In this document: piece after piece, positions 1 to 64,000 of the stretch
Numbering within the stretch: position 1 is the first letter of the stretch
Layout: each line of letters begins with the position of its first letter
Source: Natronococcus sp. A-GB7
GTDB lineage: Archaea; Halobacteriota; Halobacteria; Halobacteriales; Natrialbaceae
Assembly (NCBI RefSeq): GCF_029688865.1
Contig: NZ_JARUKV010000003.1
Span: 62,001 to 126,000, forward strand
Direction of reading: 5' to 3'
Length of the DNA: 64,000 nucleotides
The notes under the pieces: generated by a model
Databases searched by the model: none
Seen by the model: only the letters and a program-made list of their open reading frames with translations
What the model was told of the DNA's origin: nothing
Position numbers and translations under genes: made by a program

Positions 1-987
1 CGTCGACGAACTCCCCGGAATACCGAACGAGATGGCGGGTACGAGCGACCCCGCGACGGTCCCGTTGTTCGACGCTTCGGAGGCGATGACACCGACCTCG
101 TTGCCCGAGCCGAAGGAGTCGGGATCGTTCGAGGACCGGACCGCCTCGGAGTAGGCGACGAAGTTCGACACCGTCGCGCCTGCGCCGGGGATCGCGCCGA
201 CGATCATCCCGATGTTCGCGGACTTGAACACCGTGATCGGGTGTTTGAGCGTCGACGTGATCCCCTCGGTGACGCCGGCCCGGTCGATCGTGACCTCGCC
301 TTTCGCGATGCCGCCCTCCTGGCCGGCGAGTTTCATCATCTCCGCGATCGCGAACAGCCCGATCAGGACGGCGACGAAGTCGATGCCGTCGTAGAGGTAC
401 ATCGTCTCGCTGTAGCGCTGGTCGAGCGACATCGGCGCGATGCCGACGGTCGTAACCAGCAGTCCAGCCACGCCGGCGAGGATCCCCTTGGCGAACGACC
501 CCCGCGTGACGACGGTGATCATCGCCAGCCCGAGGATCGCGACGAGGAACCGCTCGGGCGTCCCGACCGCCAGCACCATCTCGATCAGCGCGGGCGAGAA
601 CAGGATCAGCGCCGTGATCGTAAAGAGGCCGGCGAACGCGGAGGCGGTCGCCGAGATGGCAAGTGCTGTCGCTGCCCGCCCCTGTTGTGACATCGGATAG
701 CCGTCGAACATCGTCGCCGCCGATGACGACACCCCCGGGGTGTTGATCAGGATCGCGGCGATCGAACCGCCGTACATCGACCCGCTGTAGACGCCGACCA
801 GCAGGATGATCGCGTTGGCGGGATCGAGCGGTAAGGTTAGCGGCAGGATGATCGCCATCCCCAGCGGCGGTCCGAGTCCGGGGAGCCCCCCGACGATGAT
901 CCCGACGATGACGCCGGCGAGCAGCCAGAACATCGTCTCGGCGGTCAACAGTGCCTCAACCGCACCGAAGAACGATTCGACGGTCAT
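1..987 (-). CDS. tctA: Tripartite tricarboxylate transporter permease TctA (partial, C-terminus outside window)
   Basis: Large membrane subunit of a TTT-family secondary uptake system for carboxylates. The frame is open from the ATG at 987 (MTVESFFGAVEAL) to the window edge, so about 329 of the usual ~500 residues are visible. It is almost wholly hydrophobic and carries the family's glycine-rich segments, GLPGLGPPLGMA near residue 35 and GAIPGAGATVSNF near residue 280. Its start overlaps the stop of tctB by 4 bp (ATGA), so the two are co-translated. The substrate cannot be read from sequence. Confidence 0.93.
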   Translation of the reverse strand, partial: MTVESFFGAVEALLTAETMFWLLAGVIVGIIVGGLPGLGPPLGMAIILPLTLPLDPANAIILLVGVYSGSMYGGSIAAILINTPGVSSSAATMFDGYPMSQQGRAATALAISATASAFAGLFTITALILFSPALIEMVLAVGTPERFLVAILGLAMITVVTRGSFAKGILAGVAGLLVTTVGIAPMSLDQRYSETMYLYDGIDFVAVLIGLFAIAEMMKLAGQEGGIAKGEVTIDRAGVTEGITSTLKHPITVFKSANIGMIVGAIPGAGATVSNFVAYSEAVRSSNDPDSFGSGNEVGVIASEASNNGTVAGSLVPAISFGIPGSSST

Positions 988-1871
988 CCGAGCATCACGC
1001 CCCACTGGAGCAGGTCACCGGCGTGGATCCACAGTCCGAGCAGGTCGTCCGGTGCCGGAAGTTCCCAACCGGTGAGCCATCCCTCGGCGATGTCGTCCTG
1101 GATGAGGTCGTAGAACAGGTAGGCGGTGACGAAGCTGAGGACGGTGAGCGCGACGGCCCTGATGACGTTCATCCGAACCCAGAGCGTCCAGGCGATGACG
1201 AAGATCGGGGTCGCGTACAGCATCCCGATCGTGAAGGTCAGCAGCATGTAGCCAACACAGAGCAAGCCGGTGACGACCGGCCCCTTCGGGTCGTCAATCT
1301 CGTAGACGTACATCGCGGCCGACTCGCTCTCCTCGTCGCTCGAGGTCTGATCGGCCGCTGCTTCCGGGTCGGCCTCGTCGGCCGGCGGTTCCTCGCGTTC
1401 GGTTTCGTCAGCCGTCGGTGCCTCCGTCGTCTCCTTGTCGCCCATCACCTGCATCGGCTCGGCGACGAAGGACTCGACGGCCTCGCCGAACCGCTCGCGG
1501 AAGCCGACGACCGCGACCAGCAGTCCAACACCTGCGACGAGCGATACCAGCCCGCCACCGTCGGCGAGGAACGTGGTAGCGCCGTCGTACGCGAGGTACG
1601 CACCAAGCCCGGCGCCGACCAGCGGGGCGACGACGGTCAGGTGGTTGCGAGCGAGCAGGAGGAAGGCGAGAACGGCCGTTCCGCCGGCCATGAGTCGCGG
1701 GAACGTCTGGGCGTCCGGCGCGAACTCGGAGGCGCCCTGATACATGTAGACCCCGACGACGAGAAACAACACCAGCAGGACGTGTTCCATCGTCGGTCGC
1801 TCGCCCAGCACCGTCTCGAGGGGTGCTCGAGCGCGGTCTGCGATCGAGCCTACGGTGTCGTCCTGTTCCAT
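984..1871 (-). CDS. tctB: Tripartite tricarboxylate transporter small membrane subunit TctB
   Basis: A protein of 295 residues and the small membrane partner of TctA. A hydrophobic segment near residues 30-45 and a block around 55-115 are followed by a highly acidic, Glu/Asp-rich cytoplasmic-type linker (about 145-190) and further membrane segments towards the C-terminus. It is longer than bacterial TctB (about 150-170 residues) because of this acidic linker, which looks like a haloarchaeal expansion. The 198 bp gap to tctC upstream suggests one operon in the order C-B-A, possibly with an internal promoter. Confidence 0.85.
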   Translation of the reverse strand: MEQDDTVGSIADRARAPLETVLGERPTMEHVLLVLFLVVGVYMYQGASEFAPDAQTFPRLMAGGTAVLAFLLLARNHLTVVAPLVGAGLGAYLAYDGATTFLADGGGLVSLVAGVGLLVAVVGFRERFGEAVESFVAEPMQVMGDKETTEAPTADETEREEPPADEADPEAAADQTSSDEESESAAMYVYEIDDPKGPVVTGLLCVGYMLLTFTIGMLYATPIFVIAWTLWVRMNVIRAVALTVLSFVTAYLFYDLIQDDIAEGWLTGWELPAPDDLLGLWIHAGDLLQWGVMLG

Positions 1872-2069
1872 GGCTGGTCACGGTTGACGGCGTGGGCTTG
1901 GATCGCGTTCCGGTCGGCGCCGGTCCCGATACGACGTCGGCTTCGAGATCCGCGAGTAGTTCCGGCAGCGATAGATTTGTTCTTTGACATCTCTCTTTTT
2001 TCCGTAGCTTGGAAGCAACGCAGTCGGCGTTTCGAGTCGGAATCAGCTTCGGTGTTCTGGTTCCGAAGA

Positions 2070-3128
2070 TTACTCCTCTTCGTCCTCTTCCTCTTCGACC
2101 ATCTGCTGGAACTCGTCGAAGCCGCCGATGGTGTCGTCGACCTGCGATTCGATCTCGTCGACGCTGCCGACGTACTGATCCGCCGCGTCGTCCATATCTC
2201 CGAACTCGACGATGTTCCCGGTCTCTTCCTCCCACTCCTGGGTGTCCTCGGCCTCGGTCGCCTCCTGGATCGCATCCATGAGGACCTCGCGTTCCTCCTC
2301 GGGCGTCTCTGGCGGCGCGACCTGTACCTGGTAGAACTCCGTGATCCAGGCCAGGCTGTCGCCGTAGTCCGTGATCGGATCGATGTCGGGGAAGACGTGA
2401 TCGAGGTCGATATCCATCAGATTGACGATGGCGGTCGCCTCGCCCGACTCCTCGGCGGCGACGGCGGACGTGTTCGTCGCGAACCCGGCCGCCACCTCGC
2501 CGCCGATCACCGCCTCCATCGTGGGACCGCCCCCGTCGTAGGGGACGGCGCTGTCGTAGTCGAGGTCGTACTCTTCGCGAAGCAGCAGCGTCGACAGATG
2601 GCTGTCACTGCCGGCACCCTGGTAGCCGAAGCCGCTGATCTCGCCGTCGGCGTACGCGTCCCGGAGCGACCCGAAGTCGTCGATACCGGCCTCCTCGGCC
2701 GCGTCGTCGTTTACGATGAGCGTGTACCCGAAGACGCCGGAGTGAGCGATCGGCTCGAGGTCGTCGGGATGCCAGCCGTCGACCTCCTGGGCCCGCCAGG
2801 TGAACGACCATCCCGGCGGGTTGACGGTCCCGAACGTGTATCCGTCGGGATCCTGCTGGGTGAGCCACTCGCTTCCGAGCATGCTGCCTGCACCCTCCCG
2901 GTTGTCGATCTCGATCGACTGGTCGAGCGGCTCCTCCATCAGCGGTGCCATCTGGCGTGCGTACGTGTCCGTTCCGCCTCCCTCTCCCCAGGGGATCATC
3001 CACGTAAGCGACTCCGAGGGGAAGTCGCCGTCGTCCCCGTTGTCGTCCTCACCGAGACACCCAGCAAGCCCGGTCAATCCCACGGCCCCAACTGCACCCG
3101 TTGTCTGGACAAACGTTCGACGGTCCAT
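2070..3128 (-). CDS. tctC: TTT-family substrate-binding lipoprotein TctC
   Basis: Extracellular solute-binding subunit of the TctCBA system, about 352 residues. The ATG at 3128 is preferred because it gives a classic haloarchaeal Tat lipoprotein start (MDRRTFVQTTG with lipobox LAGC); an in-frame ATG at 3143 would add MVSVI. The mature part begins with an acidic linker, then a family-typical fold with IPWGEGGGTDTYARQMAPL near residue 45 and VNPPGWSFTW, and ends in a run of Glu/Asp. It is divergent from the M20 peptidase gene, which suggests, but does not prove, linked substrates. Confidence 0.9.
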   Translation of the reverse strand: MDRRTFVQTTGAVGAVGLTGLAGCLGEDDNGDDGDFPSESLTWMIPWGEGGGTDTYARQMAPLMEEPLDQSIEIDNREGAGSMLGSEWLTQQDPDGYTFGTVNPPGWSFTWRAQEVDGWHPDDLEPIAHSGVFGYTLIVNDDAAEEAGIDDFGSLRDAYADGEISGFGYQGAGSDSHLSTLLLREEYDLDYDSAVPYDGGGPTMEAVIGGEVAAGFATNTSAVAAEESGEATAIVNLMDIDLDHVFPDIDPITDYGDSLAWITEFYQVQVAPPETPEEEREVLMDAIQEATEAEDTQEWEEETGNIVEFGDMDDAADQYVGSVDEIESQVDDTIGGFDEFQQMVEEEEDEEE

Positions 3129-3303
3129 GATAACGGAGACCATGAATCAAGAGTACATAATAGTTTTGGATTTCAGGAGCGCGATCCGGGAAATCATTGA
3201 ATTCATTATATTATCCGGAAGACCGTTACTGATCGCATATCTCGACGCTATTGCTGAATATGTGTAAGTAACAATTCAGGATCTGGCAGTCGAATCGTCC
3301 GTA

Positions 3304-3311
3304 CCTATATC
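3304..3311 (+). promoter_or_regulatory. TATA-like box of the M20 peptidase gene
   Basis: The sequence cctatatc lies about 28 bp before the ATG at 3335, the spacing expected for a leaderless haloarchaeal transcript. The 206 bp divergent region 3129-3334 is AT-rich compared with its flanks. Confidence 0.5.
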
Positions 3312-3334
3312 GTTCGGCTCACCAACTGTCTCGT

Positions 3335-4639
3335 ATGGACGAACGAACGAGGAGGGGTCGAGTCGAGGACGCGATCGCGGATCGAGAGGACGACCTGCTG
3401 GAACTGCTCGAGGACCTCGTTGCCGCGAAGTCGGTAACAGGGTACGAACCGCGTGGACAGGACGTAATGTGCGAGGCGTTCGACGACCTCGGGCTCGAGG
3501 TCGACACCTGGAAGCCGAGCGTCGAGGACCTCGAGGGCCACCCCGGGTTCTTCCACACGTCGTCGTACGACGAGCACGGCTACGAGGGTCGGGAGAACGC
3601 GGTGGCGACCGTTGCGGGTTCCGGTAACGGGCCAACTCTCGCGCTCTCCGGGCACATCGACGTCGTCCCCGCCGACCCCGAATCCGCCTGGGAGTCCGAT
3701 CCCTGGACGCTCCGGCGCGAGGGTGACGAACTGTACGGCCGCGGCGTCTCCGATATGAAGGGTGGGCTCGCCGCGATGCTCGTCGCCGTCGACACCCTGC
3801 AAGCGGAGGGGATCGAGCTGGCCGGCGACCTCTACGTCCAGAGCACGATCGAGGAGGAGGCGGGCGGCGTCGGCGGCCTGCTCTCGGTCCTCGAGCAGGG
3901 GTACGTTCCCGACGCGGCGATCGTCCCCGAACCCTTCGGCCTGCCGAACGTCGGCATCGCCAGCGCCGGAGTGATGTTCTTCGACGTGACGGTTCCGGGC
4001 AAGAAGGCCCACGCGGCGTGGGGTCACCAGGGCGTCAACGCCTTCGACAAGGCCTGTCTCGTCCGCGGGACCCTCGAGGGGCTGAACGACGAACGGCAGG
4101 CCAGGATCGACTTCCCGCCGGCCTACGGTGCCGATCCCGACCTCGAGGGCCACGTGACGAACATCAACCTGGGCGTCGTCGAGGGTGGGGACTGGCCCGC
4201 CTCGGTCCCCGCGGAGGTAACCCTGAAGGGACGCGTGGGGTGGCCGCCCGGGGAGAGTCGCGCCGAGGTTCGCGAGGCGATCGAGGGGGCGATCGCCGAC
4301 GTCGCCGACGGGGACGAGTGGCTCGCCGAGAATCCGCCGGCGGTGGAGTGGACGGGCTGGAACGCCGCACCTCACGAGGTTCCCCGCGATGCCGAAATCG
4401 TCGAAATCGCGAAACGAAACGCCGAGTCGATCACCGGCGAGGACGGCACGTTCGTCGGCGGCAACGCCGCGCTCGACGAGCGCTTCTACCAGCGCTACTA
4501 CGATGTCCCAGTCGTCACGGCGGGCCCCTACGGGCCGAACCTCCACGGCGTCGACGAGTACACGACACTCACGTCGCTGGTCGAGACGGCACAGACCATC
4601 GCGACGTCTGCGATCGACTACTGCGGGCTCGCGGAGTAA
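3335..4639 (+). CDS. M20 family metallopeptidase / amidohydrolase (ArgE/DapE/ACY1-like)
   Basis: Zinc-dependent hydrolase of 434 residues. Metal-site motifs are clear: LSGHIDVVP (about 104-112), YGRGVSDMKGG (about 131-141, with the bridging Asp), and IEEEAGGVGG (about 171-180, catalytic Glu pair). The dimerisation segment follows at AHAAWGHQGVNA, and a C-terminal His sits in PNLHGVDEY. The family removes acyl groups from amino acids or cleaves small amide substrates. The exact substrate is not readable, and this is not necessarily ArgE because no arginine genes are nearby. It is divergent from the TctCBA operon, so it may act on an imported carboxylate or N-acyl compound (inference). Confidence 0.88.
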   Translation: MDERTRRGRVEDAIADREDDLLELLEDLVAAKSVTGYEPRGQDVMCEAFDDLGLEVDTWKPSVEDLEGHPGFFHTSSYDEHGYEGRENAVATVAGSGNGPTLALSGHIDVVPADPESAWESDPWTLRREGDELYGRGVSDMKGGLAAMLVAVDTLQAEGIELAGDLYVQSTIEEEAGGVGGLLSVLEQGYVPDAAIVPEPFGLPNVGIASAGVMFFDVTVPGKKAHAAWGHQGVNAFDKACLVRGTLEGLNDERQARIDFPPAYGADPDLEGHVTNINLGVVEGGDWPASVPAEVTLKGRVGWPPGESRAEVREAIEGAIADVADGDEWLAENPPAVEWTGWNAAPHEVPRDAEIVEIAKRNAESITGEDGTFVGGNAALDERFYQRYYDVPVVTAGPYGPNLHGVDEYTTLTSLVETAQTIATSAIDYCGLAE

Positions 4640-4722
4640 CCCCCGATAGCGTCTCGAGGAGCCATAGAAGCTCCGATACCCACCTTCGACTACCCGACGA
4701 GCGGTGTGTACAGGCGGAGGCG

Positions 4723-4922
4723 GTTTCACTGCGGTAGCGCCACAAGCGCAGCACCCGCGAGCGACCATCGGGAGCGAGCGGCTTTTTAGCGTAGATTTTT
4801 GGAGTCGAGTGGGACCGGCGGTCCCACTGACCATGCGAACGGGCGCTTCGCGCCCGTGAGCAGAGAGCGGTGAGCGAGCAACGCAAGCGAACCCGACGAG
4901 AAAAAGGGACGTGTGCAGCACC
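4723..4922 (+). repeat. Dispersed intergenic repeat, copy 1 of 2
   Basis: This fills most of the 393 bp gap 4640-5032, in which I see no gene. It shares an ordered set of blocks with 25165-25378: gcggctttttagcg + agatttttgga, then a gtcgag-gggacc block with an inverted repeat around gggaccggcggtccc, then gcccgtgagcagagagcggtga and cgagcaacgc near the end. Both copies point the same way. There is no open frame with haloarchaeal composition. It resembles non-coding repeats I recall from other haloarchaeal genomes (memory, not checked). Confidence 0.7.
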
Positions 4923-5032
4923 AACTGAACAACCCATATCTACATTATCACAATCTGCGTGCTGACTTCAGAGGATTCGTTCTTCATACGTTTCTCAGGA
5001 GTGTACAACAAATTAAAAACTGCATCAGGCAG

Positions 5033-6153
5033 TCACTCGACAGTTACCCGTTCACCAGTTTCATCGCTCCGCTCGATCGCATCGAGCACACGTTGCACGG
5101 CCAATCCGCTCTCGAAGCTTGGCTCGAACGCTTCGCTTTTGGTCACAGAAGTAAGGAACTCGTAGTTTTCGTGGACAAAGAGATGTTCCAAGCCCAAGTA
5201 CGTCAACGGGAACCACCGATCATTGTATGGATCTGAGAATTCAACCATAGGGATCGTCTGGTAGCCACGATCGTCTGAAGCTCGGTACTCGAGTTCGTTC
5301 AGTCGCTCACTCGAGAAGCGAATGCTTCCCTTCGATCCGTGGATCGTGATCGTGTGATCGTTATCGTGTCCCGGAACGACGCGCGACGCCTCGAATCGCC
5401 CGCTTGCCCCATTTTCGAACGTTACATGGGCGACAAACGCATCATCCACATCAACCTCGCGACGTTCAGTGGCCTGCCCTTCCTCGGCTGGGACGGGTCG
5501 CTCATCGACGAACGTTCGGAGTTGTCCGCTAACGCTGACAATATCTCCGACTCGCTCACCCACCAGGAACCGCGCCAGATCAATCGTATGCGCACCCAGA
5601 TCACCGAGTGCGCCTGTCCCGGATAGCTCGGCGGAGTTGCGCCACGTCCACGGGGCCTCAGGATCGACGAGCCAGTCTTGGAGGTACTCCCCTCGCACGT
5701 GGCGAATCTCACCGATCGCACCGTCGTCGATCAACGCTTTCGCATACTGGATCGCGGGCACGAATCGAAACACGTACGCAGCCCCGCGATTGCGTCGGAT
5801 GCACGGGCGGCCTCGGCCATCCGTTCCGCATCCGCCACGGTATGGGCCAGCGGTTTCTCACAGAGGACTGGGATATCGGCCTCAAGCGCCGCGATCGAGG
5901 GGTCGGCATGGACGGCGTTCGGGCCGAGATTGTAGAAGACATCCACCTCGTCGATGACGCCTTCCCAGGTGGTCGCCGTATTCTCAAATCCTAACTGATC
6001 CGCCGTCTCAAAGAGTGCCTGCTCGGTGCGACCGATGAGTGTGTGCCGATTGACCGTGGGCATCTCCGGAAAGACGATTGGCAGCCGGGAGAGCGCGTTC
6101 GTATGGGCGCGACCCATAACTCCATATCCGAGCATCGCGATGTCGAGCGTCAC
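5033..6153 (-). pseudogene. Gfo/Idh/MocA family oxidoreductase, disrupted by a frameshift
   Basis: Two overlapping frames together make one NAD(P)-dependent sugar-type dehydrogenase. The N-terminal part (GTG at 6153) has a Rossmann start with GYGVMGRAH and the CEKPLAHT motif. The C-terminal part (5033 to about 5785) continues with FRFVPAIQYAKALIDDGAIGE and has GDLGAHTIDLARFLVG. The frames would join if one G were added to the G4 run (C4 on the + strand, 5782-5785). This is either a real single-base deletion or a sequencing error. The GTG start overlaps the stop of a 45-codon ORF by 4 bp. If intact it would be about 373 residues, normal for the family. Confidence 0.85.
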
Positions 6154-6287
6154 GTCCGTTCACCTCGGATCCCGCCCCTGATCGACCACGCTGCTCGAAG
6201 TATCTCCTTCTCGTTCGTATTTTTGTGTTTCAAACCGTTGAGAGAACGGGTAATCCACTCGTGATCTGTTGATAGTGTTTCTGCCAT
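6150..6287 (-). CDS. Small ORF of 45 codons upstream of the broken oxidoreductase
   Basis: This ORF starts at ATG 6287, 8 bp after a strong ggagg Shine-Dalgarno, and its TGA overlaps the GTG of the oxidoreductase by 4 bp (GTGA), a typical translationally coupled arrangement. The product begins MAETLSTDHEWITRSLNGLK and ends GGIRGERT. I do not recognise it. It could be a real small gene or the start of a longer gene whose rest was lost, for example a regulator or a pathway enzyme fused by deletion to the oxidoreductase. Confidence 0.4.
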   Translation of the reverse strand: MAETLSTDHEWITRSLNGLKHKNTNEKEILRAAWSIRGGIRGERT

Positions 6288-6564
6288 AGGTTGCTTCCTC
6301 CCTTATTGTGGGATGCAGTCACATGGCGTTAACTGGTGACGAATCTGCATCAACCAGATAAGAGGCAGATGGTGACCGATTCGCGCGCTGTATGCAGCAG
6401 CGACCGACGAAGCTACCAAATCCCTGCAAACAAAGCCGTGCTCAATATAGAGTGTGGATGCAGCAAACCAGCTTCGTGTCCCGAGTGACTGTCGACGAAT
6501 CAACCGATCGATAGATCCACGTCGGGGGGAACTAGCTATTGAGTAGCTTACCGAAACAGCGTCT
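6288..6564. other. Non-coding stretch, nothing recognised
   Basis: There is no credible gene on either strand; the short frames present are not acidic and lack ribosome-binding sites. AT content is higher than in the flanking genes. It separates two damaged genes and is consistent with a region undergoing deletion. Confidence 0.5.
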
Positions 6565-6903
6565 TCACTCGCCGCCGAACGACGCGTCTGCGAGCAGCTG
6601 TCGGACGGCGGTGGCGGCGTCTTCGAACGCGTTCAGATCCATACTGTCGGTCGTCATGATCGTTCCGGCATCGCCTTCGAGCACCCTGACGGCGAATCCG
6701 TCCTCATGGAATCGGATCGTAAACTCGTAGGGTCCGATCCCCGTTCCGTCTTCCTAGCGACCGATCGCCGCCCTGACCGATACCTCCGCGAATCCGACCC
6801 GCTCGAGTTCGACCAGTTGCTTCTTGGCCGTTCGGGCGTCTTCCACCGAGTTGTAGAGTCCCTGACGGAGGTAGAGTACCCCACGGCCGCCGATTCCGCG
6901 CCG
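6565..6903 (-). pseudogene. Remnant of a small haloarchaeal gene with an internal stop codon
   Basis: Downstream of alaS, one frame reads GVLYLRQGLYNSVEDARTAK...GFAEVSVRAAIGR, then TAG (6754-6756), then continues in the same frame with YEFTIRFHEDGFAVRVLEGD...TTDSMDLNAFEDAATAVRQL to the TGA at 6565. Both halves look like one protein of a small haloarchaeal family of unknown function that I recall with the layout LYLR...GxYEFTVR...VTTD (memory, unchecked). No start codon exists downstream of alaS for the first half, so the N-terminus is lost as well. A single nonsense codon plus 5' truncation argues for decay rather than sequencing error. Confidence 0.6.
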
Positions 6904-6904
6904 A

Positions 6905-9682
6905 TCAGGCGTCGAGGATCTGTCGAACGACGTCGGGGGCGTCCTCGAGTGCGTCGTCCAGGTCGTCGACGTTCGGACCGCCACCCTGGGCGAAGTCCGG
7001 TGGACCGCCCCCGCCGCCGCCGACCTTCGCGGCGAGCTCGCCGACGACCTCGCCGGCGTTGACGCCGACGCCGTCGGGAACGGCGACGACGAACTGGGCA
7101 CCGCTCTCGCCGCTACCCAGAATCGCGATCTTGCCCTCGTCGCTGATCGCGGTCGCGGTCGCTCGCAGTTCGTCCATGTCGGCGTCGATGCGATCGACGA
7201 CCGCCGCGGTGTCGCCGACCTCGATCTCCTCGCTTCCGGCGCCGCCCGCGCGGGCCGCCGCGAGCTGTTCTTTCAGGTCCTCGAGCTCCTTGCCGCGGGC
7301 CTTCCACTCCTCGAAGAACCGTTCGGCGGTGTCCGGTACCTCCCCGGGAGAGACGTCGAGGACCTCGGCGGCCGCGTAGAGGGCGTCTTCGGTCTCCTGG
7401 GTCGCCTCGATGGCGGCCTCGCCGGCGGCGAACGTGAGTCGCTCGACCCCGTCCTGGACCCGCTCGCTCGAGCGGATCTTGATCGTGCCGATCTCGCCGG
7501 TGCGGGCGACGTGGGTCCCCCCGCAGGCCTGGACGTCTTCGTCGACGTGGATCAGCCGGATCTGCTCGCCCGGCGGGATCCCGCCCTGATAGAGGTCGAA
7601 CCCGTGCTCACTCTCGGCGTCGTGGCGGTCGGGCCACTCCTGGCTCACCGGGGCGTTGTCCATCACGATCTCGTTTGCCGTCCGTTCGATCGCCTTGACG
7701 TCCTCGCGGGAGATCCGGTCGTAGTGGCGCAGGTCGATCCGCGAGGAGTCGACGCCCTTCTGGGCGCCGGCCTGACGGACGTGCTCGCCGAGCACCTGGC
7801 GAGCGGCGTGGATGACGATGTGGGTCGCCGTATGGTGGCGCATCAGCTGCCGGCGTCGGTCGACGTCGAGATACCCCTTCACGAACTCGCCCTTGCCCGG
7901 GTGGGCGTCGGTCCGGTGGAGGATCACGCCGTCCTCGATCTGGACGTCCTCGACTTCGACGGTGGCGTCGTCGGTCGAGAGCGTCCCGGTGTCGGCGGGC
8001 TGACCACCGCCCTCGGGGTAGAACATTGTCTGGTCGAGGACGACGTCGTAGCCGTCCTCGCGCTCGAAGACGTCCAGGACGACCGCCTCGAACTCGGTGC
8101 GTTGCTGGTCGTCGTAGTACAGCTTCTCCGTCTCGGGGAGGTCCTCGAACCGGGAGTCGGTCTCGCCGGTCGCCTCCTCGAGCGCCTCGACGGTGTCGTG
8201 GCGCTGGGCGACGAGGCTGTAGAAGTCGTCGGGGACGGCGACGTCGGCGCCGGCCTCGGCGGCGATCTCCTCGACCATGTCGGGCTGAATCCCGTGGGAG
8301 TCGTAGAGTTCGATCAGCTCCTCGGTCGGGATCGGTTCGCCCTTCTTGGCGTACTCCGTCGCGAGTGCTTCGACCCGTCGACCGCCGCGCTCGAGGGTCT
8401 CGCGGTACTTCTCGACTTCGGTGCGGACGATGTCGCGGATGGTGTCGCGGTTCTCGTACTCCAGCCGTTCGGCCTGCATGTCGACGAGCTCGTCCAGCGG
8501 CGCGTCGACGCCGACGTTATCACAGAGCCGCTTCGTGCGTCGGAGCACCATCCGCGCGAGGTAGCCCGTTCCGACGTTCGAGGGGACGATCCCGTCGCCG
8601 AGCATGTACGCGAGGGTGCGACAGTGGTCGGCGATCGCGTAGATGTCCTCGAGCGGTTCCATCAGCTCGGCGAGCTCGCCGGCGTCGACGCCGAGTTCGT
8701 CCGCGATCTCCCCGCGAGCGCTCTCCATATCCTCGGCCTCGTCGATGTCCATGTGACCCGCCAGCTTGGCGGCGCGGTGGACGAGCTCGCTCTCGTCGTC
8801 GGAGTGATCGAGCTCGGCGTTGTTCTTCAGGAACTCGATCATGTCGGGGTAGATCGCCTCGTAGACGGTCGGCGTCCCCTGGGACACCCAGGCCCAGCGC
8901 TCGAGGCCGTACCCCGTGTCGACGATGTAGGTGTCCATGTAGGAGTAGCGGTTCCCGTCTTTCATCTCGAACTCCCCGTCGGGATCCTGCTCCATACACA
9001 TGAAAACGAGCGTCGCGAGCTCGACGCCCTTGAAGATAACCTCGATCGCGGGGCCGGCGTTACCGCCACCGACCCACGGATCCTCGATGTAGATGACCTC
9101 CTCGAGGTCGACGCCCATCGAGTCGAAGAACTCGTCGCAGAGCTCGACGGTGCGGTCCTTCCAGTAGACCTCGCCCTGGTAGGCGTACTGGTCGGGGTCC
9201 TCGAGGTCCTCCCGGGCGTTGAAGGCGTGGTGGGCCATCATCTCGAAGGCCATCGTGTGTCGGCCCGTCTTCCCGACGTTGTCGATGTCCTGCATCCGAA
9301 TGCAGGGCTGGGAGATCGTCAGCGGGTTCGCCGGCGGGGGCGTCTCGCCGCTCGTGACGAGCGGCTGGAAGTCGTAGATCGACGCCTGGGTCAGCAAGAC
9401 GTCGTCGCGCCAGCGGTTCGCCGCGACGGGGTAGGGCTCGATACGCTCGTGGTCGTGGCCCTCGAAGAAGGAGAGGAACGTCTCTCGCATCTCCTCCAAG
9501 CTGTGCTCCTCGTCGAACCCGGGGTTGCCGATGAAGTCGTACTCCTCGCAGGGCGGCTCGCCGCAGGTCTCTCGCTCGTGGTCGCGCGTCCAGAAGTGTG
9601 CGCCACAGGAGGGACACTCCTTGCGCTCGAAGCCTTCCTCCTCGAAGTACTCGAGGCGGTACTCCTCCTCCAGTTCACTCAT
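6905..9682 (-). CDS. alaS: Alanyl-tRNA synthetase
   Basis: Charges tRNA-Ala; 925 residues from the ATG at 9682 ([18 protein letters not shown]), chosen over an upstream in-frame ATG at 9724 because it matches archaeal AlaRS starts. An N-terminal CPSC zinc-type cluster is typical of the archaeal form. The catalytic core includes the class II region around residues 60-330. The editing domain has HHTATH near residue 615 and [11 protein letters not shown] near 719, both zinc/editing motifs. The C-terminal DHHA1-type domain ends with a Gly-rich [14 protein letters not shown] segment. Confidence 0.97.
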
Positions 9683-9800
9683 TACACAGTTGTTGGCCCC
9701 GCAGCGGGTAAAATAGTTCCGCAACCGTTATTCGGGATAGATCGCCCAACGACGGCGGTCTCGGGCTCGAGGGTCTCGATCGCCTCCCCGCAATCGACCG

Positions 9801-10295
9801 TCACCGGTACGCGAACGCGACCGCTAGCAGGACGACGACCGTACTCGCCAGCGCGACGGCGGCGACGACCGCGTCGTCGACCTCGAGCCGGACGAGTGGA
9901 GTGAACGCGAGCAACAGGACGCCACAGCCGATCGCGACGAACCCCAGCCGACGGCCCGTCTCCCGGTCGACGTCGGGTGTCGTCAGCAGTTCCCGTCGGT
10001 CCCGAACCGCGACGAGCCAGCCGAGGATGAAACACAACAGTGCGCTCGCGAGGAGCGTCGCGGTTCCGACCACCTCCGGGGGGAGCTCGAGGACGATCGC
10101 CCCGGCCAGCGCGAACAGTCCGACGCCGACGATCCCGAGGACGGCGGCGTTCGCTCGAGCGCCCGCGTCGGCGTCCGGCTCGAGGCCGTACAGCCGTCGC
10201 GTCCAGCTCCCGGATCGAAGCGACGCCAGCGCGAGCGCGAGACAGCCAGCGCCGACGGCGAGGAGGACGGCGATTCCGCCAGTCGAGGGAGACAT
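9801..10295 (-). CDS. Hypothetical membrane protein, 164 residues
   Basis: About five hydrophobic segments are separated by short acidic loops (MSPSTGGIAVLLAVGAGCLA at the start; further segments near residues 50-65, 80-95, 118-132 and 143-160). There are no catalytic motifs and I do not recognise a family. It is followed by the 118 bp gap before alaS. It may be a haloarchaeal conserved membrane protein; codon use matches its neighbours. Confidence 0.65.
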   Translation of the reverse strand: MSPSTGGIAVLLAVGAGCLALALASLRSGSWTRRLYGLEPDADAGARANAAVLGIVGVGLFALAGAIVLELPPEVVGTATLLASALLCFILGWLVAVRDRRELLTTPDVDRETGRRLGFVAIGCGVLLLAFTPLVRLEVDDAVVAAVALASTVVVLLAVAFAYR

Positions 10296-10798
10296 GGCTG
10301 GCGAGCGGTACGTCCCGAACTGCGAAAGCTACGTCGAACGGATCGATACCAGTAGCGTATGAATGGAACATCCGGCGTTGGGTCTGCAGTATCGACCAGC
10401 CACCCGTGGGTGGGAATAAAAGGGGCTGGCCCGCTCGGGGAGCGAGGCGACGTAAGCACCACAGGGAGCGTAGCGACCGAGGAGCACAGCGAGTCGCAGC
10501 CCTCGAGCGGGCCAGGGGCTTTCGAGGGAGTGACGACGAGAGCAGTCCTGCTCGCGCGAACACAGGGGATTGCCACGCCCTCCCCAGCCGATTCACTCGG
10601 TCGCGCTGCTCCCTCACTCATCCCTCGCACAGTGTCGTTGACCGTCCTCACTGGCGTTCGGACGGTCGACAGCGCGCGCCACCGCAGAAGGATGATCAGA
10701 CCGAGCTGATACGTAGTTCGCCTGAACGTAACAGGCGTTTTACGACTCACACAGGATACCGAACTCGCAGTCCCGACTACCGATACCGAACGTCGCGT
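10296..10798. other. Intergenic region of about 500 bp carrying a structured repeat
   Basis: No gene is supported here; the frames that cross it are rich in Arg/Ser and not acidic. It holds the structured repeat at 10411-10690 and, at its left, the promoter region of the membrane protein gene. Confidence 0.6.
10411..10690. repeat. Structured intergenic repeat with a long inverted repeat
   Basis: A perfect 12-bp inverted repeat (ctggcccgctcg at 10426-10437 and its complement at 10504-10515), extendable by G-C and G-T pairs, encloses a purine-rich loop containing gaggcgacgtaagcacc and agcgagtcgcagccc. It is followed by a ccctccccagccgattcactcg block that resembles the ctccccaaccgactcgctcg block at 58548-58567. 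This looks like a haloarchaeal dispersed repeat; I recall similar sequence from other haloarchaea but cannot check it. Confidence 0.55.
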
Positions 10799-11791
10799 TC
10801 AGTCCTCGTTCTCGAGGGCCAGCGACGCCAGCATCGCCTCGAGCTGGAGTCGTTCGTTCGCGCCCTCCGTGATCCGGTAGTCGACCTCACCGAGACGCTC
10901 GAGCAGCCGAACAGTCGCCTTCTCGGGAATATCGAACTGCCACGCGGAGCGGTGGAGCTGGTCGATCACGTCCCCGCCCGCCAGCCCGCGCTCGGTCAGC
11001 AGGTCCTCGAGGGCCGCGCGGGCGGCCGTGAAGTCGCCGCCGATGGCCTGGTCGACCATCGCCTCGACCTCCTCGGGCCGAGCGGTGGAGGTGATCGCGA
11101 AGACGGTCTCCTCGTCGACGACCTCGCCCATCACGGCCGCGGCCTGGAGCCCGTTGATCGCCTTGCGCATATCGCCGTCGGCTGCGTAGACGAGCGCGTC
11201 GACGCCGTCGTCGGTGACCTCGATCCCCTCGTTTTCGGCGATCTCGCGGATCTGCGCTTCGACGGCGTCCTCGGTGAGTTCGGTAAACCGGAAGACGGCA
11301 CAGCGAGACTGGATGGGGTCGATGATCTGGCTCGAGTAGTTACACGAGAGGATAAAGCGGGTGTTGCTCGAGAACTGCTCCATCGTCCGTCGCAGCGCCG
11401 ACTGGGCGTCGGAGGTGAGCGCGTCGGCCTCGTCTAAGAAGATGATGCGGTGATCGTACCCACCGAACGAGGAGCGCGCGAAGTCCTTGATCCGATCCCG
11501 GACGACGTCGATCCCGCGCTGGTCGGAGGCGTTCAGCTCGAGGAAGTTCTCGCGCCAGTCGTCGTCGTAGACCTCGCGGGCGATGGCCTGTGCCGCGGTA
11601 GTTTTTCCCGTACCCGCTGGTCCTGCGAACATGAGGTGCGGCAGGTCGTCCTGCTCGACGTACCGCTGGAGTCGTGGGACGATGTTCTCGTGACCCTTGA
11701 TCTCGTCGAGCCGCTCCGGGCGATACTTCTCGATCCAGACCTCGGTCTTGCCGGGAGTCGGCTCCGCCGCCTCGGCGTCGGCCTCGCTCAT
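10799..11791 (-). CDS. rfcS: Replication factor C small subunit
   Basis: AAA+ clamp-loader subunit of 330 residues that loads PCNA. The start at [19 protein letters not shown] (11791) is preferred over the ATG at 11800. Walker A is GPAGTGKTT (57-65), Walker B is FLDEADAL (about 118-125) and the RFC-box SRC arginine finger is at about 162-164. The C-terminal collar domain follows. The length is normal and there is no intein, although archaeal RfcS is a frequent intein host. Confidence 0.97.
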
Positions 11792-11950
11792 ACCCACCAC
11801 GAGGGGGAGCCGCCAGATAAATCGCCCGAAGGTCGTCCTCGAGGCGTCAGTGCGGTTCCGCCGGAGGACTCGAGGATTTCCGCGCCGAACCCTCTCGAGT
11901 TCGTGGACGCGGGTGTCATGTTTTTCAGTTCACACGACGAGAGGGAAGCT

Positions 11951-13045
11951 ATGGCGTTCGAAACGTCCGTCCGAAAGCGACTCGCGGTCGTCCTCCTCGT
12001 CGTCGTCCTGCTGGGGACGCTACCGACGGGGGTCGCCGCGCAGTCCGAGTCGACCGTCGGCGGGACCGTTGTCGTCGGGGAAGGGGAGACGATCGACGAA
12101 CTCGAGGCCGTCGCCGGCACCGTCGTCGTCGAGGGGACGGTGACGGGCGACGTTTCGGCCGCGGCCGGCGACGTGCGGATCGAAAGCGGCGGCGAGGTCG
12201 GGGGCGACCTCGAGGCCGCGTCGGGAAGCGTAACGATCGACGGCGCCGTCGGCGGCGACGTCGACGTCGGAGCGGGTAACGTGGCGGTCGGCGAGGACGG
12301 AACCGTCGGCGGCGAGTTTACCGCTGGCGCGGGTAACGTCGTCGTCGACGGCACACTCGAGGGCGACGCGGCGATCGGCGCCGAGACGATCACCCTGGGT
12401 GAGGACGCGGCGATCGCGGGCGACCTGCGGTACAACGGCGACCTGCAGGGTAACACCGACGCGGTCGCAGGCTCGATCAGCGAGGATCCCTCGCTCGGGT
12501 TCGATATCGCGCCGACGCTGCAGCCGCTGGCGTCGTGGCTGGTCTCGCTCTACACCCTCGCGCTGAACCTGCTGCTCGGCGCCGCGCTGCTCGCGCTGTT
12601 CCCGCGGTTTTCCGACGGCGTCGCGGAGCGGGTCGCTCGCGATCCCGTTCGAACGGGCGCGGTCGGTTTCGGGGTTCTGATCGGGGTACCGATCCTGCTC
12701 GTCGCCGCGGCGATCACGATAATCGGCATCCCGTTCTCGATCGTCGGCGGGTTCGCGTTCGCCCTCGTCGTCTGGATCGGGATCGTCTACGGGCGGTTCG
12801 CCGTCGCCGCCTGGCTGCTCGGGTACGCCGATCTCGAGAACCGATGGCTCGCGCTGGTCGTCGGGATGATCGGCGGGGCGATCCTCGCGCAGGTGCCGTT
12901 CGTCGGCGGGCTGTTGAACTTCGTGATCCTCCTGCTCGGTCTGGGCGCGCTGGCCTGGGGGCTGTACGCGCACCGACGAACGCCGGGGACTCGAGAGCCC
13001 GAGCACCGTGATCGGATCGGGCCCGACGAGCCGGCGAGCGACTGA
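11951..13045 (+). CDS. Secreted/membrane bactofilin-like (polymer-forming cytoskeletal) protein
   Basis: A protein of 364 residues from ATG 11951. A signal peptide (MAFETSVRKRLAVVLLVVV... cut near VAAQ) is followed by about 130 residues of short repeats of the type GxVxGDVxxxAGxVxV, which form a right-handed beta-helix in bactofilin-like proteins. Four or more membrane segments fill about 175-350, and the acidic tail is soluble. The layout places the beta-helix outside the cell, anchored by a C-terminal membrane domain. Role unknown; cell-surface scaffold is an inference. Confidence 0.8.
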   Translation: MAFETSVRKRLAVVLLVVVLLGTLPTGVAAQSESTVGGTVVVGEGETIDELEAVAGTVVVEGTVTGDVSAAAGDVRIESGGEVGGDLEAASGSVTIDGAVGGDVDVGAGNVAVGEDGTVGGEFTAGAGNVVVDGTLEGDAAIGAETITLGEDAAIAGDLRYNGDLQGNTDAVAGSISEDPSLGFDIAPTLQPLASWLVSLYTLALNLLLGAALLALFPRFSDGVAERVARDPVRTGAVGFGVLIGVPILLVAAAITIIGIPFSIVGGFAFALVVWIGIVYGRFAVAAWLLGYADLENRWLALVVGMIGGAILAQVPFVGGLLNFVILLLGLGALAWGLYAHRRTPGTREPEHRDRIGPDEPASD

Positions 13046-13101
13046 AACTCGGATACACTCGCAGTCGACGCGCTCAAGGCCACGCTCGAGCAAGCACCGC
13101 C

Positions 13102-13320
13102 ATGCGCGTCACCGTCGACGTCAAGGGTGAGGGGAGTCACGAACTCGAACTCGGGGAGGTGGCGACCGACGCCCCCGAGCCGACCTACGCGGACCTGCTC
13201 CGGGCGGTCGGTCTCAGCCCCCACGAGGTGAGCGTGCTGATCGACGGTCGTCCGGTCCCCGAGGACCAGCCCGTCGAGAGCGAGCGCGTTACCGTCCTCC
13301 GACTGATCAAGGGCGGCTGA
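13102..13320 (+). CDS. samp2: Ubiquitin-like small archaeal modifier protein SAMP2
   Basis: A beta-grasp protein of 72 residues ending in the required diglycine (LRLIKGG). The central LSPHEVSVLIDGRPVPEDQ and the tail VTVLRLIKGG match what I recall of Haloferax volcanii SAMP2, which is conjugated to lysines by the E1-like UbaA and also serves as sulfur carrier for tRNA thiolation. It stands alone, with no JAMM protease or E1 beside it. An extra EGSHELELGEVATDAPEP stretch near the N-terminus makes it a few residues longer than the volcanii protein. Confidence 0.92.
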   Translation: MRVTVDVKGEGSHELELGEVATDAPEPTYADLLRAVGLSPHEVSVLIDGRPVPEDQPVESERVTVLRLIKGG

Positions 13321-13373
13321 CCCGCGTCGCTACTCCCGGCTTCGAGTATCGCCACTCCCGGCTTCGAGCGTCG

Positions 13374-14081
13374 CTACTTCTCGGTCTCGGGCGACTCGAG
13401 CCCCGTCGCCCGTGCTGCGGTCGCCTTGAACGAGGCGACGACATCCCGGCCCGACTCGAGCCCCAGTCGCTCGCGGCTCGAGCGGGTCACGAGTGCCTCG
13501 AGGGTGACACCGTTGGCCAGCGAGAGCGTGACGCTGGCGATCGCCTCGCCGTCGTCGATCGTTGCGACCGTCCCGGAAAATCGGTTCCGTAGGCTCGTTC
13601 CGTCGGGCTCGGGCGTCTCGGTCGGATCCGTCAGGACGACGGCGTCCGACCGAACCGCGACCTGCACCTCGCCCGCGTCCGGCGGGACCAGCGCCGTAAC
13701 CGGACCGACGGCGGTCTCGACGGTCGCGAGCTCGCCGGTCCGTTCGACGACGGTACCCCGAAAGACGGATTCCGTCGCGGTGGCCACGCCGTCGAGTTCG
13801 CTCTCGTGGCGATCGAACTGTCGGCGGAGCTCGTAGGCGGTTTCCGTCAGCCGGGTGCCGCCGCCGTCGCGGCCGCCCCGTGTTCGCTCGGTGAGTTCGC
13901 CGAGTTCGTCCTCGAGTTCGACGACCCGGTTCTGGAGTCGGGCGTAGGAACGGCCGAGTTCCTCGGCCGCGCCGTGTAACGATCCCTGTCGGTCGATCGC
14001 CTCGAGCATCTCGATGTCGCGGCGGTCGATCGTGATGTCACCCGCCGAGAGCTTGGTACTGAAGTCCTTCTCGATCCCCAT
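13374..14081 (-). CDS. ModE-type transcriptional regulator with TOBE domains
   Basis: A protein of 235 residues. The N-terminal winged helix (about 18-85) has the ModE/LysR-like pattern IEMLEAIDRQGSLHGAAEELGRSYARLQNR. Two C-terminal TOBE/Mop-like oxyanion-binding segments follow (about 100-160 and 168-230: FRGTVVERTGELATVET and RFSGTVATIDDGEAIASV). The family senses molybdate or tungstate and controls their transport and use. No molybdate transporter is nearby, so targets are elsewhere. The ATG at 14081 is followed by a sensible MGIEKDFSTKLSAGD. Confidence 0.85.
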   Translation of the reverse strand: MGIEKDFSTKLSAGDITIDRRDIEMLEAIDRQGSLHGAAEELGRSYARLQNRVVELEDELGELTERTRGGRDGGGTRLTETAYELRRQFDRHESELDGVATATESVFRGTVVERTGELATVETAVGPVTALVPPDAGEVQVAVRSDAVVLTDPTETPEPDGTSLRNRFSGTVATIDDGEAIASVTLSLANGVTLEALVTRSSRERLGLESGRDVVASFKATAARATGLESPETEK

Positions 14082-14218
14082 CGTTTCTCCTCGCGTGATC
14101 CGACAGACCAGCCCGCGATCGATAAACGTCCGGATTCGTCGAGGATGTGGTCGGCGGACCGTTTTCCTCGAGAGCGTGACCGACGGACTGTTGGCGGACA
14201 GCGACCTACGACCGACCG

Positions 14219-14620
14219 ATGCACGTTCGAACCGCAGGTCCCGACGACGCCCTCGAGGTTCGGCGGATACTGGACGCCGCGATGCTCGAGCCGGGCGACG
14301 TCGAGGCGCGGATCGACGGCGGAGACGTCTTCGTCGCCGGCGACCGACGGGGCGAGGGATCGAGCGAGCGGATCCTCGGCGCGCTCGTCTGCGAGCCCCG
14401 CGGGCGAGGCGCCCACGTCGCCGCCGTCGGCGTCCGTCGTCGTCACCGCGGGCAGGGGATCGGTCGACGGCTGGTCGAGCGAGCGCTCGAGCGCGAACGT
14501 AGACTTACCGCGCGGTTCGACGACGGCGTCCGGCCGTTCTACGAGGCGCTCGGGTTCGCGATCGAACCGATCGACGAGAGTCGACACCGGGGTGTCGCCG
14601 TGGCGGACCGAGGCAAATGA
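14219..14620 (+). CDS. GNAT family N-acetyltransferase
   Basis: A protein of 133 residues. The acetyl-CoA binding motif is clear: VAAVGVRRRHRGQGIGRRLVERAL (R/Q-x-x-G-x-G near residues 70-92), followed by FYEALGF, the usual last strand-helix of the fold. Substrate unknown. It is Arg-rich for a haloarchaeal protein. Confidence 0.85.
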   Translation: MHVRTAGPDDALEVRRILDAAMLEPGDVEARIDGGDVFVAGDRRGEGSSERILGALVCEPRGRGAHVAAVGVRRRHRGQGIGRRLVERALERERRLTARFDDGVRPFYEALGFAIEPIDESRHRGVAVADRGK

Positions 14621-14679
14621 GCGTCGCCCGTCTCGTGCCGGCGGAAGTTTAACACCGAGAGCGTGGTACGATCCGTCGC

Positions 14680-15039
14680 ATGGCGCTCCAACGGATGCTC
14701 AGCGGAGACCCGTCGAAGAGCTCGAAGCTGTACATCGCGATCGGGCTGCTCTCGCTCGCGAAGGCGATCGTCGTCTACAAGGACCGAAACCGGTTCCGGC
14801 GGGAGCTGATCGACGCCGCCCTCTTCCTCGGCGTCGGTATCACGCTCCGGAAGTACAGCCAGCTCAAGGCCGAAAAGCGCGAGGAGATCGAGTCGCAGGT
14901 TCCGGACTGGCTGGCCAGCGCCGCCCAATCCGAGGCCGCCAGACAGGGCGTCCGTTCGGTCGCGAAACGAAAGCTCGGCGGGGAACCCGAGCCGGAGCCG
15001 ACGTTCCGCGACCGCGCTCGAGACGCCGTCTCGCGGTAG
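14680..15039 (+). CDS. Conserved hypothetical protein, 119 residues
   Basis: Starts MALQRMLSGDPSKSSKLYIA and has one moderately hydrophobic segment (about 15-35) and a second near 48-55, then a charged C-terminal half with EKREEIESQVPDWLASAAQ and an acidic/Pro linker GEPEPEPTF. No recognised domain. Codon use and acidity fit a real gene. Two weak membrane segments suggest peripheral membrane association. Confidence 0.65.
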   Translation: MALQRMLSGDPSKSSKLYIAIGLLSLAKAIVVYKDRNRFRRELIDAALFLGVGITLRKYSQLKAEKREEIESQVPDWLASAAQSEAARQGVRSVAKRKLGGEPEPEPTFRDRARDAVSR

Positions 15040-15091
15040 TCGCGGGTTCCGGTCCTCGGCTTTTTTGCAGTACCGTCGCGGTTCGCTCGGC

Positions 15092-16441
15092 TCAGGAGGA
15101 GTCGATCGGCTCGAGCGTCGCCGTGAAGTGGCGGATCTCGGCCATCTCGGGCTCCTCGGCGATCTCGAATCCCGAAACCTCCTCGCGTCGCTCGAGGACC
15201 GCGGCGGCGGTTTCTGCGACGTGCTCCAAGTGCTCGCGGTGGTAGGTCCTGCGGGGCAGCGCCAGCCGAACCAGTTCGGGTCGGTCGGTGTCGGGGAACG
15301 CGAAGCTACCCAGTTCGACCCCGCGGACGCCGCCCTCGCGGTAGAGTTCGCAGACCAGCGCCTGACCGGGGAACTCGGCGGGCTCGAGGTGGGGAAGGAA
15401 GGCGCCGGCGTCGAGGTAGACCGCGTGTCCACCCGCGGGCGTGTAGATCGGCACGCCGACGGATTCGAGGGCGTCGGCGAGTTCCCGGACCTGTTCGACC
15501 CGGTCGGCGACGTAGGCCTCGTCGACGGCCTCCCGGAGGCCGACGGCCATCGCCGCGATGTCCCGGCCGGCCATCCCGCCGTAGGTCGGAAACCCCTCGT
15601 AGAGGATCGCACGCTGTTTGCAGGACTCGTACATCGCGTCGCTGTCGGTGGCGACGAACCCGCCCGCGTTAGCGAGCCCGTCTTTCTTTCCGCTCATCAC
15701 GAGGGCGTCGGCCAGGCCGAGCTGTTCGCGGGCGACGTCGGCGACCGAGGCGTCGGCGAACTCGTCCTCGCGTTCGGTGACGAAGTAGGCGTTCTCGGCG
15801 AACCGACAGGCGTCGATCACGAACGTCGCACCGATCTCGTCGGCGAACTCGCGAACCGCTCGGGTGTTCTCGACGCTGACGGGCTGGCCCGCGGCGGAGT
15901 TGTTCGTGATCGTCTGGACGACGACCGGGACCCGCTCGGGGCCGTACTCCTCGGCGACGGCACGGGCGCGCTCGAGCGAGGTGTTGCCCTTGAACGGGCC
16001 GTCCGCGTCGGGGTCGCGGGCGTCGTCGACCGGGCAGTCGACGGGGTCGGCGCCCTGGTTTGCGATGTGGGCCCGCGTGGTGTCGAAGTGGGTGTTGTTC
16101 GGGACGACGTCACCCTCCTCGACGAGAGTGCCGTAGAGGACGTTCTCGGCGCCCCGTCCCTGGTGGGCCGGGACGACGTGCGAAAAGCCCATCACGTCGG
16201 CGACGGCGTCCTCGAGTTCGCCGAAGCTGCGCGAGCCCGCGTAGGCCTCGTCGCCCCGGAACAGCGCCGCCCACTGCTCGTCGCTCATCGCGCCCGTCCC
16301 GCTGTCGGTGAGCAGATCGACGAAGACGTCCTCCGCGGGGAGGTTGAAAACGTTGTAGCCGGCCGCCTCGAGGGCGCGCTCGCGTTTCGCTCTCGAGGGG
16401 AGGTGGATCTGCTCGGCGACCTTCGACTTGTATCCGACCAT
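15092..16441 (-). CDS. tnaA: Tryptophanase / beta-eliminating PLP lyase
   Basis: A protein of 449 residues of the tryptophanase / tyrosine phenol-lyase family, fold type I PLP enzymes that split L-Trp to indole, pyruvate and ammonia (or Tyr to phenol). The PLP lysine lies in MSGKKDGLANAGGF (near residue 250). Other family features are VVPAHQGRGAENVL, TITNNSAAGQPVS, DACRFAENAYF and the C-terminal RLALPRRTYHREHLEHV. Trp and Tyr specificity cannot be separated by eye. There is no tnaB transporter or tnaC-like leader beside it. Confidence 0.9.
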   Translation of the reverse strand: MVGYKSKVAEQIHLPSRAKRERALEAAGYNVFNLPAEDVFVDLLTDSGTGAMSDEQWAALFRGDEAYAGSRSFGELEDAVADVMGFSHVVPAHQGRGAENVLYGTLVEEGDVVPNNTHFDTTRAHIANQGADPVDCPVDDARDPDADGPFKGNTSLERARAVAEEYGPERVPVVVQTITNNSAAGQPVSVENTRAVREFADEIGATFVIDACRFAENAYFVTEREDEFADASVADVAREQLGLADALVMSGKKDGLANAGGFVATDSDAMYESCKQRAILYEGFPTYGGMAGRDIAAMAVGLREAVDEAYVADRVEQVRELADALESVGVPIYTPAGGHAVYLDAGAFLPHLEPAEFPGQALVCELYREGGVRGVELGSFAFPDTDRPELVRLALPRRTYHREHLEHVAETAAAVLERREEVSGFEIAEEPEMAEIRHFTATLEPIDSS

Positions 16442-16652
16442 ACGGTGTCTTCGAAAGCCACGCAGTTCAATTCGAGTGACTGAATCTGCTCACGAACGGT
16501 TCGGATCGACCCTCGGCGGATCGATCCGGCGTTCGGCGCTCGAATAGCGCCACCGACGAGCGCGTTCGTGGAACAGGACGGTGCAAAAAAACAATGTAAG
16601 CGTACTGTCCGGTAGACGTGCCATTATTAAACCCAGATAATAATTGTCGCAT

Positions 16653-18281
16653 ATGGCTGGCTACGACCAGACGCTGCGACCGTTCCTCTGGCGCGCCGAA
16701 CGACTCCACCCCGACCAGGAGGTCGTCTCGCGGACCCACGACGGGATCGTCCGTAACACGTACGCGGAGTACGGCGACCGGACCCGTCAGTTGGCGAACG
16801 CCCTCGAGGATGCCGGGATCGAGGACGGCGACCGCGTCGGCACGTTCTGCTGGAACCACCACCGCCACGCGGAGGTGTACTTCGCGGCGCCGAACGTCGG
16901 CGGTCAGCTCCACACGATCAACCCGCTGCTGCCTGCCGAGCACATCCAGTACATCGTCGAGAACGCTGAAGACCGACTGCTGTTCGTCGATCACTCGCTG
17001 CTCGAGCCCCTCGAGGCGGCCTACGACGCCGACGCCTTCGAGAGCGTCGAGCAGTTCGTCGTGATGGGCGAGTCGGTTCCGGAGACCGACCTCGAGCCAG
17101 TCACCGACTACGAGTCCTTTATCGGCGCGCAGACGACCGAGTACGAGTGGCCGGAACTCGACGAGGACAGTCCAGCGGGGATGTGTTACACGTCGGGGAC
17201 GACGGGCAAACCGAAGGGCGTCGAGTACACCCAGCAGATGCTCTGGAGCCACACGATGATGACGCTCACCCCGCAGGGGCTCGGCATCGCCGAGGACGAC
17301 GTCATCATGCCGGTGGTCCCGATGTTCCACGTCAACGCGTGGGGACTGCCGTTCTCGACGACCGCCGCGGGCGCGAAACACGTCTATCCCGGTCCCTCGC
17401 CCGACCCCGCAGACCTGGTACAGCTCATCGAGGAGGAGGGCGTCACGCTCACCGCCGGCGTGCCGACGGTGTGGCTCGGCGTCCTGGAGTACCTCGAGGA
17501 GCACGACGCCGACCTCTCCTCGCTCGAGCAGATCGTCATCGGCGGCAGCGCGGCACCCAAGAGCCTGATCCGGGAGTTCGACGACCGCGGCGTCGAGGTC
17601 GTCCACGCCTGGGGAATGACCGAGATGTCCCCGCTCGGCACCGTCGCCCACCTCAAGGCCGACCTCGAGGACCTCCCCGAGGACGAGCAGTACGAAAAGC
17701 AGGCCAAGCAGGGACTGGTCGTTCCGGGCCTCGAACTCAAGGTCGTCGACGACGACGGCGAGGAAGTCCCGTGGAACGGTGAGGACTTCGGCGAGCTCTA
17801 CGTCCGCGGCCCCTGGGTCACCGACTCCTACTTCGAGCGCCCCGAGGCGAACGAGGCCGACTTCGAGGGGTCGTGGCTCAAAACGGGCGACATCGTCACC
17901 GTCGACGAGGACGGTTACATCAAGATCGTCGACCGCGCGAAGGACGTGATCAAAAGCGGCGGCGAGTGGATCTCCTCGGTCGAACTCGAGAACGCCATCA
18001 TGGCCCACGACGACGTCAGCGAGGCGACGGTCATCGGCGCGCCACACGAGAAGTGGCAGGAACGGCCCGTCGCGTTTGTCGTGCCCGCCGAGGACACCGG
18101 GATGAGCGAGGAGGAACTCCACGACGAACTCCAGGCGTTCGTCGCCGAGGACTACCCCGACTGGTGGACCCCCGACGCGGTCGTCCGCATCGACGAGGTG
18201 CCCAAGACCGCCACCGGCAAGTTCGACAAGAGGACGCTCCGCGAGGAGTACGAAACCGAGGACCTGCTCGAGGACGAGTAG
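16653..18281 (+). CDS. AMP-forming acyl-CoA synthetase (long/medium-chain fatty-acid--CoA ligase)
   Basis: An ANL-superfamily adenylating enzyme of 542 residues. AMP-binding motif [11 protein letters not shown] at about 178-188; further motifs [35 protein letters not shown] and [13 protein letters not shown]; the C-terminal catalytic lysine is in [10 protein letters not shown] near 521. The ATG at 16653 ([11 protein letters not shown]) fits family starts; a TTG at 16644 is possible. It belongs to the AlkK-like medium-chain group by overall pattern (inference). It stands alone between divergent or opposite genes, with a ttattaaa TATA-like box near 16623. Confidence 0.9.
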
Positions 18282-18429
18282 GCGCTTCGCTTTCGTCGCA
18301 ACTCGAGTACGAACCGAAAACGGATCGACCGCCGGATTACTCCGAACGGTCCCTCGGCTGTCGGATGTTGCGGCCGCGAAAAGCGGCTTCGGTTGCCGCG
18401 ACGATACGCCTCTCAGTGTCTTCGTGCCG

Positions 18430-18576
18430 TCACAGCAGCAGCGACAGGACGGCCAGGACCAGGAACGCGAGGACGAGCCACTTCGCGATGGCCATGGACA
18501 TCCCTGCGACGCCGCCCGCACCGAGCGCCGCGGCGATCAGCGCGATGACGAAGAACACGATTGCCAGTTCTAGCAT
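18430..18576 (-). CDS. Small DUF1328-type membrane protein, 48 residues
   Basis: The frame from ATG 18576 reads [20 protein letters not shown], then [20 protein letters not shown] and a Leu-rich end. Two transmembrane helices around a short Gly-rich turn match the YtjA/DUF1328 family found across bacteria and haloarchaea; function unknown. It was too short for a standard ORF cutoff. Confidence 0.85.
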
Positions 18577-18707
18577 ACTCCTACCTTCGAGAGGTTACCA
18601 AAAGTGCGTTGAGCATGAATCTGCCATACGGTAGCTTTTCGAGAACGGGTTCGCGGGAGAGAAGCGCCGTAGGGGCGAGCAGACGCTATCAGTCGGTTGC
18701 GCTCGGG

Positions 18708-19886
18708 TTAGAAGAGCCCCTGCGTTAGCTCGAGGGTCTCCTCGCGGTCGTCCCAGTCGACGAAGATGGCGACGCTGGTCGCGCTCGTGATGATATCGTG
18801 GACGTTGATGCGGGCCTCCGAGAGTGGGTTGACGATGTCGCTGATGATTCCGGGCTGATTGGGGAGTTCCCCGCCGGTGACGCGGACGACGGCGAGGGAC
18901 TCGTCGACGGTGACACTCGAGAGTTCGTCGCGGGCGATGACCTCGCGGTGGAGGATGTTCTCGGCGCGCTCGGCGTCCTCCTCGTCGACGTAGAAGGTGA
19001 CGCTGTCGAGTCCGCTGGCGACGGCGTCGACGTTGATGTCGCTCTCGCTGAGCGGTTTCGAGAGGTGGTTGAAAACGCCGGGCTGGTTGCGGATCGCCCG
19101 TCCGGCGATCGTCAGGCAGGCAAGCGGGCGCTCGCGCAGGTCGACCAGGTTCTCGAACTCGCCCTCGATGCTCGTCCCGCCAGAGAGGAGATCACCGTGC
19201 TGGTAGTGGACGACGCGAACCGAGAGCGTGTCCTCCTTGTAGGAGAGCGCGGAGGGCGCGACGACCTCGGCGCCGCGAAACGAGAGGTTGCGAAGCTCGT
19301 CGACCGAAATCTCGCCGACGTTGCGGGCTCCTTCGACGACGTTCGGGTCGCCGGTCATGACGCCCTCGACGTCGGTGACGATGACGACCTCGTCGGCGTC
19401 CATATACTTGCCCATCATCACGGCGGTCGTGTCGCTACCCCCGCGACCGAGCGTCGTCACCGAGCCGTCCGGTCCCTCCGCGAGGAATCCGGTGATCACC
19501 GGCACCGTTCCGTCGAGGTCGGCGGCGACCTCGCGGGCGCGGCGCTGGGTCTCCGGAACGTCGACCTCGCCATACTCGTCAGTGACGACCGGCCAGTTCT
19601 CGCTGCCGGGCTCCAGGAAGACCGCGTCGACGCCCCGCGCCGTCAGGGCGGCCTTGAGCATCCGGACCGAGGTCCGCTCGCCCATGCTGACGATCTGTGC
19701 GCGGTCGGCCTCGTCGGTATCGAACGTGATCTCGTCGAGCAGTTCGTCCGTGGTCGACCCCATCGCGCTGGCGACGACCGCAATCTCGTGGCCGTCCTCG
19801 ACGGCCGCGGCGATCGAGTTCGCGGCGCGATTGATTCGATCGCCGCTGCCCAGACTCGTCCCCCCGAACTTGGCTACGACGCGCAT
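18708..19886 (-). CDS. lysC: Aspartate kinase
   Basis: First enzyme of the aspartate pathway to Thr, Met and Lys; 392 residues. The kinase domain starts VVAKFGGTSLGSGDRI and includes VVASAMGSTTDELL, VTTLGRGGSDTTAVM and VIVTDVEGVMTGDPN. Two ACT domains occupy about 255-392 (ACLTIAGRAIRNQPGVFNHL and VVRVTGGELPNQPGIISDIV), where feedback inhibitors usually bind. It is monofunctional and not linked to other pathway genes here. Confidence 0.96.
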   Translation of the reverse strand: MRVVAKFGGTSLGSGDRINRAANSIAAAVEDGHEIAVVASAMGSTTDELLDEITFDTDEADRAQIVSMGERTSVRMLKAALTARGVDAVFLEPGSENWPVVTDEYGEVDVPETQRRAREVAADLDGTVPVITGFLAEGPDGSVTTLGRGGSDTTAVMMGKYMDADEVVIVTDVEGVMTGDPNVVEGARNVGEISVDELRNLSFRGAEVVAPSALSYKEDTLSVRVVHYQHGDLLSGGTSIEGEFENLVDLRERPLACLTIAGRAIRNQPGVFNHLSKPLSESDINVDAVASGLDSVTFYVDEEDAERAENILHREVIARDELSSVTVDESLAVVRVTGGELPNQPGIISDIVNPLSEARINVHDIITSATSVAIFVDWDDREETLELTQGLF

Positions 19887-20045
19887 ACTGACACCTCACG
19901 GTCCGCCGGCAACCTGGTGGATTGACTCATGCGAGGTCGTTGCAAGGGCGGGCAGATAACTGTGTCTCATCGCCCGCATTTTTACCCCCACCGATCCGTC
20001 TCGTGTCGAAACACACGGGACGAGCGCTCACGGGTTCCAACTGGA

Positions 20046-20053
20046 TTTATATT
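20046..20053 (+). promoter_or_regulatory. TATA box of the GNAT-like gene at 20078
   Basis: tttatatt lies 25-32 bp before the ATG at 20078, giving a predicted start site at or next to the start codon (leaderless). An imperfect inverted repeat, tgtgggta-tcat-taccaca (20055-20073), sits between box and start and could be an operator. Confidence 0.6.
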
Positions 20054-20077
20054 TGTGGGTATCATTACCACACCCTA

Positions 20078-20515
20078 ATGAACGTACGGGATGCACTCGA
20101 GGCCGACGCCGACGCGCTGGCGGCCATCGCCGACTCTCCGACCGACGTGATGCGGAACCTGGTTCACGACCGGACGGTCCGGGTCGCCGAGGACGGCACC
20201 CACGACCCGAACGCGGACGTCTCGGAGTCCCAGTACGGCGGCTCGGATCCCGAGGATCTGCTGGGGTTCGTCAGTTTCGACGCCCGCGAGGACACCGTCC
20301 ACATCACCCAGCTCGACGGGACGCCCGAGGCGTGCAAGCGACTGCTCGCCGAACCGGTCCGGTTCGCCGAGCGCGAGGGGATGGCCGTCGAGGTGTTGAT
20401 CGCGTCCGACGCCGAACTCATCGAGGACGCCGCTCAGGAGTTAGGGTTCGATCGTTACGGGCCGGGGCCGCGGTTCAACGGCGCCTCGACGGTTCGGTTC
20501 CGCCTCGAGTCCTAG
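20078..20515 (+). CDS. GNAT-like N-acetyltransferase domain protein
   Basis: A protein of 145 residues with GNAT-fold order: MNVRDALEADADALAAIAD at the N-terminus, a central LLGFVSFDAREDTVHITQLDG, and FAEREGMAVEVLIASDAELIE then ELGFDRYGPGPRF at the C-terminus. The classical R/Q-x-x-G-x-G acetyl-CoA loop is not visible, so catalytic activity is uncertain. Its TAG shares the palindrome CTAG (20512-20515) with the stop codon of the convergent polD1 gene. Confidence 0.75.
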   Translation: MNVRDALEADADALAAIADSPTDVMRNLVHDRTVRVAEDGTHDPNADVSESQYGGSDPEDLLGFVSFDAREDTVHITQLDGTPEACKRLLAEPVRFAEREGMAVEVLIASDAELIEDAAQELGFDRYGPGPRFNGASTVRFRLES

Positions 20516-22107
20516 CTGAACTTCTGGACGGTCACGTCGAGCGTATCGAGGTCGACGATCGGCGCGAATCCGGCGTCTGGCTGGATGTTGACGCTCTTCT
20601 GGAAGTCCGTCTGGGCCTGCCAGCAGCCGGAGTTGATCGCGAGCACGTTGTGATACTTCCCGAAGCCGAGCTTGTGGACGTGGCCCGTATGGAAGATGTC
20701 CGGAACCTCCTCCATGATCAGGTAGTCCTTCTCCTCGGGTGCGAGCCGGGTGTGACCCCCGAACTGCGGCGCGACGTGGCGCTTTTTCAGCAGCTGGTAC
20801 ATCGCTCGGTGCGGATCGTCGTAGCTCGCCTTCTCCTCGGGGAGTTCGGCGATGACCTCGTCGAGGCTGACGCCGTGGTACATCAGCACCGAGACGCCCT
20901 CGAGGGTTACGGTCGATGGGTTGCTGACGATCCGGGGGTCGTGAGCCGACATAATCGTCCGCAGCTTCTCGTCGAAGCCGGGCTGGGGTTCCGCGAGCCG
21001 GACCGCGTCGTGGTTGCCCGGGATCATGACGATCTCGATGTCGCCGGGTACCTGTTTCAGTCGCTCGTTGAACACTTCGTACTGCTCGTAGATGTCGATC
21101 ACGTCGAGCTCCTCGTCCTGGTTCGGGTAGACGCCCACGCCCTCGACCATATCGCCCGCGATCAGCAGGTACTCGACGTGTTGGGCCTCGGGCGTGTGAA
21201 GCCAGTCGGCGAATCGGTTCCAGGCCTCGCCCATGAACTCCTGGCTGCCGACGTGGACGTCGCTGATCAGCGCCGCCTGCACGTGGCGATCTGCCGTCGA
21301 CGGCTCGTGCGTGCGCGGGACGTCCGGGAAGTACATCGAGTCGACGAACGCGATCCCCGAGTCGTCGGCGAGGGTGCCCTCCATCGCCAGCACCTCGTCG
21401 TACAGCAGTTCGTCGACCAGATCGGCGTACTCCCGGTCTTTCATCACGAGCCACGGGAAGGTCCCGGTCGCGTCCTCGAGTTCGATCAGCCAGTGACCGC
21501 TCGCGGTCGAGCGCACGTCGTTGACCAGGCCGACCATTCCGGCCTCGCTGCCGCCGGGCATCGACTGGATCGCCGTCGCCGGACGGTGGTTGACCCGCCC
21601 GCGGAGCTTCGACCCCAGCCGCTCGAGACGGTCCCGGAACACCGAGACGAAGTCCCCGTACTCGCCGGTTCCCGTGCTCTCGCCGGTCATATCACCGGCA
21701 ATCTCGAGCGATCGCTCGAGCGGATCGGCCGACCGACCGCTCCCCTCGGGAACCCCCTTCGTTTCGACTGGACCTCCGGTAGCCGTCGGTCGAGAAGTGG
21801 AGCGTTCGTCTCCAGTCGAAGCGGAGGTGTTGTGGGTCGACGATTCGATCGAGTCGGGGCCGTCGTCGGTCGACGAACCGGCCGGATCGGTAGTTCGAGC
21901 GCCGTCGGAGACGGGCTCTCGCTCGAGGAGCGACTCGACGTGTTCCGATCGGACGACCAGCGCGTCGTCGGGGAGGTCCTCGAGAACGGCCTCGAGGGTC
22001 GTCGCCGGATCCTCGGTCGCGGCGATCCGCGTCACCGCCTCGCGCTCGGCGTTGTAGCCGCGGCTCGTGAGTTCACCGACGATCCGGGCGGGTCCCTCGA
22101 GTGGCAC
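20512..22107 (-). CDS. polD1: DNA polymerase D small (exonuclease) subunit DP1
   Basis: Proofreading subunit of the archaeal replicative polymerase D, 531 residues from GTG 22107 (VPLEGPARIVGELTSRG); no better in-frame ATG precedes it. The N-terminal domain is followed by a long Ser/Thr/Pro/Asp-rich disordered segment (about 65-150), an OB fold, and a calcineurin-like phosphoesterase domain with ALISDVHVGSQEF, YLLIAGDMVEGVGVY, MIPGNHDAVR and DIFHTGHVHKLGF, so the metal ligands are all present. It is divergent from a signal peptidase gene and near the replication origin. Confidence 0.95.
   Translation of the reverse strand: MPLEGPARIVGELTSRGYNAEREAVTRIAATEDPATTLEAVLEDLPDDALVVRSEHVESLLEREPVSDGARTTDPAGSSTDDGPDSIESSTHNTSASTGDERSTSRPTATGGPVETKGVPEGSGRSADPLERSLEIAGDMTGESTGTGEYGDFVSVFRDRLERLGSKLRGRVNHRPATAIQSMPGGSEAGMVGLVNDVRSTASGHWLIELEDATGTFPWLVMKDREYADLVDELLYDEVLAMEGTLADDSGIAFVDSMYFPDVPRTHEPSTADRHVQAALISDVHVGSQEFMGEAWNRFADWLHTPEAQHVEYLLIAGDMVEGVGVYPNQDEELDVIDIYEQYEVFNERLKQVPGDIEIVMIPGNHDAVRLAEPQPGFDEKLRTIMSAHDPRIVSNPSTVTLEGVSVLMYHGVSLDEVIAELPEEKASYDDPHRAMYQLLKKRHVAPQFGGHTRLAPEEKDYLIMEEVPDIFHTGHVHKLGFGKYHNVLAINSGCWQAQTDFQKSVNIQPDAGFAPIVDLDTLDVTVQKFS
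21752..21774 (-). other. ORB-like sequence inside polD1
   Basis: On the minus strand it reads gtccagtcgaaacgaaggg followed by ggt, which differs from the core origin boxes at 25728 and 26048 (tccagttgaaacgaagggg) by one base over the first 18 positions. It lies in the coding sequence of the disordered linker and encodes PVETKGV. It may be a functional Orc1 site or a chance or dispersed copy. Confidence 0.5.
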
Positions 22108-22198
22108 AGGCCTCGCATTCGCGAGCGGAGGCAAAAGCGTAGCGGAGTCGGTGTGACGAACAGAACCTTGATGGCCGGGCCCGGTATAACACGGGACG

Positions 22199-23212
22199 AT
22201 GAGCGGTCCCGACCCCGGCGACGAGAGGAGCGACGACAGCGGTGAGTCACGCCGCCACGACCCGAGCGAGGCCCCGTCGGACGGGACCGACGATCCGGAA
22301 CGTGACCCGGGCTCAGCGAACGACGGCCGACCCCGAACGGGAGTCGGCACCGACCACGGGGGCGAGGAGTCGGTCGTCCAGCGCAGCGGCTCGGGGTCCG
22401 AGAGCGACGACGTCTCCATCGAGGACGACGGGATCGTCCGGTGGTTCTTCGGGACGAACGACGAGACGGTCGTCCTCGTCCGGGACATCCTGAGCAGCGT
22501 CGCCATCGTCGCGGTCATCGGGCTTCTGTTGTTCGGGATCAGCGGCGTCTGGCCGCCGCTAGTCGCCGTCGAGAGCGGGAGCATGGAGCCCAACATGGAG
22601 GTCGGCGACCTCATCTTCGTCGTCGCAGACGACCGTTTCGTCGGCGACGGCGCCACCGGAGACACCGGCGTCGTCACCCACGATGACGGTGAGGACCACG
22701 AGAAGTTCGGCAAGGCCGGCGACGTCGTCGTCTTCGAACCCAACGGACAGGCCCACCAGACACCCGTGATACATCGCGCACACTTCTGGGTCGAGGAGGG
22801 CGAAAACTGGGTCGACACCAGGGCCGAGCCCGAGTACGTCAACGGCGCGAGCTGCGATCAGCTCCAGACCTGTCCGGCCACCCACGACGGCTTCGTCACG
22901 AAGGGTGACGCGAACCCCTACTACGACCAGTACCAGCGCGGCGGCGCGAACACCGACGTCGTCCAGCCCGGCTGGATCACCGGAAAGGCGTCGTTCCGGG
23001 TTCCGTGGCTCGGTTACGTCCGGCTCACGTTCGACTCGATCCTCGGCGGGATGCTCGCACCGCAGCCGGGTCTCGAGGCCGTCGCGGGAACGGTCGGAGC
23101 CGAAACGCCGCTCTCGAGCGCCGGTGCAGTCGGAACGAGCGTCGGTGCGGCGGGCGTCGCCGCGGCCGGGACGGGTGCCGCGATGGCTGCGGGTCGACGA
23201 CGACGACAGTAG
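22199..23212 (+). CDS. Type I signal peptidase, archaeal (Sec11-like)
   Basis: Removes signal peptides at the membrane; 337 residues. A long disordered acidic N-terminus (about 1-75) precedes a transmembrane helix (about 95-117), then the catalytic Ser in VAVESGSMEPNMEVGD and the His that replaces the bacterial Lys in TPVIHRAH, plus the conserved Asp in FVTKGDANPYYDQ. A second hydrophobic Ala/Gly stretch ends the protein (about 285-330) with an RRRRQ tail. The N-terminal acidic extension is unusual in length. Confidence 0.9.
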   Translation: MSGPDPGDERSDDSGESRRHDPSEAPSDGTDDPERDPGSANDGRPRTGVGTDHGGEESVVQRSGSGSESDDVSIEDDGIVRWFFGTNDETVVLVRDILSSVAIVAVIGLLLFGISGVWPPLVAVESGSMEPNMEVGDLIFVVADDRFVGDGATGDTGVVTHDDGEDHEKFGKAGDVVVFEPNGQAHQTPVIHRAHFWVEEGENWVDTRAEPEYVNGASCDQLQTCPATHDGFVTKGDANPYYDQYQRGGANTDVVQPGWITGKASFRVPWLGYVRLTFDSILGGMLAPQPGLEAVAGTVGAETPLSSAGAVGTSVGAAGVAAAGTGAAMAAGRRRRQ

Positions 23213-23224
23213 CCGGACGCGTCG

Positions 23225-23245
23225 CTCGAGTCGAAACGGAGGGGT
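23225..23245 (+). other. ORB-like sequence in the gap between signal peptidase and orc1 genes
   Basis: ctcgagtcgaaacggagggg with a following t matches the core box from the agt(c/t)gaaacg(g/a)agggg segment onward but has cg in place of cca at its left. It lies between the convergent ends of the signal peptidase and orc1 genes. Confidence 0.35.
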
Positions 23246-23303
23246 CACCGAACGGGGTTCTGAGCGGAAAACGAGTCGAATCCTCGTTTCTCGAGTCGGA
23301 TCC

Positions 23304-24950
23304 TCAGTTCTCGAATCGCGCCTGGACGAACGGCTGGATGTCGTCGATATTGCTCAGTCGGGAGTCCGAGAGCAGGACAGCCTCGGTCTCGTCGATCGGC
23401 ACCGAGAGGCTGATCTCCTTGGTCCGACCGTAGCGTCCCTTCGAGACGACGACGGCGTTGACGATCCCGAGCATGTCGAGTTCGCTGATGAGGTCAGTTA
23501 CCCGACGCTGGGTGAGGACGTCGGCGTCGATCTCCTCGCAGAGGCGCTTGTAGATGTTGAACACCTCGCCGGTGTTGATGCTGTGGACGCCGTTTTTCTC
23601 GAGCAGGATGATCGAGAAGAGGACGAGTTTGCTCTGTGTGGGGAGCGTGCGGACGACCTCGACGACCCGGTCGAGTTCGATCTTGTCCTGTGCCTGCCGG
23701 ACGTGTTTCTCGACGATCGTCTCGGCCTGGGAGCGCTCCGCCAGTTCGCCCGCGGTTCGGAGCAAGTCGAGCGCTCGACGCGCGTCGCCGTGTTCCTGGG
23801 CGGCGAAGGCCGCACATAGCGGGATCACGTCGTCCGATAGCGCGTCGCCCTTGAAGGCGACGTTCGATCGGTGCTGGAGGATATCCCGGAGCTGATTCGC
23901 GTCGTACGGCGGGAAGACGATCTCCTCCTCGCCGAGGCTTGATTTGACTCGCGGGTCGAGGAAGTCGGTGAACTTCAGATCGTTCGAGATCCCGATGATC
24001 GACACACGGGAGTTCTCGAGTTCGGAGTTCATCCGCGAGAGGTTGTACAGCGTGTCGTCCCCGCTCTTCTCGACGAGCTTGTCGATCTCGTCTAACATGA
24101 TGACGACGACCCGCTCGTCGTAGTCGACGGCGTCGAAGAAGACGCTGTACACTCGATCGGTCGGCCAGCCGGTCATCGGTACCTCCTGGAACGACTCCTT
24201 GTCCTCCTCGAGGGAGTCGATCCGGTCCTCGACGTCCTCGCGATCGGAGAACGGCGTGGACGCAAGCGGGTGTTCCCCGTTGGCTACGTCCGCATCCGCC
24301 GGCTCCGTCGACCCCCCCGTTTCGACTGGAGAATCGGACGACTGCGACTCGATATCGGTTGCAAACGAAACGTCGTCGTTCGAGTCGCGCTCGTCGGATC
24401 GCTCGGTCGAGTCGTTGTGACCCGCGCCCGTTTCGTACTCCTCGAGCGCCTCGAGGCGCTCCTCGAGTGCGTCGACCTTCCGGTCGATCCGGGCCTCGTT
24501 CTTCTCGATGAACTTGTTCGCGAGCTGTGCGAGGACGCGGTACTGGGTGTCGGTCACTTCGCAGTTGATGTACTCGACGTCACAGGGGACGCTGTACTTC
24601 TGGGAGGTGCTCTCGAGTTCCTTGCTGACGAACTTCGCGCTCGCGGTCTTTCCGGTCCCCGTCTTCCCGTAGATCAGGATGTTCGAGGGCGTCTCGCCCC
24701 GGAGCGCGGCGACGAGGATCGTCGCCATCTTGTTGATCTGGTCGGTCCGGTGGGGCAGTTCGTGGGGCGTGTAGGACGGACGCAGTACTTCCTTGTTCTC
24801 GAAGATCGGCTCACCGCTGAGCAGGTCGTCGAACAGTCCCTGGCTCGGTTCCTCGTCGCCGATCGCCGTCTCGTCGAGCGTCGTCGAGAACCCGTCGGTC
24901 TCGCCCTCGACGTCGTCGGTTCCTGGCGGCTCTGAGTTGTCGTCTGACAT
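23304..24950 (-). CDS. orc1: Origin recognition / replication initiator protein Orc1/Cdc6
   Basis: AAA+ initiator of 548 residues that binds ORBs and opens the origin. Walker A GKTGTGKTAS (95-104), Walker B MLDEID (about 286-290), sensor and SRVSIIGISNDLKF, and a C-terminal winged-helix domain (about 440-548, TQRRVTDLISELDMLGIVNA). An insert of about 75 residues, rich in Ser/Asp/Glu and disordered (about 172-245), separates Walker A and B; haloarchaeal origin-linked Orc1 proteins often have such an insert. Its promoter region contains an ORB-like box, and the origin follows directly. Confidence 0.96.
   Translation of the reverse strand: MSDDNSEPPGTDDVEGETDGFSTTLDETAIGDEEPSQGLFDDLLSGEPIFENKEVLRPSYTPHELPHRTDQINKMATILVAALRGETPSNILIYGKTGTGKTASAKFVSKELESTSQKYSVPCDVEYINCEVTDTQYRVLAQLANKFIEKNEARIDRKVDALEERLEALEEYETGAGHNDSTERSDERDSNDDVSFATDIESQSSDSPVETGGSTEPADADVANGEHPLASTPFSDREDVEDRIDSLEEDKESFQEVPMTGWPTDRVYSVFFDAVDYDERVVVIMLDEIDKLVEKSGDDTLYNLSRMNSELENSRVSIIGISNDLKFTDFLDPRVKSSLGEEEIVFPPYDANQLRDILQHRSNVAFKGDALSDDVIPLCAAFAAQEHGDARRALDLLRTAGELAERSQAETIVEKHVRQAQDKIELDRVVEVVRTLPTQSKLVLFSIILLEKNGVHSINTGEVFNIYKRLCEEIDADVLTQRRVTDLISELDMLGIVNAVVVSKGRYGRTKEISLSVPIDETEAVLLSDSRLSNIDDIQPFVQARFEN
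24311..24333 (-). other. ORB-like sequence inside orc1
   Basis: On the minus strand: tctccagtcgaaacggggg plus two further g. It matches the core box (tccagt-gaaacg then a G string). It lies in the coding sequence of the disordered insert and encodes SPVETGGS, the same PVET peptide as the box in polD1. Confidence 0.5.
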
Positions 24951-24964
24951 CCGTCGTTGGGATA

Positions 24965-24985
24965 CCCCCTCGTTTCGTGTGGAGA
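24965..24985 (-). promoter_or_regulatory. ORB-like box in the orc1 promoter
   Basis: On the minus strand: tctccacacgaaacgagggg plus g. It sits 15-35 bp before the orc1 ATG and downstream of a TATA-like tgtataact (25001-25010), that is, at or just after the predicted transcription start. Binding of Orc1 here would be placed to repress its own gene. Confidence 0.5.
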
Positions 24986-25164
24986 GACGGACCCGAAAGC
25001 AGTTATACAGCGTTTGAACGGCCAGTACGGCCGATCAATCGGGATAGCCATCGGTTTCGGATCCAGTTGATGCAAGCGAAACAGAGGAACACCGCGATAT
25101 TAAATTCTTCCCTTTCACTCACGTAGGATATGATTCTTTTTGGACGGATCCGCGCGCGAATCGA

Positions 25165-25378
25165 GTTGGAATTGCGACCGATAGAAACAAGACGAAGCGA
25201 GCGGTTCCCCCACCGAAGCGGGCGTGAAGCGGCTTTTTAGCGGAGATTTTTGGAAGTCGAGCGGGACCTTCGCGCCGCGATTGTCGGGACGGCGGCCGTC
25301 CCGCAGTGCCCGTGAGCAGAGAGCGGTGAACGAGCAACGCGGTCGAACCCGACGAAAGAAGCATGATGCACAGTCTCT
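25165..25378 (+). repeat. Dispersed intergenic repeat, copy 2 of 2
   Basis: It shares with 4723-4922 the blocks gcggctttttagcg, agatttttgga, gcgggacc, an inverted gggacgg-cggccgtccc, and gcccgtgagcagagagcgg followed by a cgagcaacgc block. It lies in the orc1-proximal part of the origin region, outside the ORB pair. Confidence 0.7.
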
Positions 25379-25727
25379 GTAACGAATCGGCCGGTTCGGG
25401 GTCACGGCCGAGACCGAATACCGAATCCGACTGGCAACGAGGTTTTGGGCGGAATCCGGCCCCGCTTACGAACAGGATTGCATCGATACCGATTCGCTCC
25501 TTCGCTCGCCATCTTCGCCTCTCTCGAGATGGTATCGAGACTCGTGACCGACGATTCCCGTTCGGTCTCGCGGCAATCTTCTCGTCGGGTCGGTTCGTTC
25601 AACCTCGGTGTCTACCGGTTGATCCGAAACAGAAGGGGCGAGGATCCCAAGAGGACGAGTCGGTTTCGGCGTCGAAGGTGACTGGACGCTCTCGAGTCGA
25701 AGAAAGGGGGGTAATGGCGGTTCCTCT

Positions 25728-25753
25728 CCCCCCACCCCTTCGTTTCAACTGGA
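25728..25753 (-). other. Origin recognition box ORB1
   Basis: The minus strand carries tccagttgaaacgaagggg then tgggggg, identical over 26 bp to ORB2 in opposite orientation. The trailing G-string is the feature described for haloarchaeal ORBs. Its G-string points toward orc1. Confidence 0.9.
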
Positions 25754-25865
25754 GAACGACGAGGGGGAGGGATGGGTGAAACGGAAAGAACGGTCGCCGG
25801 GGAACGATGTTCAGGTCCCGACCGGACGATTTCGGGGTGCTCGAGAGATGTACGGGAGTTTCCGT

Positions 25866-26000
25866 AACGAGAGATGTAGACAAATCATCTAGCTAGATAG
25901 TTCAAGGGAAAGCTAGCAACTAGAAGTACTAGCTAGCAATCTCTAGTAAATAGTTTCTCCCTTGTCCAGTACGGATGCTGTTTCTGGCCTGTCTAAATAA
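25866..26000. other. AT-rich, CTAG-rich element between ORBs (putative duplex-unwinding element)
   Basis: The richest AT stretch of the origin. Seven copies of the tetramer CTAG lie between 25889 and 25946 (58 bp), including two ctagctag doublets. The core is framed by caaggga (25904 area) and tcccttg (25958 area), an inverted repeat. Its position between inverted ORBs matches a duplex-unwinding element. Confidence 0.75.
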
Positions 26001-26047
26001 AACCTTCCACTTCAGAGACCCCCTCCCCACCCCCTTCCTTGGAGCGT

Positions 26048-26073
26048 TCCAGTTGAAACGAAGGGGTGGGGGG
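26048..26073 (+). other. Origin recognition box ORB2
   Basis: Plus-strand copy of the same 26-bp sequence as ORB1; its G-string points toward oapA. The G-string overlaps a small inverted repeat, aggggtg-ggggg-cacccct (26062-26080). Confidence 0.9.
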
Positions 26074-26268
26074 CACCCCTGTCGCTTCAATAACACATTC
26101 TGGTATTCTAATCATTATCTCTCATCTGCTGCCGACTCGTAATGGTTTGTTACTCATTACCGTGGCTTCTTTTCACAGTAGTCGAACACTCTACACGTCT
26201 GACGTAGGCTTAAGTGAATTCAGTTTGTAGTACGCGCAGACGCACTTCGCGGTGCCGGAGGGCCAAGG

Positions 26269-26907
26269 ATGGGACTGTTAACAGGACTCAAAGATAGTAT
26301 CTCCCGGGTTACGGATCGATTGTTTACCGACGATCAACCCAAACGAATCGGAATCTACGGACCGCCCAACGCTGGAAAGACGACGCTTGCGAATCGCATC
26401 GCGCGGGACTGGACCGGCGATGCGGTCGGAACCGAAAGTCACGTTCCACACGAAACACGCCGCGCACGCCGAAAGGAGGACGTCGAGATCGAACGCGACG
26501 GACAGTCCGTTTCGATCGACATCGTCGACACGCCCGGCGTAACTACGAAGGTGGACTACGAGGAGTTCACCGACGAGATGGAGGAAGACGACGCGATCCG
26601 TCGGTCCCGCGAGGCCACGGAAGGCGTCGCCGAGGCGATGCACTGGCTTCGCGAGGACGTCGACGGCGTTATCTACGTTCTCGACAGCGCGGAGGATCCG
26701 ATCACGCAGGTCAACACGATGCTGATCGGCATCATCGAATCCCGCGATCTGCCGGTTCTCATCTTCGCGAACAAGATCGACCTCGACGAAGCGAGCGTCA
26801 AACGGATCGAGGACGCGTTCCCCCAGCACAAGACGGTCCCGCTCTCCGCGAAGGAGGGTCAGAACATGGACGAGGTCTACGACAACATCGCGGAGTACTT
26901 CGGGTGA
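26269..26907 (+). CDS. oapA: Origin-associated GTP-binding protein OapA (Era/Der-like)
   Basis: Small GTPase of 212 residues. G1 GPPNAGKTT (31-39), G3 DTPG (87-90), G4 NKID (168-171), G5 SAK (193-195). An insert with EEFTDEMEEDDAIRRSREATEG follows G3. The gene next to the haloarchaeal origin is conserved and has been described as an origin-associated GTPase; its exact role is unresolved. First gene of a tight operon with oapB and oapC; ATG 26269 preceded by cggagggcc. Confidence 0.9.
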   Translation: MGLLTGLKDSISRVTDRLFTDDQPKRIGIYGPPNAGKTTLANRIARDWTGDAVGTESHVPHETRRARRKEDVEIERDGQSVSIDIVDTPGVTTKVDYEEFTDEMEEDDAIRRSREATEGVAEAMHWLREDVDGVIYVLDSAEDPITQVNTMLIGIIESRDLPVLIFANKIDLDEASVKRIEDAFPQHKTVPLSAKEGQNMDEVYDNIAEYFG

Positions 26908-26913
26908 TCAGTC

Positions 26914-27318
26914 GTGCCCAAGGCAACTAACCCGGACGACCCCAACGGCGACGACGGCGTACAGATCGACCTCATCAGCGGTGAGCGGATGGATTCGCTC
27001 GCCTCCACGGAGAAGATCAGGATGATCCTCGACGGCGTTCACGACGGTAACATCGTTATCTTAGAGGAGGGGCTCACCCCCGACGAGGAGAGCAAGCTCA
27101 TCGAGATGACGATGGCCGAGATCAGCCCCGACGCCGGATTCAACGGTATCGAGATCGAGACCTACCCCAAATCGGAGACGAAGGACTCGTCGCTGCTGGG
27201 TCGGCTCATGGGATCGAACGAGTCGGCGGCGAAGCTGACGGTAATCGGGCCCGCGAACCAGATCGAGACGCTCCACAAGGACGAAACGCTGATCAGCGCG
27301 CTCGTATCCCGCAACTAA
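26914..27318 (+). CDS. oapB: Origin-associated protein OapB (DUF2073)
   Basis: A protein of 134 residues from GTG 26914, 6 bp after oapA. The sequence GVQIDLISGERMDSLASTEK, ILDGVHDGNIVILEEGLTPDEE and LTVIGPANQIETLHKDETLI fits the archaeal DUF2073/OapB family. No enzymatic motif. Its stop TAA overlaps the oapC ATG (TAATG), so translation is coupled. Role at the origin is known only from context and genetics in other haloarchaea. Confidence 0.88.
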   Translation: MPKATNPDDPNGDDGVQIDLISGERMDSLASTEKIRMILDGVHDGNIVILEEGLTPDEESKLIEMTMAEISPDAGFNGIEIETYPKSETKDSSLLGRLMGSNESAAKLTVIGPANQIETLHKDETLISALVSRN

Positions 27319-28343
27319 TGCCACACCAGTGTACGAACTGTGGCCACACGTTTCCCGACGGCTCGAAGGAGATGCTCTCGGGCTGTCCGGACTGTGGCGG
27401 GAACAAGTTCCAGTTTACGCCGGACTCGGACTCGGAGTCGAGCGCCGAGGACGGCGCCGACGGAGACGCCGGCCCCGAAACGCCACCACCGACTAGCGAC
27501 CCCTCCGACGAGGGAGCCGACGGTGTCGCCTCTCGAGCGGCCGAGACCGTCCGCGGCTGGGTTTCCTCGGACTCGAGCGACGAGTCGACGCACGATCCAG
27601 CGGAGTCGCCGGCAGCCGACCGACCGACGACGAGCGCCGGTTCGTCCGACCGCGACGGGACGAACAGCCGGAGCGGAGAGACGGCCGACGCCTCTCGAGA
27701 CGCGAACTCGTCCCGAAACTCGCGCTCGCCGTCGACCCGATCCGGAGACCGGAGCCGAGCGGCTACCGACCGGGACGACGACTCGTTCACCGAATGGCCG
27801 GACTCAGCTCGTCGACCCGAGGACCGCTCCTCGTCGCCTGCGGAATCCGCGACCGACGACGCCGCCGACGATCGTGCCGTCTCCGAGCCGTCGACGAGCG
27901 ATCGGCGAACCGACTCGAGTTCGGACGGCTCAAGCGAGCGCTCCGAACTCGACCACGAGACGGTGACGATGGCGGACTCGGAGGACTCCGCGCAGGCGAC
28001 CGCCCGAAGCGAGGTCGTTCCGGCCGACGATCTCCCCGCCGGCTCGAGCGCGGCCGGCGAGGGGGATCCGATCACGGAAGTCGATCCCGTCGACGACGAA
28101 CCCGAAGAGACGCCCGATCACGGTCGGGTCGTCAGCGAACCCTCGGGCGAGCAGCCGTCGATCGAGGAGCTCCGCGCGGAGCTCAACGAGCAGTTCGAGA
28201 GCATCAAAATCCTCCGCCCGGGTCAGTACGAACTCAACCTCATGGAGCTGTACAACCGCGACGAGTACATCATCTCGCTCCAGGAGGACGGGCGGTACGT
28301 CATCGACGTTCCGGAGTCCTGGCACGACGACGTCGACGAGTAG
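27318..28343 (+). CDS. oapC: Origin-associated zinc-ribbon protein OapC (DUF2072)
   Basis: A protein of 341 residues. The N-terminal zinc ribbon is CTNCGHTF...CPDCGGNKF (residues 4-29). Residues from about 40 to 250 are a low-complexity Ser/Asp/Glu/Arg/Thr-rich disordered region. The conserved C-terminal domain (about 280-335) reads SIEELRAELNEQFESIKILR then QYELNLMELYNRDEYIISLQ. The two ordered ends match the DUF2072/OapC family; the long disordered middle is the haloarchaeal elaboration. Confidence 0.88.
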   Translation: MPHQCTNCGHTFPDGSKEMLSGCPDCGGNKFQFTPDSDSESSAEDGADGDAGPETPPPTSDPSDEGADGVASRAAETVRGWVSSDSSDESTHDPAESPAADRPTTSAGSSDRDGTNSRSGETADASRDANSSRNSRSPSTRSGDRSRAATDRDDDSFTEWPDSARRPEDRSSSPAESATDDAADDRAVSEPSTSDRRTDSSSDGSSERSELDHETVTMADSEDSAQATARSEVVPADDLPAGSSAAGEGDPITEVDPVDDEPEETPDHGRVVSEPSGEQPSIEELRAELNEQFESIKILRPGQYELNLMELYNRDEYIISLQEDGRYVIDVPESWHDDVDE

Positions 28344-28350
28344 CGCCGCC

Positions 28351-28373
28351 AACCCCTTCGGTTCGACTGTAGA
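28351..28373 (-). other. ORB-like sequence after oapC
   Basis: On the minus strand: tctacagtcgaaccgaaggg plus gtt. It lies 8 bp after the oapC stop codon and differs from the core box in two internal positions. A weaker half copy (gcagtcgaacccggggt) follows near 28419-28435. Confidence 0.4.
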
Positions 28374-28497
28374 CGGCCAGCGACTGCCCTCGAGACGGTC
28401 GTTCCGCAAGTTGCGTTGCAGTCGAACCCGGGGTCTGCGGGCCGCCACGAGCGTTCGAGATGCCCGACCGTCTCGCGGTTTCGGCCGAGACAGATGG

Positions 28498-28504
28498 ATT
28501 TAAG
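28498..28504 (+). promoter_or_regulatory. TATA-like box for the 28529-29412 gene pair
   Basis: atttaag lies 25-31 bp before the ATG at 28529, which fits a leaderless transcript. Confidence 0.5.
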
Positions 28505-28528
28505 CGACGCGACCGATAGCGTCCGAAC

Positions 28529-28618
28529 ATGAGTACTGCAACCAAGGCCGTCCTCGCGACGATCGCCGCGTCGGCGCTGCTGTCGGCGTTGATCATCTTC
28601 CAGACCGTTCTCGTCTGA
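28529..28618 (+). CDS. Small single-span membrane protein, 29 residues
   Basis: Reads MSTATKAVLATIAASALLSA then LIIFQTVLV: one transmembrane helix and nothing else. The TGA overlaps the ATG of the next gene (TGATG), and a TATA-like box sits at leaderless distance, so it looks like a real first gene of a two-gene unit. Family unknown to me; its size is below usual gene-calling limits. Confidence 0.65.
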   Translation: MSTATKAVLATIAASALLSALIIFQTVLV

Positions 28619-29412
28619 TGTTCACCGCTCGAGAGCTCTCGCCCCCGGTTGCGGCGATCCGGGAGGAGCACGCTCCCGACGCCGTCGTCGTCGACTGCGA
28701 TCGGGACTTCGAGACGCTTGCGCCTGCTCAGGCGGAGGACCTGGGCCTGCTCGTGGACTCACTCGAGCCGGCAACGTACCCGGCGGCGTGGCTCCCCGAG
28801 GACGCCCCGGAGCTCCTCGTCCGTTACGCGAGCAGCGACTTCACGATCGGAATGCCCGGCGATGGGAGCATTACCTGGACCCACCAGACCGACCCGCCGA
28901 CGGTCATCGTCAAACCCCGTGTCGAAGGGTCGCCCGAACCGTTTCTCGACTTTCTGCTCGCGGAGGCGCTCGTCGAGGTCGGGCTCGAGATTCCTGAACA
29001 GTTCCTCGGCTTCTTCGAGGACGAGTACCGTGACCTCGAGCGCGCGACGGCGCTCGATCCGGCCGGCACCTACCAGATTGCTGCAGCGCTGTACGACGGC
29101 TGGACGGGGCTCCACACGCGCGACGTGTTCGCGGCGTGGGACGAGGACGAGGGCGGGACGCATCCGGAGCTGGCCGACGCCTGGCGGGACGCGGGCACTC
29201 GGCTCGAGGACCGTGTCTCGGGGCTTCCGGGCGCGGTCGCTCGCGGCGAGACCGACTTCGCGGACGCGACCGAACTGGCCTGCGCCGCGATCAAACACGG
29301 CCTCGATCTACCGGCGCCGTTCGACGCGCTCGACACCGACGCTTACCGTGATCACGGATCGGACTACGCGGTGACGTGGGCCCAAAAGACGTTCGACGCG
29401 CTCGAGGACTAG
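28618..29412 (+). CDS. Conserved haloarchaeal hypothetical protein, 264 residues
   Basis: Soluble, very acidic. Starts MFTARELSPPVAAIREEHAP and carries the conserved-looking PPTVIVKPRVEGSPEPFLDF and LAEALVEVGLEIPEQFLGFF, then a helical C-terminal half (YQIAAALYDGWTGLHTRDVF, ATELACAAIKHGLDLPAPF). No known catalytic motif. I believe it belongs to a haloarchaea-restricted DUF family, but cannot name it with certainty. It is translationally coupled to the small membrane peptide upstream and convergent with the next gene (4 bp overlap). Confidence 0.75.
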   Translation: MFTARELSPPVAAIREEHAPDAVVVDCDRDFETLAPAQAEDLGLLVDSLEPATYPAAWLPEDAPELLVRYASSDFTIGMPGDGSITWTHQTDPPTVIVKPRVEGSPEPFLDFLLAEALVEVGLEIPEQFLGFFEDEYRDLERATALDPAGTYQIAAALYDGWTGLHTRDVFAAWDEDEGGTHPELADAWRDAGTRLEDRVSGLPGAVARGETDFADATELACAAIKHGLDLPAPFDALDTDAYRDHGSDYAVTWAQKTFDALED

Positions 29413-29987
29413 AACGACGCCTCGATGCTGCCGTCCTCGTCGAGATCGATCGTTCCGTCGAACAGCTCGCGGAACCGTTCGACGAGCGCCTCGTCGTGTG
29501 GGTCCTCCGAGAGATGAAACAGGCCGACCGCGTCGTGTTCCTCGAGCAGCTCGAGGATGCGCTCGGCGGCCTCGAGGGCCTCTTCTTCTCCGGCGTAGTA
29601 GGCGAGTTCGGTGACCGAGTCGAAGCTCAGGCGAAGCTTCCCGTCGTGATCCGAGAGGAAGCCGTCGATATGAGTGACGATGCCATCGATGTCGTCGGGG
29701 GCGGCGACGTAGTGGACGGTGTCGCTGGTCCGGCGGGAGTAACCCCGTTCGATCGAGAGCGTGTCGAGGATCTCGGCGCGGTTCTCGTCGACGTCGTAGT
29801 ACTCGAGTTTCTGTTTGGCTTCGCGCGCGGTCGTTCGAGTGGAGACGACCAGGAAGTTGTCGGTGTCGGTCTTGAGAAAGTCGGTGTCGATGCGGTCCGT
29901 CTCACCGGTGCTGGGATGCAACAGAAGGATGCCGGTTCCCCCGGGGACCGTCTCGGGCGTTCCCTCGATTGCCAGTTCGTACTCCAT
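29409..29987 (-). CDS. Conserved haloarchaeal protein with degenerate RecA/KaiC-like features
   Basis: A protein of 192 residues. PGGTGILLLHPSTGETDRIDTDF resembles the start of KaiC/RecA-type ATPases but the Walker A lysine-loop is absent, and FLVVSTRTTAREAKQKLEYY and GKLRLSFDSVTELAYYAGEE follow the order of the RecA fold. This suggests a non-ATP-binding relative, sometimes annotated in haloarchaea as HTR-like. Function unknown. Confidence 0.7.
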   Translation of the reverse strand: MEYELAIEGTPETVPGGTGILLLHPSTGETDRIDTDFLKTDTDNFLVVSTRTTAREAKQKLEYYDVDENRAEILDTLSIERGYSRRTSDTVHYVAAPDDIDGIVTHIDGFLSDHDGKLRLSFDSVTELAYYAGEEEALEAAERILELLEEHDAVGLFHLSEDPHDEALVERFRELFDGTIDLDEDGSIEASF

Positions 29988-30116
29988 ACGGCGTGATCAA
30001 TTGCCGGAACCGACTTAATACTGAGGATGTGTCGTCCGACGATGCGCGACGGCCGCTGCCGAACTCGCGGTGTCGCCCCCCGGTTCGACTCGAAACGGAG
30101 GCTGCCGTGTCGACGG

Positions 30117-31739
30117 TCAGCCGATCTTGCCACCCTCCTGTCGGAGCAGGACGAGCATCGAGAGCCCGGAGATGAGGATCAAGACCAGAGCGGGGATCGC
30201 AGCGTACCGGTACGCCAGCGCGTCCTGTGCGTCCCAGATGATCGAAACGAGCGTGTCCATCCCGACCGGTTGGAGCATGAGCGTCGCCGGTAGCTCCTTC
30301 ATCGTCGTCAGGAACACGAGGACGCCGCCAGCAACTAACCCCGGCATAATAGCCGGCAGGGTAATGCGACGGAACGTCTCGAGGCGGCCAGCGTTCAACG
30401 TCCGGGCGGCCTCGATCGTTTTATCGTCGACCTGGAGTACGGACGAGCGAACCGTCCCGACCGCCTGTGGAAGGAACCGAACCACGTACGCGAACACGAG
30501 TAACCAGACGCCCTCTCGGTACAGCCACGGGAGGGTTCGGGTACCCAGAAACACCAGGGCGAGACCGATAACGATCCCCGGGACGGCGAATCCGATGTAG
30601 GTCGCCCGCTCGAGGACCCGTGAGACGAGGGAGTTGGCCCGTCCCGAGTAGTACGCGACCGGAAGCGCGAACGCACACGCGACCAGTGCGGCCAGTAGCG
30701 CGAGGTACATCGAGTTGAACGCGAACTCCCACTGGAACTCGAGAGACGGGATCGGATCCCCCGCGCTGCGGACCAACCAGTTCGTGAAGATCGCAACCGG
30801 AACGACGAGCGTGACGATCCCGATCGTCGAAACGAATCCCATTGCCGGCCACTTCCAGGGACCGAGCCGGATCGTACTTCCCGACCTCGCACTGACGCCG
30901 GCCGCGTCCTCGTCACGACCGATTCCGGCCTCGATAACGAGAACCACGGCGACGATCGCGATCAGTTGCAACGCGAGCAACGCGGCGAACTCGACGTTGA
31001 AACTGCTGAACTCCCAGTAGATCATGCTCGTAAAGACGCTCGCCTGCATGAACGCCGGCGTTCCGAAGTCGGAAATCGCATACAGACCGGCGAGCAACGC
31101 ACCGGCCGCGATCCCCGGCCTGATCTGTGGCAGCGTGACGCGCCGGAACGCTTCGAACGGACCCGCGTTGAGCGTCCGTGCAGCATCGGCGAGCGAACTG
31201 TCCATCGACAGCAGCGCTGCCCGGGTCGTCAGGAACACGTACGGGTAGGTGTACAACGTGATGATGAACACCGCACCGGACAGGCCGTCGATCCGTGGGA
31301 CCGACACCCCGAACAGCGAGTCGATCTCACCGCCCGAGCCGAACATCCCGACGAACGCGATCGCACCGATATAACTCGGAATTACGAGCGGGAGCGCTGC
31401 CACGACGGTCCAGAACCGTGGATACGGGAGATCGGTTCGGGTCGTCAACACCGCGAGCGGAACCCCGAGAACGATCGAAAACACCGTTACGAACAGCATC
31501 AATCCGAGACTGTTTGCGGTGATACGTGCGGTCTGTGTGGAAACGATGAGATCGTACGCTCGGGACAGTTCGACCGTCAACGCCTGCCAGACCAGCCAGA
31601 ACATCGGCAAAACGACGAGAAACGCGACGAGAGCACTCGCGGCGGCCAGGGCGACCATCCAGGGGTCCGCACGCTCGAGTCGCTCCGTAACCGTTTCGAC
31701 GTGTTCTGAACCGCTGACGGTGTTTTTGAGTGATTTCAT
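30117..31739 (-). CDS. Iron(III) ABC transporter permease (FbpB/ThiP-type double permease)
   Basis: A protein of 540 residues with two homologous halves, each with about six membrane helices and an EAA-type loop: LADAARTLNAGPFEAFRRVTLP (about 185-205) and IEAARTLNAGRLETFRRITLP (about 440-460). A fused double permease is typical of FbpB/SfuB iron uptake systems. The binding protein gene lies 346 bp upstream on the same strand. No ATPase gene follows (29988-30116 is empty), so the ATPase must be encoded elsewhere. Confidence 0.9.
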   Translation of the reverse strand: MKSLKNTVSGSEHVETVTERLERADPWMVALAAASALVAFLVVLPMFWLVWQALTVELSRAYDLIVSTQTARITANSLGLMLFVTVFSIVLGVPLAVLTTRTDLPYPRFWTVVAALPLVIPSYIGAIAFVGMFGSGGEIDSLFGVSVPRIDGLSGAVFIITLYTYPYVFLTTRAALLSMDSSLADAARTLNAGPFEAFRRVTLPQIRPGIAAGALLAGLYAISDFGTPAFMQASVFTSMIYWEFSSFNVEFAALLALQLIAIVAVVLVIEAGIGRDEDAAGVSARSGSTIRLGPWKWPAMGFVSTIGIVTLVVPVAIFTNWLVRSAGDPIPSLEFQWEFAFNSMYLALLAALVACAFALPVAYYSGRANSLVSRVLERATYIGFAVPGIVIGLALVFLGTRTLPWLYREGVWLLVFAYVVRFLPQAVGTVRSSVLQVDDKTIEAARTLNAGRLETFRRITLPAIMPGLVAGGVLVFLTTMKELPATLMLQPVGMDTLVSIIWDAQDALAYRYAAIPALVLILISGLSMLVLLRQEGGKIG

Positions 31740-32085
31740 CGTGTGTATGTGCCGATCGAATCGATTCTCCTACGAATCGGTGGGCCCTCGATTCTCTTGA
31801 ACCCCGTGATTAGTCTCTCGAGTCGGGAAGCTCCGCTCGGGAGCGGAGAGCTGCGGACCGCCGTGAAACCGGCGTCGGCGATCGGCCGTCTGTGTGATCG
31901 ACGACTGACCGAGGTTGGGCCACAGTTTCGGCCGAGCGCTCGGAGGCGTATGAATCGAAAACTGATGGGACATCTCGTGTACTGAAAGACGGGACGGAGC
32001 GGTGTGGCAAAGACTCGATAGTCCCGTTCGGATGCCGGTGATGGTCTGGATCCCGTAGATTCTCAGGTGTGTCCGTCGATCGGGG
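31740..32085. other. Gap between iron permease and binding-protein genes
   Basis: 346 bp with no supported gene. It contains a perfect 8-bp inverted repeat, ctccgctc-gg-gagcggag (31831-31848), that could form a hairpin in the transcript between the two genes and set their relative expression. Nothing else recognised. Confidence 0.5.
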
Positions 32086-33324
32086 TTAGAGCGGCATCAT
32101 TCCTTCCTCCTCGAGGAGGTCGTTGGCCTCCTGTAGTTCCATGTCGAACTGGCTGATATCGTAGTCCGGCGAGTCGAGCTCGTCGGGACCCGGCAGCGGA
32201 CCGACGTAGTCGACGCCTTCGACGACGGGGAACTCGCCGTTGGCGTCCATCATGAACTCCTGTCCCTCCACGGCGACGAGGTGGCGGGCGAACTCGGCGA
32301 CGAGTTCGGGATCCTCGACGTCGTTCGTCACGGCGATGCCCGCGACGCTGAACAGGGCCCCTGCGTCGCCTTCGGTGAACGCCACGCGGATCGGCGAGTC
32401 GGGGTCCTCGTTGACGAGGCGAGCGGCGTAGTAGCTGTTACCCAGAGCGATGATCGGATCGTCGTCGCCACCGTTTTCGACGGCTGCAGCCTGGTCGCTG
32501 CCGCCGGAGAACAGCTGCGGATCCTGGTCCATGAAGTCTCTGACCCACTGGCGCGTCTCCTCTTCGCCCTCGAGGTCGACCATCGCCTGAATGAATCCGC
32601 GGAACGTCCCGGAGTTCGGCCGCGTCGAGATGATTCCCTCGAACCGGTCGTCTTCCGCGTACGCGAAGATATCCGTCGGGAGCTCGTCCCAGTCGTCGAA
32701 CTCCGTTTCGTCGAGTCGGTCCTCGTTGTACTGGATGGCACGGACACGGCCGCTGACGCCGGTCCAGTTGCCATCAGGGTGGCGCCAGCTCTCGGGGACG
32801 GTGTCGACGACGTCTTCCGGAAGCTGCTGGACGAGCCCCTCCTCTTCAACTGCACCGAGTGCGCCCGGGTCCTGGGAGTAGAACACGTCCGCCGGCGTGG
32901 CGTCGCCTTCCTGGACTAGCTGGTTGACCTGCACGTCGTTGTCGTCGTAGTCGCGGTTGATCGTCAGCCCGTCGTACTCCTCTTCGAGCGCCTCGAATAC
33001 GGGGTCGATCTGGTCGCGCGTGCGGCCCGAGTAGATCGTGAGCTCGCCCTCGAGGTCGCCCAGGTCGTCCCAGGAGACGCCACTCGAGCCGACCGGCTCT
33101 CCCATCGGTTCGGCGCCGGCGACGGCGCCGGCGACGTCGTCACCGTTCCCGTTATCGTCGTGGTCGTCGCCGTTTCCGTCGTCGCCGTTCCCGTCGCCAT
33201 CGTCGTCACCGACGCAGCCGGCCAGCGCCGCGAGTCCCGCAACGGAGACTCCCGCGGTGGCGAGAAGCGGTCGGCGACCGGTTGTGGCTCGGCCCGAACT
33301 GTCGTCATCGTCTCGCTGATGCAT
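32086..33324 (-). CDS. Iron(III) ABC transporter substrate-binding lipoprotein (FbpA/FutA-like)
   Basis: A protein of 412 residues. Tat-type start with GRRPLLATAGVSVAGLAALA and lipobox GC, then a long Asp/Gly/Asn linker. The class is recognised by LTIYSGRTRDQIDPVFEALE, DVFYSQDPGALGAVEEEGLV and the iron-ligand tyrosine pair in LGNSYYAARL. It binds ferric iron outside the cell. An 18-bp TTTTAGGC palindrome at 33331-33348 begins 7 bp before the start codon and implies iron-dependent repression. Confidence 0.9.
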   Translation of the reverse strand: MHQRDDDDSSGRATTGRRPLLATAGVSVAGLAALAGCVGDDDGDGNGDDGNGDDHDDNGNGDDVAGAVAGAEPMGEPVGSSGVSWDDLGDLEGELTIYSGRTRDQIDPVFEALEEEYDGLTINRDYDDNDVQVNQLVQEGDATPADVFYSQDPGALGAVEEEGLVQQLPEDVVDTVPESWRHPDGNWTGVSGRVRAIQYNEDRLDETEFDDWDELPTDIFAYAEDDRFEGIISTRPNSGTFRGFIQAMVDLEGEEETRQWVRDFMDQDPQLFSGGSDQAAAVENGGDDDPIIALGNSYYAARLVNEDPDSPIRVAFTEGDAGALFSVAGIAVTNDVEDPELVAEFARHLVAVEGQEFMMDANGEFPVVEGVDYVGPLPGPDELDSPDYDISQFDMELQEANDLLEEEGMMPL

Positions 33325-33330
33325 ACTTTG

Positions 33331-33348
33331 TTTTAGGCCAGCCTAAAA
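33331..33348. promoter_or_regulatory. Palindromic operator (DtxR/IdeR/Idr type) of the iron transporter
   Basis: ttttaggc-ca-gcctaaaa has perfect 8-bp arms and a 2-bp spacer, immediately before the ATG (33324, minus strand). TTAGGC-type palindromes are the targets of DtxR-family iron regulators; assignment to a haloarchaeal Idr/SirR protein is inference. Confidence 0.75.
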
Positions 33349-33469
33349 CACTAATACCTTCCGATTGTTCCCGGGAGAAGGACGAGAGGCCGGGATAGCT
33401 ACTGCTTCCCGTTCGGCCCGCATCCGATGCCCACGGATTTCGGCCGACCTAAACCTCCACGTCGATCTT

Positions 33470-33485
33470 TTTAGGCCAACCTAAA
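33470..33485. promoter_or_regulatory. Second iron-type operator, facing the methyltransferase gene
   Basis: tttaggccaacctaaa has 6-bp perfect arms and is 15/16 identical to the core of the first operator (33332-33347). It lies 69 bp before the methyltransferase ATG (33554) and 146 bp before the binding-protein ATG, so it could act on either. Confidence 0.65.
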
Positions 33486-33553
33486 GAGCTTATCGGTGGC
33501 TTTCGGAGGGGAGAGCCGAATCGGTTTTGGCGCTCTGGAGGAAACGAATCGGT

Positions 33554-34234
33554 ATGAGCGTACGCGAGGAGTTCGACGAGTGGGCTACGAGCGGTCGCGA
33601 CAGGGGAATGGAGGAACGACACTGGCACACCGCCAAGCACGCGCTCGCGCGGATGCCCGTCGAACCGGGAGATACGGTTCTCGATCTGGGCTGTGGCAGC
33701 GGCTACGCCGGCCGCGCGCTGCGAGATACCAAGGACGCCGGACGGGTCTACGGGCTCGACGGCTCGCCCGAGATGGCCCGCAACGCCGCGAGCTACACCG
33801 AGGACCCGGAAATCGGCTACGTCGTCGGCGACTTCGGTGCCCTGCCGTTCGCCGAGGACTCGATCGACCACGTTTGGTCGATGGAGGCTTTCTACTACGC
33901 TGCCGACCCCCACGAGACCCTCGAGGAGATCGCGCGGATCCTCCGACCGGGCGCCACGTTCTACTGTGCCGTCAACTACTACGAGGAGAACGTCCACTCC
34001 CACGAGTGGCAGGACAACATCGACGTGGAGATGACTCGCTGGGACCGCGACCAGTACCGCGAGGCGTTCCGCGCGGCGGGGCTCTCGGTCGCCGAGCAGG
34101 ACAACGTTCCCGACCGAGAGATCGCGATCCCCAGCGAGGCGGAGTTTCCGCTCGAGGACTGGGACACACGCGAGGCGATGGTCGAGCGCTACCGGGAGTA
34201 CGGCACCCTGCTCACGGTCGGGGTCGCCCCCTGA
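33554..34234 (+). CDS. Class I SAM-dependent methyltransferase
   Basis: A protein of 226 residues (ATG 33554, preceded by ggagga). Motif I is VLDLGCGSGYAGRAL (about 42-56), then VYGLDGSPEMARNA, VGDFGALPFAEDSIDHVWSM and the post-motif region LEEIARILRPGATFYCAVNY, a UbiE/Methyltransf_11-type fold. Substrate unknown. It is divergent from the iron-binding protein gene with an iron-type operator in its upstream region, suggesting iron-responsive expression. Confidence 0.85.
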   Translation: MSVREEFDEWATSGRDRGMEERHWHTAKHALARMPVEPGDTVLDLGCGSGYAGRALRDTKDAGRVYGLDGSPEMARNAASYTEDPEIGYVVGDFGALPFAEDSIDHVWSMEAFYYAADPHETLEEIARILRPGATFYCAVNYYEENVHSHEWQDNIDVEMTRWDRDQYREAFRAAGLSVAEQDNVPDREIAIPSEAEFPLEDWDTREAMVERYREYGTLLTVGVAP

Positions 34235-34357
34235 TTTCGGCTCGCCCCTCCGGCTGAACCCCCTGGTTTCCACTCGAGCGTTCGGACATCTCGTCGGTTT
34301 CACTCGAGACGGCAGACCCGTGTAACGCTTACCCGGACTGTGCCAGTATCGGTACGT

Positions 34358-34631
34358 ATGACACTGTCTCGTCAACTCCGCTCTCGGCAGGGAATCGTTC
34401 TCGGTGCGATCGCCGCGGTTGGTGCGGGGCTTTCAACGTCTCTCGGGACGGCGACTACTGCGGACGAGACACCCCCCCGAAACGGCGACCGAACGCGATG
34501 GCGACGGCGAGATCGATAGTGACCGATCCGGGGCCAAACGCGACGACGATCGCGAGCTCCCGCCCGCGCAACACGAACGACTCTGTCGGTGTCGGAGCTG
34601 TATGGGCGGTCTCGGTCCCTCGGTGGAGTAA
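34358..34631 (+). pseudogene. Small secreted-type ORF interrupted at a C7 run
   Basis: ATG 34358 opens a signal-peptide-like MTLSRQLRSRQGIVLGAIAA then GAGLSTSLGTATTADET. After the C7 run at 34472-34478 the frame turns Arg-rich and stops after 53 codons. If one C is removed, it continues as an acidic PPETATERDGDGEIDSDRSG and ends LCRCRSCMGGLGPSVE, stopping at 34631, 2 bp from the end of the convergent DUF1684 gene. The coding-like second half makes a +1 insertion or sequencing error likely. Confidence 0.5.
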
Positions 34632-34633
34632 CG

Positions 34634-35209
34634 CTACTCGAACCGTTCGCCCGCCGGAATCGTCACCTCGAGCCAGTTCTCCTCCGGCGGCAGCGGACAG
34701 TCGAACGTCTCGCTGTAGGCACAGAACGGCGTGTACGCGAGGTTGAAGTCGACGACGAGTTCGTCGCCAGTCTCGAGGTCGCGATCCGCGGCGAGCTCCA
34801 TGTATCGCCCGCCCTCGTAGGTCTGCTGGCCCGTCGTCTTGTCCCGGAACGGAACGAAGTAGGGCTCCTCGTCCGGGCTCTCGAGCTGGTAGGCCGCCAG
34901 CTCGAAGGTGCCGTCCTCGAGGTCCTCGTCCTCCCGATCGAGTTCGAACTCGAGCGTGGCGGCCCGGAGGTAGCGCATCTCCCGGCCCGCAGTCGTGTCC
35001 ATCAGAACGACCTCCGGGTCGTCGTGGGCGGTTACGGTCGCGCTTACCCGATACGTCGCGTCGGGCTCGAAGTACTCCAGTCCCTCGAATCCCTCGCGGT
35101 CCTCGGGCGGCACCGGTGACTGGGGGTGTTCGGCGAAGAACTCGTCCTTCTCGGCGCGTTTGGATTTCAGTTCTGCGCGCCAGTCGTCGACGTCGATGGA
35201 ATCGCTCAT
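34634..35209 (-). CDS. DUF1684 family protein
   Basis: A protein of 191 residues (ATG 35209, MSDSIDVDDWRAELKSKRAE). The family's hallmark C-terminal half is clear: FVPFRDKTTGQQTYEGGRYM, VDFNLAYTPFCAYSETFDCP and LPPEENWLEVTIPAGE. DUF1684 proteins occur in many bacteria and haloarchaea; the function is not known. Soluble, acidic and complete. Confidence 0.9.
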   Translation of the reverse strand: MSDSIDVDDWRAELKSKRAEKDEFFAEHPQSPVPPEDREGFEGLEYFEPDATYRVSATVTAHDDPEVVLMDTTAGREMRYLRAATLEFELDREDEDLEDGTFELAAYQLESPDEEPYFVPFRDKTTGQQTYEGGRYMELAADRDLETGDELVVDFNLAYTPFCAYSETFDCPLPPEENWLEVTIPAGERFE

Positions 35210-35490
35210 ATCCTCGGTTGGGAAGCGAGACTGGAAGGCGTTGCGTTCGAGACCGGAAAAACGACTCCGCGAACTAGGGAGCCGCCGAAACACGAGTTGA
35301 CGGACGAATATCCGTTCCCGATCACGGAAGCCGAGGAATGGCGTCTGATCATGTAGGGGCTTCCAGGAGCTCACCTGGTTTTCGTTCGGGCATATCGGCT
35401 TGGTGCTCGGTCGGTGCAGCGTTCCGGCACACCGGAACGAGAGTCGAACGGTGAGTGCTATCGAGTTTATTTTATAATCCAATCTTCTAT

Positions 35491-35506
35491 ATTAGCCTCA
35501 TCTAAT
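35491..35506. promoter_or_regulatory. Operator copy 1 of the metal ABC operon
   Basis: attagcctcatctaat: 5-bp inverted arms attag/ctaat around a 6-bp spacer. It is 15/16 identical to the copy at 35621. Confidence 0.65.
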
Positions 35507-35620
35507 GATCTGTGTGAGAGCAGAAGCACCGATAAACTGCTCAAACAGCCACTAGATGCCTCATCTTCCGAGGACGGCCGAACGAGTAGGCAAGCTGTGT
35601 TGCAACCTGGCCCCAACCGA

Positions 35621-35636
35621 ATTAGCCTCGTCTAAT
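35621..35636. promoter_or_regulatory. Operator copy 2 of the metal ABC operon
   Basis: attagcctcgtctaat lies 53 bp before the ATG at 35689. The type resembles DtxR/MntR/SirR-family sites but differs from the TTTAGGC palindrome of the iron genes, suggesting a different regulator or metal. Confidence 0.7.
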
Positions 35637-35688
35637 AATAGACATAGAATCACAAACTATTTTACTTGGTGTCATGGAATGTGGGCCG

Positions 35689-36711
35689 ATGACAGATGTT
35701 TCGAAGACTGATCGATTAGGTCAGTCTCGTTCTACGCGCCGGGCCATTCTTGCTGCGGGCGCCGGAACGCTTGCCGCGAGTATCGCGGGCTGTCTCGACG
35801 AGGACCCGCAGTCTGGCAACGGCGACGACGGAGACGGAAACGGCGATGATCTAGAGAACGGAGCGGACGACGATTCCTACACCGTTGCCGCCGGGATGCC
35901 GGCGCTGTGGGACTTCACGCGGGAGGTCGGCGGCGATCACGTGAACGCCGTCGATCTGATTCCGACCGGCGAGCACGGCCACGACTACGAACCTGGGCCG
36001 GGGATCGTCGAGGAGATCGAGGACGCCGACGCCTTCGTCTATATGCGCGATTTCGCCGGCTGGATGGAAGACGCCGTCGCGGAGCTCGAGAACGACAACG
36101 ACACCGCCGTGATCGATGCGTCGGAAGGGATCGAGTTCTTCGATAGCCCCGCCGAAGACGACGACGAGCACTGGTGGATGGATCCGGTCGAGTGCCAGAA
36201 CGGCGTCGACAACATCGCCGACGGACTCTCGGATCTCGATCCCGATCACGCCGACGAGTACGACGAGAACGCCGCGGCGTTCAACGAGGAACTCGAAGCG
36301 ATCCACGAGGAGTTCGAGGAGCTGGTCGATCGCGCGACGCTAAACGAGATCGTCATCGGCACTCACGACTCCTTCCAGTGGTGGCACCGCCAGTACGATA
36401 TCGACATCTACTCGCCGATCGGCACGTCCCCGGACGGCGAGGCGTCCGCACAGGACATCGAGGAGGTCGAAAATCACATCGAGGAGTACGGTATCGAGCA
36501 CGTCCTCTACGACGTCGGCGAACCGGCACATCTCGCGGAATCGATCGCCGACGAGACGGACGCAGAGGTGCTCCCGATCTCGCCGGTGGAAACGCAACTC
36601 GACGAAACCACGGAGGTCGGGGACGTCCAGATGGAGCCGGACTGGGGCTACCTCGAGCACTACCGCGAAATCAACTTCCCATCGCTCGAGCGAGCCCTCC
36701 AGGTCGAGTGA
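35689..36711 (+). CDS. Metal (Mn/Zn) ABC transporter substrate-binding lipoprotein, ZnuA/TroA type
   Basis: A protein of 340 residues from ATG 35689 (MTDVSKTDRLGQ); an ATG at 35674 is possible. Tat/lipobox start STRRAILAAGAGTLAASIAG then C, followed by an acidic linker. Metal ligands can be placed at GEHGHDYEPGP, DEHWWMDP, IGTHDSFQWWHRQYDI and a late Asp in DETDAEVLPIS. The His-rich loop of zinc-specific ZnuA is replaced by an acidic DDDEH segment, which leans toward manganese (inference). First gene of a three-gene operon. Confidence 0.9.
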   Translation: MTDVSKTDRLGQSRSTRRAILAAGAGTLAASIAGCLDEDPQSGNGDDGDGNGDDLENGADDDSYTVAAGMPALWDFTREVGGDHVNAVDLIPTGEHGHDYEPGPGIVEEIEDADAFVYMRDFAGWMEDAVAELENDNDTAVIDASEGIEFFDSPAEDDDEHWWMDPVECQNGVDNIADGLSDLDPDHADEYDENAAAFNEELEAIHEEFEELVDRATLNEIVIGTHDSFQWWHRQYDIDIYSPIGTSPDGEASAQDIEEVENHIEEYGIEHVLYDVGEPAHLAESIADETDAEVLPISPVETQLDETTEVGDVQMEPDWGYLEHYREINFPSLERALQVE

Positions 36712-36755
36712 GCGTTAGCAGTCTCGAAAGATTTGGATAGCCTGAGGACAAGAGT

Positions 36756-37526
36756 ATGTTACCAACGTCAAAAATGGACCCCGCAATAGCCGCCGAGAAC
36801 GTCACGTTCGCGTACGACGACCAACCCGTAGTAAAAGACGTCTCTCTCACGGTCGAAGCTGGCGATTTCCTGGGACTGATCGGGCCGAACGGCTCCGGGA
36901 AGACGACCCTACTGAAAATCCTGCTTGGGTTACAGACGCCGGATACGGGTACGGTCGAACTGTTCGGCACCGACGCGACGTCGTTCGACGAGGGGACCCG
37001 TCTCGGCTACGTCTCACAGCAGTCCTCCGAAGCCGACACGACGATGCCGATCTCTGTCCGTGAGGTCGTGACGATGGGACGGTACGCCCACGCCGGTCTC
37101 TCGCCGCTCACGACCGACGATCACCGCATCGTCGACGACGTCCTCGAGCAGGTCGGTATCGCCGACCTGGCCGACCGGCAGATCAGTTCGCTCTCGGGCG
37201 GACAGAAACAGCGGACGTACATCGCTCGCGCGCTCGCGTCCGAAGCCGATCTGTTGGCGCTCGACGAGCCGACGGTCGGCGTCGACGCCGAATCGCGGGA
37301 CGCCTTCTACGATCTGTTACACGAGCTCAACGAGACGGGGATCACGATCGTTTTGATCGAACACGATATCGGCGTCGTCACCGAGCACGCCGACACGATC
37401 GCGTGTCTCAACCGCGAACTCTACGAACACTGCGGCACGGAACGGTTCCTCGAAACCGACGCACTCGAACGCGCGTTCAGTTCGGCGCGAGCGGCACGGT
37501 CGACGAGCGCCGCCTCCGGAGATTAA
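36756..37526 (+). CDS. Metal ABC transporter ATP-binding protein, ZnuC/MntB type
   Basis: A protein of 256 residues. Walker A GPNGSGKTT (near 50), Q-loop LGYVSQQSS, signature SLSGGQKQR and Walker B LLALDEPTVGVD, H-loop IVLIEHD. All catalytic residues are present. It follows the binding protein gene by 44 bp and precedes the permease by 2 bp. An in-frame start at MDPAIAAEN (36774) is also reasonable. Confidence 0.94.
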   Translation: MLPTSKMDPAIAAENVTFAYDDQPVVKDVSLTVEAGDFLGLIGPNGSGKTTLLKILLGLQTPDTGTVELFGTDATSFDEGTRLGYVSQQSSEADTTMPISVREVVTMGRYAHAGLSPLTTDDHRIVDDVLEQVGIADLADRQISSLSGGQKQRTYIARALASEADLLALDEPTVGVDAESRDAFYDLLHELNETGITIVLIEHDIGVVTEHADTIACLNRELYEHCGTERFLETDALERAFSSARAARSTSAASGD

Positions 37527-37528
37527 CG

Positions 37529-38494
37529 ATGGATGTCGATACGTTCCGGTCTCGGCGCGGACTGACGGCGGCCGCTGTCGGTCTCCCTGCGGCGGTGATC
37601 GCCACCGCCGCGTTCGTCTACTTGGCTTTTCCCCCGCTTTTCGACGCGTTCTGGGGAACGACGTGCGGAGCGATCGGTTCCTGGCTCGTCTGTAGTACGT
37701 TCCTTCAGCACGGCTTCACGACCGGCGTTCTCGTCGGGATCGCCGCACCGCTCGTCGGCGCCTACGTCGTCAACCGACAGATGGCGCTTATCGGAGAGGC
37801 CCTCGCCCACACCGCGTTCGGCGGTGTGGCGATCGGGCTCGTGGTCGGCGCGAGCGTCGAGTGGCTGAACTACCCGCTGGTCTTCGCGCTGGTCGCCGCC
37901 GTCCTCGCCGCGCTCGGACTCCAGTACCTCGCCGTGACGACGGACGCCTACGCCGACGTTCCGCTGGCGATCATCCTGACCGGGGGGTTCGCCGTCGGGG
38001 TCGCCGTCATCTCCTACGGCGAGGGCGTCGCGTTCGGTCGCGAGATCGAGAGCTACCTGTTCGGCAACATCCTGTTCGTTCCCTTCGAGAACGTCCAGCT
38101 GATGGTCGGGCTCACGATACTGGTCGTCGGTATGGTGGCGCTGACACACAAACAGCTGTTGTTCATCACGTTCGACCGCGAAGCGGCGCGACTGGCTCGC
38201 ATCGACGTCTGGTTCTACGATACGCTCCTGATCGTCGTGACGGCGCTGGTCGTCGTCGCGGCGATGCAGATCCTCGGTGCGATCCTCGTCGCCGCGATGC
38301 TCGTCGTTCCCGTCGCGGCCGCGATGCAACTGACGAGTAGCTTCAACCACGGCCTCGTTCTCTCGATCGTGTTCGGCGAGATCGCGGTTCTCGCCGGCAT
38401 CTTCTCCTCGTACTACCTCGACATTGCGACCGGACCGGCGATCGTTCTCGTCGCGATCGCGATCTACGTGTTCGCGATCCTCAACAACAGATAA
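37529..38494 (+). CDS. Metal ABC transporter permease, ZnuB/MntA type (ABC-3 family)
   Basis: A protein of 321 residues with about eight membrane helices. Typical ABC-3 features are LVGAYVVNRQMALIGEALAH then TAFGGVAIG, the FGNILFVPFENVQLM region, and LLIVVTALVVVAAMQILGAI then LVAAMLVVPVAAA. The start MDVDTFRSRRGLTAA is 2 bp after the ATPase gene. It completes the operon. Confidence 0.93.
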   Translation: MDVDTFRSRRGLTAAAVGLPAAVIATAAFVYLAFPPLFDAFWGTTCGAIGSWLVCSTFLQHGFTTGVLVGIAAPLVGAYVVNRQMALIGEALAHTAFGGVAIGLVVGASVEWLNYPLVFALVAAVLAALGLQYLAVTTDAYADVPLAIILTGGFAVGVAVISYGEGVAFGREIESYLFGNILFVPFENVQLMVGLTILVVGMVALTHKQLLFITFDREAARLARIDVWFYDTLLIVVTALVVVAAMQILGAILVAAMLVVPVAAAMQLTSSFNHGLVLSIVFGEIAVLAGIFSSYYLDIATGPAIVLVAIAIYVFAILNNR

Positions 38495-38552
38495 CGTCGA
38501 AACAATGATCAATAAAACAACGTCTATTATCAAAGAGGTGAACTGAACGCGT

Positions 38553-39176
38553 ATGTGGCCCTGGGAACACGCGATCATGGGGTACGTCGCGTACTCGCTG
38601 TTCTGTCACGTCTACTACCGCGACTCCCCGGGTGGGCTCGAGGCGTTCGCGGTCGTCTTCGCCTCCGTCCTTCCCGACCTGATCGACAAACCGCTGGCCT
38701 GGGAGTACGGCGTCTTCGAGGTCGGCTACGCGATCGGTCATTCGATCTTCTTCGCCGTCCCGCTGTCGATCGCCGTCGGCGCGCTCGCCCGGTCGTACGG
38801 CCGCCCTCGAGCCGGAATCGCGTTCGCCGTCGGCTACCTGCTACATCTGCCCGCCGATATCGTCGACGGCTACGTTCGGGACGACCACCTCAGCTTCTGG
38901 ATCGTACTGTGGCCGTTCCGCCAGGACGAGGTTCACCACCACGCCCACGAGCACACCGGATTCACGGATCAGTTCTTCGTCCTTCTGGGCACCTACCACC
39001 AGGAGCTGTTCTCCGACGACCCGTCGACGTACGCCCTGCTCATGCTCGGTGCGACCGGCTTTGCCGCTCTCCTGTGGCTCTACGACGGCGCACCGGTCCT
39101 CCGCGAGTCGGTCCTCGCGGTCAAACGCGGGCTCGAGCGATCGGTCGAACTAGTAACCGACTCCCGGAGCCGCTGA
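38553..39176 (+). CDS. Membrane-bound metal-dependent hydrolase (YdjM/DUF457-like)
   Basis: A protein of 207 residues. WPWEHAIMGYVAYSLFCH at the start, SVLPDLIDKP, GHSIFFAVPL, YLLHLPADIVD and DEVHHHAHEH supply the His/Asp pattern of this family; four or so membrane segments. It follows the metal transporter operon by 58 bp with an AT-rich gap, so co-regulation is possible but not shown. Substrate unknown. Confidence 0.8.
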   Translation: MWPWEHAIMGYVAYSLFCHVYYRDSPGGLEAFAVVFASVLPDLIDKPLAWEYGVFEVGYAIGHSIFFAVPLSIAVGALARSYGRPRAGIAFAVGYLLHLPADIVDGYVRDDHLSFWIVLWPFRQDEVHHHAHEHTGFTDQFFVLLGTYHQELFSDDPSTYALLMLGATGFAALLWLYDGAPVLRESVLAVKRGLERSVELVTDSRSR

Positions 39177-39258
39177 CGCGAGCGGGCGTCGGTCCTCCCT
39201 CCTGAGGTTTATAGCCGAAGCCGCGGCTACGGTTCGTCAACGCTATGAGCGACCGACG

Positions 39259-41640
39259 ATGAGTACGGCAGGAATGACCGACTGGCGCTCGATCTTCGGC
39301 CACCCCCAGCCCTACGACGAGCAGGTCGACGGTATCGAAACCGCCGTCGAAACCGCTCGAGACGGCGGCTACACCGTCGTCGAGGGAGCCTGTGGCACCG
39401 GAAAGACGATGATCGCGCTCACCGCCGGGATCGACCTCGTGCGCGATCCCGACACCGACTACGAGCGCGTCTTCGTCCTCACGAGCGTCAAACAGCAGCT
39501 GCGCCAGTTCGAGGCCGACCTCGAGACCATCAACGAGAACCTCCCCGACGACTGGAACCCCGTCTCGGGGCTGACCCTCGTCGGGAAGGCCGACGTCTGT
39601 CCGTACAACCGCGCAGGTGCAGGAGATATCGACGATCGAAACGTCTACGACCGCTGTGAGAGCCTGCGGGATCGAACCCGCGAACTGACCGGCGAGGGCG
39701 GCGAGACGACCGCGGGCACGCTGACCGCCCGCGCCCGCCAGCAACAGACCGGCCTCGCCGACAGCGGCTCGTCGGGATCGACGGGTCGATTCCTCGAGAC
39801 CGCCGGGGAGACCGCGGCCTACCCGCCGGAGATGCCGACCTACGGCGACGGCGGCGCGGTCGGCGCCGAGACGGAGTACTGCCCGTTCTACGCCCAGTAC
39901 CTCGAGGACCTGCCCGACGAGGAGGACGGCGACGCCGCCGAGGCCGTCCCCTTCGACTTCACCGCGACCGGGATGCTGACCCCGGACGATCTCGTCGCCC
40001 GCTCGGTCCGCAACGGCACCTGTCCACACTCCGTGATGGGCGCCGCGCTTGGCCACGTCGAGGTCGTCCTCGGCAACTACTACCACGCGTTCGATCCGAC
40101 CACGACGACCGCGTTCACGGGTGCCCTGCTCGACGACTCGACGTTCGTCGTCTGCGACGAGGCCCACATGCTCGAGCCCCGCGTGCGCGATCTGGTCAGC
40201 GACGGCGTCGCGGACGGGACCCTCCGGGACGCCGAGACGGAGCTCTCTCGAGTGCTCCAGCCGATCAAGTTCGAGCGCGAGGGTCGGGAGGCCCAGGGTG
40301 GCTCGAAGACCGCCGACGCCGACCTCGTTCGGGGCGAACTCGAGGACAGCGACGTCTCTTTCGAGGAGCTCTCCCGTACCCTCGAATTCGTTCGTGACCT
40401 CCGGGAGGAACTCGATCGTCGCGTCACCGCCCACCTCGACCGGAACCACAGGGGGTGGCAGTCGAATCCGACCGAGCTCTCGGACGCGGAGATCCCGCTC
40501 CGGGACCCCCAGGAACCGGCCGTCGACGAACTCACCGAGTGGGCTGCCGACGCGGGGTACAGCGACGCCGTCTGGGTCCGTGCCGAGGCCGTCGGTGCCG
40601 TCGTCGAGCGCGTGTTGAACGAGGCCGAGGACGAGGACAGAACCCGGGCAGCGCCCGCCGTCGGTCGCCTGCTGGGCGAGTGGTACCGCCGGGATCACAC
40701 CGACTACTTCCGGGAGGTCGAACTCGAGCGCACCTGGGACGAGACCGAGCCGGCCGACTCCTGGCGACGGGCCTACACCGCCCGACTCGCCCTGCACAAC
40801 TGCGTGCCAAGCGAGGCCATCGGCGACCGCCTGGCGGCGTTCGGCGGGGGAATCCTGATGAGCGCGACCCTCGAGCCGGTCGACGCGTTCACCGAGGTAA
40901 CGGGACTCGACTACCTCGCGGACGAGGGGGACAGACCGGTGGTCGAACGCCGCTACGGCCTGCACTTCCCCGAGGAGAACCGCGAGAGCTTCGCAGTCGC
41001 CGCGCCGAAGTTCACATACGACAACCGGGGTCGACCCGGCGAGAGCAACCCGACGCGCACCCACTACGCCGACGCCGTCGCGAAGGTCGCCCGGCTCCCA
41101 GGTAACGTGCTCGTCGGGATGCCCAGCTACGCGGAAGCCGAGTGGATCGCGGGCGCCCTCGAGGGCCGGATCGGCAAACCCGTGCTGCTCGACGCCGCCA
41201 GCGACGACGAGACGACCCAGTCGCTCAAGAACGACTTCTTCGCGGGCGAGGGGAAGGTGCTCGTCACGAGCCTGCGGGGCACGCTCACCGAGGGGGTCGA
41301 CTACAGCGGCGACCGACTCTCCGCAGCCGTGGTCTGTGGCGTCCCGATCGTCAACACCTCGAGCCCGCGGACGACGGCCGTCCGTCGGGCCTACGACGAC
41401 GCCTTCGGCGACGGGTTCGAGTACGCGCTGACGATCCCGGCGGTCCGGAAGACCCGCCAGGCCGTCGGGCGAGTCATCCGCTCGGCCGACGACGTCGGCG
41501 TGCGAGTGTTGCTCGACGAGCGCTACGCCCGAAACAGCTGGGACTCGGTGCGGGAGTACCTCCCCGACGACGGCGAGTTCCAGCCCGTCAGCCCCGACAT
41601 GCTCGAGATGGGGCTCGACCGGTTCCGGTCGCGGCTCTAA
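39259..41640 (+). CDS. Rad3/XPD-like (DinG-family) DNA helicase
   Basis: SF2 helicase of 793 residues. Walker A GACGTGKTM (about 43-51), DEAH box VVCDEAHML (about 300), motif VI QAVGRVIRSADD (about 735-745). Cysteines between motifs I and II (DVCPYN, YDRCES, EYCPFY, TCPHSV) match the four iron-sulfur cluster ligands of XPD/DinG. A low-complexity insert lies between the cysteine pairs. Haloarchaea carry several Rad3 paralogues. ATG 39274 (MTDWRSIFG) is an alternative start. Confidence 0.9.
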   Translation: MSTAGMTDWRSIFGHPQPYDEQVDGIETAVETARDGGYTVVEGACGTGKTMIALTAGIDLVRDPDTDYERVFVLTSVKQQLRQFEADLETINENLPDDWNPVSGLTLVGKADVCPYNRAGAGDIDDRNVYDRCESLRDRTRELTGEGGETTAGTLTARARQQQTGLADSGSSGSTGRFLETAGETAAYPPEMPTYGDGGAVGAETEYCPFYAQYLEDLPDEEDGDAAEAVPFDFTATGMLTPDDLVARSVRNGTCPHSVMGAALGHVEVVLGNYYHAFDPTTTTAFTGALLDDSTFVVCDEAHMLEPRVRDLVSDGVADGTLRDAETELSRVLQPIKFEREGREAQGGSKTADADLVRGELEDSDVSFEELSRTLEFVRDLREELDRRVTAHLDRNHRGWQSNPTELSDAEIPLRDPQEPAVDELTEWAADAGYSDAVWVRAEAVGAVVERVLNEAEDEDRTRAAPAVGRLLGEWYRRDHTDYFREVELERTWDETEPADSWRRAYTARLALHNCVPSEAIGDRLAAFGGGILMSATLEPVDAFTEVTGLDYLADEGDRPVVERRYGLHFPEENRESFAVAAPKFTYDNRGRPGESNPTRTHYADAVAKVARLPGNVLVGMPSYAEAEWIAGALEGRIGKPVLLDAASDDETTQSLKNDFFAGEGKVLVTSLRGTLTEGVDYSGDRLSAAVVCGVPIVNTSSPRTTAVRRAYDDAFGDGFEYALTIPAVRKTRQAVGRVIRSADDVGVRVLLDERYARNSWDSVREYLPDDGEFQPVSPDMLEMGLDRFRSRL

Positions 41641-41697
41641 CCGCTTTCGGCCGGGTGGATCCGATTGGTCTATCGACGGTCCCGGTCGGCACTCGAC

Positions 41698-42006
41698 TCA
41701 CGGCGATTTTCGAACCGTGACGGTCCTGGTCGGCGTCTCCGCGTACAGTGAGTACAGCAGGACCGCACAGCCGCCGGCGGTGAACGAACTCTGGACGGCG
41801 ACTCCAAGCGCGATCCGACCGGCGAGGAGGTGGACCGCTCCACCGAGAACCGAGCCGGCGACGAGTAGCCCGAATCCGATGGCGACCGCCCGAAGCGGTC
41901 CGGCTCCGGTTCGTCGAAACGCACGGTATGCGAGCACTGCGACCGCGCCGCCGGTGAGCAACGTTGCCGTGTTCGCCGTCGCGATGAGGACGCTGTATTC
42001 GTTCAT
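41698..42006 (-). CDS. Small membrane protein, 102 residues
   Basis: Three hydrophobic segments (about 4-25, 40-63, 70-88) starting MNEYSVLIATANTATLLTGG. No motif. It resembles a class of small haloarchaeal three-helix membrane proteins of unknown function. Isolated between the helicase and the thiamine-type binding protein gene. Confidence 0.65.
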   Translation of the reverse strand: MNEYSVLIATANTATLLTGGAVAVLAYRAFRRTGAGPLRAVAIGFGLLVAGSVLGGAVHLLAGRIALGVAVQSSFTAGGCAVLLYSLYAETPTRTVTVRKSP

Positions 42007-42123
42007 GGAATCCCTCGATCCTCGAGCAGAGGCGGCGCTCGAGGACGCGTTCGTTCGCCGCTGGGTCGCCCTGGTACTTCAGTCGGGTAGCCGGTTCCCA
42101 CTCGAGCGGAACCGTCGGGTCCG

Positions 42124-43263
42124 TTACTCCGCGAGCGTCTCCGCCCACTCGTCGACCCACCGCTCGAGGTCGGAGCGGAGTCGATCGTACCCCACCGAGA
42201 CGGGCTCGGACGGAACCGCCGCGCTCTCCTCGAACGTCTCGTCGAGCTCGAGGAACGCTCGGCTGAGCGCCGGTATCACGGAGTGACGCTCGGCGAACTC
42301 GGCCTGGACATCGCTCGAGAGCAGGAAGTTCAGGAAGTCGTAGGCGAGATCCACCTCCTCGGCATCCTCGAAGATGGCCGCGCCGACCGGCGTCTCGTAC
42401 CCCTGTCCGTTCGGAAACGCGAGCTCCCAGTCGTCGGTCTCCAACCCCTCGCGCTCGGCGAAGGCGGCGTCGGTCGAGTAGCCGACCGCGAGCGGACGAT
42501 CGCCGTCGGCGAACGCGGTCGTCGACGCCGTCCAGTCGTTGACGAGTTCGAGTCCGTTCTCCTCGAGGTCGCCCCAGTAGCGGCGGTAGCCGTCGTCGCC
42601 GACTGTCTCGATCGTCCAGAGCAGGAAGGCGAGGCCGGCGTCGGAGCGGTCGGCGCGCGGAACGAGTAGGCTGTCCTCGTACTCGTCGTCGAGCAGGTCG
42701 GCGAGGTCGTCGGGCTCCTCGAGTTCGCTCTCGTCGTACCACAGACAGCTGTATCGGACGCCGGCCGGAACGGCGCGTCCCGAGGGATCCCCGAACTCGA
42801 GGTCGTCGCGGATCCGCTCGGTCGCCGGAAGCCGATCCCCGCCGAGTTCCCGAAACAGGGCGTTCGCCGCGAGATCGGCGTCGAGTCGGGCGAGATCCGA
42901 CGGCGTGAGCCCGAGGTAGACGTCGGCGTCGATCTCCGCACCCTGGTCGACCCGTCTGCGGTAGTGATCGAGACCGGCCTCCGGAATCGTCCACTGGAGC
43001 TCGGCGTCGGGAAACTCCTCCTCGAAGGCCTCCTTGATCCACTCGCCGACGGCCCGCTCGCCGACGACCATCGACTCGGTCGTCGCCACTCGGAACGTCC
43101 CCTCGAGGTCGGGGTCGTCCGGCTCGGTGTCGTCGCGCTCGGTCGCGTCGGTCGCCTCCTCGTCCCCGTCGTCCTCATCCTCCTCCTCGTCGCGGGAGAA
43201 ACAGCCGGCCGTCCCGGCGAGCGCTCCGACGCCGACGGCCCGCACGACCGAACGCCGATTCAT
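42124..43263 (-). CDS. Thiamine-type ABC transporter substrate-binding lipoprotein (TbpA-like)
   Basis: A protein of 379 residues from ATG 43263. Tat lipoprotein start MNRRSVVRAVGVGALAGTAG then C, followed by an acidic linker. TbpA-like features: EIDADVYLGLTPSDLARLD, VPAGVRYSCLWYDESEL, LLVPRADRSDAGLAFLLWTI and the C-terminal SDVQAEFAERHSVIPA. Family suggests thiamine or a similar cation; iron is less likely because no YY pair is seen. Neither permease nor ATPase is adjacent. Confidence 0.8.
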   Translation of the reverse strand: MNRRSVVRAVGVGALAGTAGCFSRDEEEDEDDGDEEATDATERDDTEPDDPDLEGTFRVATTESMVVGERAVGEWIKEAFEEEFPDAELQWTIPEAGLDHYRRRVDQGAEIDADVYLGLTPSDLARLDADLAANALFRELGGDRLPATERIRDDLEFGDPSGRAVPAGVRYSCLWYDESELEEPDDLADLLDDEYEDSLLVPRADRSDAGLAFLLWTIETVGDDGYRRYWGDLEENGLELVNDWTASTTAFADGDRPLAVGYSTDAAFAEREGLETDDWELAFPNGQGYETPVGAAIFEDAEEVDLAYDFLNFLLSSDVQAEFAERHSVIPALSRAFLELDETFEESAAVPSEPVSVGYDRLRSDLERWVDEWAETLAE

Positions 43264-43372
43264 GGTGGGAGTGACACGCCGTGCCGTCTTAAGCGCCGGG
43301 ATCATCCGGCGGATACCGGTCGGCGCGCCCCCGTCACGGAAAGGCTTTGACGGTCGACGGCCATCGGCCCGT

Positions 43373-44470
43373 GTGACAGCCACCACGAACTCGCCGCGGC
43401 GGCGCTACGTGCTCGGCGCCGTCGTCGCGGCCCTCGGCCTACTGACCGGTGCGATCCTGCTCGAGGTGCTGGGAACGATCCTCTTCGCGCTGACGGTCGC
43501 GTACGTACTGGTGCCGGTTCAGGGGTGGCTGGTCAGGCGCGGACTCGGCGAGTGGACCGCCGCCGTCGGCGCGACGCTCGTTGGGTTCGTGAGCGCGACC
43601 GCAGTGTTCGCACCGATCGTTTTCACGTTGTACGTTCGGATCGACGAAGTGATCGCCCTCGTCGAGGGCGTGCCGGCCGAGATCCCGGTGACGGTTCTCG
43701 AGATGACGTACACGATCGAGACCCGGGAGGTCCAGGTGTTCGTGGTCTCGTTCCTCCGCGACGTTGCCGTCTCGCTGGCCTCGTCGCTGCCCGTGCTCGC
43801 GATCAAGTTCGCGCTGTTCGTCATCCTGCTGTTCGCGCTGCTGTACAGGGGCGACGCCGCTGCGCGCGCCGCGATCGCGCCCGTCCCCCACGAGTACAGA
43901 GGAGTCGTCCGAGCGCTCGCCGTCCGGGCTCGGGAGACGCTGTACGCCATTTACGTGCTACAGCTCGCCACGTCGGTCACCTCGCTCGTGATCGGCTACC
44001 CCCTGTTTCACCTGCTCGGCTACGAGATGGCGTTCACGCTCGCGCTGTTCGCCGCGATCTTGCAGTTCGTGCCGATCATCGGTCCGAGCCTGCTGATCGC
44101 CCCGATCGCACTCTACCACGTCGCCGCGGGCGACCTCGTCGGGGCCGCGCTGGTCGGTATCCTCGGTGTCGGGCTCGTCGCCTGGCTGCCCGATATCGCC
44201 GTCAGACCCCGACTCGCCCGCCGCTCGGCCGGACTGCCCGGAAGTCTCTACTTCGTCGGCTTCACCGGCGGACTCTTCACCCTCGGGGCGATCGGGATCG
44301 TCGTCGGCCCGCTGATCGTCGCGATCTTCGTCGAAGCGGTCGAGCTACTCGCCGACGAGGTCAACGGGGATCTGACCCTCGAGGAGCTCACGTCGCCAGA
44401 GCTCGAACCCGAGAACGGCGCGCAACCCTCGAGTGTCGACGTCGAGTCCGAGGCCCCGACAGACGACTGA
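43373..44470 (+). CDS. AI-2E family transporter (PerM-like permease)
   Basis: A protein of 365 residues from GTG 43373 (VTATTNSPRRRYVLG). About eight membrane segments with the family's long central amphipathic region and the conserved FAAILQFVPIIGPSLLIAPI then LPDIAVRPRLARRSAGLPGS. Acidic tail. The family includes autoinducer exporters and Na+/H+ antiporters, so the substrate is open. Confidence 0.88.
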   Translation: MTATTNSPRRRYVLGAVVAALGLLTGAILLEVLGTILFALTVAYVLVPVQGWLVRRGLGEWTAAVGATLVGFVSATAVFAPIVFTLYVRIDEVIALVEGVPAEIPVTVLEMTYTIETREVQVFVVSFLRDVAVSLASSLPVLAIKFALFVILLFALLYRGDAAARAAIAPVPHEYRGVVRALAVRARETLYAIYVLQLATSVTSLVIGYPLFHLLGYEMAFTLALFAAILQFVPIIGPSLLIAPIALYHVAAGDLVGAALVGILGVGLVAWLPDIAVRPRLARRSAGLPGSLYFVGFTGGLFTLGAIGIVVGPLIVAIFVEAVELLADEVNGDLTLEELTSPELEPENGAQPSSVDVESEAPTDD

Positions 44471-44522
44471 CCGGGCCGAATCAGCCAACACGCCTTTCTC
44501 CCTGCTCGTCGTCGATCTCCCT

Positions 44523-45101
44523 ATGGTCAGTGGCCGAACGATCATCAACGCGATCATCGGCGCCGTCGTCGGCATCGTCCTCTCCTTTATCCCGTTCTCG
44601 ACGGTCGTCGGCGGCGCAGTCGCCGGGTTTCTCGAGGGTCCGGACGATCGGGACGGGGCGATCGTCGGCGCCCTCGCGGGCGCGATCACGTTCGTCCCGA
44701 TCGCCGCCGTCGCCGTGCTGGGGATCGGCTTCGTCGGGTTCGGGTTCGGAGTCGCCGCCGCACCCGCGGAGGGCTTTGCGTTCGTCGTCCTGTTGATCCT
44801 CGTCGGGGTCCTGTTCGCGTTCGTCTACACCGTCGGGCTGTCGCTGCTCGGCGGATACCTCGGAGCCTACCTCGCGCGGGAGTACCCTGGAAAACACGCG
44901 CGAACGCGAGAGACGTTCGGCGGGAGGCGACGGGAGCCGACCCCTCGTTCCGGAACCAGACCACGCGAGCGGGACGCGGAGGGGACCGATCGACACGACT
45001 CGGATCGGTCGACGCGAAACGAACCGGCCGACGAACGCGAGGACGGCGACCTCGATCCGTCGCGATGGCACGAAACCCGGGATCGCGAGCGAGACGAGTA
45101 G
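44523..45101 (+). CDS. DUF5518-like membrane protein with long hydrophilic tail
   Basis: A protein of 192 residues. Four membrane helices (to about 115) with Gly-rich turns (VVGGAVAGFLEGPDDRDGAI), followed by a disordered Arg/Asp/Glu-rich tail of about 75 residues. The membrane part matches small haloarchaeal DUF5518-type proteins. Function unknown; follows the AI-2E gene by 52 bp, likely same transcript. Confidence 0.7.
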   Translation: MVSGRTIINAIIGAVVGIVLSFIPFSTVVGGAVAGFLEGPDDRDGAIVGALAGAITFVPIAAVAVLGIGFVGFGFGVAAAPAEGFAFVVLLILVGVLFAFVYTVGLSLLGGYLGAYLAREYPGKHARTRETFGGRRREPTPRSGTRPRERDAEGTDRHDSDRSTRNEPADEREDGDLDPSRWHETRDRERDE

Positions 45102-45234
45102 CGCCCGCTCCTAGGCGAATTCGAAGAGCGCCGACGTTCGATCCGGAACGCGGATCCCGACGTACTCGAGCGAGTATCAGTCTAGCACCGACCACGGGTC
45201 CGGTCGCGTACGAGGAGACGGCGTCAGCTGACCG

Positions 45235-46587
45235 TCACTCGTACCGGAGCGCGTCGATCGGATCCGTTCGGGCCGCCCGCCAGGCGGGGTACAGCCCGGA
45301 GAGGATCCCCACGAGGACGCCGACGGCGATCGCGAGCGCGACGTACTCGAGGGGGTAGACGAGTGGCAGATCGATGTACCACGCGCCGAGGTAGCCCGCG
45401 ACCAGCCCGAGTGCGGTCCCCAGGATTGCTCCGATGACACCCAGGATCACCGCCTCAGACAGGAAGAGCCCCAGTACGTCGCGGTTCTGGGCGCCGACGG
45501 CTTTCATGATCCCGATCTCGCGGGTCCGTTCGGTGACGCTGACGAGCATGATGTTCGCGATGCCGATCGAGCCCACCAGCAGGGAGATCGCGGCGATCCC
45601 GACGATGAAGTTCTGCAACAGCTCGAGGACATCCTCGAGCTGCTGGAGCAACTCGGCGCTGGTCTGGAACGTCATCGCGAGGTCGTCGCCGAGGAACTCG
45701 CTGGCGTCCGAGTCGTCGCTCTCGAGGTAGTCGATCGCGGCCTGGCGGGCGGCGTCGACGTCGTCCTCGTCGGCGGAGTGGGCCTCGACGATGACCGCGA
45801 TGAAGCGCGCGTCGCCGCCGTCGGCCTGCGCTTGCGCCGCCTGGTCGGCGTCGTCGGCTTCGGCGGCGTCCTCGCCGTCTCCGTTACCGACGCCCTCGCT
45901 CCCGCCCGGTCCCTCGTCGCCGAGTTCGACGGCTCCGGCCTGCTCGACGTAGTAGGGGTCGGTCGGCACGTAGATCCGCGGCGAGGACTCGAACCCTTCG
46001 AACGGGCTCAGCCCCTCGTTGCTGTCGGTGATCCCGACCACCTCCGCGGTCGTCTGCTGGCCGCCCAGGATCGTGATCGTGATCTCGTCGCCGACGCTGA
46101 CGTTCTCCTCGAACTGGCCCGCCGCCGCGGGGTTGAGCACCGCCTCGCGCTCGCCGGGCTCGAACTGTCGGCCCTCGCGGAGCGTGTCCTCGCGGACGTA
46201 GGACGGACCGGTCGCGATCACCCCGTCGCCCTGGGCGATCTGCTCGTCGCCGCTCGAGACCGCCTGGCTCTGAATCGGCGCGTAGCCGTAGGCCGCCTCG
46301 ACGTCCTCGAGCCCCTCGATCGTCTCGAGGTCGTCCCCGCTGACGACGGGCTGGGCGCCCGCCAGCGGTCCGCCCTCGGTGTCGGGGTCGGCCGCCCAGC
46401 CGTAGACGTTGCGCTGGTCGTCCGGACTGATGTCGCCGATGATCCCTGCCTGCAGGCTCGCACCCAGCGTGACGAACGCGATCACCGCGGCGATTCCGAT
46501 CACGATGCCGAGCGTCGTCAGCGCCGACCGGAGCTTGTGGCCGCGGATCGAGCGCCAGGAGAGTCGCAGGCTCTCGAGCGGGTTCAT
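45235..46587 (-). CDS. ABC transporter permease, MacB/FtsX type
   Basis: A protein of 450 residues. N-terminal [20 protein letters not shown] then [11 protein letters not shown] helix, a large extracellular MacB core domain (about 45-320, with an Asp/Glu/Gly-rich insert near 225-250), and three C-terminal FtsX helices ([60 protein letters not shown]). Its start overlaps the end of the partner ATPase by 4 bp. The pair exports a lipid, peptide or lipoprotein-type substrate; which one is not readable. Confidence 0.92.
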
Positions 46588-47357
46588 CGATCCTCCCTAC
46601 CGCCGTCAGCGGGCTCAGCCGGTTCGCCGGGGTCGCCCGCCGAGCCGAGCTCCTCGATCCGTTCGATCTTCCCGTCGAGCAGGTGGACGATCCGCTCGGC
46701 GCGCTCGGCGACGTGGCGCTCGTGGGTGACGACGACCAGCGTCGTCCCCGCGTCGTGGAACTCGCCGAAGAGATCGAGCACCTCGGCTTCGGTCTCCGTG
46801 TCGAGGTTCCCCGAGGGTTCGTCGGCTAGCACGAGCGCCGGATCGTTCACCAGCGCCCGCGCGAGCGCGACCCGCTGACGCTGCCCGCCGGAGAGTTCGT
46901 TCGGAACGTGGTCGATGCGGTCGCCGAGGCCGACCCGCTCGAGCAGCTCTCGGGCTCGCTCGCGGCGCTCGTCCCGGCCGACACCCTGGAACAACTGGGG
47001 CAGCGCCACGTTCTCGACGGCGTTCAGCCGCGGCATGAGGTTGAACGTCTGGAAGACGAAGCCGACCGTCGTCCCGCGGAGGGTAGTCCGTTCCCGATCG
47101 CTCAGGGTCGCCACGTCTGCGCCGTCGACGACGACGGCCCCCTCGGTCGGCGTATCGAGACAGCCGACGAGGTTCATCAGCGTCGACTTCCCGGAGCCAC
47201 TCGGCCCCATGATCGCGGTGTAGGACCCCCTCGGAACCTCGAGGCTGACGCCGTCGAGGGCGTGGACGGGTTCCCCGAGCTGGTAGGTTTTGCGGACGTT
47301 CTCGAGGCTGACGGCCGTCGCTCCGCTCGCTTCGGCGCCGCCGCCCGTTTCTGTCAT
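46584..47357 (-). CDS. ABC transporter ATP-binding protein, MacB/LolD type
   Basis: A protein of 257 residues from ATG 47357. Walker [10 protein letters not shown], signature ELSGGQRQR, Walker [13 protein letters not shown] and H-loop VVVTHER are complete. The C-terminal tail is rich in Asp/Glu/Gly/Pro. Translationally coupled to the permease downstream. Confidence 0.95.
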
Positions 47358-47499
47358 ACGATATCGATGCACTCCCGGTCGAAAAAGGTTCCAACTCCGG
47401 TGACGGTATCCGGGTTCGGTATCGGTATCCCGATTGCGGCTGTTAGTAGGCAGGGAAAAACATATGTGACAGCCAACTAGACGTACGGTAATTAAAACC

Positions 47500-48429
47500 G
47501 TGGCTGCAATTAACATCGATGGTGTGACAAAACGGTTCGGCGACGAGCTCGCCCTCGAGGGACTGGATCTCACGGTCCGGGAGGGCGAGGTGTACGGCTT
47601 TCTCGGCCCGAACGGCGCGGGGAAGTCGACGACGATCAACCTGTTGCTCGATTTCATCCGGCCGACCGCGGGCGGGGTGACGGTGTTCGGCCGCGACGCT
47701 CAGGAGGGAAGTCTCGAGATCCGCGAGCGAACCGGGATCCTGCCCGAGGGGATCGAGCTCTACGATCGACTGACGGGGCGCCAGCACGTCGAGTTCGCCA
47801 TCGAGTCCAAGGCGGCCGACGACGACGCCGACGAACTGCTCTCCCGGGTGGGGATCGCCGACGCCGCCGACAAGAAGGCCGGGGGCTACTCGAAGGGGAT
47901 GGCCCAGCGGCTTACCCTTGCAACCGCGCTGGTCGGTGAGCCGGACCTGCTGATCTTGGACGAGCCGTCGACCGGGCTCGATCCGAACGGCGCCCGCGAG
48001 ATGCGCGAGATCATCCGCGAAGAGAACCGGCGGGGCGCGACCGTCTTCTTCTCCTCGCACGTCCTCGGTCAGGTGGAGGCGATCTGCGACCGCGTGGGGA
48101 TCCTCCGTGACGGTGAACTGATCGCCGAGGACACCATCGCCGGCCTCGAGGACGCGGTGCCCGATCGGACCCGGCTTCGGGTGCGGCTCGATCGGATCCC
48201 CGAGGACTCGGCGGCTGCGCTCTCGGCCGTCGAATCGATCGACGGCGTCTCCGAGGTCGAGGCCGAGGGGACGACGCTGGTCGTAAGCGTCGCCGACGAG
48301 GCGAAGACGACCGTTCTCCGCACGATCGAGGAGTACGACGTCACCGTCGAGGACTTCGAGACCGACGAGTCCTCGCTCGAGGACCTGTTCGTGGCCTACA
48401 CCGCCGAGGAACGGGAGGTAGCGCCGTGA
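47500..48429 (+). CDS. ABC-2 type transporter ATP-binding protein (NatA-like)
   Basis: A protein of 309 residues from GTG 47500 (VAAINIDGVTKRFGDELALE). Walker A GPNGAGKST, signature YSKGMAQRL, Walker B LLILDEPSTGLD. The C-terminal extension (about 215-309) is the usual regulatory domain of this subfamily. The stop overlaps the GTG of the permease (GTGA). An export pair of unknown substrate. Confidence 0.94.
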   Translation: MAAINIDGVTKRFGDELALEGLDLTVREGEVYGFLGPNGAGKSTTINLLLDFIRPTAGGVTVFGRDAQEGSLEIRERTGILPEGIELYDRLTGRQHVEFAIESKAADDDADELLSRVGIADAADKKAGGYSKGMAQRLTLATALVGEPDLLILDEPSTGLDPNGAREMREIIREENRRGATVFFSSHVLGQVEAICDRVGILRDGELIAEDTIAGLEDAVPDRTRLRVRLDRIPEDSAAALSAVESIDGVSEVEAEGTTLVVSVADEAKTTVLRTIEEYDVTVEDFETDESSLEDLFVAYTAEEREVAP

Positions 48430-49268
48430 GCGCGATCGCCGTCGCCAAAAAGGACTTCCGCGACGCCGTGCGCTCGCGGACGCTGCTTGCCCTGACGGCG
48501 CTGTTCGGGCTCTTTACCGTCAGCGGGGCGTACCTGGCCTCCTGGGCCGCCGAGGTGCTCGACGGTGGCGCCGAGACGACGCTCGACCTCATTATCGCGC
48601 TCCAGACGCCCGCGGGCTATCTCGTCCCGATCATCGCGCTCGTCGTCAGCTACGCCGCGATCGCGGGCGAGCGCGAGAGCGGGAGCCTGAAGTTCCTGCT
48701 CGGCCTGCCCCACTCGCGGCGCGACGTCGTGGTCGGGAAGATCCTCGGCCGAACCGGGGTGGTCGGAGTTTCGATCCTCGTCGGGTTCGCCGTCGGCCTG
48801 ATCGGGCTGTTCGCGTTCGTCGGCTCGGTCTTGCTGGTCGACTACCTCGGCTTTACGCTCGTCACGCTGCTGTTCGGACTGGTCTACGTCTGTATCGGCG
48901 TCGGCCTCTCCTCGATGACCCGCTCGACGACGAAGGCGGCGATCGGCGCGTTCGGCCTGATCGTCTTCTTCTGGTTCGCCTGGTCGATCCTCGTGCAGCT
49001 CCTGCTGTACGCCGTCGAGGGACAGTTCCTCCTCGAGGAGTTCCCCGACTGGTACGTGACGCTGCTCTCGCTGTCGCCCGACGCGGCCTACGGCTCGGCG
49101 CTGGGCGCCGTCCTCGGCGAGTCCGGACTGACGATGAGCGGGATGTACGGAAGTACCGACGAACTCCCGCTGGCCGCGCGACCCTGGTTCGGGTTCGTCG
49201 TGCTCGGCGTCTGGGCGCTCGTCCCGCTCGTGATCGGGATCCTGCGGTTCGAGTCGATCGACCTCTGA
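48426..49268 (+). CDS. ABC-2 type transporter permease
   Basis: A protein of 280 residues from GTG 48426. Six membrane helices with the family pattern MSAIAVAKKDFRDAVRSRTL near the start and YAAIAGERESGSLKFLLGLP, GRTGVVGVSILVGFAVGLIG; NosY-like. Works with the ATPase just upstream. Confidence 0.92.
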   Translation: MSAIAVAKKDFRDAVRSRTLLALTALFGLFTVSGAYLASWAAEVLDGGAETTLDLIIALQTPAGYLVPIIALVVSYAAIAGERESGSLKFLLGLPHSRRDVVVGKILGRTGVVGVSILVGFAVGLIGLFAFVGSVLLVDYLGFTLVTLLFGLVYVCIGVGLSSMTRSTTKAAIGAFGLIVFFWFAWSILVQLLLYAVEGQFLLEEFPDWYVTLLSLSPDAAYGSALGAVLGESGLTMSGMYGSTDELPLAARPWFGFVVLGVWALVPLVIGILRFESIDL

Positions 49269-49396
49269 TACCGATCGGTGGCGCGTTTTGCCCGCGATCG
49301 TTCGAACGAAGACGGCGATCACCGGCAACGAACAATGACGGTCCGCACGGTGGAGGAAGTACAACGTTTTTCCCGCCGCCTCTCGCCCTATGAGCC

Positions 49397-50104
49397 ATGA
49401 AGACGACGGGCGGCTCCGACGCGGCGAAGCGACGCGCGGGCGAGCGCGCGGCCGAGGGGGTCGCGGACGGCGACGTCGTCGGGCTCGGAACCGGCTCGAC
49501 GACCGCCTACGCGATCGAGGCGATCGGTCGGGCGGTCGACGACGGCCTCGAGGTCCGGGGGATTCCGACCTCCTTTCAGTCCCGGCAGCTGGCCCTCGAA
49601 GAGGGGATTCCGCTAACCGAACTCGACGCCGTCGAGGGGGTCGACCTCGCGATCGACGGCGCCGACCGGGTGGTCGACGATCCCGGATCCCCGGCTCACG
49701 GCGCGCTGATCAAGGGCGGGGGCGCTGCCCACACGCGCGAGAAGCTCGTCGACGCGAGCGCCGACCGGTTCGTCGTCGTCGCCGACCCCTCGAAGCTGAC
49801 CGACCGACTCGAGGCGTCGGTCCCCGTCGCCGTCCTCCCCGAGGCCCACACGGTCGTCGCCGAGCGAATCGCCGAACTGGGCGGCGAGGCGACGCTGCGA
49901 GATGCAGAACGCAAGGACGGCCCCGTCGTCACCGACGCCGGGAACCTGGTGCTCGACTGTGCGTTCGGCCCGATCGCCGACCCCACCGAACTGGCCGGAC
50001 GGCTCTCGAGTCTGCCCGGGGTCGTCGAGCACGGGCTGTTCGTCGACGTCGCCGACGCGACCTACGTCGGGACGGACGACGGCGTCGAGGTTCGACGTTA
50101 CTGA
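49397..50104 (+). CDS. rpiA: Ribose-5-phosphate isomerase A
   Basis: Interconverts ribose-5-P and ribulose-5-P; 235 residues. VVGLGTGSTTAYAIEAIG (about 28-45), FQSRQLALEEGIPLTELD, DLAIDGADRVVDD and LIKGGGAAHTREKLVDASA hold the active-site residues. The Lys of the last motif is followed by FVVVADPSKL. Single gene. Confidence 0.96.
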   Translation: MKTTGGSDAAKRRAGERAAEGVADGDVVGLGTGSTTAYAIEAIGRAVDDGLEVRGIPTSFQSRQLALEEGIPLTELDAVEGVDLAIDGADRVVDDPGSPAHGALIKGGGAAHTREKLVDASADRFVVVADPSKLTDRLEASVPVAVLPEAHTVVAERIAELGGEATLRDAERKDGPVVTDAGNLVLDCAFGPIADPTELAGRLSSLPGVVEHGLFVDVADATYVGTDDGVEVRRY

Positions 50105-50113
50105 GGACGGCGG

Positions 50114-50527
50114 TCAGTTCCGCGCGGACTCCGCCTCGCTTTCGTCGCTCCCGATCGTCGACAGCGCCGCGACGGTCAGATAGAGCACGCCCAGCAGCCG
50201 GGCGGCCGGGTTCACCCACGGCTTCGGCTCGAGCTCGTCGACGTTCTCGTAGACCAGCTGCTGGCTCAGTTCGACGAGGGGCTGGGGAACGAGCACGAGC
50301 GCGATCCCCGCGAGCGCGAGCAGCCGGTTGGCGATCGTCGCCCCCGACTCCCGGCGGGCGAGCACCCAGACGAACAGCGCACCCTCGAGCCGGGCGCCCC
50401 ACAGCGCCCGCGGCCGGAGTCGGGCTTCCTCGGGGTTCTCGAGTCCGATCCGTTCGCAGGCGTCGATCACGGGCTGGGGCAGTGCGATCTCGAAGATCCC
50501 GAACGCGATCAGCAGTTTGCGGAGCAT
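50114..50527 (-). CDS. Hypothetical membrane-associated protein, 137 residues
   Basis: MLRKLLIAFGIFEIALPQPV, then an Arg/Glu-rich region, a hydrophobic stretch GALFVWVLARR, another NRLLALAGIALVLVPQPLVE and a last PAARLLGVLYLTVAALSTIG. Repeated motif IALPQPVIDACE / LVPQPLVELSQQ suggests an internal duplication. I recognise no family. Convergent with rpiA, 9 bp apart. Confidence 0.65.
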   Translation of the reverse strand: MLRKLLIAFGIFEIALPQPVIDACERIGLENPEEARLRPRALWGARLEGALFVWVLARRESGATIANRLLALAGIALVLVPQPLVELSQQLVYENVDELEPKPWVNPAARLLGVLYLTVAALSTIGSDESEAESARN

Positions 50528-50626
50528 CGTCGTCTTTCGGATGGATGCCGACCCTCAAAAAATCGGCCCCGGAGTCGCACGCATCGAACGGATCGCTTTT
50601 CACGATCCTCGTGTCGGTACTAGGCA

Positions 50627-51685
50627 ATGACCGAGACTGCCGACCGCAAGGACGATCACATTCGAATCATCGAGGAAGAAGACGTCGAAACGAAGGGAAC
50701 TGGATTCGAGGACGTCGAGCTGATCCACGAGGCCCTCCCCGAGATCCACCGCGACGAGATCGACACGTCGACGACCCTCTTCGGCTCGGAAGTCGACGCA
50801 CCGATCGTCATCGAGAGCATGACCGGGGGCCACCCGAACACGACGAAAATCAACCGAGCGCTGGCCGAGGCCGCCCAGCGAACGAACGTCGCGATGGGCG
50901 TCGGCAGCCAGCGAGCGGGTCTGGAGCTCGAGGACGAGGCGCTAGTCGAGTCCTACACCGTCGTCCGCGAGGCCGCGCCCGACGCCGTCCTCTACGGCAA
51001 CGTCGGCGCCGCACAGCTGCTCGAGTACGACCTCGCGGACGTCGAGCGGGCCGTCGAGATGATCGACGCCGACGCGATGGCCATCCACCTCAACTTCCTC
51101 CAGGAGGCGGTCCAGCCCGAGGGCGACGTCGACGCCAGGGGCTGTCTCGCCGAGATCGAACGGGTCGCCGACGGGCTCTCGGTACCGGTCGTCGTCAAGG
51201 AGACGGGTAATGGCATCTCCCGGGAGACCGCCCGGCGGCTCGCCGACGCCGGGGTCGACGCGATCGACGTCGCCGGTAAGGGCGGGACGACGTGGTCGGG
51301 GATTGAGTCCTACCGGGCCGCTGCGGTCGGTGCCGACCGACAGGAGCAGATCGGGAAGCTGTTTCGTGCGTGGGGCGTTCCGACCGCCGTGAGCACCCTC
51401 GAGGCCGCCGACGAACACGACACCGTCGTCGCCAGCGGCGGCGTTCGATCGGGGCTCGACGTCGCGAAGGCGATCGCGATGGGCGCCAGCGCCGGCGGGC
51501 TCGCGAAGCCGTTCCTGGCTCCTGCGGGACAGGGCGCCGATGCGGTCGTCGACCTGCTCGAGACCCTCGCACTCGAGTTGCAAACGGCGATGTTCGTCAC
51601 CGGCGCGGAGTCGATCGAGGCGCTCGGCGAACGCGAGTACGTCCTCACCGGACGGACGAAGGAGTACCTCGAGCAGCGCCGCTAA
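50627..51685 (+). CDS. fni: Type 2 isopentenyl-diphosphate delta-isomerase
   Basis: FMN-dependent isomerase of IPP and DMAPP for archaeal lipid synthesis; 352 residues. TIM-barrel with [69 protein letters not shown] and [14 protein letters not shown]; phosphate/FMN site [20 protein letters not shown]. Complete, with an MITE-like element beginning 1 bp after its stop. Confidence 0.96.
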
Positions 51686-51686
51686 C

Positions 51687-51770
51687 TATAGTAGCCACTG
51701 AAAATCAGTGCGTACCCGATCGCACGACGGCTGTGCGATCGGTATGCAAACAGTTTCAGTTGTTACTATA
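51687..51770. mobile_element. 84-bp MITE-like element with terminal and internal inverted repeats
   Basis: Termini tatagtagccactgaaa (51687-51703) and tttcagttgttactata (51754-51770) are inverted repeats matching at 15 of 17 positions. Inside, ccgatcgcac and gtgcgatcgg form a perfect 10-bp inverted repeat. The element contains no coding frame and starts 1 bp after the fni stop codon. I recall similar small elements from many haloarchaeal genomes; the parent IS is not identified. Confidence 0.75.
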
Positions 51771-51851
51771 CCCGTTCTCGCCTCTCGCACTGGCGGCGTA
51801 GTCGGGACTACGTGTCGTTGTTTCGATAAAAGAACGCTCGAGCGGATCGCC

Positions 51852-52019
51852 TTACAGGTCGCGCGGCTGGACCGTCTTCCGGTCGTTCTCCTCAGCGCGG
51901 CGGGCGGCGTCCTCGAGAAGCTGGTCGACTTCCTCGTCGAGTGCGTCGTAGAAGTCCGAAGCGACGTTCTTGTCATCGAGCGCTTCCTTCACAGCGGCTT
52001 TGACGATAAGGTCTGCCAT
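51852..52019 (-). CDS. Small histone-fold-like DUF1931-type protein, 55 residues
   Basis: MADLIVKAAVKEALDDKNVA then SDFYDALDEEVDQLLEDAAR, RAEENDRKTVQPRDL. The final ARRAEENDRKTVQPRDL is the L2/alpha-3 signature of histone-fold proteins. Too short and too acidic for a normal DNA-compacting histone, it matches a conserved haloarchaeal single-fold family. Presumed DNA- or protein-binding. Confidence 0.8.
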   Translation of the reverse strand: MADLIVKAAVKEALDDKNVASDFYDALDEEVDQLLEDAARRAEENDRKTVQPRDL

Positions 52020-52045
52020 ACGCTGTATCCGTTCCCGTTTCCCCA

Positions 52046-52053
52046 TTATAAGT
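52046..52053 (-). promoter_or_regulatory. TATA box of the histone-fold-like gene
   Basis: cttataat on the minus strand, 27-34 bp before the ATG at 52019: leaderless arrangement. Confidence 0.6.
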
Positions 52054-52273
52054 ATTTTGGTTATGAGGGGGGAGACCGGGGTTGCAGCGGTTCGTTCGCC
52101 TGTTTGGGGCGCATATTCCACCGGAAAATATATGGTTGATGAACTCGCCCGGTCAGCTTCGGGGTAATCACACCGGAGAATCGGTCTCGCGCGCGGTCTG
52201 GGCCGTTCGCGCGCGTTTCCGAACTTGCGGTTCGGGTCGACGGATTCGAGTAGATCGATCCCCCAGTTCGGGT

Positions 52274-53032
52274 ATGCGAGAACTCCTCGAGGCCGTCGCC
52301 GACGGCTCGCTGTCGCCGGCGGAGGCCGAGGCCGAACTCAACGGCTACGTCACCGGCGAGGCGGGACGGTTCGACGCGGCTCGCCAGCAACGTCGCGGCA
52401 TTCCGGAAGGGATCTTCGCGGCGGGCAAGACCGCCCCCCAAGTCGTCGCCCTCGCCGAAACCGCACTCGAGACGACTGGCCGGGCGCTGATCACCCGCGC
52501 CGACGACGCCCAGATCGAGGCCCTGGAATCGAGCCTGCTCGAGTCCTTTCCCGATGCGACCCTCGAGCGCTGGAGCACGACCGTCCTCGTTCGTACGGCC
52601 GACGCCGATCAGCCGTCCCTCGACGCGACGGTCGGCATCGTCACCGCGGGTACCGTCGACGGTCCGGTCGCCGACGAGGCCGCGGCAGTCTGTCGGGACG
52701 CGGGCGTCACCATCGATCGGGTCGACGACGTCGGCGTTGCCGCGCTCGATCGCCTGCTCGACCAGCTCGATCGGCTTCGCGAGGCCGACGTGTTGCTCGT
52801 CGCCGCGGGCCGGGAGGGCGCGTTGCCGACCGTCGTCGCCGGTCTCGTCGACTCGCCGGTGATCGGGATTCCCGTCTCGAGCGGATACGGCCACGCCGGC
52901 GACGGCGAGGCGGCGCTCGCGGGAATGCTCCAGTCGTGTACGATCCTCTCGGTCGTCAACGTCGACGCGGGGTTCGTCGCGGGCGCGCAGGCAACCCTAA
53001 TCGCACGGGCGCTCGACGGCGCCCGGAGCTAA
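52274..53032 (+). CDS. larB: LarB, nickel-pincer cofactor (pyridinium biscarboxylate) synthase
   Basis: A protein of 252 residues with an N-terminal helical part (MRELLEAVADGSLSPAEAEA) and a PurE-like domain: VGIVTAGTVDGPVADEAA, LVAAGREGALPTVVAGLVD and VIGIPVSSGYGHAGDGEAAL. LarB carboxylates and hydrolyses nicotinic acid adenine dinucleotide in the lactate racemase cofactor pathway. larC and larE are not beside it. Confidence 0.9.
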   Translation: MRELLEAVADGSLSPAEAEAELNGYVTGEAGRFDAARQQRRGIPEGIFAAGKTAPQVVALAETALETTGRALITRADDAQIEALESSLLESFPDATLERWSTTVLVRTADADQPSLDATVGIVTAGTVDGPVADEAAAVCRDAGVTIDRVDDVGVAALDRLLDQLDRLREADVLLVAAGREGALPTVVAGLVDSPVIGIPVSSGYGHAGDGEAALAGMLQSCTILSVVNVDAGFVAGAQATLIARALDGARS

Positions 53033-53125
53033 CCGGGTAACGGATTTACGGAAAATATTCTTTCGAAGTCGGAAAGCCAAACTACGTTTGGGAAAGCGTT
53101 TTTATTAGTATACGGACTACGGATG

Positions 53126-53147
53126 GGTGCCGGCCGAAGCCGGCATC
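53126..53147 (+). promoter_or_regulatory. Hairpin in the leader of the zinc-finger microprotein gene
   Basis: tgccggc-cgaa-gccggca (53128-53145) is a perfect 7-bp stem with a 4-base loop, extendable to 9 bp by a G-T and a G-C pair. It ends 4 bp before the ATG at 53151 and follows a TATA-like tttttatta (53099-53107) at a distance that puts the transcript start at the base of the stem. Confidence 0.55.
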
Positions 53148-53150
53148 ATA

Positions 53151-53300
53151 ATGCCCACCTGTGACCACTGCGACGCGCACGTCTCCGAACGGTTCGCCCG
53201 CGTGTTCGCCGACGAGCACGGCGAGATTCACGCCTGCGTCAGCTGTTCGGCGAACGCCGGGATTGCGGAAGCCGCGAAGGAGCGCGCCCGCGGTACCTGA
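53151..53300 (+). CDS. Zinc-finger microprotein, 49 residues
   Basis: MPTCDHCDAHVSERFARVFA, then DEHGEIHACVSCSANAGIAE and AAKERARGT. Two CxxC pairs (residues 4/7 and about 29/32) form one zinc site. It belongs to a haloarchaeal small zinc-finger family (DUF7563-like, from memory). Such proteins in haloarchaea affect varied traits; the target is unknown. Confidence 0.85.
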   Translation: MPTCDHCDAHVSERFARVFADEHGEIHACVSCSANAGIAEAAKERARGT

Positions 53301-53404
53301 CCCGCTCGAGTACCGTCACCGATAGACCACGCCCGGACCCCGACCCCTAGCTCCCACCCTGCGGACGAGACGATTTTTACCCGCCAACCCCGTACCCTCG
53401 AGCG

Positions 53405-53659
53405 ATGGCCGACACCGACCACGTGGTCTACGTCCTCGAGTGCGCCGACGGCTCGCTGTACACGGGGTATACGACCGACCTCGAGCGACGCGTCGCGGAA
53501 CACGACGCGGGCGAGGGGGCGAAGTACACCCGCGGGCGGACCCCGGTGGAGCTGTGCTACGAGGAGGGGTACGACTCGAAGTCCGCGGCGATGTCCCGCG
53601 AGTACGAGATCAAACAGCTGACGCGGGGTCAGAAGGAGCAGTTGGTCGGGCTCGAGTGA
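53405..53659 (+). CDS. GIY-YIG nuclease-domain protein (UPF0213/YhbQ-like)
   Basis: A protein of 84 residues. [20 protein letters not shown] is the GIY-YIG motif (VYVLE/YTGY), followed by [20 protein letters not shown] and [20 protein letters not shown] with the conserved Arg and Glu. Single-domain form; role in DNA repair is presumed from the family, not shown. Confidence 0.92.
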
Positions 53660-54078
53660 TTGCTCGCCCGTGCTGAGAGAAACTCGTCGTAGGGAGAGAG
53701 TAGGTACTGAGTGTGGAACAAACAGCAGTTCCAGTTGGAGAAGTCACTTAGCTCACCCCTGTCAATAAGATAATATTATCCCCCGCAAACTCCTCGCTAC
53801 AACAGGAACCACTCTTCCTCTTCCCCTCCTCGGATGTCTAAGAAAACGGTACTCTTGGAGGCGACCGCACCGGTAACGGAGATGGCCATCAGCTAACCTG
53901 GCAGTCTCGATAGATGTTTCAACCGCCGTTCGAGATAGGGCGCGTATCTTGAAACGGCCCTCGCAAGACTCCGTTTGTGGGTCGCTATCCGACACTGCAT
54001 ATTCGGAGCAGTCACCCGGTCGTGAATCGGAGCAGCTCCGCCCGAACGATAATAGCGTCGGTTCTCGAAAGGAGGGAC
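53660..54078. other. Intergenic region of 419 bp
   Basis: No clear gene. One short minus-strand frame (53797-53889) has coding-like content and is listed separately. The right end leads to a ggaggg ribosome-binding site before ATG 54079. Confidence 0.5.
53797..53889 (-). CDS. Possible 30-residue ORF or gene remnant
   Basis: Reads MAISVTGAVASKSTVFLDIR then GGEEEEWFLL. Its acidity suits a haloarchaeal protein tail, but no ribosome-binding site is seen and the frame has a TAG just before the ATG. It may be the last exon-like remnant of a degraded gene. I do not recognise it. Confidence 0.22.
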   Translation of the reverse strand: MAISVTGAVASKSTVFLDIRGGEEEEWFLL

Positions 54079-54990
54079 ATGCCGGACGAGGAGGAAGCGG
54101 CCGAGGCCTTCGGAACGCTATCCGATCCCACGCGGGTCGCGATTTTGCGGGCGTTCGCGGAGGCGCTGGACGAGCAGGGGCTCACTCCAGGGGGATCGAT
54201 GCCGGAGCTGTCCTTTTCGGAGCTGTACGAGCGGGTCGAGATCGACTCGACGTCGCGACTGTCCTATCACCTCGAGAAGCTCGACGGGGCCTACCTTCGG
54301 CACACCGACGAGGGCTGGAAGTTCACCTACGCCGGCGAGGCGATCGTCAGACAGTACCTCGCGGGCGCGTACGCCGGCGACGTCGAACTCGACCCCTTCG
54401 AAATCGAGGGGCGTTGTCTACACTGTGACGCCGAAGAGCTCGTGACCGACGTCGAGGACAGGATGTTGATGCACCGCTGTGAGGAGTGTGGCGAGTGCTT
54501 CGGGAACATTCCCGTAACCCCCGCGCAGGTGACTGCTCGGGACGACGACGCCGTGATCGAGAGCGTGAAGACGCGGACCGCGAGTTACTTCCAGCAGTTC
54601 CGCGAGGGGGTCTGTGCGATCTGTGGGGGATGCAACGACCTCGATGTCAGGAACGTCGAGGACGTGGCGCCCGGGCCGCTCCGGTTCGTCGCGATCGCAC
54701 GCTGTCGGAGCTGCTGGACCAGGTTCAACGGTCCGCTATCGGTGTGGCTCGCCACCCATCCCGCCTCGATCGCCTTCCACTGGGAACAGGGTATCGACAC
54801 CACGTCCCTGAGCACGTTCGAGATGGTGCCACGCGTCATGGACGAGCAGTGGTCCACCGACCGCCTCGCCTCGGACACGTACGAGGTGACCTACCGCGTC
54901 GACGAGAACGCCCTCCGGTTGCTCGTCGACGACGACCTGTCCGTCGAGCGGGCCGAGCGCGTGCGACGCGATTCGGTCGGCGATCGCTGA
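54079..54990 (+). CDS. ArsR-like winged-helix regulator with zinc-ribbon C-terminal domain
   Basis: A protein of 303 residues from ATG 54079 (ggaggg 5' of it). An ArsR-type wHTH at about 8-100: FGTLSDPTRVAILRAFAEAL, SFSELYERVEIDSTSRLSYH then LEKLDGAYL. The C-terminal part has two CxxC-type pairs, GRCLHCDAEE / HRCEECGECF and GVCAICGGCN / ARCRSCWTRF, likely two zinc sites. Directly upstream of an ABC/MMPL export cassette, so the probable local regulator. Confidence 0.85.
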   Translation: MPDEEEAAEAFGTLSDPTRVAILRAFAEALDEQGLTPGGSMPELSFSELYERVEIDSTSRLSYHLEKLDGAYLRHTDEGWKFTYAGEAIVRQYLAGAYAGDVELDPFEIEGRCLHCDAEELVTDVEDRMLMHRCEECGECFGNIPVTPAQVTARDDDAVIESVKTRTASYFQQFREGVCAICGGCNDLDVRNVEDVAPGPLRFVAIARCRSCWTRFNGPLSVWLATHPASIAFHWEQGIDTTSLSTFEMVPRVMDEQWSTDRLASDTYEVTYRVDENALRLLVDDDLSVERAERVRRDSVGDR

Positions 54991-55107
54991 TTCTCTCGGA
55001 TTCGCTACTCAACGGCAGTTGACCGATTTCGCCCTGTGAGCCGATCCGCCGCGTCGAACCTGCAGCGAACCGTCGGATCTACTCAACCCTTTTTTTGAAC
55101 CAGATGC

Positions 55108-55117
55108 GACATATGTC
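55108..55117. promoter_or_regulatory. Palindrome before the ABC/MMPL cassette
   Basis: gacatatgtc is a perfect 10-bp palindrome 51 bp before the ATPase ATG, followed by an AT-rich stretch (tcatttattcgataacacttaag) that may contain the TATA element. Candidate operator for the adjacent regulator. Confidence 0.4.
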
Positions 55118-55167
55118 ATTTATTCGATAACACTTAAGCGTGAGTCCGGGTGACGTCCGGATACGCG

Positions 55168-55830
55168 ATGAGCGTACTCGAGACGAATGACCTGACGAAA
55201 CGTTACGGCGGCCGGCCGGTCGTCGACGCACTGGATCTGACGGTCGAGCGCGGGGAGGTGTTCGGCCTTGCCGGGTCCACTGGTGCCGGCAAATCGACGC
55301 TGCTCGATCTGCTGGCTGGGAGCGTCCGGCCCTCCAGGGGGAGCGCGACGGTCCTGGGGCTGGATCCCTGGCACGACCGGGATCGGCCCCACGAACGCGT
55401 GGGGTACCTCCGGGAGACCATCGACCTTGACGGCACGCAATCCGGGTGGGAACACCTCCGGAGGGGGACGGATCGAACGACCGACGACGCGGCCGTGACG
55501 GCAACCTTCGACCGCGTCGGTATCGCCCCCGATGTGGCCGCCCGACCCGTTCGTACGTACTCGGCCGGGACCGCACGCCGGCTCTCGCTCGCGATGTTCC
55601 TCGTCGGCGATCCCGACCTTCTGCTGCTGGATGCACCGACTGCTGGTCTGGATGGATCGGACAAGCTCCCCCTAGAAGCGATCGTCGAGGACGCCGCCGA
55701 CGAGGGGTCGACGGTCGTGCTGGAGGTCGCCCACGCTGGCGTCGCGATCCACGACTTCACCGTCGCGGCACCCGACGACTCGAATCGACAGCGACCCACC
55801 GATAGCCGAACCACCGACGGCGAACGCTAA
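55168..55830 (+). CDS. ABC transporter ATP-binding protein with altered Walker B
   Basis: A protein of 220 residues (ATG 55168, MSVLETNDLTKRYGGRPVVD). Walker A GSTGAGKST and signature YSAGTARRL are present, but Walker B reads LLLLDAPTAGLDG: the catalytic glutamate is Ala (residue 156). The usual Q-loop is replaced by YLRETID. ATP binding may remain, but hydrolysis should be weak or absent. No ABC permease follows; instead an MMPL transporter starts 4 bp after the stop. Confidence 0.85.
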   Translation: MSVLETNDLTKRYGGRPVVDALDLTVERGEVFGLAGSTGAGKSTLLDLLAGSVRPSRGSATVLGLDPWHDRDRPHERVGYLRETIDLDGTQSGWEHLRRGTDRTTDDAAVTATFDRVGIAPDVAARPVRTYSAGTARRLSLAMFLVGDPDLLLLDAPTAGLDGSDKLPLEAIVEDAADEGSTVVLEVAHAGVAIHDFTVAAPDDSNRQRPTDSRTTDGER

Positions 55831-55834
55831 CACC

Positions 55835-58417
55835 ATGCTACGAACGCTACTCCATCGAACGGCCGACGTCGTAACGACACACAACCACCTCGTCGTCATC
55901 CTCGCGCTCGTGCTCACGGCGGGCCTGGTCGTCGGCATCGCGAACGCCGAGATGGGCGGCGACGGCGGCTTCGCCGGTGCCGTCGAGACCGACGTCGACG
56001 AGGCGGAAGAGTACGTCCAGGCGAACTACGAAACCGACAGCGGCGACGATCCGGCAGCGCACTTCCCGGTCTACGTGCGGGACGACGGCGGCAACGCCCT
56101 CTCGACGGACGCGTTGATCGCGACGCTGGAGTACCAGCAGTCGGTCGCCGAGGACGACGCCGTCGCCGACGCGCGGACCGACGACGAGGTCCTGAGCATC
56201 GCCTCGCTGGTCGGGACGCAGGCCGCCGGCGATCCCGACGCCAGCCTCGACGAGCAGATTGCCGCCCTGGAGGCAGCCGACGAGGACGAGGTCGCCGCGC
56301 TCGTCGAGGCGACGCTCGCCGAAGATCCCCGTGCCCAGTTGCTGGTGCCCAACAGCTACGCGCCCGGCACCGCCGAGGCCGAGAGCACGCAGGTCGTCTT
56401 CGCGTTCGAGCCCACCGAGGACGGCGAGGCGCCCGCCGACGCCCAGTACGCGCTGGCCGATGGGGCCGCCGACCGCGAAACCTCCGAGTTCTTCACGCTC
56501 GGCCAGCCGGCGATGGACGAGATGTCCGAGACGAGCGTGGAGAACACGGTCTTCCTGGTGCTGCCGGTCGTGCTCGGACTGATCCTCGCCGTGGCCGCCT
56601 TCGCCTATCGCGACGTCGTCGACGTGGTCGTCGGGCTCGCGGGCGTGCTCGTCTCGATTCTCTGGATGTTCGGCATCCTGGGCTGGCTCGGCGTCGAGGT
56701 CGGGCCCGCGGTCGTGATCGGCCCGGTCCTGATCGCGGGGCTGTCGATCGACTACGGATTCCACGTCTTTACGCGCTACCGCGAGGAACGCGAGGCGCTA
56801 CGCGCCTCGGATGCGCGAACGGGGAGCGAGGCGACCCGTGAGCAACGAGGCCCCGACGAGCCAGTCCGATCCCCGATGGCTCGCGGGCTTCGCGCGGTCG
56901 CGGTCGCGTTCGGGCTCGTGACGATCACCGCCAGCATCGGTTTCCTCGCGAACGTCGTCAACCCCGTCGGCACCCTGCAGGACCTCGGGATCGCGATCAC
57001 GCTCGGCGTGATTTCGGCGTTCGTGGTCTTCGTCACCCTGGTTCCCGCGCTGAAGGTCACGATCGACGACGCCCTCGAGCGGCTCGGCCTGGATCGTCAC
57101 AAGCGGCCGCTGGGCGCTGGCGCCTACGTCGGCCCGGTCCTCTCGAGCACGGTGGCGCTGGCCCGCCGGGCGGCCCCCGTCGTAATCGTCGTTGCGCTCC
57201 TCGTCGCGGCCGGCGGTGCGGTCGCGTGGACGGCCCTCGACGAGGAGACGATGGGCGCCGAGAACCCCGACGTCGCCGAGTGGAAACAGGAGCTTCCCGG
57301 CCCCGTCGGCTGGGAGGAAAACGAGGCGATGGCGAACCAGGAGTACGTCGGCGAGCAGTTCCGTAGCGCCGCAGCCGACGAGGACGACCGCGTCCAGCTC
57401 CTCGTCGAGGGATCGGTGACCGACGACGACGCGCTGGACGCGCTCGAGGCAGGCATCGACGAGGGCGTCGAACGTGGCACGTTCGCCGAGGGACGCCTGG
57501 ACACTATCGAGACGCCGGCGGCCGTACTTAGCGGGGTCGCCGCCGAGGACGACGAGTTCGCGAGCACGGTCGAGGCTGCTGACACGACCGGCGACGGGAT
57601 CCCCGACAGCGACCTCGAGGCAGTGTACGACCACCTCTACGAGGTCGACGCCGAGGCGGCGAGCGCGGTGATCGAGCGGGAGGATGGGGAGTACCAGTCG
57701 CTGCGAGCGATCGGGCCGCCCCAGGCCGCCGACGGGCCGGCGGTCGACGGCGATCGGTCGGGGAACCTGTTCGCGGTCGGCGACGCGGTCGAAACCGAGG
57801 GCGGCGACCTGGAGGCAACCGTCGTTAGCGATGCCACCGCCGAGCAGGCGTCGATCGAGCGGATCACCGACGGCATCGTCCGGGTGATGATCGTCGCCGT
57901 GGCCGCGGTATTTCTGGCGCTCGTCGCCGTCTACCGGCGGGTACACGGAAGCGCCACCCTCGGTCTGCTGACGGCCGTCCCCGTCGCGCTCGTGCTCGGA
58001 TACGTCGTTGGCGGGATGTACCTGCTGGACGTCCCGCTGAACTTCCTGACAGCGCTGCTGGTGAGCCTGGTGATCGGGATCGGCGTCGACTACTCGATCC
58101 ACCTCAGCGACCGGTTCGCGCACGAGCGCGCTCGCGGCCGGACGGATCTCGACGCCCTCGAGATCGCCGTCACCGGTACCGGCGGCGCCCTCCTCGGGAG
58201 CATGTCGACGTCAGTCGCTGCCTTCGCCGGCATGTTGATTCATCCCGATCCGTCGTTCGGGAACTTCGCGACGCTGGTCGTCCTGGCGATGGTCGCCGCG
58301 TTCGTCGCGAGTGTGGTCGTCCTGCCGAGCCTGCTGTACCTTTGGGCGCGCTCCGTGAGCACCGACCAGGCGACCGAAGATGCTGACCCTGACGTCGTAG
58401 CGTCTACCCAAGACTGA
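55835..58417 (+). CDS. MMPL/RND-family transporter, 860 residues
   Basis: Two homologous halves, each with one membrane helix, a large extracellular domain and five further helices (12 in all). Halves seen as VFLVLPVVLGLILAVAAFAY...VVIGPVLIAGLSIDYGFHVF then IVAVAAVFLALVAVYRRVHG...LVSLVIGIGVDYSIHLSDRF, with the conserved Asp in the GLSIDYG / GIGVDYS motif of RND superfamily proton relays. Exports lipids or hydrophobic compounds by proton motive force. In an operon with the regulator and ABC-like ATPase. Confidence 0.93.
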   Translation: MLRTLLHRTADVVTTHNHLVVILALVLTAGLVVGIANAEMGGDGGFAGAVETDVDEAEEYVQANYETDSGDDPAAHFPVYVRDDGGNALSTDALIATLEYQQSVAEDDAVADARTDDEVLSIASLVGTQAAGDPDASLDEQIAALEAADEDEVAALVEATLAEDPRAQLLVPNSYAPGTAEAESTQVVFAFEPTEDGEAPADAQYALADGAADRETSEFFTLGQPAMDEMSETSVENTVFLVLPVVLGLILAVAAFAYRDVVDVVVGLAGVLVSILWMFGILGWLGVEVGPAVVIGPVLIAGLSIDYGFHVFTRYREEREALRASDARTGSEATREQRGPDEPVRSPMARGLRAVAVAFGLVTITASIGFLANVVNPVGTLQDLGIAITLGVISAFVVFVTLVPALKVTIDDALERLGLDRHKRPLGAGAYVGPVLSSTVALARRAAPVVIVVALLVAAGGAVAWTALDEETMGAENPDVAEWKQELPGPVGWEENEAMANQEYVGEQFRSAAADEDDRVQLLVEGSVTDDDALDALEAGIDEGVERGTFAEGRLDTIETPAAVLSGVAAEDDEFASTVEAADTTGDGIPDSDLEAVYDHLYEVDAEAASAVIEREDGEYQSLRAIGPPQAADGPAVDGDRSGNLFAVGDAVETEGGDLEATVVSDATAEQASIERITDGIVRVMIVAVAAVFLALVAVYRRVHGSATLGLLTAVPVALVLGYVVGGMYLLDVPLNFLTALLVSLVIGIGVDYSIHLSDRFAHERARGRTDLDALEIAVTGTGGALLGSMSTSVAAFAGMLIHPDPSFGNFATLVVLAMVAAFVASVVVLPSLLYLWARSVSTDQATEDADPDVVASTQD

Positions 58418-58873
58418 GACGAACAGCTGTTACTCGCGCCTTTGCCCGGGGATCCTTACAATTATAGGACAGATCACAGTTCGCCGCGTTACACCCTCCC
58501 CTTGTACGGAACGCGCTTCTGTTCCCAATACGGGATTTCCACGTTCTCCCCAACCGACTCGCTCGCGTTGTCGGCTCACGGGCACAGGGAGCCCTCTGCT
58601 CACGGACGCACAGCATCCGTTTGCACTATCCGCACGGTACGCGGGACTGTCGGTCCCGCGTCACTCGCGAAGACCTCGCACGGCGTCGGATCGCAGTTCG
58701 CTGTCGGCTCACTGCGATCCAGCGTGCGCCGCCGCACGGGAGTCGACTGATTCGGTCGACCGACCTGGTTCGGTCGGCTCCAGTGGTCCGTGGATCCGTC
58801 CTCGTCGAATCGGATTCGTTCCGATAGAACGAGTACCATATCCGGGAGTTCGAGGACGGACATCCAGCTCTCG
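58418..58873. other. Intergenic region of 456 bp with structured repeat
   Basis: No gene supported. The left half (58440-58545) contains an odd ordered sequence with cggggatccttacaattatagg that might be the end of an old mobile element; the right half holds a repeat. The promoter for neither neighbour is obvious, since both flanking genes end toward the region. Confidence 0.5.
58545..58690 (-). repeat. Dispersed structured repeat, related blocks
   Basis: The reverse complement contains gcgggaccgacagtcccgc (inverted repeat), then gtccgtgagcagaggg and gtgcccgtgagccgacaacg, which parallel the gcgggacc / gtgcccgtgagcagagag / cgagcaacg order in the repeats at 4723 and 25165. Its outer end (ctccccaaccgactcgctcg) resembles a block at 10579-10598. 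It may be a divergent member of the same family. Confidence 0.5.
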
Positions 58874-59458
58874 TTACTCGTCGGCTGCAGCCGTCCGCGG
58901 AGTGCTCACGTCGGGCTCGATGTGGGCGTACTCGACGAGCATCCGGCCTAGTTTCCGGGTTCGCTCCTCGAGTTTCTCGTCGACGAACGCACGGCCGTCG
59001 ACGGCCTCCGAATCGGGCTCGAACTCGCTCGAGGCGCCGCGGATGCCGACCTGGTGGGGGAGCACCCAGCCGTGGACGCCCCGAACCGTGATCCGGAGGT
59101 GGTCGAGCGTCGAGCCGTAGCTGCCCCCGCCCGCGGTCGCGAGCAGGCCGACGGTCGTGTCCTCGAACTCCTCGAACCCGCAGTAGTCGTGGAGGTTCTT
59201 CAGCGCGCCCGAGTACGAGCCGTGGTAGACCGGGGAGCCGAGCGCGACGGCGTCGGCCTCCCGGACGAGCCGTTTCGCGGCCTCGCCGTCGCCCTGACCG
59301 TCGACGTCGGGGTCGTAGACGGGGAGGTCGTACTCGCGCAGATCGAGCAGCCGGGTCTCGGCGCCGGCCTCCTCGGCCGAGTCCAGGACGTACTCGAGGG
59401 CAGTTCGCGTGTAGCTTTCGTCGCGGAGACTGCCGGAGACGGCGAGAATGCGTGTCAT
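58874..59458 (-). CDS. NADPH-dependent FMN reductase
   Basis: A protein of 194 residues, flavodoxin-like fold. MTRILAVSGSLRDESYTRTA, LDLREYDLPVYDPD, ADAVALGSPVYHGSYSGALK and VGLLATAGGGSYGSTLDHLR match the NADPH_FMN_red family. It may supply reduced flavin or reduce quinones. The reading frame extends upstream without a better start. Confidence 0.9.
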   Translation of the reverse strand: MTRILAVSGSLRDESYTRTALEYVLDSAEEAGAETRLLDLREYDLPVYDPDVDGQGDGEAAKRLVREADAVALGSPVYHGSYSGALKNLHDYCGFEEFEDTTVGLLATAGGGSYGSTLDHLRITVRGVHGWVLPHQVGIRGASSEFEPDSEAVDGRAFVDEKLEERTRKLGRMLVEYAHIEPDVSTPRTAAADE

Positions 59459-59547
59459 ACCGCCCCTAGCGTGGTCGACGTCAAAACCTCGTTGCCTTCG
59501 GTGCCGACAGCGTCGCCTTTTTCGCACCGGACGGTGAGGGGCGGGGT

Positions 59548-60936
59548 ATGGAGACGATCTCGTTCGGAACCGACGGCTGGCGGGCGCCCCTCGAGGAGTT
59601 CACGGCGCCGAGAGTGCGGATGGTCGGACAGGCGGTCGCGACGTACCTCGCCGACGAGGGACTCGAGGGACCGGTCGCGGTCGGCTACGACGCCCGCGAG
59701 ACCTCGCGGGGGTTCGCCGAGGAGCTGACTCGCGTGCTGTGTGCAAACGGGTTCGACGTCCTGCTGTCCGAGCGGGACCGACCGACGCCGCTTTTCGCCC
59801 ACGCGATCGTCGAACGGGATCTGGCAGGGGCGATGGTCGTCACGGCCTCGCACAACCCGCCCGAGTACAACGGCGTGAAGTTCATCCCCGAAGACGGCGC
59901 CCCGGCACTGCCGGAGGTGATGGACGCGGTCGCGGATCGTCTCGCCGAGCCCGATCCGCTCCCCGAGGACGAGCACGGAAGCGCCGAGGAGATCGATTTC
60001 GTCGAACCTCACGCCGACGCCGCGTTCGACCTCCTCGAGGAGACGATCGGCGACGTCGATCTCGAGGGAACGTCCGTCGCCTACGACGCGATGTACGGCA
60101 GCGGTCGCGGAACGACCGACGCCATCCTCGAGCGGGCCGGCGCCACGGTCAATCGGCTGCGCTGCGAGCAGGATCCGGCGTTCGGCGGCGGGGCGCCCGA
60201 ACCCGCGCCGGAGAACCTCGAGGCGCTCGTCGAGCGCGTGACCGACGGCGACGCCGACCTCGGTGTCGCCAACGACGGGGACGCCGATCGAATCGCGATC
60301 GTGACGCCCGAACGGGGCTACCTCGACGAGAACCTCTTTTTCGCCGCGCTGTACGACTACCTGCTCGAGCGCGACTCCGGAGCCGTCGTCAGGACGGTGT
60401 CGACGACGTTCCTGATCGACCGGGTCGCCGACGCCCACGACGAGGCCGTCCATGAGGTCCCGGTCGGGTTCAAGTGGATCGCAAAGGGGATGGCCGATCA
60501 CGACGCGCTGGTCGGTGGCGAGGAGTCTGGCGGGTTCACGATACGGGGTCACGTTCGCGAGAAGGACGGGGTCCTGATGGCGCTGCTGGCCGCCGCGATG
60601 CACGACGCCGAACCGATCGACGACCGCGTCGACCGCCTGCTCGACGAGCACGGAACGGTCGTCCAGGACAAGCGCAGCGTCGCCTGCCCCGACCACGAGA
60701 AGGCGCGGGTGATCGACGACCTCGGCGACGAGATCCCTGACGACGTCGCCGGAACGCCCGTCGAGGACGTCAACACCGCCGACGGGTTCAAGCTCCAGCT
60801 CGAGGACGGCTCCTGGCTGCTCGTTCGGCCGAGCGGCACCGAACCCAAACTGCGAGTCTACGCGGAGGCGACCGACGAGGACCGGGTCGCCGAACTGCTC
60901 GAGGCCGGCGAGGCGCTGGTCGAGCCGCTCGTCTGA
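59548..60936 (+). CDS. Phosphohexomutase (phosphoglucomutase/phosphomannomutase, GlmM-like)
   Basis: A protein of 462 residues. Catalytic serine loop VVTASHNPPEYNGVKF (about 95-110), metal loop DGDADRIAIV (about 245), sugar loop GGEESGGF (about 320), phosphate loop RPSGTEPKLRVYAEA (about 430). Interconverts hexose-1-P and hexose-6-P; sugar preference is not readable. ATG 59548 follows a gaggggcgg stretch. Confidence 0.93.
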   Translation: METISFGTDGWRAPLEEFTAPRVRMVGQAVATYLADEGLEGPVAVGYDARETSRGFAEELTRVLCANGFDVLLSERDRPTPLFAHAIVERDLAGAMVVTASHNPPEYNGVKFIPEDGAPALPEVMDAVADRLAEPDPLPEDEHGSAEEIDFVEPHADAAFDLLEETIGDVDLEGTSVAYDAMYGSGRGTTDAILERAGATVNRLRCEQDPAFGGGAPEPAPENLEALVERVTDGDADLGVANDGDADRIAIVTPERGYLDENLFFAALYDYLLERDSGAVVRTVSTTFLIDRVADAHDEAVHEVPVGFKWIAKGMADHDALVGGEESGGFTIRGHVREKDGVLMALLAAAMHDAEPIDDRVDRLLDEHGTVVQDKRSVACPDHEKARVIDDLGDEIPDDVAGTPVEDVNTADGFKLQLEDGSWLLVRPSGTEPKLRVYAEATDEDRVAELLEAGEALVEPLV

Positions 60937-60989
60937 GGGTTGCGCACTCCGGGTTCACGCTTACCGGGACAGCGATCCCAGAGACGAGT

Positions 60990-61382
60990 ATGAGCAGATC
61001 CGACGACGCCGCGTACACCGAGCTCGAACCCGACGCGTGGCATCAGACCGAGGAAAGCGACTACGCCATCGACTGTCCGGAGTGTGGCTCGAAGGCGTCC
61101 CTGATGAACGTCGTCAAACACGGCCGCTGTAACGGCTATCTGAGCAAACACGACGAGGATGTCGACCTCGATACCCAGCCGATGGACTGTACGGCCAAGC
61201 TCTGGTTCGAACTCGGCTACGTCTCCGATCCCGACGAGTCGATGACCGACGACGCCGTCGGCGCGGACGATGACGATAACGAGGACGAGACCGACGAGGG
61301 AATCGAATCCGAAGAGGGGGTTCCCGCCTCGGACTCGCCTGCGGGTGCCGAGGGAACTGTTGACGACGATCAGACGCAATAA
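60990..61382 (+). CDS. Hypothetical zinc-binding protein, 130 residues
   Basis: AIDCPECGSKASLMNVVKHG has a CPECG zinc knuckle, with further cysteines in GRCNGYL and MDCTAK, then a long Asp/Glu-rich, probably disordered C-terminal tail (about 80-130). Unknown function; haloarchaeal-type acidic protein. Convergent with cysE, 4 bp apart. Confidence 0.7.
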   Translation: MSRSDDAAYTELEPDAWHQTEESDYAIDCPECGSKASLMNVVKHGRCNGYLSKHDEDVDLDTQPMDCTAKLWFELGYVSDPDESMTDDAVGADDDDNEDETDEGIESEEGVPASDSPAGAEGTVDDDQTQ

Positions 61383-61386
61383 CCGC

Positions 61387-61896
61387 TTAGTCGATCCGTT
61401 CTGCAGGGACGCCGGCGACGGTCGTCCCGGAGTCGACATCCTCAGTGACGACCGACCCCGCACCCACGGCCGCGCCTTCGCCGATCGTGATATCTCCCAG
61501 CAGCGTCGCGTTCGCGCCGACGGTGACGCCGTCCTCGAGGGTCGGATGGCGCTTGACGGGTTCGTTCGCCGTTCCGCCGAGGGTGACGCCGTGGTACATG
61601 TGGACGTCGTCGCCCACCTCGGCCGTCTCGCCGATGACGACGCCCATTCCGTGGTCGATCGTGACGCGACGTCCGACCGTCGCCGCGGGGTGGATCTCGA
61701 CGCCGGTCAGCATGCGGACGAGATAGGCGAGCACGCGAGCGACGAGCTCGAACCCCCCGTTCCAGAGGCGGTGGGCGAGTCGGTGGCCCCAGACGGCGTG
61801 GACGCCGGGATACGTGAGCCAGACCACGCGACAGCCCGTCGCCGCGGGATCGCGGTCGCACATCGCACGAACGTCCTCGCGGAGTTTTCCGATCAT
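61387..61896 (-). CDS. cysE: Serine O-acetyltransferase (short form)
   Basis: A protein of 169 residues. Left-handed beta-helix hexapeptides from about residue 65: GVEIHPAATVGRRVTIDHGM, GVVIGETAEVGDDVHMYHGV, TLGGTANEPVKRHPTLEDGV, then TVGANATLLGDITIGEGA. His in DHG and the YHGV segment are active-site features. The N-terminal helical domain is short, as in EpsC-type enzymes. Makes O-acetylserine for cysteine synthesis. A 45-codon ORF overlaps its start. Confidence 0.93.
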   Translation of the reverse strand: MIGKLREDVRAMCDRDPAATGCRVVWLTYPGVHAVWGHRLAHRLWNGGFELVARVLAYLVRMLTGVEIHPAATVGRRVTIDHGMGVVIGETAEVGDDVHMYHGVTLGGTANEPVKRHPTLEDGVTVGANATLLGDITIGEGAAVGAGSVVTEDVDSGTTVAGVPAERID

Positions 61897-62030
61897 GCGT
61901 CCTCGAGGCGGATTTCGCTGGTATCCGACGCCGTTCGGACGAGTTCGGGCCGCGACGGTCGTCGTCGGTCGGAGGCCGCTGCGAGCGCGACGCTCCGTGT
62001 GACGGACCCGGTGCGGCCGGTCGAGAGCAT
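61893..62030 (-). CDS. Possible 45-residue ORF overlapping the cysE start
   Basis: MLSTGRTGSVTRSVALAAAS then DRRRPSRPELVRTASDTSEI and RLEDA. Its TGA overlaps the cysE ATG by 4 bp (ATGA), which is the coupling seen in many haloarchaeal operons. Arg- and Ser-rich composition argues against; third positions are GC-rich. Could also be leader DNA without coding function. Confidence 0.25.
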   Translation of the reverse strand: MLSTGRTGSVTRSVALAAASDRRRPSRPELVRTASDTSEIRLEDA

Positions 62031-62113
62031 GCCTCTCACTACTCCGATCGACGGGCTAAAATGGATCGCTTCGCTGACCATCCTGTAAACCAACTACGAC
62101 GATACCTTTTCGG

Positions 62114-62782
62114 CTACTTGCCCCGCTCGAGTCGACTTCCGATCCCCTCGGGCAGTCCCGCGGCCGAAACGGCGTCCCTGACGGCGCCGATGTCGTACTC
62201 CACACGAGAGGTTTCGACGGTCATCGCCTCGAGGTCGACGACGGCGTAGGCTGCCCGCGGATCGCCGTTACGGGGCTGGCCGACGCTACCGGGGTTGAGG
62301 ACGATCCCCTCGCCGTAGCGCTCGACGCCCTGAACGTGGGTGTGTCCGAGCACCAGAACGTCCTCCTCGCCGAGCATCCGGGGAGAGAACTCCTCCGGGT
62401 ACGTGTACCGGGTGTAGCGTTCGGGATCGTCCGGGTGACCGTGAACGAGCTTCACCCGATCGTCACACGCCAGTCGCTCCTCGGGCAGGTCGGCGAGCCA
62501 CTCGAGCTGATCGGCCGAAAGCTGCTCGAGGGCGTGTTCGACCCCGGCTTTGGCCATGCTGTTGAAGCGAAACGGCGTCTCCTCGACGACTGCGGCGTCG
62601 TGGTTGCCCATCACGGTCGGCACCGCACGCTCGCGGAGTTCGTCGACGCAGGCCCCCGGCCAGGGGTTGTAGCCGACGACGTCGCCCGCACACAGGAGTT
62701 CGTCGACGGGCGGCATGTCGGCGAGGACTGCCTCGAGGGCGACGCGATTGCCGTGAACGTCGGAGATGAGTCCGACTTGCAT
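62114..62782 (-). CDS. Metallophosphoesterase (YfcE/MJ0936-like)
   Basis: A protein of 222 residues. GLISDVHGNRVALEAVLADM, LLCAGDVVGYNPWP, VMGNHDAAVV, KLVHGHPDD and LGHTHVQGVERYG give the full set of metal ligands (Asp, His, Asp, Asn, His, His, His). Phosphodiesterase on nucleotides or small phosphates; substrate not known. Confidence 0.92.
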   Translation of the reverse strand: MQVGLISDVHGNRVALEAVLADMPPVDELLCAGDVVGYNPWPGACVDELRERAVPTVMGNHDAAVVEETPFRFNSMAKAGVEHALEQLSADQLEWLADLPEERLACDDRVKLVHGHPDDPERYTRYTYPEEFSPRMLGEEDVLVLGHTHVQGVERYGEGIVLNPGSVGQPRNGDPRAAYAVVDLEAMTVETSRVEYDIGAVRDAVSAAGLPEGIGSRLERGK

Positions 62783-62889
62783 ACCCGGAACTACAGCACG
62801 GGGACTTGTAGGTCATCCGCCGGCAACGTGGACGGGTGGGGAACCAGGAGAGCGGCACTCGCCCGTTCGACCGAACGACGGTACCTCGA

Positions 62890-63480
62890 TTAGTCGCCGT
62901 TCTCGATCGCCGTCTCGAACCCGTCGGCGGTCCGGGCGATGCCGGCCGCGCAGACGGCGTGTTCGAACTCGTGGTCGTACACCTCGCTCGCCGCTTCTTC
63001 GGCGGTGTCGGCCTCGAGGTCGAACGCCTCAGGAGCGTCCTTCTCGTAGGTCGCGACCAGCGTTGGCTCCTCGACGGTCTCGACGAGCAGCGCGTCTTTC
63101 CGAACCGTGCCGATCAGCGCCTCCCCGTCTCCTCCCAGAGTCGCCGCGATCCGGGGCGTATCGTAGTCGTCTTTCTCGTAATCCAGCGCGAGCAGGCTCT
63201 CCGCGAGGGCGTCCCGGGCGGGGTAGCCCAACTCGAGCTTCTCGGCGATCGGATCGACGTGGGAGCCGTTGCCGAAGGCGGCCGTCTCGCCCGTCGGCGT
63301 CTCGACGACTCGCAGGCAGTTGTAGGAGACGTAGGGGTTGTCCGTCTCGGGGGCGTCTTCGGTGGGGCCGACGGTGAGGGCCTCGTCTCGAGCGGTGAGC
63401 TTGCGGTTCGGGAACGACCTCGAGGAGACGCGGTAGGCGCCGACCTCGGGGCCGACGACGACGAATCGTCCGACGTACAT
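62890..63480 (-). CDS. purO: IMP cyclohydrolase, archaeal type
   Basis: Last step of purine synthesis (FAICAR to IMP); 196 residues. [59 protein letters not shown] and [20 protein letters not shown] are typical of PurO, the archaeal replacement for the PurH cyclohydrolase domain. ATG 63480. Single gene. Confidence 0.93.
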
Positions 63481-63592
63481 ACACGTGGCTGTACAGGGAG
63501 AGGTGAAGTGTGTGTCGATCTGTGCACTATCGTCGACTCCGCGTAGTCGCACGGAGTGAAATTTTATGTTCAGCTGCACGACAACTTCAGGT

Positions 63593-64000
63593 ATGGCGAC
63601 GGAGGAGGTCTGTCTCGAGGCGTTGCGACGCGCCGCGGACGAACTCGGTGAATCACCGACGAAGGCGCAGTACGAGGATCTTGGACTGACGCCAGCCTCG
63701 GCGACGATCATTCGAACCATCGGTGGATGGAACGCGGCGAAAGAGCGAGCCGGGTTGGCGACCGAACCGTCCACCGGTTCCCGCACGCTACCGAAACCGG
63801 ACGACGTGAACCTCCCATTGGATACGGCCTGGGAGGAGCTTTCGGTCGACCAACGGTGGCACTATCGGAACGTCGAGCGGAATACCGAACGGACGCTGTC
63901 CCGCCGTTCGGGCCTCCGCTCGTGGCTCAACGACAAAAAACGGGAACAGGGCTGTTCGCGTTGCGATGTCGATACGCCGACCTGTCTCGACTTTCACCAT
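63593..64000 (+). CDS. HNH endonuclease-type protein (partial, C-terminus outside window)
   Basis: From ATG 63593 the frame is open to the edge (136 residues). The N-terminal helical repeat [20 protein letters not shown] then [14 protein letters not shown] is the homing-endonuclease-associated repeat; the later [16 protein letters not shown] begins the HNH-type zinc/catalytic segment. The rest, including the second Cys pair and final His, lies outside. It could be a restriction-type nuclease or a selfish free-standing gene. Confidence 0.75.

Follow-up and report, generated by a model that had tools for sequence, protein, structure and literature searches.

Clusters of the tetramer CTAG upstream of orc1/cdc6 genes were described in Haloarchaea by Blow et al. 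(2016), who found them to correlate with an orphan m4C methyltransferase (PMC4752239, Fig. 6D). In the portion of that paper considered here, the text once prints the motif as CATG while the figure legend gives CTAG, motif density is given over 50 kb, and there is neither a placement of the sites relative to ORBs or an unwinding element nor an analysis of phasing or spacing conservation; the same portion includes no inter-ORB test and no array persisting without orc1. Ouellette et al. (2018) reported CTAG enrichment at one Haloferax origin only (PMC5867850). The locus that we describe shares with the clusters of Blow et al., as far as that portion goes, the motif, the non-coding site upstream of orc1/cdc6, the occurrence of several clusters per genome and the methyltransferase correlation, and its cluster is likewise kept in relatives.

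Two archaeal origins offer anatomical parallels. The oriC1 of Haloarcula hispanica (PMC3936714) has an AT-rich element between G-string ORBs, an inner G-rich inverted repeat, which was shown to enhance that origin, and an adjacent orc1, as our locus does; the word CTAG is absent from that paper, and the mutations in the portion considered here concern the ORBs and G-rich repeats only, not the AT-rich element. In Sulfolobus, the ucm element and its protein UBP (PMC12141716) are also a case of an additional conserved cis element beside the ORBs, but ucm has a different sequence, is a single 11-bp element and is not methylation-linked. UBP is reported to have been acquired recently by Desulfurococcales and Sulfolobales (PMC12141716); kinship with ucm/UBP is rejected because of the different sequence and because reports of UBP are confined to other orders. 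The GATC/Dam/SeqA system of E. coli oriC resembles our locus in its palindromic methylation targets, clustered in and around the unwinding element, and in its orphan methyltransferase, but it differs in the mark (m6A instead of m4C), in the frequency of the motif (GATC is common, CTAG rare genome-wide) and in the initiation machinery, which is Orc1/MCM in archaea. Moreover, we know of no SeqA-like reader for haloarchaeal CTAG origins. GATC itself shows no clustering of the Dam/SeqA type, with a mean of 1.87 GATC versus 6.26 CTAG between the ORBs in Natrialbaceae.

The window (the whole 64-kb stretch of DNA analyzed) carries on its minus strand an Orc1/Cdc6 initiator gene of 548 aa (23304 to 24950; NCBIfam NF001625 ORC1-type, 653.8 bits; Pfam Cdc6_C and Cdc6_lid). 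Beyond it lie a left ORB with the halophile G-string CCCCCCACCCCTTCGTTTCAACTGGA (25728 to 25753, minus strand), which matches the ORB core exactly and is conserved in relatives, and the left arm of a G-rich inner repeat (25761 to 25776, plus strand) resembling the Haloarcula hispanica oriC1 enhancer repeat (PMC3936714). The AT-rich element that follows (25859 to 25958) has the lowest nearest-neighbor stability of any 100 bp in the 64 kb (z = 4.7). It includes a TCCGTA block (25861 to 25866, plus strand), conserved directly 5' of the array in Natrialbaceae, and then the array of seven CTAG sites (25889 to 25946) itself, and the interval 25893 to 25952, nearly coextensive with the array, ranks among the least stable 60-bp stretches. 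The right arm of the inner repeat (26019 to 26034, minus strand) and the right ORB with G-string TCCAGTTGAAACGAAGGGGTGGGGGG (26048 to 26073, plus strand) follow on the other side. An OapA-type GTPase gene (26269 to 26907, plus strand; Pfam MMR_HSR1), named from its position ahead of oapB and oapC and with orthologs in 135/135 genomes of our order sample, is followed on the same strand by oapB (26914 to 27318; Pfam PF09846 OapB) and oapC (27318 to 28343; Pfam PF09845 OapC). With orc1/cdc6 on one side, oapABC on the other and an AT-rich element flanked by inverted ORBs with G-strings in between, the site is most likely a canonical haloarchaeal oriC1, its presumed roles as origin and unwinding element following from this anatomy. 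An origin with an AT-rich, unwinding-type element had been proposed in an earlier note on this DNA, and the Orc1/Cdc6 gene, the inverted ORBs, oapABC and the lowest-stability 100 bp all agree with it. Near oriC1, we also observed a gene for the DNA polymerase D small subunit (20512 to 22104, minus strand; NF003116, 976.6 bits), whose listed open reading frame exceeds the gene.

The seven CTAGs start at 25889, 25893, 25913, 25920, 25929, 25933 and 25943, and four of them are paired in two CTAGCTAG doublets. The array was chosen post hoc, but in a genome-wide search CTAG triples within 52 bp or less occur only at the array, at two other Orc1/Cdc6-linked places and on the CTAG-rich contig C5. Dinucleotide shuffling of these 58 bp, which keeps the inflated CT, TA and AG steps, reaches seven CTAG at p = 0.00025 and a base shuffle yields at most 3 in 20,000 permutations, while CTAG tops all 256 tetramers for over-representation (12-fold) between 25840 and 26000. 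The surroundings are poor in the motif, with 30 CTAG in the window versus 97 +/- 9 in dinucleotide shuffles, none in the twelve other AT-rich (at least 55%) 100-bp windows of the 64 kb and ~0.3 per kb in ten stretches (196.9 kb) sampled elsewhere in the genome, so that the array stands at ~400 times the local background. The count of seven sites in 58 bp with four in doublets, as given in the earlier note, is thus exact, all starts being recovered; its judgment that the cluster is far from random is borne out by both shuffles, and its expectation that CTAG is scarce elsewhere holds for the window and for the ten stretches. Chance or AT-richness as the cause is ruled out by the shuffles, the tetramer ranking and the CTAG-poor AT-rich windows.

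The earlier note had also called for a comparison with homologous origins, which we collected via OapA. The DNA between the ORBs of Natrialbaceae holds a mean of 6.26 CTAG versus 1.24 expected from composition. Enrichment at the oriC1 of relatives, whose absence would have spoken against the earlier note, is thus present. Thirty-six canonical arrays were anchored on the commonest spaced triple, whose sites -10, 0 and +31 belong to the anchor pattern itself. In these arrays, position -52 is occupied in 32/36, -32/-31 in 36/36 and the anchor position +31 in 36/36, and further recurrent sites appear at -101 (17 arrays), -73 (five) and +51/+52 (13). Among 19 anchored relatives, the CTAG columns at -10 and 0, both of which define the anchor, are invariant, and the spacer between 0 and +31 has a mean identity of 0.53. 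The sites -73, -52, -31, -10, 0, +31 and +52 fall on multiples of ~10.4 bp (R = 0.97), -101 being off. Counted as a single ancestral arrangement, this phasing has p of about 1e-4 to 3e-3, or 5e-3 with the -101 site included. Of the noncanonical oriC1 CTAGs, only the recurrent -73 and +51/52 are in phase, single sites being scattered. Helical phasing at all origins is unsupported, as oriC2 and third-type clusters are mostly nonsignificant, and a hint of 11-bp spacing is restricted to the Natronococcus oriC2 group.

The canonical array is anchored to the left ORB, at 152 to 156 bp in 36/36 origins. The distance to the right ORB is mostly 156 to 158, 165 to 168, 176 to 178 or 187 to 188 bp in the same 36 origins, classes that lie about one helical turn apart. 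Across the Natrialbaceae oriC1 loci (L012 to L061 and L154 to L221), we also observed inter-ORB distances clustering at ~311 to 313, 320 to 326, 332 to 336 and 345 to 346 bp, again about one turn apart, with a weaker tendency in other families and with shared ancestry not removed. The spaced pattern CTAG-N6-CTAG-N25-29-CTAG occurs in 75/101 family genomes, usually in one copy, and lies 326 to 906 bp upstream of oapA in 63 of them; the corresponding GATC control pattern typically occurs about 10 to 20 times per strand. Exceptions to the location upstream of oapA include two chromosome records that start at the origin, some copies that precede a different Orc1/Cdc6 gene and a few with no such gene nearby. 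In genus g9 (G059, G087, G106, G119, G131 and G140), the GATC control pattern hardly occurs, which suggests GATC avoidance.

The array of the window departs from this canonical arrangement. Measured from TCCGTA, its sites 25889/25893, 25913 and 25920 lie near canonical sites -31, -10 and 0, its sites 25929, 25933 and 25943 are additional to the canonical set, and the +31 position reads ATAG. Taken alone, it gives a nonsignificant phasing p of 0.136, whereas canonical relatives are clearly phased. The arrangement varies further among other Natronococcus origins, with N. pandeyae retaining the canonical spacing. The Natronococcus array is reshuffled, with the number of sites kept, their positions turned over and the spacing partly lost. 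The retention of site number despite this turnover is consistent with selection acting on the CTAG word as such.

CTAG clusters recur at other loci of the same genome. On contigs C1, C3, C14 and C23, three CTAG within ~100 bp lie near Orc1/Cdc6 genes; the other triples are one place on C7 without an Orc1/Cdc6 gene, a C25 stretch of 43% GC and contig C5. The latter (G000, 137,672 bp) holds repeated CTAG triples at ordinary GC; the parts covered show no Orc1/Cdc6 gene in the vicinity of these triples, and the contig could represent a plasmid, contamination or an integrated element. The inverted ORBs that flank the C1 cluster belong to a second type, and relatives have oriC2 clusters of this kind as well. 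L186, L192 and L184 have clusters that match or exceed the window array in size: ahead of Orc1/Cdc6 genes of a third kind, 8 CTAG stand in ~60 bp, and one oriC2 has ~16 in 190 bp. Genus g5 (L193, L194 and L196 to L201) keeps the ORB-array-ORB unit without orc1 or oapA in the 4.5 kb examined; at the two loci studied in detail, the unit is flanked by genes for a class III aminotransferase and a carbonic anhydrase. Since array and ORBs persist there without either gene nearby, the array belongs to the origin, and a function as an orc1 or oapA promoter element is ruled out. Altogether, CTAG clusters at origins and their methyltransferase link are already published, and the phased, ORB-anchored architecture appears to be new: in the open-access papers found (subscription journals and supplements being outside the search), we met no description of the spacing, of the left-ORB anchoring or of persistence without orc1.

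A widespread haloarchaeal orphan methylase has been described as the HVO_0794 CTAG enzyme (PMC6471742, PMC5867850), and measurements in Natrinema pallidum, a Natrialbaceae species, showed m4C at CTAG (PMC12160562). The window's genome encodes one close member of a conserved haloarchaeal DNA methylase family (L091, G000 contig C34, 203292 to 204347; Pfam N6_N4_Mtase). From this conserved, mostly single-copy gene, we infer that L091 is the HVO_0794 ortholog and specific for CTAG. The common haloarchaeal CTAG methyltransferase invoked in the earlier note is thus present as a conserved m4C-type gene, and its specificity remains at the level of a prediction. The putative enzyme is found in 92/92 near-complete family genomes and in 122/135 genomes of the order sample. 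Outside Natrialbaceae, genomes with the gene hold 2.29 CTAG between the ORBs versus 0.84 expected and those lacking it 0.56 versus 0.87 expected (present versus absent, Mann-Whitney p = 0.0003); within one family, the values are 1.81 and 0.14, respectively (p = 0.0007). The nine gene-negative genomes, one of which (L087) has a 39% identical homolog, span several genera but belong mostly to one family, and the correlation is for that reason not fully independent of ancestry. Several methyltransferase-positive genomes have just 0 or 1 CTAG between the ORBs; the gene does not guarantee a dense oriC1 array. The lack of arrays where the putative methyltransferase is absent suggests, on these gene and motif counts, that methylation may mark the origin. 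Taken as a whole, the interpretation given in the earlier note is supported in part.

The reading that we put forward, at roughly even chances, is that the seven CTAGs form a methylation-site array of the oriC1 unwinding element, probably sensitive to its methylation state. It draws on the location of the sites, their conservation at homologous origins, their recurrence near Orc1/Cdc6 genes and the methyltransferase link. The orphan m4C methyltransferase would keep the array CTAGs methylated, and the passage of a replication fork would leave all of them hemimethylated simultaneously. This hemimethylated state could alter how easily the element opens or is bound, and it might be sensed by a reader protein or by Orc1/MCM themselves, thereby spacing initiation events or marking the origin. 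We know of no hemimethylation reader. In most relatives, helical phasing and the fixed left-ORB distance suggest that the sites could be read by a protein assembly from a single face of the helix. Reports cited in one paper indicate that N4-methylcytosine does not destabilize duplexes (PMC4477647), and physical destabilization by m4C was accordingly not adopted. More tentatively, and as a possibility short of likely, the helically phased, ORB-anchored m4C array in the unwinding element of Natrialbaceae chromosome origins would constitute a methylation-gated origin-opening switch, sensed along a single helical face, an independently evolved archaeal counterpart of Dam-controlled oriC. A general essential role is countered by a Haloferax volcanii strain without CTAG methylation, which grows normally; in that species, however, only one origin is CTAG-rich and oriC1 is not dense (PMC5867850). 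Haloferax volcanii is also able to live without origins.

The main rival is that a sequence-specific protein binds the array (motif about TTACTAGA, two-turn spacing) and thereby bends or opens the origin, a role comparable to that of Sulfolobus UBP at ucm or of E. coli IHF/Fis, with methylation being incidental. In favor of this rival are the regular ~10.4-bp placement (R = 0.97), the biased flanks at oriC1 (TTA 5' of CTAG and A 3'), the fixed left-ORB distance and the few classes of right-ORB distance for most of the 36 origins. The flank bias is, however, absent from the oriC2 clusters, where CTAG is the sole clear common element, and the sites of the window mostly stand in other flank contexts. 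Moreover, protein binding leaves the dependence on the methyltransferase gene unexplained, and all oriC1 arrays may share one ancestral arrangement. We regard it as somewhat unlikely with methylation incidental; protein binding and a methylation-site array can, however, be true together.

Two further explanations are much less probable. The cluster could be a side effect of relaxed counterselection against CTAG, or of plain AT-richness, in the unwinding element: CTAG contains a weak TpA step, the element is AT-rich, and triples free of an origin exist on contig C5 and in the low-GC C25 stretch. Relaxation alone would nevertheless raise CTAG to expectation and never beyond, and the family count reaches about fivefold the level expected from composition. 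CTAG is also the top tetramer where other AT-rich windows are almost free of it, and the sites are conserved while the spacers are not, leaving this explanation improbable. Even less credit is due to the idea that the CTAGs mark the origin for another methylation-linked function, for instance, telling strands apart in repair or recognizing the replicon as self. The sites are indeed palindromic targets of a conserved orphan methyltransferase, and several haloarchaeal viruses have little or no CTAG (PMC6471742), but CTAG is too scarce genome-wide for directing mismatch repair (PMC6471742), and a restriction threat would select against, not for, CTAG at the origin.

What is at stake in the methylation-site array is whether any archaeon controls the replication of its chromosome by DNA methylation. 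The data suggest that Haloferax is a poor test organism, its oriC1 not being CTAG-rich. Because the Natrialbaceae arrays are dense, conserved and located in DNA that must melt, a few point mutations there could give the answer, and the conserved spacing supplies a concrete footprint for finding a reading protein.

Two other loci were noted. In Saliphagus infecundisoli (G077; L030/L209), the region upstream of oapA is without an ORB and has almost no CTAG, and the putative CTAG methyltransferase gene is present in two close copies; the oriC1 of this genome may have moved. In the window, two very AT-rich stretches between 35458 and 35718 give the lowest 60-bp stability in the 64 kb; they partly repeat each other's wording (tagcctcatctaatgat and tagcctcgtctaataat) and are possibly a foreign insert.
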